Positions 1 through 36,890 of a stretch of 36,890 bases of DNA are shown piece by piece. Both the position numbers and the translations under genes were made by a program. Each line of letters starts with the position of its first letter. The first letter of the stretch is position 1. This stretch comes from a virus, in the IMG/VR virus record IMGVR_UViG_3300035698_016732, positions 1 to 36,890 of that record; one strand, 5' to 3'. A model generated the notes under the pieces. It searched no databases. It saw only the letters and a program-made list of their open reading frames with translations, and was not told the DNA's origin.

Positions 1-1
1 A

Positions 2-1471
2 TGTGAAAAAATTGAATTTGATACAACAGCAGATATATTATATGTAGGTAATGGATTACTTTTCCGTTCAGGAATGGGTACATTAATTACTAGTAAAATA
101 TCTTTTGCTTCATCTCCTTCATATGAAGCAGACGTTAAAAAAAGTCAACGTACATTTAAAGGTTTAGTGGAAATATACTTTGATGGCGATGATGATACAC
201 CTACAATTTTTGAATATGATGATATATCTAGGATTAGTTTCTTAGATGAATTATATACACAAGGAGAAACACCCTTAGGAAAAGTATCATCTAATGAATT
301 GGTAGTGGGGTTAAAAAATTTATTAGGTGTTTTTCGCCCAGAAAATACAGCAAGTCCTTACTATGGCAAACTTTTACCTAATCTATTAATCGTTGCTTAC
401 TTTGGTCTTGAACTTACTTCAGGAGTTTTTGATTGGATACGACTAGGTAAATTTAGAACTGGTGATTGGGTAGCTCCTGCAAGTTCACTTGAATGTGAAT
501 TGGTATGTTATGATTTTTTATATAATATTATAAATGATCCAATGCCTCAAATACCATGCCAGGAGAAAAAAACAAAAAAAGAAATGATTGAAATTTTACT
601 TAAAGCAGCAGGTAAAACTAGTAATGAAATAGATATTAGTGACGCTCTTGATTATGCAGTACCTTTAGGATGGTTCGTTTCAGGTGAAATTAGAGACGGG
701 CTTCAACCTTTAGCTGAGGGTAGTTCTGCTAACATTTTTGGTGACAGGGAGGGAATCATTAAAGCAGTAAGTAATTATACTACTAAAGATGCTTCTATTA
801 TTTGGAGGGATTCAGATATGATATATAATGCAGAGATGCCTCAGAAATACAATAATGCGTATTCACAGGTGGAAGTTAAATATTATATCCCTAAAATTGC
901 TAATGTTTCTTCACTATTAAAATTAGAAAATGTTACTGTACCATCAGCTGGATTAACTTTAACAGATTTAACTTTTGGTAGTCCTGTAGCATTTATTGAT
1001 GAAGTAAGATTGACAAATGCTACTAATGTTACTATTACTTCAATAGCAACTGGTTCATGGGGTATTACCATAGTGCTTGCTAATGCAGGTGTTGAAAAAG
1101 AAGTTACATTGGAGATATTTGGGCATATTATAGAAACTACTGAAGCTTATTATACTGCTACTGATACAACTATGCAGGGTAAAATAGGTAATGTAGTATT
1201 GAAAATAGATAATTATTTAATTCAAACTGAAGAAGATGCTATAGAATATGCTGAAGATCTATTACCTATAGTGGCTGATCCATCAGCGTATGTTACTATT
1301 GATGGTAGAGGAGATCCTTCTGTATTACTTACTGATACTATTAATATAATAAATACTACAGAAGATATAGATGATTTAGATGTAGTACCAATAAGGCAAG
1401 AATATATTTATGATGGTGCATTAACATGTAAATCAGTAGCTATAAAAAGAAGTGCAAAGGCAGGTGCATAA
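2..1471 (+). CDS. Tail hub/baseplate structural protein, 5' truncated
   Basis: The reading frame is open from the window edge. The first ATG (74) has AGGA directly against it and no proper spacer, so the true start is probably upstream and the N-terminus is missing. The segment ELVCYDFLYNI, followed by a charged helical stretch (KKTKKEMIEILLKAAGK), resembles the region of phage tail hub proteins (gp27/XkdQ-like) where a similar 'YD.LY.L' motif precedes a helical insertion. The C-terminal half is rich in beta strands and Asp/Thr, as in virion proteins. The gene is followed with a 1-nt TAATG overlap by the next structural gene. Its position just before tail-fibre and endolysin genes supports a tail-tip role. 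The exact family (hub or tail-associated protein) is an inference; I see no peptidase or lysozyme motif in the visible part. Confidence 0.6.
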   Translation, partial: CEKIEFDTTADILYVGNGLLFRSGMGTLITSKISFASSPSYEADVKKSQRTFKGLVEIYFDGDDDTPTIFEYDDISRISFLDELYTQGETPLGKVSSNELVVGLKNLLGVFRPENTASPYYGKLLPNLLIVAYFGLELTSGVFDWIRLGKFRTGDWVAPASSLECELVCYDFLYNIINDPMPQIPCQEKKTKKEMIEILLKAAGKTSNEIDISDALDYAVPLGWFVSGEIRDGLQPLAEGSSANIFGDREGIIKAVSNYTTKDASIIWRDSDMIYNAEMPQKYNNAYSQVEVKYYIPKIANVSSLLKLENVTVPSAGLTLTDLTFGSPVAFIDEVRLTNATNVTITSIATGSWGITIVLANAGVEKEVTLEIFGHIIETTEAYYTATDTTMQGKIGNVVLKIDNYLIQTEEDAIEYAEDLLPIVADPSAYVTIDGRGDPSVLLTDTINIINTTEDIDDLDVVPIRQEYIYDGALTCKSVAIKRSAKAGA

Positions 1472-2022
1472 TGGGGTATGGAGCAAATATACTTTTAAAT
1501 AGTTCAGCAGAAGCGGGTAATTTAAATGATTGGACTACAAGTGGTGTTACTATAGTAGCAAATACAGCACCTGACTATATACTGCGCCCTATAGTAGATG
1601 ATAGAGATCAGGCATTTGATAGAGGAGAACCATCTGGTTCAGGAGCAACTGGTACACATCATTTTTTACTTGCTGCTACTGCATCAATGTATCAAGATGT
1701 GGCTGCTTCTGGAGTGCTCAATTATCAGTTAGAAGCAGTATTTCAGATACCTACATCACAAGATGCATGGGATTCTGATATATTGGGTTGGGTACTTATG
1801 AGCTTTACCTATAGTGATGGTTCAACAGATAGATTTATGATACCTTGTGTTTTGGGAGTTACCTATTCGGGGAGAACTATAGCTAATTTTTGGCTGTATG
1901 CTGTTAGGGAATGTCCTGTAGATACAGATAAGACATTAACTAATATAAGAGTTCACATAGAAACCACAACTCTTATTGGTGGTTTGATGATAGATTATTT
2001 AACATTAAAAGAAGAGACTTAA
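1471..2022 (+). CDS. Putative tail-appendage protein, jelly-roll/CBM-like
   Basis: This 183-residue protein starts at the ATG overlapping the previous stop (TAATG), with AAAGGCAGGTG upstream as ribosome binding site. The N-terminus NILLNSSAEAGNLNDWT is the kind of opening seen in carbohydrate-binding-module-like jelly-roll domains ('NLL.N..FE.G...W'). The rest alternates short hydrophobic strands with Ser/Thr/Gly-rich turns and ends in IDYLTLKEE, another typical strand end of such domains. No catalytic motif is visible. Its place between the hub and the collar-domain fibre suggests a virion protein that may contact host surface sugars; that binding role is inferred, not shown. Confidence 0.5.
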   Translation: MGYGANILLNSSAEAGNLNDWTTSGVTIVANTAPDYILRPIVDDRDQAFDRGEPSGSGATGTHHFLLAATASMYQDVAASGVLNYQLEAVFQIPTSQDAWDSDILGWVLMSFTYSDGSTDRFMIPCVLGVTYSGRTIANFWLYAVRECPVDTDKTLTNIRVHIETTTLIGGLMIDYLTLKEET

Positions 2023-2037
2023 TAAAGGAGTGATATT

Positions 2038-2778
2038 ATGGCAATGGTAATAACAGACAATTCACCAGGAGCAGGAGAGGTAGCTTGGACAGGAATGGTA
2101 ATAAACTATAAAGGTTCAGATTATACTATAACTGATGATAATAGTGATAAAAAGTATTTATGGTGGGATTTAACTTCACCTACAGTATTACAAAAAACAG
2201 ATACTTTACCTGTAATGACAGATGACGATCAAATAGTTTTACTCAATGTATCGGGTATTCATTATTTAATACCAACAGCTACAATATATAATGGGGCATT
2301 AATAAGAGATGCTACTATTACAGCAGCTAAACTTGCTACTGGGGCAGGTTCTATAACTGGAGAAATAAGAATGTGGTCTACAGCAGTAGCGCCATCTACA
2401 TGGGTATTATGTGATGGTTCAGCCATTAGTAGAACAACTTATGCTACTCTTTTTGGAGTAATAGGAGTAACTTTTGGTGTTGGAGATAATAGTACTACAT
2501 TTAATGTTCCTAATTTTAAAGACAATTTTCCAGTTGGTGCTGGAACTACTTATGCTATAGCAGATACAGGTGGAGAAGCAACACATGTATTAACTGAATC
2601 TGAAATGCCAGCACATGTGCATACAGTGGAAGAACCTAATGGGACGCAAAATGTAGATGGTTCTGGAAATACTGCGGCTGAAGTAAGTCATACAGTTAAT
2701 TCAGGGTCTGTAGGTGGAGATGTGGCGCATGAAAATAGACCACCATATTTAGCAATACAATTTATAATTAAGACATAG
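2038..2778 (+). CDS. Tail fibre with phage Tail Collar domain
   Basis: The 246-residue protein has an excellent ribosome binding site (AAAGGAGTGATATT-ATG). Residues about 105-246 match the Phage Tail Collar (microcystin-dependent protein) fold: GEIRMWSTAVAPSTWVLCDG is the typical opening 'G.I..w....aP.gwl.cdG', followed by YATLFGVIG, FNVPNFKDNFPVGAG (consensus 'f.lPdlrgrfp.g.g'), a His-containing region (EMPAHVHTVEE) and ENRPPYLAIQFIIKT at the C-terminus (consensus 'nm.Py..l.ylI'). The N-terminal 100 residues are unrelated beta-rich sequence that probably attaches to the baseplate. In known phages this domain trimerises in short tail fibres and binds receptors. This is one of the firmest calls in the window. 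Confidence 0.9.
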   Translation: MAMVITDNSPGAGEVAWTGMVINYKGSDYTITDDNSDKKYLWWDLTSPTVLQKTDTLPVMTDDDQIVLLNVSGIHYLIPTATIYNGALIRDATITAAKLATGAGSITGEIRMWSTAVAPSTWVLCDGSAISRTTYATLFGVIGVTFGVGDNSTTFNVPNFKDNFPVGAGTTYAIADTGGEATHVLTESEMPAHVHTVEEPNGTQNVDGSGNTAAEVSHTVNSGSVGGDVAHENRPPYLAIQFIIKT

Positions 2779-2787
2779 GGGATGTAA

Positions 2788-3210
2788 ATGTATAGATTAT
2801 ACTTTAATAAATACAATAAAATAGTGCCAGTTGAGATAATAGATTATGATGAGTCTGCATATAACAAAAGATTTTTTGTAACTAAAAAAACCTTTAAAAG
2901 TGAGGAATCTGCTATAGAATGGTGTAATAAGAGCAGTGAAGAAAGAAAATATGATAGTACTGTTGAAGATAAAGAAGATAAAAAACTAGGAAATAAAATT
3001 GAAGATACTATCATTACAGTAGGACTTACTGATGAACAGATTGATATTTTAAAAAATAAATTCAATCAAATAGATGAGGAATTTGATTTAGTTAAAGTTT
3101 GGAAAGATATTGCAGTTATAAAGTTTGGAGAAATAGAAACTAAATTAGATCAAGCTCAAACAGCTTTTATAAAATTGAAAAATAGGATTGAAGCATTGGA
3201 AGATGCTTAA
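2788..3210 (+). CDS. Hypothetical protein with C-terminal coiled coil
   Basis: This is a 140-residue protein starting at an ATG preceded by AGGGGATGTAA. The N-terminal 50 residues are a compact mixed alpha/beta stretch (YRLYFNKYNKIVPVEIIDYD, then a Lys/Glu-rich segment). Residues about 75-140 form a long amphipathic helix with heptad-like spacing (LTDEQIDILKNKFNQIDEEFDL, then KLDQAQTAFIKLKNRIEALED) that should make a coiled coil. Lying directly after the collar-domain fibre gene, it could be a fibre-assembly chaperone or a structural accessory, but no family is recognised. Confidence 0.6.
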   Translation: MYRLYFNKYNKIVPVEIIDYDESAYNKRFFVTKKTFKSEESAIEWCNKSSEERKYDSTVEDKEDKKLGNKIEDTIITVGLTDEQIDILKNKFNQIDEEFDLVKVWKDIAVIKFGEIETKLDQAQTAFIKLKNRIEALEDA

Positions 3211-3223
3211 AGAAAGGAGAAAA

Positions 3224-4414
3224 ATGTATATAGGATACGATCACTGCCCAAAGGAGTTAGCGCCTGAAGCAGATATAGTACAACATAGACTCGATTTCCC
3301 TTTGGATTTCAGAGTACCAGATGCTACGCTAAGACATTTATTAATGTATACAAAGCATAGGGATAGTTATGTCTATACAAATTCTATAGACTTAGCTACT
3401 GTTTTGGCACAATGCAAAACAAATAATACTATACCAATAATAGCACTTAATTTCTTTTGGGCTTTAAGGCACGATGATGCTACCAAGCATTTATGGCCTT
3501 CTAAAATAACACCTACAGATATGGCAAGGTGTGCGAGGCTTATAAAAGACATACTTATTGAAAAAGGATTTACTGAGGCTTATGTATCAGTATTAAATGA
3601 GCCTACTAAATGGCTTAAGAATGAACAAATATACCAATATAGTAAAGCAGTAGTAGATATCTTAGATGAAACCATGGTTAAGATACTAGTTGGCAATGAT
3701 GAGTTCTTTCCTGATATGTTTGATTATTTAGCAAGTAGATTTGCAGGAAATTCAAATGTATTAATAGGTTTTCATGCTCTTTCTGGCATGGGTAAGTGGA
3801 GCAATCCTACAGCTTATATGGGTAGAATTGGCATGATGAAAGAGTTGGCTGCTAATTACAAACTTAAAATAATTGGCAATGAATGTGGTTCATGGTTTGT
3901 AAGTTATCGTACTGAGACTGGGCATAATATAAATAAGCAAATAATTATGGAGTGCAAAACTAATGACTATATAGCTTGTTTAATAGTACTGCCTGATCTA
4001 AATGTAAATTGTATTACTCGTTACAAGTTAGGATATATAATTTGGGATAATGACTACAGAGTAATTAAAGTGTATAGCAAATATTATAATGATTTTATTA
4101 ATTTTATAAAACAAGAAGGAGGAAAGAAGATGGTTAATTACAAAGTACCAAGCGAACTTAAAACTATTGCTATTGAACTTGGAAATGTAATAGGTAATTA
4201 TGAGGCGGAACTTCCAGTACTTACAGGTACAGGAATATGGCAAAATTCAATTGGTCATAAACGTGGGGATTATTTGACTAAAGCAGATTTCGATTCAGCA
4301 ATGGAAAAAATACTTAAAATGATAGGCATTGATATAAGTGTTTACTACAATGCTGATGGTAGTTGGAATTCTGACTGGCAAACAATAGCAAAAAGCGGAG
4401 GCGTTGATGAATAA
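3224..4414 (+). CDS. Glycoside-hydrolase-like (clan A type) tail or lysis-associated protein
   Basis: The start is taken as the ATG at 3224, which has AGAAAGGAGAAAA in front of it; an ATG at 3188 lies upstream in frame but has no ribosome binding site. Residues 1-300 look like a TIM-barrel glycosidase: VSVLNEPTKW places a candidate acid/base Glu at residue 126 (NEP motif) and IIGNECGSWF a candidate nucleophile Glu at residue 220. That order and spacing is typical of clan A hydrolases such as GH5. The last 94 residues are a separate small domain that begins at an internal Met with its own strong Shine-Dalgarno (see 4116-4132). The gene sits between tail-fibre genes and the endolysin, so it may degrade a host surface polysaccharide or belong to the virion. 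The substrate is unknown and the family call is by motif only. Confidence 0.6.
   Translation: MYIGYDHCPKELAPEADIVQHRLDFPLDFRVPDATLRHLLMYTKHRDSYVYTNSIDLATVLAQCKTNNTIPIIALNFFWALRHDDATKHLWPSKITPTDMARCARLIKDILIEKGFTEAYVSVLNEPTKWLKNEQIYQYSKAVVDILDETMVKILVGNDEFFPDMFDYLASRFAGNSNVLIGFHALSGMGKWSNPTAYMGRIGMMKELAANYKLKIIGNECGSWFVSYRTETGHNINKQIIMECKTNDYIACLIVLPDLNVNCITRYKLGYIIWDNDYRVIKVYSKYYNDFINFIKQEGGKKMVNYKVPSELKTIAIELGNVIGNYEAELPVLTGTGIWQNSIGHKRGDYLTKADFDSAMEKILKMIGIDISVYYNADGSWNSDWQTIAKSGGVDE
4116..4132 (+). promoter_or_regulatory. Strong internal ribosome binding site and in-frame ATG
   Basis: AAGGAGG at 4116-4122 is followed after 7 nt by an ATG at 4130 that is in frame with the glycosidase-like gene. 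Starting there would give a separate 94-residue protein (4130-4414: MVNYKVPSELKT to KSGGVDE). The signal is better than that of the full-length start, so both products may be made, or the long frame may be a fusion of two once-separate genes. Confidence 0.6.
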
Positions 4415-5765
4415 AGTGACAGGTAAGACAAACATTATTGGTGTATGGAATGGTACCATTGAAGATCTAGTACGTCCATTTTTAACAGGAGGAGATATAA
4501 TTAGAGCTAGAAAAATAGCACCTATGTATATCAAGTATTGTCGTATTTTCAAAATCAGAGCTGACATAGCATTTGCTCAGGGACCCTGTCATGAATGTGG
4601 TAAACTTACTTTTAAAGGCATAGCTAAACCTGAATGGAATAACTTTGCAGGTCTTGGTATTACTGGTGCAGGAGCTAAACAGACATTTGCAAGTGAAGAT
4701 TTAGGCGTACTTGCGCATATTGCACATCTTGCTTGGTATGTATATCCAGATCATGTGCATAGTTTATGCAGTAAAAAGTTTGATCCACGACATTTTGGTT
4801 CTACTCATTATAGATATAATGGTGATACTACATTGGGTAATCTCAGTGGACAATGGGCAGTTCCAGGGAAATATAAACAACCTGATGGTTCATGGATAAC
4901 TTATGATATGAAGATAGCAAAGTACGCTAATATTATAAACAACACTTCTATTGAACCTATTGAGCTACCTATTGAGCCACTACTACAAAGAGGTGATAAA
5001 GGAGAAGAGGTAAAGAAGTTGCAGAAGTACTTAAACAGTGTGGGTTCTTCTTTAGTAGTAGATGGAGATTTCGGACCTAAAACGGAAAAAGCGGTTAAGG
5101 CGTATCAAAAGCGTGAAAAACTAGAAGTTACAGGTTATATTAACGTTATTACTAAGAAAAAGATGAATGATTTTGTAGTAGTCGAGCCTGAACTACCAAT
5201 AGATAATGGTGAAATTTATGACTTAATTTTTCAAATGGGCCATGTAGGAATTTATAAAGGAATGACAGGAACATCAGGAGAGCGTGAATGGAATAAGAAA
5301 CTTGGGGATGCTATGAAACCATTGTTAGAAAAAACAGGATTAAAGTTTAGGATTATGGGCGGACTTGATTGGCTACCTGATGTACCAAATAAATGTAAAA
5401 TATTTATGTCCTCACATTGTGATGGCTCTAATAGTTCAAAATCTCATGGATACACTTTAGGATTTAAACCAGGTACCAATGAAGAGTTCAAAGACGTTAT
5501 GTCTAAAAGCTACGGTAAGCTATGTGGGTTTACCAAGAGAAAAGAAAATTCAACAGGGGGTCTCAGATTATATTATATGTATACCGATAAGTCAGAGTAT
5601 GCAGGTAGTAAATATAATGTACCAAGGATAAAAGCGAATTATTATTGTTTATTAGAGCATGGATTTTTCACGAATCCGAAGGAACGTAAATGGCTTGAGG
5701 ATAATATTAATAAAATTGCAAAACATCATGTAGAGGTGATAAAGAGGTTCTTAGGTGGGAAATAA
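4407..5765 (+). CDS. Bifunctional endolysin: glucosaminidase-like + PG-binding + amidase
   Basis: The start is the ATG at 4407, 5 nt after GGAGG; a TTG lies directly before it. Three domains are visible. Residues about 40-130 resemble the lysozyme-like/glucosaminidase group (AFAQGPCHECGKLTF with a candidate catalytic Glu, then NNFAGLGITG and LGVLAHIAHLAWY). Residues about 190-255 are a PG_binding_1 repeat (LLQRGDKGEEVKKLQKYL and DGDFGPKTEKAVKAYQK). Residues about 272-452 match Amidase_3-type N-acetylmuramoyl-L-alanine amidases: H279 (GHVG), E294 (GEREW) and H337 (SSHCDG) are candidate zinc ligands and E417 (LEHGFFTNP) the catalytic Glu. Together they would cut both glycan and peptide linkages of peptidoglycan at lysis. 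No signal peptide is seen, so export should depend on a holin, and candidates follow at once. The order binding-domain-in-the-middle is a notable arrangement. Confidence 0.88.
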   Translation: MNKVTGKTNIIGVWNGTIEDLVRPFLTGGDIIRARKIAPMYIKYCRIFKIRADIAFAQGPCHECGKLTFKGIAKPEWNNFAGLGITGAGAKQTFASEDLGVLAHIAHLAWYVYPDHVHSLCSKKFDPRHFGSTHYRYNGDTTLGNLSGQWAVPGKYKQPDGSWITYDMKIAKYANIINNTSIEPIELPIEPLLQRGDKGEEVKKLQKYLNSVGSSLVVDGDFGPKTEKAVKAYQKREKLEVTGYINVITKKKMNDFVVVEPELPIDNGEIYDLIFQMGHVGIYKGMTGTSGEREWNKKLGDAMKPLLEKTGLKFRIMGGLDWLPDVPNKCKIFMSSHCDGSNSSKSHGYTLGFKPGTNEEFKDVMSKSYGKLCGFTKRKENSTGGLRLYYMYTDKSEYAGSKYNVPRIKANYYCLLEHGFFTNPKERKWLEDNINKIAKHHVEVIKRFLGGK

Positions 5766-5937
5766 ACACAATAAAAGAAATAAGCATGAGTATAACTTAG
5801 ATCGCTTGGACAGTATGATAACAGTAGCATTGATAGCTAACCAGCGTTATATCTATGTACCAAAAAGATTGTATAAAGTAGCAAAACAGATGCTTGCCGT
5901 TCAAAATATTAAAGATTTGACTATTAAAACATATTAG
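5755..5937 (+). CDS. Small basic hypothetical protein
   Basis: This 60-residue protein starts at GTG (5755), overlapping the end of the endolysin gene by 11 nt, with AAAGAGG 7 nt upstream. The N-terminus is very rich in Lys, Asn, Arg and His (GNKHNKRNKHEYNLDRL); the rest has a hydrophobic strand (MITVALIANQRYIYV) and a Lys-rich tail. No membrane segment or known family is recognised. The overlap with the endolysin suggests co-translation and perhaps a lysis-related or regulatory role, but this is only context. Confidence 0.5.
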   Translation: MGNKHNKRNKHEYNLDRLDSMITVALIANQRYIYVPKRLYKVAKQMLAVQNIKDLTIKTY

Positions 5938-5966
5938 TTGACAAAATAGTTAAAGTATGTAATAAT
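5938..5966 (+). promoter_or_regulatory. Sigma-A type promoter with extended -10, before holin-like gene
   Basis: A perfect -35 box TTGACA (5938-5943) is separated by 17 nt from AATAAT (5961-5966, five of six bases of TATAAT). The -10 box is preceded by TGT, the extended -10 TGN motif. It lies in the short gap between the small basic gene and the first holin-like gene (ATG 5989), so a transcript would have a short leader containing the AGAAAGG ribosome binding site. Confidence 0.75.
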
Positions 5967-5988
5967 GGTTAACTAAGAAAGGTATATT

Positions 5989-6300
5989 ATGGAAGTAATG
6001 ATAAGTGCGGAAGTTCTGGGTAACTTTGGACTTATGTCCGCCACAGTTATAGCAACAGTAGAGGCATTAAAAAGGGTTATTTACTTAGTAAGACCTAAAC
6101 AAATACCAGATAGAGTTTCAATAATTCTTGCTTTAGTAGTATCTTTTGGTACTTCTTTTGCTTATACAGCATATGTAGGAGATTGGGCAGTTATGGCTAT
6201 ATTCTTAGCTATAGCAAATTCCTTTGCTATATTTGGAGCATCTACAGCAGGATATAAAGGCATAAAACCTAAGTTAAAAAAACTTAAAGAGGTGATTTGA
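5989..6300 (+). CDS. Holin-like small membrane protein
   Basis: The 103-residue protein has AAGAAAGG 6 nt before its ATG. Three hydrophobic segments are evident: about residues 9-32 (LGNFGLMSATVIATVEALKR region), 43-62 (VSIILALVVSFGTSFAYTAY) and 66-87 (WAVMAIFLAIANSFAIFGAS). A Lys-rich C-terminus follows (KPKLKKLKE). Small size, several membrane spans, a positively charged tail and position next to the endolysin all fit a class I holin, which would open the membrane for the endolysin. It has its own promoter just upstream. The family cannot be named from sequence alone. An alternative is a small phage membrane protein unrelated to lysis. Confidence 0.65.
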   Translation: MEVMISAEVLGNFGLMSATVIATVEALKRVIYLVRPKQIPDRVSIILALVVSFGTSFAYTAYVGDWAVMAIFLAIANSFAIFGASTAGYKGIKPKLKKLKEVI

Positions 6301-6488
6301 TGAGTGAAGTAGTAAAATGTCCAGTATGTAATGGTAGAGGTATAGTGCCTCAAGGATTTTATATGGTACCAGAAGGACAGAATTTTTCTTCATCAAGTAC
6401 AGCACCTGAAACTTGTAAAACTTGTGGTGGTAAGGGTTATTTCACTTTTAATAACGCCGCTATTAGTAATTATAAGGAGGTGATTTGA
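6300..6488 (+). CDS. Small zinc-binding protein with DnaJ-like CxxCxGxG motifs
   Basis: The ATG at 6300 overlaps the previous stop (TGATG) and has AAAGAGGTGATTT in front. The 62 residues carry two CxxCxGxG-type motifs, CPVCNGRG near the N-terminus and CKTCGGKG about 30 residues later, the signature of the DnaJ central zinc domain. They are separated by a Ser/Pro-rich linker. Such mini zinc proteins are common in phage genomes, and their role is usually unknown. Here it is sandwiched between two membrane-protein genes in a tightly coupled operon. Confidence 0.7.
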   Translation: MSEVVKCPVCNGRGIVPQGFYMVPEGQNFSSSSTAPETCKTCGGKGYFTFNNAAISNYKEVI

Positions 6489-6862
6489 TGGAAATAATTT
6501 TACAGGGAACAATAATAAGTGCGATAGTTGTTGTTATTTTAATAATAATTGATGCTATTGTAGGATCGGCAGTTTCTTTATATACAAAAGATTTTGATTG
6601 GAATAAATTTCTTAATTTTCTTAAACATACCATAGCACCATATGTTATAGTATGGGGAGGATTATCAGGTGTATTCATTGGTACTACATTCCTAACGCAA
6701 TGGTTAGGGTATGGTATAGGGCTAAGTGCAATAATACCTATAACTGGTATAATATCTATAGTAGCTGCGGCTATATCTGCTAAAATGATAGCTGAGATAT
6801 ACGCTAAATTTAAAAAATTAGGTATAGATATTAGCGATGCAAGAGCTAAAGAAAATGATTAA
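6488..6862 (+). CDS. Small multi-span membrane protein, second holin candidate
   Basis: The start is the ATG at 6488, 4 nt after an almost perfect anti-16S match (AAGGAGGTGATTTG); a TTG just upstream in frame is not needed. The 125-residue protein opens with a long hydrophobic helix (GTIISAIVVVILIIIDAIVG), has a second hydrophobic block (APYVIVWGGLSGVFIGTTFL) and a third (GIGLSAIIPITGIISIVAAA), and ends in a Lys/Asp-rich tail. Its topology resembles Gram-positive phage holins. It could act with the protein encoded at 5989-6300 as a holin pair or as holin/antiholin. The very strong ribosome binding site predicts high expression. Confidence 0.6.
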   Translation: MEIILQGTIISAIVVVILIIIDAIVGSAVSLYTKDFDWNKFLNFLKHTIAPYVIVWGGLSGVFIGTTFLTQWLGYGIGLSAIIPITGIISIVAAAISAKMIAEIYAKFKKLGIDISDARAKEND

Positions 6863-6897
6863 ATAACAAATATGTAGCAATGTAATAAGGAGGACAT

Positions 6898-7722
6898 ATT
6901 TTAAATCCACCTGATTTACCAGAGATTCATGGTAAACGAAAAACGATTAAATATTTAGAATTAAATTTTCCATCTAGTTGGGAAAAGCTTGACATTATAC
7001 CTTTATCATGTTTTCATATAGGATCTACTTATTTCAATGAAAAGAAACTTAGAGGATGGGTTAAATGGATTGCGGAGAAACCTACAAGAAGGGCTTGGCT
7101 ATTAGGAGATATTTTTGATGCTATTTTAGCAGGTAGTCCAGGAAATATGCATGAACAAACTATGACTTTAAAAGATGCTAAGTTATTGGCTGAAGATATA
7201 TTAAAGCCTATAGTTGAACAAATAGATCTAGTAATAACAGGAAATCACGATGATCGTGTGTTTAATTTAACCTCTGATGAGATTATTTTTGACTTATGTA
7301 AGTGGTTAGGAATTGAAGATAAATATCACTTTGGTGATTATACCGGTGTTATAAGATTTGGTAAAAATCGAGGAAAGAAGAATAAACCATTAGTATATAC
7401 ATTTTATTGCTCACATGGAACTGGTGGTGCAGCAACTCCTGGTGGTAAAATGAATAAATTATTGAAATTGGGGGAAGTTGTGGAAGATTGCGATCTTTAC
7501 GTGATGGCGCACGTTCACGATATTTTGGTAGCTAAGTTAGAACCGTTTCGTGTTGATAGTCGTAATGGGCAGTTAAAAACAGTTAAGCAGACGTTTGTAA
7601 CTTCATCTAGTTGGCTCGATTATGGGGGATATGCCTTAACTAAAAAGTATAGACCTGGTAAGACGGGTTCACCAAGGATAAGATTGTATGGTAATAAGAA
7701 AGATTGTCATGTTTCGATTTGA
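6898..7722 (+). CDS. Metallophosphoesterase with apparent ATT start
   Basis: The frame is open from a TAA at 6886-6888 and contains no ATG, GTG or TTG before codon 84 (ATG 7147). Homology-like sequence begins much earlier, and a perfect AAGGAGG (6887-6893) stands 4 nt before an in-frame ATT (6898), the likely start. Calcineurin-like phosphoesterase motifs are visible: LLGDIFD (GDxxD), VITGNHDD (GNHD), FYCSHG and MAHVHD (GHxH-like). The first metal motif, normally DxH, reads SCFHIGS, so the first Asp is Cys. If that holds, one metal ligand is missing and activity may be altered. The family cleaves phosphomonoesters or phosphodiesters. It is the last plus-strand gene before the tRNA region. The start and the Cys substitution are the two oddities. 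Confidence 0.75.
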   Translation: MLNPPDLPEIHGKRKTIKYLELNFPSSWEKLDIIPLSCFHIGSTYFNEKKLRGWVKWIAEKPTRRAWLLGDIFDAILAGSPGNMHEQTMTLKDAKLLAEDILKPIVEQIDLVITGNHDDRVFNLTSDEIIFDLCKWLGIEDKYHFGDYTGVIRFGKNRGKKNKPLVYTFYCSHGTGGAATPGGKMNKLLKLGEVVEDCDLYVMAHVHDILVAKLEPFRVDSRNGQLKTVKQTFVTSSSWLDYGGYALTKKYRPGKTGSPRIRLYGNKKDCHVSI

Positions 7723-7727
7723 TATAA

Positions 7728-7806
7728 GGGGGCTAAAGGTAGCGTCCGATAGTATCTTAAATTAGATGCAATGTCGGAAACACCAGTTCAATTCTGGTAG
7801 CCTCCA
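7728..7806 (+). ncRNA. tRNA-like structure with atypical anticodon arm
   Basis: A 7-bp acceptor stem is clear: GGGGGCT (7728-7734) pairs with AGCCTCC (7799-7805), followed by A and then TCA instead of CCA. A perfect T arm, ACCAG-TTCAATT-CTGGT (7782-7798), has the canonical TTCRA loop. The middle does not fold as a normal tRNA: TCCGA (7745-7749) pairs with TCGGA (7774-7778), enclosing an inner GTATCT/AGATGC hairpin (7752-7757/7764-7769), and there is no standard D stem or 7-nt anticodon loop. It may be a degenerate tRNA, or a tRNA mimic with a long arm as in the tRNA-like domain of tmRNA. It lies just upstream of a tRNA-His gene. Confidence 0.55.
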
Positions 7807-7842
7807 TCAAATTTATAGCCTCGATAATGTTTGATGTGTAAA

Positions 7843-7884
7843 GTGTATCTTAGTAGGATATACTTGTTACATTTTATGTAACAA
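7843..7884 (+). other. Two adjacent hairpins between tRNA-like element and tRNA-His
   Basis: GTGTATC/GATATAC (7843-7849/7857-7863, one G-U pair, 7-nt loop TTAGTAG) is followed at once by a perfect 9-bp hairpin, TTGTTACAT/ATGTAACAA with a TTT loop (7864-7884). No T run follows, so a terminator is unlikely. They may guide processing of the tRNA transcript or protect its ends. Confidence 0.45.
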
Positions 7885-7891
7885 ATTCGAT

Positions 7892-7966
7892 GTGAGTGTA
7901 GCATAATTGGTAATGCACTTGACTGTGAATCAAGACTGATAGGGTTCGATGCCCTCACTCACCCCA
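7892..7966 (+). tRNA. tRNA-His (anticodon GTG)
   Basis: The acceptor stem GTGAGTG/CACTCAC (7892-7898/7956-7962), D arm GCAT-AATTGGTA-ATGC, anticodon arm CTTGA-CTGTGAA-TCAAG with anticodon GTG, and a T arm with TTCGATG loop all fold well. C73 and an encoded CCA (7964-7966) follow. C73 is the expected histidine identity base, but the base before G1 is T in the DNA, so the extra G-1 would not pair with C73 from the genome as usual. The T stem has only four clear base pairs (AGGG/CCCT) in this alignment. The gene probably supplements host His decoding during infection. Confidence 0.9.
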
Positions 7967-7975
7967 ACAAACTTA

Positions 7976-8065
7976 TTATTTTCCTCTATCTTTATTATAA
8001 TATTTTATCTTTTCAGTTAATTCCATTTTATTTACTTCAATCTTTTGTTCATTAATAGTGAACAT
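7976..8065 (-). CDS. Possible 29-residue peptide downstream of polymerase
   Basis: An ATG (8065) stands 2 nt after the stop codon of the DNA polymerase gene and opens a frame of 29 codons ending at TAA (7976): a Lys/Glu-rich peptide beginning MFTINEQKIEVNKMEL. The ribosome binding site is weak, so translation would rely on coupling to the polymerase. It could equally be non-coding spacer between the convergent late and early transcripts. Confidence 0.3.
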   Translation of the reverse strand: MFTINEQKIEVNKMELTEKIKYYNKDRGK

Positions 8066-8067
8066 TA

Positions 8068-10365
8068 TCACTTATCAATCATCTCTCCCCACTTAAAGCC
8101 ATAACTAATATCAACTTTAAACGGTATCTTTGGATGCAACCAATCTATTGGAACTTGTTCCATAGTTTCTTTAACTAATGCTCTGATTTTATTAACTTTT
8201 TCTTTATTATTTGGTGCCTCAACTAAAATAGCGTCATGTATAAGATTAACAGAAAATGCATCTAATTTCAATAGAGGGTTCTCTAATTCTATAGCTGATA
8301 CTAAGTTTAAATCTGAGCCTGTACTTTGAATTTTAAAATTTCTGCTTTCATTCTTTAAGCCTTGATCATTTGCTATAACTCCATATCTTCTGTAACGACC
8401 AAAAGGAGTAACAAAAGGAGTACCAGTAAGTAACTGAGTCTCGCAATCATCTAAGTATTGTTTAGCTTTTGGTGCACGTTCAAACCATTTATCTATCATC
8501 ATTTGTGCTTCTCGTAAAGATATATTTAATTGTTGCGCAATGCTAAAAGCAGTAATACCATAAATAATTCCGAAGTTTACAGGTTTAACATTAGTACGAT
8601 CTTCCTTTGTAAAATTAGTACCGTAAATTTCACTGGCCATAGCACTATGAATATCCTTGCCTTGTCTAAAAGTTTCAAGTAGAAAATCGTCATCACTAAA
8701 GTGGGCAAGCAGCCTTAATTCTAACTGACTATAATCAGCTTCAATTAATAACCGTCCTTCAGGAGCACCAAATATAGATTTAACTATTGGATTTCTTGGA
8801 ATAGTCTGCACATTAGGTTTGCTACTAGATAATCTACCTGTAACAGTAGTCTGCAAACTGAACGAACTCCTTAAGCGATTATCAGGATCTACTCGTTTCT
8901 CAATTCCTTTAACATACGTACTCATTAATTTAGCAAGTTCTTTATATTTAAGTAAGTAAGTAAATCCATAGTGCCTATCTTCAATATCAGCAATAATATC
9001 TTTATCTGTGCATCTCTTGTTTTTCTTGTGTATCTTTGGTATAATTTTTAGTTGATCATAAATTATAAAAGCTAACTGTTGAGAACTATTAGGATTAAGT
9101 TCAACTGGTGCTGACTTTGCATCTGTTTGTACTAAGTAACCTTCCCTATTCCAAATAGCACCAAAAGAATCAATGACTTGTCCTTTCAAAATATCAAGTT
9201 CAATCTGTAGTTTTTTATGATATTGAGCTAAGTATTCTTGCCTAACATAAAAACCTTTTTGCGACATTCTGCGTAAGAAGTTAATACCAGGTATTAACAC
9301 TTTATAATACAATTTCTTAAGATTAGGGTCAGCTTCTATCTGTGGAAGAAACAAATCACTTAACTGATAAGTATGATCAGCATCCATGGCAACTAATAAA
9401 TTACGCTGATCTTCAGATAGTTCAGCCATTTTTGATTTATCCACATCAAATCCATAATCTTTTGCTCCCAGAAAAAGTCTTGATAAAGAATCTAAATCAT
9501 GACCACGTTCATTTTCGTTGAGGACATAGTGCTGTAATAAGGTATCATGTTGTCCTTCTATTTCTATACCATGTTCAGAAAGAACTGCGGTATCAAATTG
9601 CATCCTTTGGTAAATGGTTTTACAATTTGATAGAATTTCTTTAATGTATGGCAACATATCAGATTGGAACACTACGACTTTGTTCTTAGCATATTCTAAT
9701 CCCACAACTAAAATTTGAGCTTTCTTGGGGTCTAAACTGGTAGTTTCAATATCACAGCTAATAGTACCATGAAGTAAAGGCAGTAAGGAATCAATATTTT
9801 CTTTAGTTGCAACTTGATAGGTGGTTATGCCAGGATCCTTTTTATGTGTAGGATTATCTAATAATTGTTTTGCATAGATAAAACCATTTAAAAATGTTTT
9901 GTAATTACCTATAGCATTTAATACTGCTGTCGGATGATAGATGGGAATAATGAGACTATCACCAAAAGGTATAGGAGTTGAATGGGCGGAGCCTATTTTT
10001 AATTTATAGTTATTTGTTAAAGTATGTAAAGCAATGTTACCAAATGCTAGAATGATCTTAGGTTTGACTATAGCAAGTTCAGCTAAAACTCTTGATCTGC
10101 AATGTGCAATATGTGCACGTTGGATATTTGTATCTTCAGGTATCATACATAATAATGAATTAGTTATATATGGTGTATCAGTGAAGCCCGCTTTTGCTAA
10201 AGTTTCTTTAAGTAATTGCCCTGATGGACCTACAAATGGTGTCTTAGCGACCAGCTCCTGATTATTAGTACTTCCACCTACTATAGCGAGGTTGCTACTA
10301 AAAGGTTCAGTAGGTGGTATTTGTGGGTATATGTTTAGTTCACATTTTTTGCATTGGGCTAACAA
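8068..10365 (-). CDS. Family A DNA polymerase with N-terminal uracil-DNA-glycosylase domain
   Basis: The 765-residue protein starts at TTG (10365) behind AGAGGGG and overlaps the mom-like gene by 7 nt. Residues 1-170 match family 4/5 uracil-DNA glycosylase: a CKKC pair near the start, TPFVGPSGQLL, YITNSLLC, a later Cys (IAHCRSRV), KPKIILAFGNIALHTL and IYHPTAVL. The four Cys suggest a 4Fe-4S cluster. A DnaQ-like 3'-5' exonuclease follows (CDIETTSLDP near 203; QFDTAVL; HDLDSLSRLFLG; DADHTYQL). The polymerase domain has motif A (EADYSQLELR, near 543), motif B (NFGIIYG, near 593) and motif C (HDAILVE, near 709). This should be the replicative polymerase. The fused glycosylase domain may sense or remove uracil in the template. 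UDG-like N-termini have been noted on phage polymerases before (from memory, for example SPO1-type). Confidence 0.93.
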   Translation of the reverse strand: MLAQCKKCELNIYPQIPPTEPFSSNLAIVGGSTNNQELVAKTPFVGPSGQLLKETLAKAGFTDTPYITNSLLCMIPEDTNIQRAHIAHCRSRVLAELAIVKPKIILAFGNIALHTLTNNYKLKIGSAHSTPIPFGDSLIIPIYHPTAVLNAIGNYKTFLNGFIYAKQLLDNPTHKKDPGITTYQVATKENIDSLLPLLHGTISCDIETTSLDPKKAQILVVGLEYAKNKVVVFQSDMLPYIKEILSNCKTIYQRMQFDTAVLSEHGIEIEGQHDTLLQHYVLNENERGHDLDSLSRLFLGAKDYGFDVDKSKMAELSEDQRNLLVAMDADHTYQLSDLFLPQIEADPNLKKLYYKVLIPGINFLRRMSQKGFYVRQEYLAQYHKKLQIELDILKGQVIDSFGAIWNREGYLVQTDAKSAPVELNPNSSQQLAFIIYDQLKIIPKIHKKNKRCTDKDIIADIEDRHYGFTYLLKYKELAKLMSTYVKGIEKRVDPDNRLRSSFSLQTTVTGRLSSSKPNVQTIPRNPIVKSIFGAPEGRLLIEADYSQLELRLLAHFSDDDFLLETFRQGKDIHSAMASEIYGTNFTKEDRTNVKPVNFGIIYGITAFSIAQQLNISLREAQMMIDKWFERAPKAKQYLDDCETQLLTGTPFVTPFGRYRRYGVIANDQGLKNESRNFKIQSTGSDLNLVSAIELENPLLKLDAFSVNLIHDAILVEAPNNKEKVNKIRALVKETMEQVPIDWLHPKIPFKVDISYGFKWGEMIDK

Positions 10366-11006
10366 GAAACCAACCCCTCTTCTGAAACTTCATAACTTGC
10401 ATCATATTTTGTATTATCCCCTTTAGGGTAATTTAATCGCTTTAATTTATAATGCTTATGCATATTTTTAACTTCTGTTTTATTCCCTAAAAAATAAAAA
10501 TATCTATATGTAGGTTGTAGTAAAATTTTTTCTACTATCTTACCTTTCTTATCTATACCACGTCTTATATCAAAAGATGATCCATCTTCAAAAATATACC
10601 TATGTTTAGGAGAACTAGTACCTGAATATATCCAATTAGTTGCTTGATAAATATAACCATGATGACCCTGATTAGGATCTGCATAACTTACTATGCAACA
10701 TGGCTTAGGTAATAACTTTAAAGATGATGAAACAAAATAACTTAAAGTATTTTTTGGCAATTTATCATTTACAACTAATCTATTTAATTCTAATGTAGTT
10801 ACTTCGTAGTTTATAAATACACATTTACCTTTATTAAAATTATAATTAGGGGGATATCCAAAAGTACAAATACCTTCTAACCTCCTGGTATTATTACTAA
10901 AAAGACCAAAAGCATATGATATAGAAGGTCTCCTATGGGCATAATGTTTCTTAAGTATCCAAGGATATGCTCTCTTAGATGGTATTGATTTTACATGGTA
11001 CTCCAT
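10359..11006 (-). CDS. mom: Mom-like DNA adenine modification protein
   Basis: The start is taken as ATG 11006, which has AGAGGAATTT before it; a TTG at 11033 would add 9 residues but lies on the T run of a terminator-like hairpin. The 215-residue protein matches the Mom family (GNAT-like fold, phage Mu type, adenine N6 acetamido-type modification) in order: SIPSKRAYPWILKKHYAHR, YAFGLF, LEGICTFGYPPN, LNRLVVNDKLPKNTLSYF, CCIVSYADPNQGHHGYIYQA and NWIYSGTSS. In Mu, Mom protects DNA from restriction. The gene lies upstream of and overlaps the polymerase gene, which is consistent with modifying newly made DNA. A hairpin plus T run lies immediately upstream, so its expression may be attenuated. No Mu-like Com activator is evident next to it, although small zinc proteins exist elsewhere in the window. 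Confidence 0.8.
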   Translation of the reverse strand: MEYHVKSIPSKRAYPWILKKHYAHRRPSISYAFGLFSNNTRRLEGICTFGYPPNYNFNKGKCVFINYEVTTLELNRLVVNDKLPKNTLSYFVSSSLKLLPKPCCIVSYADPNQGHHGYIYQATNWIYSGTSSPKHRYIFEDGSSFDIRRGIDKKGKIVEKILLQPTYRYFYFLGNKTEVKNMHKHYKLKRLNYPKGDNTKYDASYEVSEEGLVSC

Positions 11007-11024
11007 AAATTCCTCTTTTCTCTT

Positions 11025-11055
11025 AAAAAACAATCAGGGCAGTCACCCACCCTGA
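11025..11055 (-). terminator. Intrinsic-terminator-like hairpin in the leader of the mom-like gene
   Basis: On the minus strand, TCAGGG (11055-11050) and CCCTGA (11039-11034) form a 6-bp stem with a 10-nt loop, followed by TTG and six T residues (11030-11025). The T run ends only 4 nt before the AAAAGAGG ribosome binding site of the mom-like gene. This can end the ssb-like operon transcript or act as an attenuator for mom. Confidence 0.65.
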
Positions 11056-11066
11056 CTATCCTATAA

Positions 11067-11185
11067 AACTAAGTAGTCGATCATAGTTAATTATAATTTA
11101 TATACACTACATACTATAATTACTTCTATATTTTCTGTATTTAAGAATATTTTCAGGAGGTATCCCCTTTCTTTACTACTTAGTT
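11067..11185. repeat. 11-bp inverted repeat enclosing AT-rich spacer between ssb-like and mom-like genes
   Basis: AACTAAGTAGT (11067-11077) and ACTACTTAGTT (11175-11185) are perfect inverted copies 97 nt apart. The second overlaps the stop codon of the ssb-like gene. Between them is a nested inverted pair (TAATTATA/TATAATTA type) and, on the minus strand, the string GGATACCTCCT, which resembles the anti-Shine-Dalgarno end of 16S rRNA. The spacer is 150 nt in an otherwise gap-free operon, so it probably carries regulation or a small RNA. Confidence 0.55.
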
Positions 11186-11777
11186 ACATAAACTTTTCAA
11201 CGCCACCTATTGGTATAATATCTTTAATATTAGTAGGTACTTTAGTCTCTCCAGCTTTATTAGTATAAGCCTTACCTAAAACACAACTAATTATAGCTTC
11301 TGCACCAATAGCTATTCCTAAGTCGCAGAAATTCTTCTCGTCAAATCCTACAGTAGTATCCACACTATCTATTAGCGGATGATATTCTCCCTTTGCATCT
11401 GCTTTTTGAGTCCTAATAAGAAATTTATGCAGAAATATAGCTCCTCCCTCACCACTTCTTGGTGATAATGTTAGCCATACAAATCTACCTACTTGAGCCG
11501 GTCCTGTAATTCTCCATGTTACATTTATTTTTGGTTTATTTTTAGCTGTAAAACCAAACTCTGCTTTGTCTATCATTGCCTGATATCTACCCATTGGTAC
11601 AGGAGTATTATCATATTCTGTTTTGGTATCTTTTAAAATTATTGCATCACTTTGATCAAGCGGTGCTGCTTCTCTGCTCATCACCTGTGGTGTTGGTACT
11701 GAAGCTGGGGCAGGTGCGGTTACACCTCCACTTTTCATTTGCTCTATAACTGCATCTGGATTATATGTTTCTGTCAT
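11184..11777 (-). CDS. SSB-like protein (DUF669 type)
   Basis: The 197-residue protein begins at ATG 11777 with AAAGGAAC upstream and overlaps the Sak4-like gene by 4 nt (ATGA). After a Pro/Ala-rich N-terminus, residues about 60-190 resemble phage DUF669 proteins: PMGRYQAMIDKAEFGFTAKN, KINVTWRITGP, VGRFVWLTLSP, a long middle segment and GETKVPTNIKDI near the end. DUF669 proteins are found beside Sak4 and RecB-like nucleases and are thought to bind single-stranded DNA with an OB fold. Here it would coat single strands during replication and recombination. The neighbours support this strongly. Confidence 0.75.
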   Translation of the reverse strand: MTETYNPDAVIEQMKSGGVTAPAPASVPTPQVMSREAAPLDQSDAIILKDTKTEYDNTPVPMGRYQAMIDKAEFGFTAKNKPKINVTWRITGPAQVGRFVWLTLSPRSGEGGAIFLHKFLIRTQKADAKGEYHPLIDSVDTTVGFDEKNFCDLGIAIGAEAIISCVLGKAYTNKAGETKVPTNIKDIIPIGGVEKFM

Positions 11778-12778
11778 TTTGTTCCTTTCTTGTTATTGTT
11801 TTTGTTATTGTTATTTGCTGTTTCTAATTCATAAATATCTTGGAATATAGGATCTATCAAGTAAGAATCCTTAAAGTTGACGAACCTACTCTTAGCTTGG
11901 AATGTATTACCAGGCTGTAACATAAGATACCTATGCGTCTCTTTGGTTTCTGCGTCAGTTTCAAGTGTATAATATCCTACATGATCCATGAATCCCTGAA
12001 TCTCATTACCAAGTTTGCCCTGAATATTAGGAGCATAGAATCGTCTATTAAATTCATCCTTATCCCATTGTCTTGAACATACAAATATTACATGCATGGG
12101 TAAATCCCTGAACTTTCTTACCAATAGTAACATCATTTCCTGTCTACTATTCCACTCTGCATATTCTGGACGCTGTGGTATCTCATTCAATTTAGTAGTC
12201 TCTATATTAACTCCCATAAGTTTATACATACAATATCTTGCAACTTCTGATAATGAATCGATAATAACTGTGTTATATATACGTGGTGCTTTAATATCTT
12301 TAGCATTAATATTTCTAAAATGTGCCTCTGAAAGTTTAAGATTTTCCACATCATCATTATCCCTGAACAAACAGTGCGCTCTTAAGTATTCATACACATT
12401 AGAAAATGTATCATAATCTCTTACATTTATAGATGGTATATCTCCTCTACTGGCCAGTACTTTATTACCACCTTCAGCATCTATGTTTAGGACATTTGCC
12501 ATGTCTGAAACATCTTGTGCAGTACCAGCTAGAGTAGTCTTTCCAGTTCCATATTCTCCATATATCTGTAGCTTAATATAACTACGCTCTTCCCCTGGGA
12601 ATGTTATATTAAAAGCGGGTCCTGTGCTTGCTACAGGTTCAATTTTTTCTTCTACAACTTCATTCGTCACCTCCTCTTTGGTAACTAGAGCTACATCTTC
12701 GTTAGTATTTAACTCTGTGCCTATTGCTCCGTCTGGTTTTGTTTCTGTGGCTGGAGCCACTTTAGTTTCTTCTGCCAT
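11774..12778 (-). CDS. Sak4-like RecA-family ATPase (recombination)
   Basis: The 334-residue protein has AGAGAGGATGAAAC before its ATG and starts inside the end of the nuclease gene (58-nt overlap). A Walker A motif, YGEYGTGKTTL (about residues 75-85), follows an acidic unstructured N-terminus. A Walker B-like strand reads NTVIIDSLSE, and VIFVCSRQWDKDE with IQGKLGNEIQGFMDHVGYY matches the later part of phage AAA_24/Sak4 proteins. The C-terminus is Asn/Lys-rich (NNNNKNNNKKG). Sak4 proteins pair single strands together with a phage SSB, and the SSB-like gene is directly downstream and coupled. It probably drives recombination-dependent replication or repair. Confidence 0.82.
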   Translation of the reverse strand: MAEETKVAPATETKPDGAIGTELNTNEDVALVTKEEVTNEVVEEKIEPVASTGPAFNITFPGEERSYIKLQIYGEYGTGKTTLAGTAQDVSDMANVLNIDAEGGNKVLASRGDIPSINVRDYDTFSNVYEYLRAHCLFRDNDDVENLKLSEAHFRNINAKDIKAPRIYNTVIIDSLSEVARYCMYKLMGVNIETTKLNEIPQRPEYAEWNSRQEMMLLLVRKFRDLPMHVIFVCSRQWDKDEFNRRFYAPNIQGKLGNEIQGFMDHVGYYTLETDAETKETHRYLMLQPGNTFQAKSRFVNFKDSYLIDPIFQDIYELETANNNNKNNNKKGTK

Positions 12779-13815
12779 GTTTCATCCTCTCTTTTTTGTT
12801 GTTCATAATTATTATCTAATATAAATTGTGCATCCAATCCATCTTCTTCTGCTAAACAAACCGGTCTAAAGTCACAAAAATTAAAACATTCTCTGGTAGG
12901 ATTTGGATATATTGATAAATTCTTATTCAACATATCCTTACCCTCAGCTAATATATGCCCATATTGTTTATGTTTTGCAGATTTATTTCTACGTACCAAA
13001 TCGTAACGTATAAATGCGTCACTTAATTCCTCTTCTTGCATCCTAAAATGTTCTAAAGTTTCTAAGTTTTCAGGAGGTGTCTTTGCTAAACATCCGTATT
13101 TAAAATTTAAAGCTTCTAAGTACTTATTATAGTTGGTATTCTGTTTTTTGTCAATACTAACTGCACCTTCTGGACGTTTTAATAGTTTTGGTTCTTTAAT
13201 TAATACTTTTTTAAGTTGGAGATATACCATTCCTTCAATAGGCTTACCATAATAAAGCTCAGCACCCCACGAATACGCAGAAATCTGTAAATCAGTTTCT
13301 AATTTATTAGTATCGAAACGTGCTACAGTCTTATAGTCCATAATCCATAATCTACCAAGTTCATCAGTTACAACACGATCAAATCTCATTGAATAGTAAA
13401 TAGGATGTCCAAATTGCCTACTTAATGCTTTAAGTTCTAATATTACTTCTATCTCAACCTGTGGTTTACCATCTATCCAAAGTGTTTTAAATTTATTACG
13501 CTTTGGCAACCATTCATAAATATAGTGATTAAGCATACCAGGTATCATAGTAGCAGCAACCTCACAGTCCATAGTAAGTTGCTTAGGTTCAAAGCAATCA
13601 TAATAAGCCTGAAACGCATCTATAGGATTACCAAATTTATTGTAGCCATGGAAGTCCTCTAATGCAAAATGTAGACCAGTACCCACCCAGAAATAATGAC
13701 TAAACTTATCTTTCATTTGTAAGTTCTGCCGTAACGGAGATTGGTAATCCCATTTACGCCTGCATTGTTTAAATAAGTTGCGATCTGATGTATGTATTTG
13801 GTTATGCTCAGTCAT
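12721..13815 (-). CDS. PD-(D/E)XK nuclease, RecB/Cas4-like with Cys cluster
   Basis: The 364-residue protein starts at ATG 13815 with GGGAGGGATTAA in front. The N-terminus HTSDRNLFKQCRRKWDYQSP is the usual RecB-family opening with a Cys. The nuclease core shows MRFDRVVTDELGRLWIMDYK (D, then D-x-K), followed by LQISAYSWGAELYYG. Near the C-terminus ECFNFCDFRPVC gives three more Cys, so four Cys could bind a 4Fe-4S cluster as in Cas4 and AddB. It forms an operon with the Sak4-like and SSB-like genes. It likely resects DNA ends for strand annealing. A perfect promoter lies inside the gene (13126-13154). Confidence 0.82.
   Translation of the reverse strand: MTEHNQIHTSDRNLFKQCRRKWDYQSPLRQNLQMKDKFSHYFWVGTGLHFALEDFHGYNKFGNPIDAFQAYYDCFEPKQLTMDCEVAATMIPGMLNHYIYEWLPKRNKFKTLWIDGKPQVEIEVILELKALSRQFGHPIYYSMRFDRVVTDELGRLWIMDYKTVARFDTNKLETDLQISAYSWGAELYYGKPIEGMVYLQLKKVLIKEPKLLKRPEGAVSIDKKQNTNYNKYLEALNFKYGCLAKTPPENLETLEHFRMQEEELSDAFIRYDLVRRNKSAKHKQYGHILAEGKDMLNKNLSIYPNPTRECFNFCDFRPVCLAEEDGLDAQFILDNNYEQQKREDETWQKKLKWLQPQKQNQTEQ
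13126..13154 (-). promoter_or_regulatory. Perfect sigma-A consensus promoter inside the nuclease gene
   Basis: On the minus strand TTGACA (13154-13149) and TATAAT (13131-13126) are both perfect and exactly 17 nt apart. It would start transcription near 13119, within the nuclease coding sequence, toward the Sak4-like, SSB-like, mom-like and polymerase genes. All twelve consensus bases with ideal spacing are unlikely by chance, although AT-rich DNA raises the odds. Confidence 0.65.
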
Positions 13816-13968
13816 TTAATCCCTCCCTAATATACTAACAATATCATCTAAGTCTGTTGAAATAGTTTTTAAAATATCCCAAATAGCTTTGTTCTGTTGT
13901 TTCATCCAGTCTACTTCCTGCCTTAAAGTTTCTATTCTTATGCTGTTATTTACTGTTTGACCGCTCAT
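13816..13968 (-). CDS. Small coiled-coil protein, 50 residues
   Basis: The ATG (13968) overlaps the racemase stop as ATGA and has AGGAGAGGTGATGCC upstream. The frame ends at TAA immediately before the nuclease ATG. The peptide (MSGQTVNNSIRIETLRQEVD, then a helical WMKQQNKAIWDILKTI region) looks like one long amphipathic helix. No family is recognised. Its tight coupling on both sides argues that it is real. Confidence 0.7.
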   Translation of the reverse strand: MSGQTVNNSIRIETLRQEVDWMKQQNKAIWDILKTISTDLDDIVSILGRD

Positions 13969-14654
13969 GGCATCACCTCTCCTAACGCAAAATCAACTGC
14001 TGTTTTTGCATGTATTATTGTTGAATCTAATATTGGTATACCATCAAAGTCATCAGGACTAAAGAACAGACCTATTTCAGTACACCCTAATATTATAGCT
14101 TCTACTCCTTGATCGTCAAGCTTTTGCATAATTTTTAAAAACTCTATCCTTGAAGTATGTGATACTATACTCTTACATAGTTCATTATAAATAACATGAT
14201 TAACATATTGTATATCTGTTTCATCAGGAACTATAACCTCTGCATTAAGTCTACCCTTAAAATAATCCATCTCCATGGTATATTTAGTACCTATTAACCC
14301 AACTTTCCCAAAACCTTTAATTTTATCATTGATACAATCTGCTATGTGCAGTACTGGAATAGGACAATGACCTTCTAATCTTTCCACCATGCTATGTCCT
14401 GTAACAGAACAGATAACTATACAATCAGCATCTATAAACTGTAAATTAATAGCGGCTATTTCTATTATTTCTGCTGCCTTTATCCATCTACCTGCTTTCT
14501 GTAGTTTCTCTAATTCATAGAAATCCATACTAGACATTACAATATTAGCACTATGTAATTCACCAAGTTTATCACTTATCCCAGTATTAATCAACTGATA
14601 ATATCTTAACGAGCTTTCCCAACTCATGCCACCTATTAATCCTATAGTTTTCAT
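13965..14654 (-). CDS. Aspartate/glutamate racemase family protein
   Basis: The 229-residue protein has AAAGGAGAGGATAAA before its ATG. It fits the Asp/Glu racemase family over its full length: MKTIGLIGGMSWESS at the start, HSANIVMSSMDFYELEKLQ, IPVLHIADCI, VGLIGTKYTMEMDYF and AIILGCTEIGLF with the second catalytic Cys. The first active-site stretch reads VICSVTGHSM, where relatives have TNTMH or CNTAH, so the usual Asn is Val and the first catalytic position is Ser or shifted. Racemase activity is therefore probable but not certain. It heads a run of small-molecule and glycan enzymes and could supply D-Asp or D-Glu. Such an enzyme is unusual in a phage. Confidence 0.82.
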   Translation of the reverse strand: MKTIGLIGGMSWESSLRYYQLINTGISDKLGELHSANIVMSSMDFYELEKLQKAGRWIKAAEIIEIAAINLQFIDADCIVICSVTGHSMVERLEGHCPIPVLHIADCINDKIKGFGKVGLIGTKYTMEMDYFKGRLNAEVIVPDETDIQYVNHVIYNELCKSIVSHTSRIEFLKIMQKLDDQGVEAIILGCTEIGLFFSPDDFDGIPILDSTIIHAKTAVDFALGEVMP

Positions 14655-14800
14655 TTTATCCTCTCCTTTAAGTCATTAATTTCATTTATTATCTCATTAA
14701 GCTTAACTCTTAATGGAACTGCACCCTGATCGTCTAATTCACACATTAGTAAACCAGCAAAAGATGGATAAATATTAATTATAGATTCTATTGTTTTCAT
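14651..14800 (-). CDS. Small hypothetical protein, 49 residues
   Basis: The ATG (14800) overlaps the radical SAM stop as ATGA and has GAAGGAGATAAA upstream. The TGA stop overlaps the racemase ATG in the same way. The peptide starts MKTIESIINIYPSFAGLLMC and ends in an acidic/basic helix (LNEIINEINDLKERIK). No family is recognised. Confidence 0.7.
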   Translation of the reverse strand: MKTIESIINIYPSFAGLLMCELDDQGAVPLRVKLNEIINEINDLKERIK

Positions 14801-15702
14801 TTTATCTCCTTCAATTTCGATTTAAAAAATTTATATGGATTATCTAAATCATTAATATTAAAATTCTTTCTAAACCTCATTGGTAATAATTTCTTATCAC
14901 TCTCATGGAATGTAATAGTACCATCAGCCCTGAACGAGAAATAAGTATTAGTCACTTCCTTAGGAGTAGTAAAATAAGTATCTGATTGTTTAACAGGCTT
15001 GTCTGGATATAGTGGATTAAAAAATTCTATATGTTTATAATTTAATGCCTTGAGTTTTGCTTCAGCTTCTTTCCATTCTTCCCTGGATATCATAGATTTT
15101 TTTAACCATTCTTTAGTCTTAATGTTAGTAGTATGCTGAAACGGTGTCCTGAACTGATGCATTATAGGTGAGTAACAGTCATTTATGATTTTTGCTATGA
15201 GCTCTAATTCACCTATATTTTGCTTTAAGATAACAGTTATAAATCTTAAATCAGGTGCGTTTGATGAACCTCTACATATAACACTTAAACGCTTTAAGTT
15301 ATGTATAAGAATATCCAAGTTAGATCCCTTATGTAGTTCTTCATAAATCTCAGGTCTAAAAGAACCTATAGAAACTGTAATAGCATCTAAATTAAACTTA
15401 CTCATAGCTATTAATTCTTCATCTGTTAATGACCTAGATAAATTAGTAGTTATAAAAGTATATGCTCCGGTTCTCTTTGGTATCCTACTAAAGTATTCAA
15501 TAAAATTTGGATGTATTGTAGGTTCAAAAGCACAGGACATAAAACCCCTATCAACTAATGATAGCAAGGATAGGGCTTTATTGAACGTATCGCTATCCAT
15601 ATAGACATGGTTCTTATGTTCACTCCAAGTATTGATACAGAATCTACACCGTAGATTACATGTGTTGTTTATGTCTAGTAGCATTGCTTGATATTTATTC
15701 AT
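14797..15702 (-). CDS. Radical SAM protein
   Basis: The 301-residue protein has GGAGCGAAGAAAA before its ATG and overlaps the previous gene by 4 nt. The radical SAM cluster motif CNLRCRFC lies at residues about 15-22 (CxxxCxxC), followed by FMSCAFEPTIHPNF, where relatives carry GGEP, then ITTNLSRSL and DAITVSIGSF. These match the strands of the half-barrel. No extra C-terminal SPASM Cys cluster is seen (few Cys after residue 60). The substrate cannot be told. It sits among methyltransferases, an ATP-grasp enzyme and glycosyltransferases, so peptide, sugar or nucleotide modification are all possible. Confidence 0.85.
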   Translation of the reverse strand: MNKYQAMLLDINNTCNLRCRFCINTWSEHKNHVYMDSDTFNKALSLLSLVDRGFMSCAFEPTIHPNFIEYFSRIPKRTGAYTFITTNLSRSLTDEELIAMSKFNLDAITVSIGSFRPEIYEELHKGSNLDILIHNLKRLSVICRGSSNAPDLRFITVILKQNIGELELIAKIINDCYSPIMHQFRTPFQHTTNIKTKEWLKKSMISREEWKEAEAKLKALNYKHIEFFNPLYPDKPVKQSDTYFTTPKEVTNTYFSFRADGTITFHESDKKLLPMRFRKNFNINDLDNPYKFFKSKLKEIK

Positions 15703-15899
15703 TTTTCTTCGCTCCGATCAGTAAGCCATCTTATTATAGATATCTTCCCAAGCCACCAATATTTTATACCTTCCATTAATGTAAGTGGTCTATCTTCAGC
15801 CCAAAGGTTTCCTTCTTCATCTAGCGGTAAATCTCTAAACATTCTATAACCTCTAAACATTACTGGAGATAAATACCATTTATTTTTCTTGTTATTCAT
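15699..15899 (-). CDS. Small hypothetical protein, 66 residues
   Basis: A basic, Trp- and Tyr-rich protein (YLSPVMFRGYRMFRDLPLDE; GIKYWWLGKISIIRWLTD). It is coupled by 4-nt overlaps to the methyltransferase upstream and the radical SAM gene downstream, so it may be a partner of the radical SAM enzyme. No known precursor-peptide pattern is recognised. Confidence 0.65.
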   Translation of the reverse strand: MNNKKNKWYLSPVMFRGYRMFRDLPLDEEGNLWAEDRPLTLMEGIKYWWLGKISIIRWLTDRSEEK

Positions 15900-16396
15900 T
15901 TAGCCTCCCAATAACCAATATTACCAGTAACTTTAACATTACCTAATTCTTTAATAAATTTTCTGACACCATCATGAGCTCCATTTTCTCTTGGTGCTGT
16001 GTCGTGGAATAGCACCTTACCGCAATGTTTAACCTTTTCAAAATCAGCTTTGACAGCTTCATAAGAATGATCACCATCTATAAAAGCGAAATCAAAGTTT
16101 ATCATACCTAAAATTTCAATTAAATTATGTTCTGATAAAAGCTTAATAGCAGTAATATTTTTCTCTACTTCCAAATCTTCCCAAATCTTATACTTTTCTT
16201 TATATGCTACTATATCAAAAGTATATACCTGATTCGCAAACTGAGCTATCCAAGCAGCTGATAAACCCCTTTGAGTGCCAATCTCTACTGCTACATCAAT
16301 TTTAATACCATTAAAAAAATCTCTAAACTCTTTATCATCTATAGCTATTGGTCTTGGTATTTTATTTTCATCTGCGTATTTTAGTATGTCTATCAT
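15896..16396 (-). CDS. Class I SAM-dependent methyltransferase, Methyltransf_24-like (copy 2)
   Basis: The 166-residue protein has the small Rossmann methyltransferase pattern: VAVEIGTQRGLSAAWIAQFA (SAM-binding motif I), VYTFDIVAYK (acidic end of strand 2), DFAFIDGDHSYEAVKADFEK (motif with D-x-D-H) and GKVLFHDTAP. The IDGDHSYE motif is characteristic of Methyltransf_24/cephalosporin-hydroxylase-like enzymes, often in sugar or small-molecule pathways. It is clearly related to the protein at 16842-17333 (same length and same motifs in the same order), and a YopX-family gene lies between them. The acceptor is unknown. Confidence 0.82.
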   Translation of the reverse strand: MIDILKYADENKIPRPIAIDDKEFRDFFNGIKIDVAVEIGTQRGLSAAWIAQFANQVYTFDIVAYKEKYKIWEDLEVEKNITAIKLLSEHNLIEILGMINFDFAFIDGDHSYEAVKADFEKVKHCGKVLFHDTAPRENGAHDGVRKFIKELGNVKVTGNIGYWEAK

Positions 16397-16845
16397 TAAG
16401 CCTCCAATAGTTCAGGGTTTTCAAATTTGTTTCCTATTACTTCACCAGTACAATAATCTATATTGTTTCTATGAACAGTTTGACTTAAGTCCCAAAATCC
16501 TCCATCATTATCTTCCACTATCCAACAAAGACCTACATCACATTGACTTTGCCATTTAACAACACCAAAGTAATAGAATTGTTTGTTACCATTTAATTGA
16601 TAACCATATAAATAACTTGTTCCTTTTAATATATCTCCACCATATATATCAGTACCTACTTTATCTTTTAATCCTGTGTACTGTCCTAATGTAATATTTT
16701 TTACAGGAATATTAGAGTTATCCCAACATATACGTTGTGAATATTCTTCATAATATACTGTTGAGGCTGGTTTATCCTGCGATAATCTTCCATACCTCAT
16801 AACTCCATTTGCATCCATACCTCTAAATTTTAATATTTCCATCAT
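16396..16845 (-). CDS. YopX-family phage protein
   Basis: The start is the ATG at 16845, coupled to the upstream stop as ATGA with GGGAGG in front; the adjacent ATG at 16842 is also possible. The 149-residue protein shows the YopX pattern: ILKFRGMDANGVMRYG, NITLGQYTGLKDKVGTDIYG, GDILKG, VVKWQSQ and a C-terminal EVIGNKFENPELLE. YopX proteins are common in Gram-positive phages and of unknown function. The gene splits two paralogous methyltransferase genes, which suggests it was inserted or that the pair arose by duplication around it. Confidence 0.85.
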   Translation of the reverse strand: MMEILKFRGMDANGVMRYGRLSQDKPASTVYYEEYSQRICWDNSNIPVKNITLGQYTGLKDKVGTDIYGGDILKGTSYLYGYQLNGNKQFYYFGVVKWQSQCDVGLCWIVEDNDGGFWDLSQTVHRNNIDYCTGEVIGNKFENPELLEA

Positions 16846-17333
16846 ACCTCCCAATAACCAAGATTATTATAAATAATATTTCCACCTATTTCTTTCAAAA
16901 ATTCATAGTTATCTGGATATCTTTCTTCATTTACGTCATGGAATAATACTCTACCACATTTCTTTACCATAGTAAAGTCTTTTTCTATTTCTTCTGTTTC
17001 ATGTCGAGCATCTATAAAAGCAAAGTTATAATTTATATCCCTTAACTGCTCTCTTATATCTTCTCTACCCTTTATTAAATAATAAATTATTTTATCATCA
17101 ACATTTAGATTATCCCATATTAATTGTCTACATGGATAAGTCTTAATATCAAATGTGTAAACCTTATTAGCATGCTGTGCAATATATGCAGTACTAATAC
17201 CATAAGCAGTGCCTATTTCTATAGCAGTATTAATTTTTAAATTTTTAAAAAACTCATCAGCATCTTTCAGATCTGGTATTGCGGAACCTCCTGCTACTTT
17301 ATATTTTTTTGCCCAGTTATAGATATTTATCAT
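16842..17333 (-). CDS. Class I SAM-dependent methyltransferase, Methyltransf_24-like (copy 1)
   Basis: ATG 17333 is chosen because it aligns with the start of the paralog (MINIYNWAKKY against MIDILKYADEN); a GTG at 17342 is an alternative. Motifs: INTAIEIGTAYGISTAYIAQ, VYTFDIKTYP, FAFIDARHETEEIEKDF and GRVLFHDVNE. The usual D in IDGDH is here IDARH, so the metal- or acceptor-binding site differs from copy 2. The two copies may therefore have different acceptors. The gene overlaps the ATP-grasp gene by 17 nt. Confidence 0.8.
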   Translation of the reverse strand: MINIYNWAKKYKVAGGSAIPDLKDADEFFKNLKINTAIEIGTAYGISTAYIAQHANKVYTFDIKTYPCRQLIWDNLNVDDKIIYYLIKGREDIREQLRDINYNFAFIDARHETEEIEKDFTMVKKCGRVLFHDVNEERYPDNYEFLKEIGGNIIYNNLGYWEV

Positions 17334-18189
17334 ACGTACCACTACCTACTTTCCAATATTTTCCTAATTCTAAATCATATTCTTTTGGGTTCCAAACTCC
17401 ATGGCCTGAACCTGGATAATGTGTCAATTCCCCAAAGTAAACATAACTTTGTACTATATAGAAATCAACCCGTAAAAAATCAAATCCATTACTTAATCTC
17501 TCTGCAAAATCAATCATCTGCTTAAACCTAAATGGTATTTCCTGCACCGGTCCCATTGGATGACCTTCTCTTGCCGCTTTCAATGGTTTAAAATGTTCAT
17601 CGTATTGACGTAGTTCAATATCATTTCTATTTAAAACATAAATCATCTTACATTTACCATTAAACATACAGAACTTATAACTATGGGGAATATTACCATT
17701 GTCGTAGAGCAATTGTTCTACTACTATTAATGGATCTATATCTTGGTATGCCCATTCATACCACTCTGAACCATGCACAGTTCTAAACCAAGCGTTACAG
17801 TAATTTGCTATCTGCTCCTGAGTTAAATCATAGAATACACCAATTCTGTCTACTGTGTATCGTTTTTTGCCATTAACTTCTTCAACTATTATCCATCTAC
17901 CTGCACCATTATTAGGTTTAATAATAAATTGTTTTGGCATCAAATTCAATGGTATAGTATATGGATTTTTTGTTACATGTAATAGTGGAATTAAATGATT
18001 GTCTGCTTCCCAACCTATTCTATCCCTTATATATTGACGTACCCTGTACTTGTCAGCAGTTAAAGTTATCAATGGATTTCTGTCAAAAAGTTTCTTATAT
18101 ACTACTTTCTCATTGAAACTTTTTGGATTCTTAAGATTTGGTTCATACCCGTGTTTGTCTTTAAACCTCTTTTTTTCATCTTCGTACAT
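17317..18189 (-). CDS. TupA-like ATP-grasp enzyme
   Basis: The 290-residue protein overlaps the DNA methyltransferase stop as TAATG. It matches ATPgrasp_TupA along its length: LKNPKSFNEKVVYKKLFDRN, LTADKYRVRQYI, HLIPLLHV, MPKQFIIKPNNGAGRW (phosphate-binding region), IVVEQLLYDN, SYKFCMFNGKCKMIYVLNRN, FDFLRVDFYIV, VYFGELTHYPGSGHGVWNP and DLELGKYWK. TupA is known from teichuronopeptide synthesis in alkaliphilic bacilli, where it is linked to adding acidic amino acids to a uronic acid polymer. ATP-grasp enzymes typically form carboxylate-amine bonds. Its company (Asp/Glu racemase, glycosyltransferases) makes an amino-acid-decorated glycan an attractive idea, but the substrate is not known. Confidence 0.85.
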   Translation of the reverse strand: MYEDEKKRFKDKHGYEPNLKNPKSFNEKVVYKKLFDRNPLITLTADKYRVRQYIRDRIGWEADNHLIPLLHVTKNPYTIPLNLMPKQFIIKPNNGAGRWIIVEEVNGKKRYTVDRIGVFYDLTQEQIANYCNAWFRTVHGSEWYEWAYQDIDPLIVVEQLLYDNGNIPHSYKFCMFNGKCKMIYVLNRNDIELRQYDEHFKPLKAAREGHPMGPVQEIPFRFKQMIDFAERLSNGFDFLRVDFYIVQSYVYFGELTHYPGSGHGVWNPKEYDLELGKYWKVGSGTYDKYL

Positions 18190-19811
18190 TATAATGACTC
18201 ACCGACTTCCTTAATTCTATTAAATGCTATCTTACAATATTCTTCTTCTTTCTCTAAACCTATCCAATTAAAACCCTCTATCTTACATGCCATACAAGTA
18301 GAACCAGAACCCATATAAGGATCTAAGACTATGCCGTCTGGAGGGGTAATTAATCTGCATAGGTATTTCATTAAGGCTATGGGTTTAACTGTGCTGTGGA
18401 AGTTAGTTGCCTCTTTCCAGTTTTCTCTTACGCTTATTAAAGACAGCGTTTGTAATGCAACATTGCTTGCACCACGGACTAATTCCAGATTCCCTTTTGT
18501 AGTAGTTAGTAGAAACTTTTTTAAATTCTCCACATTTTTTACAGGGCTTCCACCACTCACCATTTCGGAGTTCGCATCCAGAATGGATTCGCTTGTGAGT
18601 GAGTGCAGTAATAAGTTCAAGATTTTCGATTCTATTATCTTGTTTATTTCTGTTAATGTGATGGATAAAGAATCCTTGGGGCACTGGACCATGATGTTTT
18701 CTCCACACTCGCCTGTGCTGAAATTCACGAGTCCCTGTCCTGATATAACCCTTTGGAGTAATTGAACCGCTACCGTATTTTCTTCGCATAGTATACCTTT
18801 CTTTTTATTCTTATTAGATATATTATACTTTACTGTTAGGTAATTGTCAAGCCCTTTGTTTCTTTCTTTCTTTGAACTTTTCGCACAATAGAAGAATCGG
18901 GAGGCTGATTTCTCGGTATCATAATAGCCACTCGTTACTTTTGCATCTGGAATAAATATGCTATCACCATGCCCACCACTTTTACCAATATTCTCAGGTT
19001 TAACTGGTCTTGCAATACTATCAGGAAACTCCCCCACCACTTCATCAGAACCGTCATGGATTAGGTTAGCTGGGAAACGACCTTGTGATAAGGCTGTTAT
19101 TCGATATTGGTTACCGAACGAACCACCACTTCCATCTTTATATCCTGCCTTATTTTTGGCACTATTCATTTCAAGTGGATTATCATTATGTTCTACCCGA
19201 CAACCATCTATATTAATTCCACCCGTACCCCACTTTAAAACATTTGAGGCTATAGTTTTTTCAGATAATGGCTTGCGGGCTAGTGTCCATAGTTCCATAG
19301 CTGGCTTTAATGCTGTACCCCAGCCTTCATATGGTGAGTTGCCTTTGTCGACAATTACTTCACTTGTTGACTTAGTTAAATTTGGTCTGTGCCCTTGTTC
19401 TAATCTTGTCTTGGAAATTGATACTTGATAACCACAAGTCTTAGTTCCAATAACTTCTCTTTCATTACCTTGTATCTTATCAATAGCTTTACCAATATTT
19501 AATGACTTAGGAAATCCACTGCCATAAATCCAGCTGACTATATCCCTAATCTCAAATCCAGCATCTTCAATATTTACTGCCATTCTATGCTGTGTCCTTG
19601 TACCACAAGCTACCAGAATATGCCCTCCAGGTTTCAATACTCTTAAACATTCTTTCCATACTTCAACTGTAGGTATATTGTAATCCCACTTCTTACCCAT
19701 AAAAGATATTCCATATGGTGGATCAGTTACTACTGAATCTATAGAATTATCATCAATCTCTTTCATTACCTCTAAACAATCTCCTTTATATATACTATTG
19801 GTTGCTAACAT
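18189..19811 (-). CDS. DNA methyltransferase (DPPY type) interrupted by an HNH gene
   Basis: The 540-codon frame starts at ATG 19811 behind AGGAAGATATA. The N-terminal part has MLATNSIYKGDCLEVMKEID, VVTDPPYGISFMGKKWD (motif IV, DPPY), CLRVLKPGGHILVACGTRT and the usual long target-recognition region ending SASRFFYCAKSSKKERNKG. The C-terminal part resumes with NFHSTVKPIALMKYLC and GIVLDPYMGSGSTCMACK (motif I). Relatives join these halves with a short linker; here residues about 322-468 do not look like methyltransferase and coincide with an HNH gene in another frame. The order motif IV before motif I fits beta-type N4-cytosine/N6-adenine methyltransferases. The read-through protein would carry a roughly 147-residue insert next to the TVKP motif; whether it is active is open. 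Confidence 0.85.
   Translation of the reverse strand: MLATNSIYKGDCLEVMKEIDDNSIDSVVTDPPYGISFMGKKWDYNIPTVEVWKECLRVLKPGGHILVACGTRTQHRMAVNIEDAGFEIRDIVSWIYGSGFPKSLNIGKAIDKIQGNEREVIGTKTCGYQVSISKTRLEQGHRPNLTKSTSEVIVDKGNSPYEGWGTALKPAMELWTLARKPLSEKTIASNVLKWGTGGINIDGCRVEHNDNPLEMNSAKNKAGYKDGSGGSFGNQYRITALSQGRFPANLIHDGSDEVVGEFPDSIARPVKPENIGKSGGHGDSIFIPDAKVTSGYYDTEKSASRFFYCAKSSKKERNKGLDNYLTVKYNISNKNKKKGILCEENTVAVQLLQRVISGQGLVNFSTGECGENIMVQCPKDSLSITLTEINKIIESKILNLLLHSLTSESILDANSEMVSGGSPVKNVENLKKFLLTTTKGNLELVRGASNVALQTLSLISVRENWKEATNFHSTVKPIALMKYLCRLITPPDGIVLDPYMGSGSTCMACKIEGFNWIGLEKEEEYCKIAFNRIKEVGESL
18403..18789 (-). CDS. HNH homing endonuclease nested in the methyltransferase gene
   Basis: This frame on the same strand, shifted relative to the methyltransferase, encodes 128 residues from ATG 18789 with AGAAAGGTATACT upstream and a perfect promoter at 18822-18850. 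HNH_3 motifs are clear: HRRVWRKHHGPVPQGFFIHH, INRNKQDNRIENLELI and THKRIH (H...N...H). A C-terminal Cys4 zinc finger follows (CKKCG, then CKQCC). The stop TAA falls exactly where the methyltransferase resumes (codons Thr-Asn-Phe-His). The layout, a self-contained endonuclease gene placed in a conserved gene at its active-site region, is typical of homing endonucleases. No group I intron core or intein motifs fit in the available space. Confidence 0.85.
   Translation of the reverse strand: MRRKYGSGSITPKGYIRTGTREFQHRRVWRKHHGPVPQGFFIHHINRNKQDNRIENLELITALTHKRIHSGCELRNGEWWKPCKKCGEFKKVSTNYYKRESGISPWCKQCCITNAVFNKRKRKLERGN
18822..18850 (-). promoter_or_regulatory. Perfect sigma-A consensus promoter for the nested HNH gene
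   Basis: On the minus strand TTGACA (18850-18845), exactly 17 nt and TATAAT (18827-18822) form a perfect consensus promoter. Its -35 box lies in the codons for Gly-Leu-Asp-Asn at the upstream edge of the methyltransferase, and its -10 lies in the insert. A transcript would start near 18815, about 25 nt before the HNH ATG. Confidence 0.8.
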
Positions 19812-22009
19812 TATATCTTCCTACCTTCATGTTCAATATGCTTAAACCATTTACTGTTGCGTGCATCCCCAGGCTTGATAGTAGCAATTTTAACTGATGG
19901 ATTTTTCCATGAAGTATACATAAAGGCAGCTTGATCTGATGCTGTATTGGTAGTGACTTCACTCCACCATTCATTATTAAATTTCTTAACTTTATTACTA
20001 TTCTTTCTCATTATAATAGTGCACTCAAATAAACCAAAATCGTTTGGAAAACCATCATTTACAAAACGATATATCTGTTTCTGTCTTATACTTACAGGTT
20101 CTCCTGTCGCATGGTAGCCATTTAAAGTAGATATCTCCATTTCCTTATAAGCACATGACCTAATCCTATGTTTAAACAAAGCCATATCAGATTCTTCTAA
20201 ATACTTATCAATTAGTGCTGTTATAGATGATTTAATGCTTACTGCACCATCTATCCATACCAAATAATCATAATCTTGTAATTCCTCTATCTTATGTGGT
20301 ATCATTTTATATATTTTAGATGTCAATCTAGGCTGTTTAAAATGTGAGTAATCTATATGATGCATTTGCCATACTTTTGATTGAATATTTGTATCAACAA
20401 AAGCATGATAATCAATATTATCTTCGTTTTTAACCGGTGCATGAATATTATCCCATCCACCAGTTATACAAGTCACTACTGCTATTTTATTCTTACTACG
20501 TGTTTTCCCTATTTTAGTATTGGTAGCTAAATCAGTGCATAAATTTTCTAAATCTTTTGCTATGTTCTTTGTATCTAAATATTTTTCAATTTTATTTCTA
20601 CCGTTCTTACCTACTTTATTACGTAAAGTAGCTGAGGATAAAAGTTCTTTACCATTTTCATAAATATTATTTTCTACACATGGAACTCCCATAGCAAGAG
20701 ATTTGTTTGATTTATTATAAGATTTATATTTTCTCCAATCGTAATAACGAGGATTTATTGATATATCACATTCAGTTAAAGCTTCAATAACTGTTTCATC
20801 TGTCCAATCTCTTACTTCTAGTCCTAAATTATTAAAAGATTCAATATTTACACCATAGTTTTTATCATATACTGCTATTAATTTAATATTAAATTCTTCA
20901 CCAAGCTTTTCTAAATCTTTTCTAACAGTTTCAATTTGACTAACATTACTGCGACAACCAAACCATAATATTTTATATTGTGTTTGTTCTTTATGTAATT
21001 TTAGTTTATTATGTACTTCCATATCAACACTATCTGCAATTAATTCAACTCGCATACCTGGTTTAAATTTAAGAAATGATTTTTTTAATTCTTCTGTTGG
21101 TAAAATTATAACATTCATATAAGGAAGTATTTTATTTATCTCTGCCATCTTTATACCAGTAGTATCAAAATTTTCAGTATCCCAATGAGGATCTGTAGTA
21201 TCAAATATTAATTTTACACCCTCGTTCCTTAAGCGTTTTGCTATTATTTCATCGCCTTTTTTCCATCTGGCTTGAAAGATGACTACATTGCTATGTTTAA
21301 GTTCTTTAAATTGTTCACTTATTATACAGTTATCAAGATATTTAGCTATATTAACTACTCTTATTCTAGTTCCGGCAGCAATGGGTCCATCATCTAAAGC
21401 TTTATGTGGAAGAAATCCTATCTTTACCTTATCACCAGATTCAAAATGTTTAAATTCAGGAACTATAAGTGGTGTCCTTTTTAAAGGTTTAGAGGAAATC
21501 TTCAATGCCTCTGTTTTAATTATTGCTATTTTTTCTTTTGTAAATTCTCTACTGGTTATATGCGTTATCAATTTTTTATATTTATCAGCTGAAGCTTTAA
21601 ATGTAGTATCATCATATCCTGTTGTAATAACTTCAATTACATGATTCTTTATATGCTTTTTAAGATCTATAGCATAAGCTTCAGATGGTACTACTATTAC
21701 TGAACATAGTTTAGCTATCTTATAAAAATAAGTAACCTTATCCCCAGCAGTGTATGGAAAATAAGGGTTCCATGCAGGAAACGACAAATCAAGTATTATT
21801 TTTTGACGATTAAAACTTTTCATTACCATAAGGTCATGGTGTTCCAGCCTATCCTGGTATATACAAACATCACATCCTTTAATAAACGCATCATTATTAC
21901 TAATAGAAGTATTTGGCATGTAAGATAACAAATCAGTAGCCCTATTTTTTGACGCTTCAATTTGTAATCCATGAAGAAGACTGTCCAGTGTTATAAAAAC
22001 TATTTTCAT
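19811..22009 (-). CDS. Two-domain glycosyltransferase: GT4-like + DUF616
   Basis: The start is ATG 22009, overlapping the previous stop as ATGA; in-frame TTG codons upstream are less likely. Of 732 residues, about 1-500 resemble a GT-B glycosyltransferase: IGFLPHK, GTRIRVVNIAKYL, VKLIFDTTDPHWDTE, KILWFGCRSNVSQI, and SNKSLAMGVPCVEN with acidic residues near the nucleotide-sugar site. Residues about 515-732 match DUF616 (TOD1/MUCI70-like glycosyltransferase): KIAVVTCITGGWDN, DYHAFVDTN, LTSKIYKMIPHKIEE, YDYLVWIDGAVSI, RSCAYKEMEIS, FGLFECTIIMRKNS and TASDQAAFMYTSW. The protein probably adds two sugars in sequence, or one domain guides the other. Target (cell wall, virion or DNA) is unknown. Confidence 0.78.
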   Translation of the reverse strand: MKIVFITLDSLLHGLQIEASKNRATDLLSYMPNTSISNNDAFIKGCDVCIYQDRLEHHDLMVMKSFNRQKIILDLSFPAWNPYFPYTAGDKVTYFYKIAKLCSVIVVPSEAYAIDLKKHIKNHVIEVITTGYDDTTFKASADKYKKLITHITSREFTKEKIAIIKTEALKISSKPLKRTPLIVPEFKHFESGDKVKIGFLPHKALDDGPIAAGTRIRVVNIAKYLDNCIISEQFKELKHSNVVIFQARWKKGDEIIAKRLRNEGVKLIFDTTDPHWDTENFDTTGIKMAEINKILPYMNVIILPTEELKKSFLKFKPGMRVELIADSVDMEVHNKLKLHKEQTQYKILWFGCRSNVSQIETVRKDLEKLGEEFNIKLIAVYDKNYGVNIESFNNLGLEVRDWTDETVIEALTECDISINPRYYDWRKYKSYNKSNKSLAMGVPCVENNIYENGKELLSSATLRNKVGKNGRNKIEKYLDTKNIAKDLENLCTDLATNTKIGKTRSKNKIAVVTCITGGWDNIHAPVKNEDNIDYHAFVDTNIQSKVWQMHHIDYSHFKQPRLTSKIYKMIPHKIEELQDYDYLVWIDGAVSIKSSITALIDKYLEESDMALFKHRIRSCAYKEMEISTLNGYHATGEPVSIRQKQIYRFVNDGFPNDFGLFECTIIMRKNSNKVKKFNNEWWSEVTTNTASDQAAFMYTSWKNPSVKIATIKPGDARNSKWFKHIEHEGRKI

Positions 22010-22284
22010 ATACAACCACCACAGCAACCATAGGGCACATTTGAATTAACTAAATCTTCAGCTTCTGATTCTAATTCTTTAGGAAAATCTTTTGGAAATT
22101 CAGAAATAGTCCATGGCCCTGAAGTTACATGTTCCATCCAATCCTCATCAAAACTAACATTTCCTCCACTGCATAAACAATGATCTGGAAATTCTATGTT
22201 ATTACCATCGAGTTCTACTATTAAAGTACCCCTGCATAAATTAGGGTATCCCCCATCATAACTTATAAATTTTAATATTTTCAT
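22006..22284 (-). CDS. Small Cys-rich hypothetical protein
   Basis: This 92-residue protein has GTAGGGGGAAAA before its ATG. A conserved-looking N-terminus (MKILKFISYDGGYPNLCRGT) is followed by a central acidic segment (FDEDWMEHVTSGPWTISEFP) and a C-terminus with a CC pair and a third Cys (GCCGGCI). The Cys could bind a metal. It is coupled to the two-domain glycosyltransferase by ATGA. No family recognised. Confidence 0.65.
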   Translation of the reverse strand: MKILKFISYDGGYPNLCRGTLIVELDGNNIEFPDHCLCSGGNVSFDEDWMEHVTSGPWTISEFPKDFPKELESEAEDLVNSNVPYGCCGGCI

Positions 22285-22292
22285 TTTTCCCC

Positions 22293-22910
22293 CTACATAT
22301 AATTCATATGTTTACATATAATATCATTATTATTCCATATAGTAAAATCATGTGTACAATCGCCACATATCCAAGCATCGGGAAAAGCAGCTAGATTTTC
22401 TACACTCCATCTGAAAGAATATTTTTCAATTAATTTTCTTTTATATACTGTGCATCCTGATAATGCGTGACCTACTTTTTGTATACCCTTTTTGCTAAAA
22501 TCATGAAAATTTTTATAATACAATGCTCCTAAAATACCTGCGTCTTCTGGAAGCTTAGACAAGGTATTATCAAATCTATCCAATAGATCTACAGGAGGAA
22601 TGACATCACTTTCAATTATCAAAAACTTCGGTAAATTAGTCTTTAGAAAAAGTTTCCTTAAATAATTAGCTGATTTTTCTACAGTTCTTAGAAATTGATA
22701 ACGTCCTTCAGTTATATTAAGATGATAATAAGTAAAATTATCAAATGAATAACGAGATTTTAATTTATTATAGTAATGTAAGTCGGAAGAATTATCTACT
22801 ATATGTACCGGATTGCCTTGTGCTATTTCTTTTATTCGTTTAAAAAACATATCCTCACAATAGCTTTTTCCACCATAAGTATAGATTGCTATGAAATAGT
22901 TATTTTTCAT
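22293..22910 (-). CDS. GT-A type glycosyltransferase-like protein
   Basis: The 205-residue protein has CGGGAGTATTAA before its ATG. It shows a GT-A layout: YFIAIYTYGGKSYCEDMF, a strand with VHIVDNSSD, EGRYQFLRTVEKSANYLRKL, then FLIIESDVIPPVDLLDRF in which ESD takes the place of the DxD metal motif, followed by GILGALYYK, GCTVYKRKLIEKY and FPDAWICGDCTHDF near the acceptor site. It is shorter than usual GT2 enzymes. With two other glycosyltransferases in the same operon it probably helps build or modify one glycan. Confidence 0.68.
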   Translation of the reverse strand: MKNNYFIAIYTYGGKSYCEDMFFKRIKEIAQGNPVHIVDNSSDLHYYNKLKSRYSFDNFTYYHLNITEGRYQFLRTVEKSANYLRKLFLKTNLPKFLIIESDVIPPVDLLDRFDNTLSKLPEDAGILGALYYKNFHDFSKKGIQKVGHALSGCTVYKRKLIEKYSFRWSVENLAAFPDAWICGDCTHDFTIWNNNDIICKHMNYM

Positions 22911-23108
22911 TTAATACTCCCGTATAGTTTTAACAGTTAAACCTAACAAAACTTCTTTACCATAGTATTTATCCCTCAATATTTGCTCAATCTCATAATT
23001 AATATTATGCATAACATCTCTGGTAGTTTGACTGTCTTGATCAGTAATTAACAACAAGTTCAAATTACCTTTAGTTTCTATTTTGCCTTTTGCTAATTTG
23101 TATTCCAT
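22911..23108 (-). CDS. Small hypothetical protein, 65 residues
   Basis: Starts at ATG 23108 with GAAGGAGTAAC upstream; the stop abuts the next start. A mixed alpha/beta peptide (MEYKLAKGKIETKGNLNLLL, then a helical EIEQILRDKYYGKE). No motif recognised. Confidence 0.6.
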   Translation of the reverse strand: MEYKLAKGKIETKGNLNLLLITDQDSQTTRDVMHNINYEIEQILRDKYYGKEVLLGLTVKTIREY

Positions 23109-23109
23109 G

Positions 23110-23568
23110 TTACTCCTTCTCCATATCTATTGTATTTTCATAGTCATCATATGTTAATTCTGAAAACATAAAACGTTCATCTCTTGGTATTCTAAAATAT
23201 TTAGATAATTTGGAACTATATTCACCTACTGTAAAAGTTATCCATTTAGATTTTTTTTCATATTGAACAGGATATTTTTTAAGTAACCATTCTGGAAACT
23301 TAGCTTTCTTAAACCATTCCCACCAATTTTTAGGATACCGAAAGACAACTTCAGCTTTTTCGTTTTGTGTTTCAACTCCTCTAATATATAAAGTTAAACG
23401 TGCCTCCATTTTATCCCATAGCGATGCTGCTTTAAGCTCAAGGAATAATTGATCTTTCATTTCATCAGGACCAAGGAAGTCCTGTGCTTGAAAGGCTATT
23501 TTTTGCATCATTACTTGTTCTTCTTTGATATATTGATTCATCATATTTATTACTGGTTCACTAGCCAT
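23110..23568 (-). CDS. Hypothetical protein, 152 residues
   Basis: The start is taken as ATG 23568 (MASEPVINMM), which has AGAGGTG 7 nt upstream and overlaps the glycosyltransferase stop by 8 nt; a longer frame upstream only shadows that gene. The protein is Trp/Lys-rich with PKNWWEWFKKAKFPEWLLKK and an acidic tail. It resembles generic phage early proteins with no recognised fold. Its place between two glycosyltransferases is the only clue. Confidence 0.65.
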   Translation of the reverse strand: MASEPVINMMNQYIKEEQVMMQKIAFQAQDFLGPDEMKDQLFLELKAASLWDKMEARLTLYIRGVETQNEKAEVVFRYPKNWWEWFKKAKFPEWLLKKYPVQYEKKSKWITFTVGEYSSKLSKYFRIPRDERFMFSELTYDDYENTIDMEKE

Positions 23569-24661
23569 TAAAATACACCTCTTCCCACTTATATATATTT
23601 TTTCTAATATCTCTCTCCTGTGCTTTCTTTCTTGCACCCTTTCCAAGTTTTTCTCTAAGCTCTTTGTCATCCACTAATTGTTGTAAATATCTAATCCATA
23701 ATTTAGTTTTATTCTTCTTTACTAGATAACCATTAACTCCATGATCAACCCAGCGTCTATATGGTGCTACGTCACTAGCTATAACTGGAATTCCTAGTGC
23801 TGCATGTTCTAAACCTTTAATATCTGATTTACAAGCATTGAATTTATTATCTTCTAATGGTATAGCTACTATATCTCCCAAAGAAACAAGCTTGCGTGGG
23901 TAGTCTTCAAGTGATACACCTTCTAAGAATGTTACATCAGGATGATCTTTAAACAAACCTTTATCCTTAGCCTCAGTAAAACCACCTATTATAAGCTTGC
24001 AATTATGTGGTGCACAACCACTTAATTGATACAAATCATCAATATGTGTCTTAGTACCAGACCAGATGACTACTGGTTTCTTATTAATTACACGCTTAAC
24101 TTTATCATATACGCTAATGTCTATACAATTTTCAAGTACTACAATATTTTTATTGAATGACTTATATAGTTCAGCTAATTCAGGAGTTGACACAGTTAAT
24201 AAGTCAACTGTACGCATAGCATTTTTCATATTATCCAATGATGGATTACATTTTTCTTTAAATACTTGGAAGACTTTACTACCATCAGGAAGTTTCATTA
24301 ATTTTGTTTTGGGATGAAACACCCAAAAAGCAGGATTATTCCTTGGAAGATTTAAATATGAGTCATCTGTATCCATAATTGTAAAGATACCTTTAGCTTT
24401 AAGTTCTTGTACTATCAAAACTAATGCTTCATAAAAAATCAACTGAAATACAACTACGTCAGCTTTTGTTAAATCATAGGCTACTGGACCATCAGGAGTG
24501 TCCTTAGTACCAATGAGATTTCGTGGATCAAGAGTATCAAAATAGATAATATCAGTAGTGTAATTAAGAGACTTGAGAGTTTCGCATATTAGCGCCATAC
24601 GATAGTAGCCCGATGCTTGTTTTGATCCTCTTATGAATAGTATTTTCTTTTTGGTGTTCAA
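23561..24661 (-). CDS. GT4-family glycosyltransferase
   Basis: The 366-residue protein starts at TTG 24661 with AAAGGAACATAC upstream and its own promoter at 24689-24717. GT-B features: ILFIRGSKQASGYYRMALIC, TIMDTDDSYLNLPRNN, LLTVSTPELAELYKSF, PVVIWSGTKTHIDDLY (start of the second Rossmann domain), CDIKGLEHAALGIPVIASDV (with the family EAA-type region as GLEHAALG) and RRWVDHGVNGYLVKK (VxxGxNGxLV pattern). It should transfer a sugar from a nucleotide donor. It is the promoter-proximal gene of the glycan cassette that runs down to 13965. Confidence 0.87.
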   Translation of the reverse strand: MNTKKKILFIRGSKQASGYYRMALICETLKSLNYTTDIIYFDTLDPRNLIGTKDTPDGPVAYDLTKADVVVFQLIFYEALVLIVQELKAKGIFTIMDTDDSYLNLPRNNPAFWVFHPKTKLMKLPDGSKVFQVFKEKCNPSLDNMKNAMRTVDLLTVSTPELAELYKSFNKNIVVLENCIDISVYDKVKRVINKKPVVIWSGTKTHIDDLYQLSGCAPHNCKLIIGGFTEAKDKGLFKDHPDVTFLEGVSLEDYPRKLVSLGDIVAIPLEDNKFNACKSDIKGLEHAALGIPVIASDVAPYRRWVDHGVNGYLVKKNKTKLWIRYLQQLVDDKELREKLGKGARKKAQERDIRKNIYKWEEVYFNG

Positions 24662-24688
24662 GTATGTTCCTTTGTTTAATTTTATTAA

Positions 24689-24717
24689 ATACTAACACTT
24701 TTCTTTTGATTTGTCAA
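24689..24717 (-). promoter_or_regulatory. Sigma-A type promoter with extended -10 before glycosyltransferase
   Basis: On the minus strand TTGACA (24717-24712) is 17 nt from TAGTAT (24694-24689), which is preceded by TGT (extended -10). It lies at the very end of the helicase gene and would give a leader of about 20 nt for the TTG-started glycosyltransferase, so the glycan cassette may be transcribed separately. Confidence 0.65.
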
Positions 24718-26068
24718 CTAAAGCTTTATAATAATCTTCCCTTGATATATCTAATTCCATAGACTCTACTTTACTATTTAAAATTTCAAGCCCTCTTTCG
24801 TCTACAGAATTTTTATATAATATGTAATAAAATCTAGTGGGATGTGTTTGAGTTTCTCTATGGATTCTTTTTTCTGCTTGTATGTTATCATGCAATCCTA
24901 GTTCATACCCAATAAAAATAGCTACTTTAGCAGCAGTTAAAGTCATGGTGGTACCACTCTTAATGACACAAATAAGAACTTTATTTTTGGTTTTGGAATT
25001 TTGAAACTCATTTTGAATTATTTTATGTTCTTCATAAGACATGCCACCCTGTACAGAATATAATTCTATACCTTTAATATTATTAAGTTCATCTTTAATA
25101 AGTTGAACAGCCGGCACAAAAGGCGTGAACACTACGCAAGGATTGCCTTCTGATAATTCTTCTATAACTAATTCTTTTACTATATTTAAGGCACCCCCAT
25201 TATCATTGAAACCTAATATCTTAGGAGATACCATGAGTTGCCTACATCTTAACATATTAGTAAGCTTATTTTGAGTTATAAGAAACTGACCATCTTCGTT
25301 TAAATACATTTCTTTTCTCAACGTATCATATAACCTTTGTTGCTTTACTGTCATTTCTACTGCTATAGGTTGTCTTGTCCTTGAGGGTAAATAAGAATCA
25401 TCAACTATCCTTCGTCTATAATTATCCAACATTTTATTAAAGGCTTTTTTATCTTTTGCATAATTCTCAATACTCATGCCAAATTGTCCTTGCACAATTA
25501 TACAATGTTCATTGACAAAACGCCAATAACTTGTAAATACATCAGGATCTATAATAGACAATGGACCAAACCAGTCGGCTGGGGATTTTCTTCTAGGTGT
25601 ACCAGTCAAAGGTATAACATATGGAATCAATTTAGCAACCGACTTAGTAAATTTATGAAACTTAGACTTTCTATTCAATAATCCAAATAAATGATATTCA
25701 TCAATTATAAGCGTCTTAAAAAACATAGGTCCAATGTTAGCTAATACTTCTGGGTATAATTTAGCAGTGGTTATTAAAAAGTTTAAGTCCATAGTAGTTA
25801 TAAATTTTTGTAGTTTTTCTTTTCTTTCTTTTGGTGTTCCTGCATAAATATGCGAGGGTTCATCATACCATTTTATGAGTTCTGTTTCCCATACTATTAA
25901 CCCTGGTTTAGTACACACTATCAAAACTGGAAATGGTTTTGGGTTTGTAAATAAAGCATCAAGTACTATTTTTGTTTTACCAGTTCCAGCAATATCAGCA
26001 AGAATAGTGCGTCTATTATGATCTAATAAAAATTGTGTGCCTGTAATCTGATGAGGTCTAAGAGTCAT
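24692..26068 (-). CDS. SNF2-type DNA helicase/translocase
   Basis: The start is ATG 26068 (TAATG overlap with the upstream stop, AGAGGTATA in front). The 458 residues show SF2/SNF2 motifs in order: LRPHQITGTQFLL (Q-like), TILADIAGTGKTKIVLDAL (motif I), LIVCTKPGLIVWETEL (Ia), TLIIDEYHLF (II, DEYH), PLTGTPRRK (III), CVVFTPFVPAVQLI (IV), and QAEKRIHRETQ (VI, with an Arg finger). Phage SNF2-like helicases act in replication, repair or recombination. The neighbouring gene is an MT-A70 methyltransferase. Confidence 0.88.
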   Translation of the reverse strand: MTLRPHQITGTQFLLDHNRRTILADIAGTGKTKIVLDALFTNPKPFPVLIVCTKPGLIVWETELIKWYDEPSHIYAGTPKERKEKLQKFITTMDLNFLITTAKLYPEVLANIGPMFFKTLIIDEYHLFGLLNRKSKFHKFTKSVAKLIPYVIPLTGTPRRKSPADWFGPLSIIDPDVFTSYWRFVNEHCIIVQGQFGMSIENYAKDKKAFNKMLDNYRRRIVDDSYLPSRTRQPIAVEMTVKQQRLYDTLRKEMYLNEDGQFLITQNKLTNMLRCRQLMVSPKILGFNDNGGALNIVKELVIEELSEGNPCVVFTPFVPAVQLIKDELNNIKGIELYSVQGGMSYEEHKIIQNEFQNSKTKNKVLICVIKSGTTMTLTAAKVAIFIGYELGLHDNIQAEKRIHRETQTHPTRFYYILYKNSVDERGLEILNSKVESMELDISREDYYKALVDKSKEKC

Positions 26069-26610
26069 TATACCTCTAACCCCCAACTATCCCAACCTTC
26101 AACTCGTTGTCTTGCAAATAGTTCTATTCTTGGTAAATCACCAAACAGTTTGACTATGTTTTCTCTAACACTATTAGGTTTTTGACTATGTTCCATTATT
26201 CTATCATCTACTATTTGATGTACTGATTTAGAAATCCTCTTTAATGTTTTGCCTTTAGTAGCTAACAAACACAATTCAGTGTTTGCTCTAGTGTAATACC
26301 CCATACCCCAAAACCAAGTATTAGCTATTTTATTTCTCTTAACCCATGTAAATCCTATTGTCTTATATGTAAAACCCCATTTTTCTATAAGTTCTATTCC
26401 CTCTAATAGACAAGGAGCAGTAACCCATAAAAATAGAACTGCATTATCCTCAGTAATATCACTAATAGGCAATGCTTGAATATTTTCTTTATTCATTGTA
26501 TGGTAATGACTTTCAGCAGTTCTACCAATACCAGTATCTTTAGGCCATACTTTATAACTCCAAGGAGGATCAGCATAAATTATATTATATTTCTTATTAG
26601 GTAGTGGCAT
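26068..26610 (-). CDS. MT-A70 family adenine methyltransferase
   Basis: The 180-residue protein starts at ATG 26610 (a TTG lies one codon upstream). MT-A70 features are clear: YNIIYADPPWSYKVW (DPPW motif), ESHYHTMNKENIQALPI, AVLFLWVTAPCLLEGIELIE, WGFTYKTIGFTWVKRN, GMGYYTRANTELCLLATKG, and the C-terminal HSQKPNSVRENIVKLFGDLP and ELFARQRVEGWDSWG. In phages this family makes N6-methyladenine in DNA, and mRNA is the target in eukaryotes. It is the second clear DNA methyltransferase here and the third candidate adenine-modifying enzyme counting Mom. Confidence 0.92.
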   Translation of the reverse strand: MPLPNKKYNIIYADPPWSYKVWPKDTGIGRTAESHYHTMNKENIQALPISDITEDNAVLFLWVTAPCLLEGIELIEKWGFTYKTIGFTWVKRNKIANTWFWGMGYYTRANTELCLLATKGKTLKRISKSVHQIVDDRIMEHSQKPNSVRENIVKLFGDLPRIELFARQRVEGWDSWGLEV

Positions 26611-26944
26611 CAACCAACTCCTCCATAGAATAATAAATCGGTATACCTAATTCCTCAGCTCTTTTGATTTCTGCTATGGTACCTTTGCTAAATTCGTAAT
26701 CAGGTAATACTAATACTGCTTGACTTACTTCCAACCAGGACATTGAATATGCTTGAATCATATCTAAAGTAATCTTCTCATCATGTCTCAACGCCAAAAA
26801 GAATTGAAAATCAATGAATGGGGAAAAAGGATGATAACCAAGCAAAACTAATTCTGCTGATACCCTAATACCTTTTCTAAGATTCTCTAAAAATTGTAAG
26901 CAATTTGGATCTGACATTGTGCCAGCTAAATATATTCTTTTCAT
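26597..26944 (-). CDS. Nucleoside 2-deoxyribosyltransferase-like protein
   Basis: The 115-residue protein has GAGGAGATTAAAA before its ATG. It opens with RIYLAGTMSDP and later has SMSWLEVSQAVLVLPDYEFS, KGTIAEIKRAEELGIPIYY, the pattern of the deoxyribosyltransferase/DUF4406 group ('D.vv.l......S.G...Ei..A...g.p'). It may process nucleosides or act on nucleotide derivatives; neighbours (a dNTP pyrophosphohydrolase-like gene and a nucleotidyltransferase) support a nucleotide role. Confidence 0.72.
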   Translation of the reverse strand: MKRIYLAGTMSDPNCLQFLENLRKGIRVSAELVLLGYHPFSPFIDFQFFLALRHDEKITLDMIQAYSMSWLEVSQAVLVLPDYEFSKGTIAEIKRAEELGIPIYYSMEELVDATT

Positions 26945-27318
26945 TTTAATCTCCTCTTAATAATATTTTCTAATGGTCCCATATCTATGGGTTCTCCATT
27001 CATTTTAGAAATAACCATCTCTACACCAATAAGGTTAAATATTAAGGCACTTACATGATCCTCTTCTGTTTCACCTTTAAGCCAAGCATTAAAATGTCTT
27101 TCAGCACTAGCTATAAAACGTTCAAGTTCAGATTCAGTCTTTGCTTTTTCCCAATTACGTAAAGTATATTTCTTTGCACCTTTGGTGTAATGTTCTGCTA
27201 ACCTTTCTCTGATAAACATTGGTACTAAATCATATCTGATTTTTTCACAACTATCCCTTTGCATACCAGTAGAAAACTCTTGCCTCTTACCTGAATCTTT
27301 TATTTTATAATCATTCAT
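26941..27318 (-). CDS. dATP/dGTP diphosphohydrolase-like protein (DUF5664 type)
   Basis: The 125-residue, largely helical protein matches the DUF5664/MazZ-like group: FSTGMQRDSCEKIRYDLVP, LAEHYTKGAKKYTLRNWEKA, LERFIASAERHFNAWLKGET and EEDHVSALIFNLIGVEMVI. The E/D-rich helices (RHFNAW..GE..EDH) are typical metal ligands of all-alpha pyrophosphohydrolases. Related phage proteins remove dATP or dGTP from the nucleotide pool in 2-aminoadenine phages. No PurZ-like synthetase is seen here, so a pool-shaping role tied to DNA modification is only a guess. Confidence 0.72.
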   Translation of the reverse strand: MNDYKIKDSGKRQEFSTGMQRDSCEKIRYDLVPMFIRERLAEHYTKGAKKYTLRNWEKAKTESELERFIASAERHFNAWLKGETEEDHVSALIFNLIGVEMVISKMNGEPIDMGPLENIIKRRLK

Positions 27319-27505
27319 TTCTTTCCACCTCTTTCAAAATTGCTTTGCATTTACTGCATCTTATTGTATAAGGGTTTTGATTAAATATATTAATTAGTTT
27401 ATTAATTGCTCTACCGGTTATACCTTTTGATTCATATTTTAAGGATAAACACTCTTCCCTTAGAAAAAAATCTATTTTTGTTCCGTTGCATTTAAGACAT
27501 ATCAT
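27311..27505 (-). CDS. Small zinc-ribbon protein, 64 residues
   Basis: Start ATG 27505 is preceded by AAGGTAGGAACT; the longer in-frame extension overlaps the neighbouring gene. The first Cys pair is ICLKCNGTK and the second is IRCSKCKAIL near the C-terminus (CxxC...CxxC), so it probably binds zinc. The middle is a basic helix. It overlaps the next gene by 8 nt. Confidence 0.7.
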   Translation of the reverse strand: MICLKCNGTKIDFFLREECLSLKYESKGITGRAINKLINIFNQNPYTIRCSKCKAILKEVERNE

Positions 27506-27679
27506 AGTTCCTACCTTCCTTATATAATTCTTTTTTAAAGTATGTACATTTACGACATACTTTATACATATCCTCAGTGCTAAATTTATGAGCAATCATA
27601 TAGTCATAGTTCCAGCACTCATCAGTTTTTTTTTGCAGTGATCTTTATTAAGCTTTGCTTCTTTTTTGGATATCTTCAA
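27492..27679 (-). CDS. Cys/His zinc-finger-like gene needing a -1 shift at an A9 run
   Basis: A TTG (27679) with a perfect AAAGGAG 7 nt upstream opens a frame reading MKISKKEAKLNKDHCKKK, which then runs out after a run of nine A (27634-27626 on the minus strand). In the -1 frame the sequence continues convincingly as TDECWNYDYMIAHKFSTEDM and YKVCRKCTYFKKELY to a TAA at 27492, with the final CxxC. Joined, it would be about 62 residues with a C...C...CxxC pattern. The A run is a classic slippery stretch, so programmed frameshifting or transcript slippage is possible. A sequencing length error in the homopolymer, or a broken gene, are the alternatives. No conventional start serves the second part alone. 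Confidence 0.55.
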
Positions 27680-28217
27680 GTAAAAACTCCTTTAATTCTA
27701 TTGGTTTATAATCCTGATTCTCCAGGATAAATGGTCTACACCATTCAGGTACTTGCTCATTTGGTCTATTATGTATATGTCCACATATGTTAATGTCGAA
27801 ATTACTTCTAGGCTTTTCAATCATAACTTCTGAATGAGCTACGTCTCTTGCTAATTCCCTGGTTACAGTTTTAATAGGTGGAAATGGATAAGGTCTGTGG
27901 CTGAATAAAACCCTTAAACCATATAAATACATAGTGAAGTTTCTAGCAACGAAGTCCCAACCATGATTCATATACCAAGTCATAGATTTTCCATCATGGT
28001 TTCCGAGGATTAGCCAAGATTTACATTTAATTTCATGAAATATACCATGCCAGTAAACATCATCACCTAGAGAAACATCACCTAAATGAATTAGTAAATC
28101 AGTGTCTAAATCAATTAAATTTTCACATAGCATTTGTGTCCAACATTCAGGTCTATCGCAATATTCTTTTATATTTTTGTGTTCAAAGTGGGTATCCGAA
28201 ATAATATGTATTTTCAA
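27648..28217 (-). CDS. Calcineurin-like metallophosphoesterase
   Basis: The 189-residue protein starts at TTG 28217 with AAAGG 7 nt upstream and overlaps the previous stop (TTGA). All motifs are intact: IISDTHF (DxH), LIHLGDVSLGDD (GDxx), LILGNHDGK (GNHD), LFSHRPYP and INICGHIHNRP (GHxH). These bind two metal ions and cut phosphoesters. It is close in size to phage and bacterial YfcE-like proteins. Unlike the phosphoesterase at 6898-7722, motif I keeps its Asp. Confidence 0.9.
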   Translation of the reverse strand: MKIHIISDTHFEHKNIKEYCDRPECWTQMLCENLIDLDTDLLIHLGDVSLGDDVYWHGIFHEIKCKSWLILGNHDGKSMTWYMNHGWDFVARNFTMYLYGLRVLFSHRPYPFPPIKTVTRELARDVAHSEVMIEKPRSNFDINICGHIHNRPNEQVPEWCRPFILENQDYKPIELKEFLLEDIQKRSKA

Positions 28218-28906
28218 AAGTTCGCCTTTCTCACCTTAAGTAACCAGGCATTGATCTGATCTATGTCTGTTGTTTTGTCCGGATTATGGTCATAGGCTTT
28301 ATTAACCATAGTTTCCCACTCATATGTCTTCTGTATTACCTCACCAATTTCATATTCTCCTGATTTAAACCTCTTTAAAATTTCAAAATCATCCACTTCA
28401 GTCATGTCAACTATTAATTCTTGAAAAGTCAAAAGATAATATGCTTGTATCAAAGTGCGTAAATATGCAGTTGCATATTTATGAGGTCTGCAATCCTTAT
28501 TATCTAAGAACTTTTTCCTTTGATTTAAACCATACCCACGAAATGCATCTCTTACTCCCCTACTATTCCATACTCTTGGAAACAGTGCCCTTAGTGAGGT
28601 CCCTAAATCATTAATTTCTACTACTGGAGCTTTAAACACTTCTAAAATTGTAGGGTTACACTTGGTAGCCATCATCAAAAAATGCCCTAATTCCCACATA
28701 GTATTATCCGCTGCCTCTTTAGTATCACCCTCTTGCCAATTTGTAGTGAGCTTAGGTGCGTTGAGTTTCAGCAGTTCTTTGGTAGGTGCAAGGAAGACTC
28801 CACGGTAATCATAATCTGAATCAGGAGTTGATAAACCGTGAGCTCGACTGCCGACTAAAGTTTTGAGTATTATGTTGTAAGTTTTTTTGTCTATCATTTC
28901 AATCAC
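28214..28906 (-). CDS. Nucleotidyltransferase (YcgL/DNA-pol-beta superfamily)
   Basis: GTG 28906 is chosen as start: AGGAG lies 6 nt before it and it overlaps the upstream stop as GTGA; an ATG three codons later lacks a good site. The 230 residues show the nucleotidyltransferase signature TLVGSRAHGLSTPDSDYDYR (GS...SDxD), then GVFLAP and helices such as WELGHFLMMATKCNP and YLRTLIQAYYLL. This matches the family sometimes called YcgL (PF10127), common in phages. It probably transfers a nucleotide to an unknown RNA, protein or small molecule. Confidence 0.85.
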   Translation of the reverse strand: MIEMIDKKTYNIILKTLVGSRAHGLSTPDSDYDYRGVFLAPTKELLKLNAPKLTTNWQEGDTKEAADNTMWELGHFLMMATKCNPTILEVFKAPVVEINDLGTSLRALFPRVWNSRGVRDAFRGYGLNQRKKFLDNKDCRPHKYATAYLRTLIQAYYLLTFQELIVDMTEVDDFEILKRFKSGEYEIGEVIQKTYEWETMVNKAYDHNPDKTTDIDQINAWLLKVRKANF

Positions 28907-29079
28907 TTATTTCTCCTAAAAAGTTTCTGCATATATTTTATCCTAAATAGCTTACTACGCCTACCAATAGAAATACCAATGTAGTACCAAATATCTTCGG
29001 TTATAAACCATTTAATATACAGTAGTTGCATATGAAATTTTTGTTTCTTGCTTAATTTATCTAATCCTATTAATATCAT
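28903..29079 (-). CDS. Small basic hypothetical protein, 58 residues
   Basis: ATG 29079 has AAAGGATTGGA upstream and starts inside the end of the membrane-protein gene; the TGA stop overlaps the nucleotidyltransferase GTG start (GTGA). The peptide (MILIGLDKLSKKQKFHMQLL, then an aromatic IKWFITEDIWYYIGI stretch and a basic tail) is coupled on both sides. No family recognised. Confidence 0.65.
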   Translation of the reverse strand: MILIGLDKLSKKQKFHMQLLYIKWFITEDIWYYIGISIGRRSKLFRIKYMQKLFRRNK

Positions 29080-29281
29080 TCCAATCCTTTATAGCTCTTA
29101 TAAATCCCTTTAATATATCAAACACCACGTTAAATGCCATGGTGATCCACAATGGTGAAAATATCCATACCCATTGCCAATCTAAAACATGTGTCAGTCT
29201 TAGAATTAAAAAGACTATAACGGTTACTATTGCCAGACTTATTAATCTGGTTCCTAATGTTGATTTATTTTTGTTTGTCAT
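29057..29281 (-). CDS. Small two-span membrane protein (Fragile-X-F-like)
   Basis: The 74-residue protein has AAGGAGGAGAA before its ATG. Two hydrophobic spans are visible (SLAIVTVIVFLILRLTHVLD and WVWIFSPLWITMAFNVVFDI) after a basic N-terminus. The LDWQWVWIFSPLWI segment is typical of small phage proteins annotated as transmembrane Fragile-X-F-like. Function is unknown; it sits in the inner membrane by its topology. Confidence 0.75.
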   Translation of the reverse strand: MTNKNKSTLGTRLISLAIVTVIVFLILRLTHVLDWQWVWIFSPLWITMAFNVVFDILKGFIRAIKDWNDINRIR

Positions 29282-29385
29282 TTCTCCTCCTTATCCTCAT
29301 CTGGACATATAAATACCATTATAATACCTAATGTAAAAGCAGAAAAGAAGCCTATTGTAAAAGATAGCCAACTCCACCATTCCAT
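29278..29385 (-). CDS. Small membrane peptide, 35 residues
   Basis: ATG 29385 has AAGGAGTAAAAT upstream and the stop overlaps the next ATG (ATGA). One hydrophobic span (WLSFTIGFFSAFTLGIIMVF) is followed by a charged tail (PDEDKEEK). It resembles the tiny membrane peptides common in this type of phage genome. Confidence 0.7.
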   Translation of the reverse strand: MEWWSWLSFTIGFFSAFTLGIIMVFICPDEDKEEK

Positions 29386-29410
29386 ATTTTACTCCTTAAT
29401 CAATTTTAAT

Positions 29411-29515
29411 AAAAACGAGAGGGATATCTTGACCGGACACTTTGTTAATCGTTTCAGCCTCAGGCGATCTATATCCCTCTCTTAGCCTCCATCTAAAAAG
29501 TGTCAGATTAGATGG
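29411..29515 (-). ncRNA. Structured 3' region: two hairpins with loop-loop match, ending in terminator
   Basis: On the minus strand an 8-bp hairpin (CCATCTAA/TTAGATGG, 29515-29508/29496-29489) overlaps the stop codon of the gene at 29508. It is followed by an 11-bp stem (GAGAGGGATAT/ATATCCCTCTC, 29481-29471/29427-29417) and GTTTTTATT, an intrinsic terminator. The 11-nt loop of the first hairpin contains GACACTTT, and the 43-nt loop of the second contains the exact complement AAAGTGTC (29443-29436), so the loops can pair. The segment is richer in G+C than its surroundings. A start-less open frame also runs through it. I read it as a terminator with tertiary contact or a regulatory RNA; the ligand or purpose is unknown. 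Confidence 0.6.
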
Positions 29516-29747
29516 GTTTGCCAGACATCTTTGAATCTTCTTTAAAAATACTATTTAACTGCTGAACATATTCAAATATTGCACTAATGTTAGCAGTAAC
29601 CCATCCTTTTTCGTCTGAATAAGTTTTATCTGCTCTAACTAATTCTTTTGTTACTTTCTCTTCCATCTCTGATTCATACCACATGAGAGTAATATATATT
29701 TTATCTTCATTTACCTCTGTTATTATTTTATAATCTTTTCCAATCAT
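29508..29747 (-). CDS. Hypothetical protein, 79 residues
   Basis: ATG 29747 has AGAGGAAAA upstream and overlaps the previous stop (ATGA). The small alpha/beta protein begins MIGKDYKIITEVNEDKIYIT and has a central strand-turn-helix with WYESEMEEKVTKEL. The last codons lie in the first hairpin of the structured region. No family recognised. Confidence 0.65.
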   Translation of the reverse strand: MIGKDYKIITEVNEDKIYITLMWYESEMEEKVTKELVRADKTYSDEKGWVTANISAIFEYVQQLNSIFKEDSKMSGKPI

Positions 29748-29920
29748 TTTTCCTCTTCCTCTCTCCTAATCAAATGACAATCTTTTGATTTATTAAATCC
29801 TAAATCACATTCAAAATGAACTGTGCATATCTCATCTTCACCCATAAAGTCAGGTATACCATCCATGTGATTATGTGGACAAGTTTCGTCCATACAATCT
29901 GTTGGGACTTGTTTAGTCAT
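29744..29920 (-). CDS. Small Cys/His-rich protein, 58 residues
   Basis: ATG 29920 has AAAGGATAAGAT upstream; the stop overlaps the next start. Cys and His are grouped as DCMDETCPHNHMDG, then ICTVHFECDLGF and KDCHLIRRE, enough for one or two zinc sites. Ends in a Glu run. It is too short for a definite fold. Confidence 0.7.
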   Translation of the reverse strand: MTKQVPTDCMDETCPHNHMDGIPDFMGEDEICTVHFECDLGFNKSKDCHLIRREEEEK

Positions 29921-29955
29921 ATCTTATCCTTTCACACTTGCTAGTGGCTTTAGTG

Positions 29956-30678
29956 TTATATACATGAGCAACTCTCCCATTCAAATAGATTAAAATAATT
30001 ACCTAAGAAATATTCTATCCTAGTTTTGACTTTATCTAAATCCTTATGAATATCTTCTTCCCATAAGTTAATAAATTTATATCCTTTAAATTCTAACCAT
30101 AAACGTCTTTTTCTATCTTTAAACCTTTTATTTATTGCATAATCAGTATTATAGTATTTAGGATTACCATGCCAATAATCCCCATAACACTCAATAATAA
30201 ATTCATTATGTATAAGAAAATCTACATTATAACCACCTATAAAGGTATTAGTACTATAGTCTATTTTTTCCATCATTCCAATATCATTTAAGACTATCTT
30301 AATTATTTGCTCTATCTTAGATTTTTTATGCTTAATACCAGCTTTAATAAAAGGTAATATTTTTTGATGCTTTTCTTCTATAGACAATACATTCCAATTA
30401 ATTTTCTTACTAAGTTCTCTTTTTTGAATAATTTCTTTTGTACTAGGAATTTTATAATATGTTGAATTATCTCTTATTTTAGCTGATTCTTTCATAATCT
30501 TTTTGGTACTTTCAGAATGTTTCTTACCATAAAACGGATTTAATTTACCTAATCGTACACATTTAATACATAGACCGCTTTTACTTCTATCATCTATAAT
30601 TTTACCACAATTTAAACAAGTACGATTTAATATACGCTTTATTGGTATTCTTTCGCTGGTTATTACGTTTTTGTTCAT
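29956..30678 (-). CDS. Homing endonuclease, Vsr-like (EDxHD type) with zinc finger and NUMOD3
   Basis: The 240-residue protein has AAGGAGTTAAT before its ATG. Residues about 20-45 form a zinc finger (RTCLNCGKIIDD...GLCIKC), followed by a NUMOD3-like DNA-binding motif (NPFYGKKHSESTKKIMKES). The C-terminal half is a very-short-patch-repair-like nuclease: KIEQIIKIVLNDIG, YNVDFLIHNEFIIECYGDYW, HGNP and FKGYKFINLWEEDI, as in I-Bth0305I/I-TslI-type enzymes. It is a free-standing gene in the early operon beside the RuvC-like gene and overlaps it by 4 nt. It probably cuts a cognate site in related phages and spreads by repair. Confidence 0.85.
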   Translation of the reverse strand: MNKNVITSERIPIKRILNRTCLNCGKIIDDRSKSGLCIKCVRLGKLNPFYGKKHSESTKKIMKESAKIRDNSTYYKIPSTKEIIQKRELSKKINWNVLSIEEKHQKILPFIKAGIKHKKSKIEQIIKIVLNDIGMMEKIDYSTNTFIGGYNVDFLIHNEFIIECYGDYWHGNPKYYNTDYAINKRFKDRKRRLWLEFKGYKFINLWEEDIHKDLDKVKTRIEYFLGNYFNLFEWESCSCI

Positions 30679-31139
30679 ATTAACTCCTTACTAAATAATA
30701 ATGCATGACACCCATGCCGCAAAGCGTCATTACCATGCCGTTTACCCTTCAAATAAAAGCCCCAATCTTTTAATTTTTCATCGCTTACAAAACCCTTTCC
30801 AACGCTTGCCATCTGTTTTATACTTTGATATTTATTATGTTGGCACATAAACTCAATAGCACCAATGAGCTTTAATGTTGGCATATCTGAAAAACTATGA
30901 GCTTTAAGCTTACCTGGATATATTCGATAGTCTTCATATACTACTACATCAGGTTCAAAACTACAAATAATAGTCATTAATAGTTCATAATCATTACATT
31001 TAATCTGCTCTGTTATCTTTGGTATGCCATCAGCAAAGTAAGCAAGCCCAGTAGTCAAACCAGGATCTAATGCTACAAGACTTATAGGTGGAGTCCAACT
31101 TTCACCACGAGTTTTGCTAAGTAATTCTTTGTATGTCAT
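30675..31139 (-). CDS. RuvC-like Holliday junction resolvase
   Basis: The 154-residue protein has AAGGAATTT before its ATG. RNase H-fold active-site segments are visible: LVALDPGLTTGLAYF (first Asp), VVVYEDYRIY (Glu) and KRHGNDALRHGCHALLF (final Asp/His). The spacing agrees with phage RuvC-like nucleases. It should resolve branched DNA before packaging. A homing endonuclease gene directly follows. Confidence 0.85.
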   Translation of the reverse strand: MTYKELLSKTRGESWTPPISLVALDPGLTTGLAYFADGIPKITEQIKCNDYELLMTIICSFEPDVVVYEDYRIYPGKLKAHSFSDMPTLKLIGAIEFMCQHNKYQSIKQMASVGKGFVSDEKLKDWGFYLKGKRHGNDALRHGCHALLFSKELI

Positions 31140-31151
31140 AAATTCCTTAAT

Positions 31152-31319
31152 CTATTGTATATAAATACTTATCAACAAATCTAACTCATCCTTTGACATT
31201 TCAGTCTTCCATATCAGATCATTACGTAATCTATCCCATTTATTTGGATCTGCTACAAGTTCTTTAATGAATATATATGCTACTTCTTCATTTTCATTTT
31301 GATCTAATATTATTTTCAT
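31152..31319 (-). CDS. Small hypothetical protein, 55 residues
   Basis: ATG 31319 has a strong AAAGGAGTAAT site. The acidic peptide begins MKIILDQNENEEVAYIFIKE and has a helical C-terminus (EMSKDELDLLISIYIQ). No family recognised; codon use matches neighbours. Confidence 0.7.
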   Translation of the reverse strand: MKIILDQNENEEVAYIFIKELVADPNKWDRLRNDLIWKTEMSKDELDLLISIYIQ

Positions 31320-31331
31320 ATTACTCCTTTA

Positions 31332-31640
31332 TTATCCTATAGTATCTCTTAAAAAATCCATCATATCATCTCTTTCTAACAAATTGTCAAAGCTATACTT
31401 TATAAGTATAATCTCAATTTGTCTAAATACTTTTGCATCTGCACGTACTGATGCAAGAGCTTTACCGAAAGGAATATTAAATACATTACCTTTGGTACAT
31501 TCAGAAATACCCAAGGCTTTAAGATATTTTTTTTCACCAAAGATAGTTAATACTATATTCTTTTCGCAAGAAACAAAACTATCCTCATTATACACAGTAA
31601 ATTCATTCTTAGTTACTTTAATTGTTATGTTTTTGTTCAT
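31332..31640 (-). CDS. Hypothetical protein, 102 residues
   Basis: ATG 31640 has AAGGAGAGAT upstream. The protein has an N-terminal beta-rich part (NITIKVTKNEFTVYNEDSFV) and a C-terminal helical part (RQIEIILIKYSFDNLLERDD). It is the first gene of the minus-strand operon that reads away from the divergent region. No family recognised. Confidence 0.65.
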   Translation of the reverse strand: MNKNITIKVTKNEFTVYNEDSFVSCEKNIVLTIFGEKKYLKALGISECTKGNVFNIPFGKALASVRADAKVFRQIEIILIKYSFDNLLERDDMMDFLRDTIG

Positions 31641-31918
31641 ATCTCTCCTTATTTATTATAATATGTCCCAACAAAAAATGATAATTAATTTTCAAAGTCC
31701 TTGTAACTTTTGATACATAGTCAATAATATTATAATAGGCCTCCTTATTTTTGTTTATTATTTGTTAACTGCTACACCATATCATACTACCTAGTTAAAT
31801 GCAAGAACTATTTTCATTAATTTTATAGTTGACATTTTATCATTAATAGTTTATGCTATTAAAACTACTTTGCACTTAAAGCAATCAAAAAATAATTTTA
31901 TGGAAGGATCTATATATA
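31641..31918. other. Divergent intergenic region
   Basis: This 278-nt, very AT-rich gap separates the minus-strand early operon from the plus-strand primase gene. It holds a plus-strand promoter (31829-31857). For the minus strand I see only weak -35/-10 pairs (a TATAAT occurs close to the 31640 start but leaves almost no leader) and an isolated AAGGAGG near 31745 without a usual start codon after it. Regulatory sites or an origin could lie here; I find no iterated repeats. Confidence 0.6.
31829..31857 (+). promoter_or_regulatory. Sigma-A type promoter for primase-helicase
   Basis: TTGACA (31829-31834), exactly 17 nt, then TATGCT (31852-31857, four of six). It lies 61 nt upstream of the TTG start of the primase-helicase gene, in a gene-free divergent region, which supports it. 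Confidence 0.7.
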
Positions 31919-34198
31919 TTGGAAGAAAATAAGCAAATAATTGGTAGTATACGAGATGAGGCTTTATATTATATTAGTATCGGTATCCCAATTATTCCAT
32001 TGTGTTCAAGTACTCATAAAAGCATGAGCCCTAACCATATAGCAAAATGTAAAAGCCCTGGAAAAACACCTCTCATAAGTAAATGGAACAGCTGGTCCGG
32101 TACCTCGAAAGAAGACATATTAAATTGGTTCAGAGATGCTAAAAAAACACAAGCAAATATTAATTTAGGTGTTCCGTTAGGTAAAAATTCAGGAATGGTA
32201 GGTCTTGATATAGATGGAAGATCAGGAGAAATAATCCTATTAGCTATTGCGGAGGGACAATTACCAAAAACATGGGAATTTATAACAGGATCAGGTCGTA
32301 GAATACTTTACAAAATACCTGGTAATATGACTACTAAAAAAGTCAAAATAGCTGGTAAGGAAAAACATGAAGGATTTGAAATTTTATGTGATGGACAGCA
32401 AACTGTTTGGCCACCCTCAGTCCACGCTAATGGTACTACATACAAATGGAAAACTGGATGTAGTCCCAGAGACATACCATTAGCAGATTGTCCACGCTGG
32501 ATACTAGACAAAATAGACGCCTCAAAAAATACTGATACATTACCTCGGAGTAAAAAAATAACTGAAGCAGATTGGAACAGAGTACTGCATGAAGGTGAGC
32601 GTAATGATGGTATAACAAAACTTATAGGTAGTGAACTTGCTAAAGGAAGAACTAGAGAACAAACTTTACTGGCAGCGTTAACATACAATAAAAACTTCTG
32701 TGATCCACCATTAGTTGAAAAAGAAATATCTATAACTGTAGAAGGACTTGCCTTAAAAGAAGAAATGAACCGAAGTAAGCAGGTTCGAGAAGGTACTGAT
32801 AAACCTAAAAAACCACAACTTCGTCCAACATCATTCATGAAAAATTTCTTGACAATACAAAGGGAATTAGGATATGTATGGAAATATTCAGCTGAAATGG
32901 GTTTATTCTTTAAATGTGATGAGAACGATGGTCCATGGAAAATGATAGATATGGATTATGTAAAAAGTATTATCCGCAAACAGCTGATAAATTTTAAACA
33001 AGGAGGCAGTATAACATGGGATAGTCAAAAAAATGCATATGAATGTATTGAAGCATTAAAAGCGGAATTAGTAGAACCCGATGAATTTGATATTTTCGAC
33101 TTAGGCTTTAGCATACAAAATAATACATGGAAACATAACCCATTAGATATAGTATGCTTACAAAACGGAGTATATGATTGGCGAAATAATAAACTGCTAC
33201 CATGGTCAAGCGAAATATACACCACGCTAAAATTACCTGTTACTTATGATCCAAACGCAAAATGTCCTTATTGGACTAAAGCTTTAAATGATTGGATACC
33301 AAGTAAAGAAACACAGCATTTTCTACAGGAATTTGTAGGTTTATGCTTGGTTCCCGATACATCATTTAGAACTGCGGTATTCTTATATGGTACAGGAAGT
33401 AATGGTAAAAGTATGTTTCTTGACGTAATTAGGTTACTATTCGGTAAAGGCCTTGTATCAATACCACTGCATCGCTTGACTGATAGATTTACTACTGCTT
33501 ATCTGCAAAACAAGCTAATAAACATATGCGGAGACATAGATGCTAAATATATTACAGATACAGGCGTAGTCAAGGGCATTATTACAGGGGATACACTTCA
33601 TGCTGAATACAAGCATGGTAAAGATTTTGATTTTGTTCCTGTGGCAAGGTTAATGTTTTCAGCTAATAGTCTGCCACCTGTAGCTGATAAAACCCATGGA
33701 TGGTATTCAAGATGGAAATATGTAAAGTTTCCAAAAACCTTTGAAGTGAACCCTACCTATAAAATAGAGTATGATAGATTGTTTGGTCAGGAACTAAGCG
33801 GTATCTTAAATTGGGCTCTTGAAGGTCTAATACGACTCAAGCAACATAACAAATGGACAGGAAGTGAAGATATGAAAATGTCTGAAATTGAATACAGATC
33901 TGAAAATGATAATGTAGCAGCATTTTTGGATGATTATGCCGAACAAACTGAATATTCCGGTAATGTCAAGGATGCAATACAGACTCAAATATTACATAGG
34001 TGCTACAAAAATTGGATAGAAAACTATCTATCTGGTACTAAGACTGTATCTTTAAAAGAGTTTTCCAGGAGAGTTCGGACTTATGGCTATGATAAGACAA
34101 ACAGAATAATAGATGGTAAAAGTAGAAATGTATTCATTGGTATGCGTCCTAAGAGTGAATTTATGAAAGATTATCAGCAATTTAAGATGATGGCTTAA
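31919..34198 (+). CDS. Primase-polymerase / SF3 helicase (replication initiator)
   Basis: The gene starts at TTG 31919 after GGAAGGATC and encodes 759 residues. Residues about 10-210 resemble bifunctional primase/polymerase (Prim-Pol): YYISIGIPIIPLCSSTHKS, NINLGVPLGKNSGMVGLDID (active-site DID near 95), TWEFITGSGRRILYKIP and GFEILCDGQQTVWPPS. The C-terminal part is D5/SF3-helicase-like: LQEFVGLCLVPDTSFRTAVF, Walker A YGTGSNGKSMFLDV (near 490), Walker B LINICGDID, and RLMFSANSLPPVAD (motif C). Such fusions prime and unwind DNA at the origin. It is the only plus-strand gene in the early region and its stop overlaps the stop of the convergent gene, leaving no space for a terminator. Confidence 0.9.
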   Translation: MEENKQIIGSIRDEALYYISIGIPIIPLCSSTHKSMSPNHIAKCKSPGKTPLISKWNSWSGTSKEDILNWFRDAKKTQANINLGVPLGKNSGMVGLDIDGRSGEIILLAIAEGQLPKTWEFITGSGRRILYKIPGNMTTKKVKIAGKEKHEGFEILCDGQQTVWPPSVHANGTTYKWKTGCSPRDIPLADCPRWILDKIDASKNTDTLPRSKKITEADWNRVLHEGERNDGITKLIGSELAKGRTREQTLLAALTYNKNFCDPPLVEKEISITVEGLALKEEMNRSKQVREGTDKPKKPQLRPTSFMKNFLTIQRELGYVWKYSAEMGLFFKCDENDGPWKMIDMDYVKSIIRKQLINFKQGGSITWDSQKNAYECIEALKAELVEPDEFDIFDLGFSIQNNTWKHNPLDIVCLQNGVYDWRNNKLLPWSSEIYTTLKLPVTYDPNAKCPYWTKALNDWIPSKETQHFLQEFVGLCLVPDTSFRTAVFLYGTGSNGKSMFLDVIRLLFGKGLVSIPLHRLTDRFTTAYLQNKLINICGDIDAKYITDTGVVKGIITGDTLHAEYKHGKDFDFVPVARLMFSANSLPPVADKTHGWYSRWKYVKFPKTFEVNPTYKIEYDRLFGQELSGILNWALEGLIRLKQHNKWTGSEDMKMSEIEYRSENDNVAAFLDDYAEQTEYSGNVKDAIQTQILHRCYKNWIENYLSGTKTVSLKEFSRRVRTYGYDKTNRIIDGKSRNVFIGMRPKSEFMKDYQQFKMMA

Positions 34199-34413
34199 TC
34201 TAACTCCTCTATATAAGTCTTTATCTCTACTAATCTTGCTATTTTTATTATCTTATATTCTGTAAAGCATTTACTCGCCCAATGATTAAATAAATATTTA
34301 GCTTCTTCTTTATCCTCTGCTTCAAATTCATCAGTATAAGTTTGGTTAAGTTTCCAACCATCAGGTTTCCCAAAATGCTTCTGTATTTCATAATAAACTT
34401 TATAGTTATTCAT
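34195..34413 (-). CDS. Hypothetical protein, 72 residues, convergent with primase
   Basis: The gene begins at ATG 34413 next to GGGATGAAATAAT and its stop overlaps the primase stop (both TAA/TTA around 34195-34198). Aromatic, acidic small protein (VYYEIQKHFGKPDGWKLN; DEFEAEDKEEAKYLFNHW). No family recognised. Confidence 0.65.
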   Translation of the reverse strand: MNNYKVYYEIQKHFGKPDGWKLNQTYTDEFEAEDKEEAKYLFNHWASKCFTEYKIIKIARLVEIKTYIEELD

Positions 34414-34414
34414 A

Positions 34415-34576
34415 TTATTTCATCCCCTTAAGCATAACTCTAGTAATTTTCATAGTACTACCAATAAAATCTTTAACTGTACTTAAGTATAGCAGTATTT
34501 CAGCTTTGGTAGTCATTTTCGCTATGGTATCCTGAATTTGAGTAGTAGTTACTGTAAATGGTTCCTGTATGTTCAT
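34415..34576 (-). CDS. Small helical protein, 53 residues
   Basis: ATG 34576 has AAGGAAACATC upstream and overlaps the previous stop (ATGA); the TAA ends 1 nt before the next ATG. The peptide is one or two helices (TQIQDTIAKMTTKAEILLYL, then STVKDFIGSTMK). No family recognised. Confidence 0.65.
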   Translation of the reverse strand: MNIQEPFTVTTTQIQDTIAKMTTKAEILLYLSTVKDFIGSTMKITRVMLKGMK

Positions 34577-34980
34577 GATGTTTCCTTAAATAATAACTTT
34601 AATAATTTGATTTTGGCTATAAGGGGATTTTTATAATGCTTACCATAGATAGAACAATCATCATCTGAATTATCTAATAAATTTACTTCTGTTTCGCCTT
34701 TACAATCTATTAATATATCAAGTAGTAAATCATCAGAATTATTCATTAGTTTAACTATCTCATCATTGAGTTGATCTCCTGTTGGGAGGTAAATTTCACC
34801 ACCCAATCTGCCTACGCTTTCATAGTTACTACTTAAAGTCATTACATGTATCTCATTATATCTATCTTTTTCAATATCAAATCTTTCTACATAGATATCA
34901 AAGTTTCGTAATCCTTTTACTCTTAATTCTTGTATGCTCTCGCAATCACATTCCTTTATATATTGTTTAGTGAAGTCCAT
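34573..34980 (-). CDS. Hypothetical early protein, 135 residues
   Basis: Starts at ATG 34980. The protein begins MDFTKQYIKECDCESIQEL and contains IYLPTGDQLNDEIVKLM followed by an acidic stretch. This layout (short helix with paired Cys, then an 'I.LP..DQL' segment) resembles a widespread Gram-positive phage early protein of unknown function. The C-terminus is a Lys/Leu-rich helix. It overlaps the upstream Cys-rich gene. Confidence 0.6.
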   Translation of the reverse strand: MDFTKQYIKECDCESIQELRVKGLRNFDIYVERFDIEKDRYNEIHVMTLSSNYESVGRLGGEIYLPTGDQLNDEIVKLMNNSDDLLLDILIDCKGETEVNLLDNSDDDCSIYGKHYKNPLIAKIKLLKLLFKETS

Positions 34981-35174
34981 TTCTTACCATACCTTTCTTT
35001 ATTATTTTTATAGTACTCAGCATAATACGCTTTATATTTATCTTTATTCTCGGCTTTAATATGCCTATTACGGTGATCCTTGCAGCAGTACTTTGTAAAC
35101 TTGGTAAGTTTTCTGCCCAGGGAATCGGTTCTTACCTCTGGTATATATTCATTGCAGTATAAACATTTATTCAT
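34956..35174 (-). CDS. Small zinc-finger protein, 72 residues
   Basis: The N-terminus carries CLYCNEYIP and KYCCKDHRNRH (CxxC...CC..H), a treble-clef-like pattern. The remaining half is Lys/Tyr-rich (YKAYYAEYYKNNKERYGKKW) and should bind nucleic acid. It overlaps its upstream neighbour by 4 nt and its downstream neighbour by 25 nt. Function unknown. Confidence 0.7.
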   Translation of the reverse strand: MNKCLYCNEYIPEVRTDSLGRKLTKFTKYCCKDHRNRHIKAENKDKYKAYYAEYYKNNKERYGKKWTSLNNI

Positions 35175-35443
35175 TTAATCTCCCTTATTATTATTTCTAT
35201 TTTTTTATCTTTTATTTCTTTATAAACATTATGGGGTATTTCTATCCAATCTAATCCATAATCATCATTAAATTTCGGTTTCCCACTTGCTATAACCTTA
35301 TATTGTTTTTTAATGTCAGAGGCTAATTCATCTATAACTTCCATTATTTCCACCTCACCCGTTACAGCTTCTTTGCTTAATCTTTGTATCCACTTATGCT
35401 TTACAAAGATATCCTCTATTATCCCCTCTATTGATTTATTCAT
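35171..35443 (-). CDS. Hypothetical protein with NKSIEGIIED N-terminus (copy A)
   Basis: A 90-residue protein from ATG 35443 (GAAAGGAATCCA in front). Residues 2-11 (NKSIEGIIED) are identical to a segment in the protein at 35746-36141, and the DNA there is a 30-bp direct repeat. The rest (IMEVIDELASDIKKQYKVIA; YGLDWIEIPHNVYKEIKDKK) is not similar to the other copy. The shared motif may be a recruitment peptide or the scar of recombination. Confidence 0.65.
   Translation of the reverse strand: MNKSIEGIIEDIFVKHKWIQRLSKEAVTGEVEIMEVIDELASDIKKQYKVIASGKPKFNDDYGLDWIEIPHNVYKEIKDKKIEIIIREIK
35411..35440. repeat. 30-bp direct repeat, first copy
   Basis: The 30 bases at 35411-35440 are identical to 36103-36132. 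Both encode the NKSIEGIIED-type N-terminus of two otherwise different minus-strand proteins. Confidence 0.85.
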
Positions 35444-35630
35444 TGGATTCCTTTCTACATGGTGTTTCTATTATTCCGTTGGGGCCAACACAAATCAATC
35501 GCTTGGGGAAACATTTTATATCTTCCTTATTCTTAGTAACTAATTTAAAAAATTCCTTAGTCTTTTCATCTGGTTCAGGAATAATTACTTCATCGGGAAA
35601 TTCCCTATACCAATATTTCTTATCTTCCAT
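35436..35630 (-). CDS. Hypothetical protein, 64 residues
   Basis: ATG 35630 is preferred: AGAAAGG stands 6 nt upstream, whereas it abuts the earlier ATG 35636. The protein is acidic with WYREFPDEVIIPEPDEKTKE and two Cys near the end (KCFPKRLICVGPNG). No family recognised; it overlaps the next gene by 8 nt. Confidence 0.65.
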   Translation of the reverse strand: MEDKKYWYREFPDEVIIPEPDEKTKEFFKLVTKNKEDIKCFPKRLICVGPNGIIETPCRKESNE

Positions 35631-35641
35631 AATCATCCTTT

Positions 35642-35743
35642 CTAACCATTATTTATTTTATCCATTAAGCTTATTAATACTCCCAAACATAATAAAAATA
35701 CAATTACAGCCACTGCTATTATTACTATTATATACCATTCCAT
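35642..35743 (-). CDS. Single-span membrane peptide, 33 residues
   Basis: ATG 35743 has GGGAGTGATT upstream and follows the previous stop by 2 nt. The peptide is one long hydrophobic helix (YIIVIIAVAVIVFLLCLGVL) with a short charged tail. It resembles the membrane peptide at 29278-29385 in size and position type. Confidence 0.65.
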   Translation of the reverse strand: MEWYIIVIIAVAVIVFLLCLGVLISLMDKINNG

Positions 35744-35745
35744 AA

Positions 35746-36141
35746 TCACTCCCTCCCTTCATCCATATATTCTATTGTTTCATTTAGCTTATCTATCTCA
35801 TCTTGAAGTATCTTGTTACCCTTTGCTATATCACCTTTAAGTTCTGTATTCTTATTATGACATTCTATTAATTCTGCTTTGAGTTCCTGTATTTCCTTAT
35901 CTTGTGCTCTAGTTAATTCATCTGCAATATTTTCATGTGTTTCTATTCGCCAATCCCTGCTTTTAAGTGTTTCTTCCAATTCCTTACACTTCTTACAGGG
36001 TATTTTGGCTATTGATTTGGCTATTTGACCTATTTTGATCTTAGGCATATACCTGAATGGAGCAGGTACATCTCCACTGTGTTTAAATAATTCAATTAGC
36101 CTATCCTCTATTATCCCCTCTATTGATTTATTTTTTGTCAT
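35746..36141 (-). CDS. Coiled-coil protein with NKSIEGIIED N-terminus (copy B)
   Basis: This is a 131-residue protein starting MTKNKSIEGIIEDRLIELFK. A CKKC pair near residue 50 precedes a long coiled coil (KELEETLKSRDWRIETHENI and KAELIECHNKNTELKGDIAK onward). It shares its N-terminal motif with the protein at 35171-35443. Coiled coils of this kind are common in small phage early proteins; function is unknown. Confidence 0.65.
   Translation of the reverse strand: MTKNKSIEGIIEDRLIELFKHSGDVPAPFRYMPKIKIGQIAKSIAKIPCKKCKELEETLKSRDWRIETHENIADELTRAQDKEIQELKAELIECHNKNTELKGDIAKGNKILQDEIDKLNETIEYMDEGRE
36103..36132. repeat. 30-bp direct repeat, second copy
   Basis: Identical to 35411-35440; lies at the start of the coiled-coil gene 35746-36141. 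Confidence 0.85.
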
Positions 36142-36142
36142 C

Positions 36143-36463
36143 TTATCTCCTATCTATTTCATCTAGCATTTCTGAAAGATCAGTTATTTCAAAATCCTGA
36201 CTTTCTATTGTAGCTTCCAATCCCTTTATCTTCTTATCCTTATCTGCTATTTCTTTCTGTAACTTGGTTTTTTCATTGGCAAGGTCTATCATTAGCTTTA
36301 TTTCTTTTTTGCCATTCACCATAATAAGCATATTTTCAGGCATATTTTTATCTTCTACTACTTTGATACCATCCAAAACTGCATATGTTTTCTTCATATC
36401 TTCTAATGTTAATGGTTCAAATTTCATATTGCTTTCTGTCATTACCTCATCTTTAAAGTTCAT
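36143..36463 (-). CDS. Coiled-coil hypothetical protein, 106 residues
   Basis: ATG 36463 is preceded by GGGGGATAACAA; an ATG at 36442 is an alternative. After a globular-looking N-terminal part (FEPLTLEDMKKTYAVLDGIK) comes a coiled coil (ANEKTKLQKEIADKDKKIKG and on). The gene overlaps the upstream zinc-ribbon gene as ATGA. Confidence 0.65.
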   Translation of the reverse strand: MNFKDEVMTESNMKFEPLTLEDMKKTYAVLDGIKVVEDKNMPENMLIMVNGKKEIKLMIDLANEKTKLQKEIADKDKKIKGLEATIESQDFEITDLSEMLDEIDRR

Positions 36464-36624
36464 TTGTTATCCCCCTTATTAGTCTCTGAAAATTCATTAT
36501 CTCCTCTGTTAAATCCATATTTCCCGCAAAAAGGACAATATTGGAATCCAACAAATTCTTCCTCATTCTCATTAATCACTTTAAATAAAACTTTACACTT
36601 TGAACATTTATATAAACCTGTCAT
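36460..36624 (-). CDS. Small zinc-ribbon protein, 54 residues
   Basis: ATG 36624 has CAGGAGGCGAA upstream. Two Cys pairs, YKCSKCKVLF and QYCPFCGKYG, make a complete zinc ribbon (CxxC...CxxC) as in rubredoxin-like or RNA-polymerase-like ribbons. Acidic tail. The stop overlaps the next ATG. Confidence 0.75.
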   Translation of the reverse strand: MTGLYKCSKCKVLFKVINENEEEFVGFQYCPFCGKYGFNRGDNEFSETNKGDNK

Positions 36625-36749
36625 TTCGCCTCCTGTCTATTAGTCAAATACTTTTGATATATCTCATCATCGTTACGTATAAAAGCTTTAAGCTCAACTA
36701 TCTCTGCCCTTAACTCATCAATTAATTTTGTCCATCCGTTGTTTATCAT
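36621..36749 (-). CDS. Small helical protein, 42 residues
   Basis: ATG 36749 has GGAGGAGAA upstream; both ends overlap neighbours as ATGA. A single amphipathic helix (WTKLIDELRAEIVELKAFIR) dominates. No family recognised. Confidence 0.65.
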   Translation of the reverse strand: MINNGWTKLIDELRAEIVELKAFIRNDDEIYQKYLTNRQEAK

Positions 36750-36890
36750 TTCTCCTCCTTAGTTATAATTACTGATATTATCTGCTTATCATATTCCCAC
36801 ATTTTTTCATCTAAATTTGTTCTACCTACAAACCAACTATCTATCTCATCATAGTCAGGGTTATTTCTTTCTACTACCCCACTTGCTATC
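36746..36890 (-). CDS. Hypothetical early protein, 5' truncated at window edge
   Basis: A frame open to the right edge gives 47 C-terminal residues (VVERNNPDYDEIDSWFVGRT and on to SVIITKEEK), ending in a TGA that overlaps the next start (ATGA). The N-terminus and start lie outside the window; no family is recognised from the visible part. Confidence 0.6.
   Translation of the reverse strand, partial: IASGVVERNNPDYDEIDSWFVGRTNLDEKMWEYDKQIISVIITKEEK

Follow-up and report, generated by a model that had tools for sequence, protein, structure and literature searches.

The virus record IMGVR_UViG_3300035698_016732 is 36,890 nt long and was analysed over its full length, referred to here as the window. 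Its minus strand holds a tightly packed operon of small genes and replication genes, in which neighbours mostly overlap or abut. The element considered here lies on this strand in a 122-nt intercistronic gap between an ORF of 79 amino acids and one of 35 amino acids. It is placed mid-operon, with several same-strand genes ahead of it, and promoter-like matches in its vicinity are at chance level. The features of the locus are the following.

26068-30678: accessory island with a RuvC-like nuclease on one side and an SNF2 helicase on the other; its content varies among syntenic relatives.
29508-29747, minus strand: upstream ORF of 79 aa, of unknown function, from the ORF call and with coding-like codon usage.
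29489-29515, minus strand: hairpin P1 (CCAUCUAA / UUAGAUGG), 8 bp with an 11-nt loop UCU-GACACUUU; exact inverted repeat with arms at 29489-29496 and 29508-29515, 11 nt apart.
29508-29510, minus strand: UAA stop codon of the upstream ORF, within the 5' arm of P1.
29497-29504, minus strand: GACACUUU in the P1 loop, 5' strand of an 8-bp complement.
29417-29481, minus strand: P2 terminator stem (GAGAGGGAUAU / AUAUCCCUCUC), 11 bp with a 43-nt apical region; exact inverted repeat with arms at 29417-29427 and 29471-29481, 43 nt apart.
29436-29443, minus strand: AAAGUGUC in the P2 loop, 3' strand of the 8-bp complement.
29436-29443 and 29497-29504: the 8-mer inverted repeat GACACTTT/AAAGTGTC, 53 nt apart.
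29408-29416, minus strand: U-tract GUUUUUAUU directly after P2, read from the sequence.
29278-29385, minus strand: downstream ORF of 35 aa, hydrophobic, preceded by AAGGAG and with coding-like codon usage; the first gene past the terminator.

The accessory island encodes here, among others, an RlaP-type RNA-repair nucleotidyltransferase, a phosphoesterase and an MT-A70 protein. A gene for a NUMOD3 and DUF559-type endonuclease (29956-30678, minus strand) is found about 440 nt upstream of the element; its product is probably a homing or very-short-patch-like nuclease.

The original prediction had described two hairpins sharing an exact 8-nt loop complement and ending in a terminator with an 11-bp stem, and this description is correct for the minus strand. 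Indeed, an inverted-repeat search recovers three perfect repeats at the site, corresponding to P1, P2 and the 8-mer, with the linker AGGCUAA between P1 and P2 and the U-rich tail GUUUUUAUU at the end. The region had also been described as less AT-rich than its surroundings, as is borne out by a GC content of 42.9% against about 32% around it. P2 contains 5 GC pairs in its 11 bp and is among the longest perfect stems of the window, being the sole one of those with such a U-rich tail. In plus-strand orientation the tail reads TTAGCC, so no terminator is present in that direction. Two of the usual marks of an intrinsic terminator are thus found, namely a stable GC-containing stem on the transcribed strand and a U-rich tract after it, whereas the third, a short loop, is not, with 43 nt instead of up to about 13 nt. 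A standard terminator scan, set to loops of 3-8 nt, did not list P2. Loop length serves as a criterion in searches and is not required by the mechanism; as the 43-nt apical region is longer than usual, the element is said here to work like a terminator and is not filed as a canonical one.

Folding of the minus strand gives z = -3.3 to -3.7 relative to shuffles, and the plus strand folds more weakly. In the full-length RNA, predicted pair probabilities reach 0.92-0.98 for P1 and 0.95-1.0 for P2, and most of the 43-nt apical region may pair internally.

Other structured RNAs are encoded in the same window. A second structured intercistronic gap of the operon (11020-11190, minus strand) has an 11-bp long-range stem, AACUAAGUAGU/ACUACUUAGUU, that encloses hairpins followed by a strong terminator-like hairpin with U6; with z -5.7 it is more structured than the element at 29411-29515, and it has no Rfam match above gathering score. 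On the plus strand, a tRNA-like RNA (7728-7806) stands beside a tRNA-His (7892-7966). It combines an acceptor stem GGGGGCU/AGCCUCC and a T-arm ACCAG-UUCAAUU-CUGGU with a long arm that replaces the D and anticodon arms; it scores 22.5 bits with the Rfam tRNA model, under the 29-bit cut-off, and is not listed by ARAGORN. The stretch GAUGGAGGCUA (29483-29493, minus strand), made of the P1 3' arm and the linker, is exactly complementary to the 3' acceptor strand of this tRNA-like RNA (7798-7808, plus strand), and 11-nt matches of this kind occur at chance level across the window. As regards possible trans targets, other parts of the window are complementary to the element at or below the chance level.

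A coding origin of the element was considered and rejected on account of the start codon, codon usage and homology. According to this explanation, the frame 29402-29554 (minus strand, 51 codons), which crosses the element, would be joined to the upstream ORF by a frameshift and the hairpins would be incidental. The frame does run uninterrupted from 29554 to a stop codon that shortly precedes the next ribosome-binding site, but an open frame in one of the three is expected in 6.7% of shuffles, and no ATG, GTG or TTG occurs near its beginning. Its codon usage (-0.14) falls below the 2nd percentile of the phage's real gene segments, searches of PHROG, Pfam and phages yield no homologue, and the neighbouring ORFs score as coding whereas the gap does not. 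The coding explanation is therefore judged very improbable. The 51-codon frame weakly recalls an HTH-like RWRLREGY..PEA motif, without significant homology.

The original prediction had further proposed a structured, terminator-ended RNA outside known families, in agreement with the Rfam covariance models, none of which matches the element at gathering score or at E <= 10. In collections that may lack records nearly identical to the window, blastn against phages and plasmids yielded no match or fragments expected by chance, the sites retrieved by four pattern scans of IMG/VR were all unrelated and for the most part coding, and one genome-collection scan gave a single distant match. Phage relatives exist at roughly 30-50% protein identity; a protein search with three genes found no close ones. 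A Cas4-like alignment search led to 80 loci; for 44 of these, the complete records contain no DNA similar to the element. Six records are syntenic for the RuvC-like nuclease and the SNF2 helicase, four of them also for the primase. The interval from the RuvC-like nuclease (30675) to the SNF2 helicase (24692) lacks the element and its surrounding genes in all six and is occupied by other genes or by almost none, and the gap stretches of L119 possibly corresponding to the element are not structured. This places the element in a variable accessory stretch.

One explanation of the anatomy is that P2 is a plain intrinsic terminator, next to an unrelated hairpin at the stop codon, and that the 8-nt complement is a coincidence without a role. 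Several shuffling and scanning experiments bear on this reading. The 8-mer is present in the window only at its two sites, with 1.3 occurrences expected by chance on both strands. When the terminator was fixed and the upstream 60 nt and the loop were shuffled, a stem plus complement of at least 16 (observed 8+8) arose in just 11 of 60,000 dinucleotide shuffles. Both results argue against a coincidence. Among whole-window shuffles, 2 of 614 reach a score of 25, which is the score given by the script to the real element, its true score being 27. With looser settings, a corrected scan over 1.5 Mb of DNA from other phages recovered a single independent site with a score of at least 27, located within coding sequence, and a comparable chance site per roughly 1.5 Mb is compatible with a plain terminator. 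The same holds for the wider duplex between the upstream region and the loop, the energy of which is ordinary (p ~0.2), for the internal partner that the P2-loop strand finds in the full-length fold, and for the lack of conservation evidence for the complement. Taken as a whole, the anatomy is unlikely to arise by chance, with odds per window between about 1 in 50 and 1 in several hundred, which is no extreme improbability; as the motif was picked after being seen, it is not beyond chance. The plain terminator is the second choice, rather unlikely yet ahead of a kissing-loop RNA.

In the latter explanation, P1 and P2 coexist and their loops pair over 8 bp. Such a contact, kissing or pseudoknotted, was part of the original prediction; it turns out to be sterically possible, whereas the fold prediction has AAAGUGUC paired within the P2 loop and the complement can also serve a competing nested helix. 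Regarding geometry, the P1 loop leaves 3 nt on one side of the complement and 0 nt on the other. The deep-groove phosphate distance of an ideal A-form helix is about 12-16 A at 7-8 bp, which 3 nt can reach, so that these flanks suit an H-type arrangement. The exact 8-nt complement and the stability of both P1 and P2 also favour the contact, and RydC offers a precedent of a pseudoknotted small RNA that needs its fold for stability (PMC4337610). Against it stands the predicted state of the full-length RNA, in which AAAGUGUC is mostly paired in a GCC..GGU hairpin inside the P2 loop and the unpaired probability of this 8-mer is near 0 at 5 of its 8 positions. Holding both 8-mers single costs 6.2 kcal/mol (from -36.2 to -30.0), which is roughly what the competing hairpin is worth. 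An 8-bp loop-loop helix would repay about this amount, depending on a pseudoknot penalty whose range is an assumption drawn from general pseudoknot energy models, and the kissing state is thus possible. On such rough estimates, the hairpin in the P2 loop and the pseudoknot differ by a few kcal/mol at most, and the kissing state is at best level with the hairpin. No homologues are at hand to show covariation. If formed, the contact may pre-organise the long-loop terminator, or serve as a protective cap at the 3' terminus, either of the transcript or of a processed small RNA. The kissing reading, these roles included, is considered unlikely.

The complement can also be engaged otherwise while the RNA is being made. 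Two alternative pairings are predicted for the nascent transcript.

29436-29504, minus strand: nested helix, a candidate antiterminator, formed by GACACUUUUUAG (29504-29493) with UUAA-c-AAAGUGUC (29448-29436); 12 bp with one bulged C.
29510-29530, minus strand: alternative hairpin P0 (AGAUG..GG / CC..CAUCU) at the end of the upstream ORF, present in the minimum-energy fold of the nascent RNA.

The nested helix, predicted as the best fold as long as the P2 3' arm is not yet transcribed, occupies the leading 4 nt of the 3' arm of P1 and so excludes P1. It frees the P1 5' arm, for which P0 competes with P1, for upstream pairing. Its predicted probability depends on the 3' end of the RNA, with 0.89 at 29436, 0.83 at 29431, 0.56 at 29425 and 0.00 at 29417, where P1 and P2 reach about 0.99 in the predicted ensemble. 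In the nascent RNA, the nested helix beats P1 by just 0.8-1.4 kcal/mol, which is within model error. When the stems were fixed and the loops shuffled, P1 was displaced as strongly in 1.9% of cases (p = 0.019). The opposition of P1 and P2 to the nested helix resembles the layout of a terminator/antiterminator pair, as a prediction with an energy gap of about 1 kcal/mol. As the nested helix uses the 8-nt complement, it provides a reason for the complement to exist that is as good as a kissing contact.

This resemblance leads to a preference for attenuation: the element is read, tentatively, as a mid-operon intrinsic terminator of the minus strand built as an attenuator, ahead of the plain terminator and, further behind, the kissing-loop RNA. 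The basis of this reading is the anatomy, the position, the U-tract, the non-coding character and the predicted competition. It is favoured by the perfect 11-bp stem, which contains 5 GC pairs and has a U-rich tail solely on the coding strand, by the 122-nt gap amid genes that mostly overlap or abut, by the fold z-score of -3.3 to -3.7, by the ensemble switch from the nested helix to P1 and P2, by the stop codon in the P1 5' arm and by the non-coding gap. It is weakened by the absence of homologues in the searched sets, by the 0.8-1.4 kcal/mol advantage of the nested helix, by the ordinary duplex energy and by a 43-nt apical region, which is much longer than terminator loops usually are.

In the attenuator proposed here, P1 and P2 would make up the terminated state and the GACACUUU/AAAGUGUC complement would be the core of the competing, antiterminator-like nested helix, which could hold the nascent RNA until the last P2 strand is made. 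The balance between these states would then determine how much polymerase continues into the downstream genes, by termination and regulated readthrough, and ribosomes reaching the stop codon inside P1 might modulate this balance. Since the stop codon lies in P1, ribosomes completing translation of the upstream ORF may be expected to open this hairpin and to mask GACACUUU, with a possible effect on termination. The most probable role of the element is that of a small on/off or throttle point acting on the downstream genes. A bolder variant, regarded as quite improbable, is a translation-coupled tertiary-fold terminator, in which the terminator hairpin would be locked by 8-bp kissing with the stop-codon hairpin and ribosomes would unlock or lock it; a protected small RNA might also result.

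Should the competing helices be real, one short intercistronic RNA would grade expression inside the long operon of an uncultured phage, and the stop codon in the first hairpin would tie this grading to translation of the upstream gene. As it stands, the element is one candidate among many phage terminators.

Several known systems share features with the element. Intrinsic (Rho-independent) terminators likewise have a GC-containing stem directly before a U-rich tract in an intercistronic gap. Their loop has a median of 4 nt in Term-seq data of several species, and TransTermHP accepts up to 13 nt (PMC12207403), whereas the element has a 43-nt apical region and a complement to the loop of the preceding hairpin. 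RydC is an enterobacterial, Hfq-dependent RNA with a 5' seed and a pseudoknot fold needed for its stability (PMC4337610). The element has a similar pseudoknot potential and a U-rich terminator end, but it differs from RydC in position and sequence, and Hfq dependence and the 5' seed are features of RydC. The put RNAs of phage HK022, of about 70 nt, are located near early promoters and suppress termination (PMC9378689). Like them, the element would be a phage RNA of two stem-loops acting on transcription, but it ends in its own terminator, stands mid-operon and has no sequence match to them. Finally, in contrast to attenuators of the trp-leader type and riboswitch platforms, the element is intercistronic instead of being part of a 5' leader, neither a leader peptide nor a ligand domain is recognised in it and its competition is a predicted one; what it shares with them is a pair of predicted, mutually exclusive folds, P1 and P2 on one side and the nested 12-bp helix on the other.
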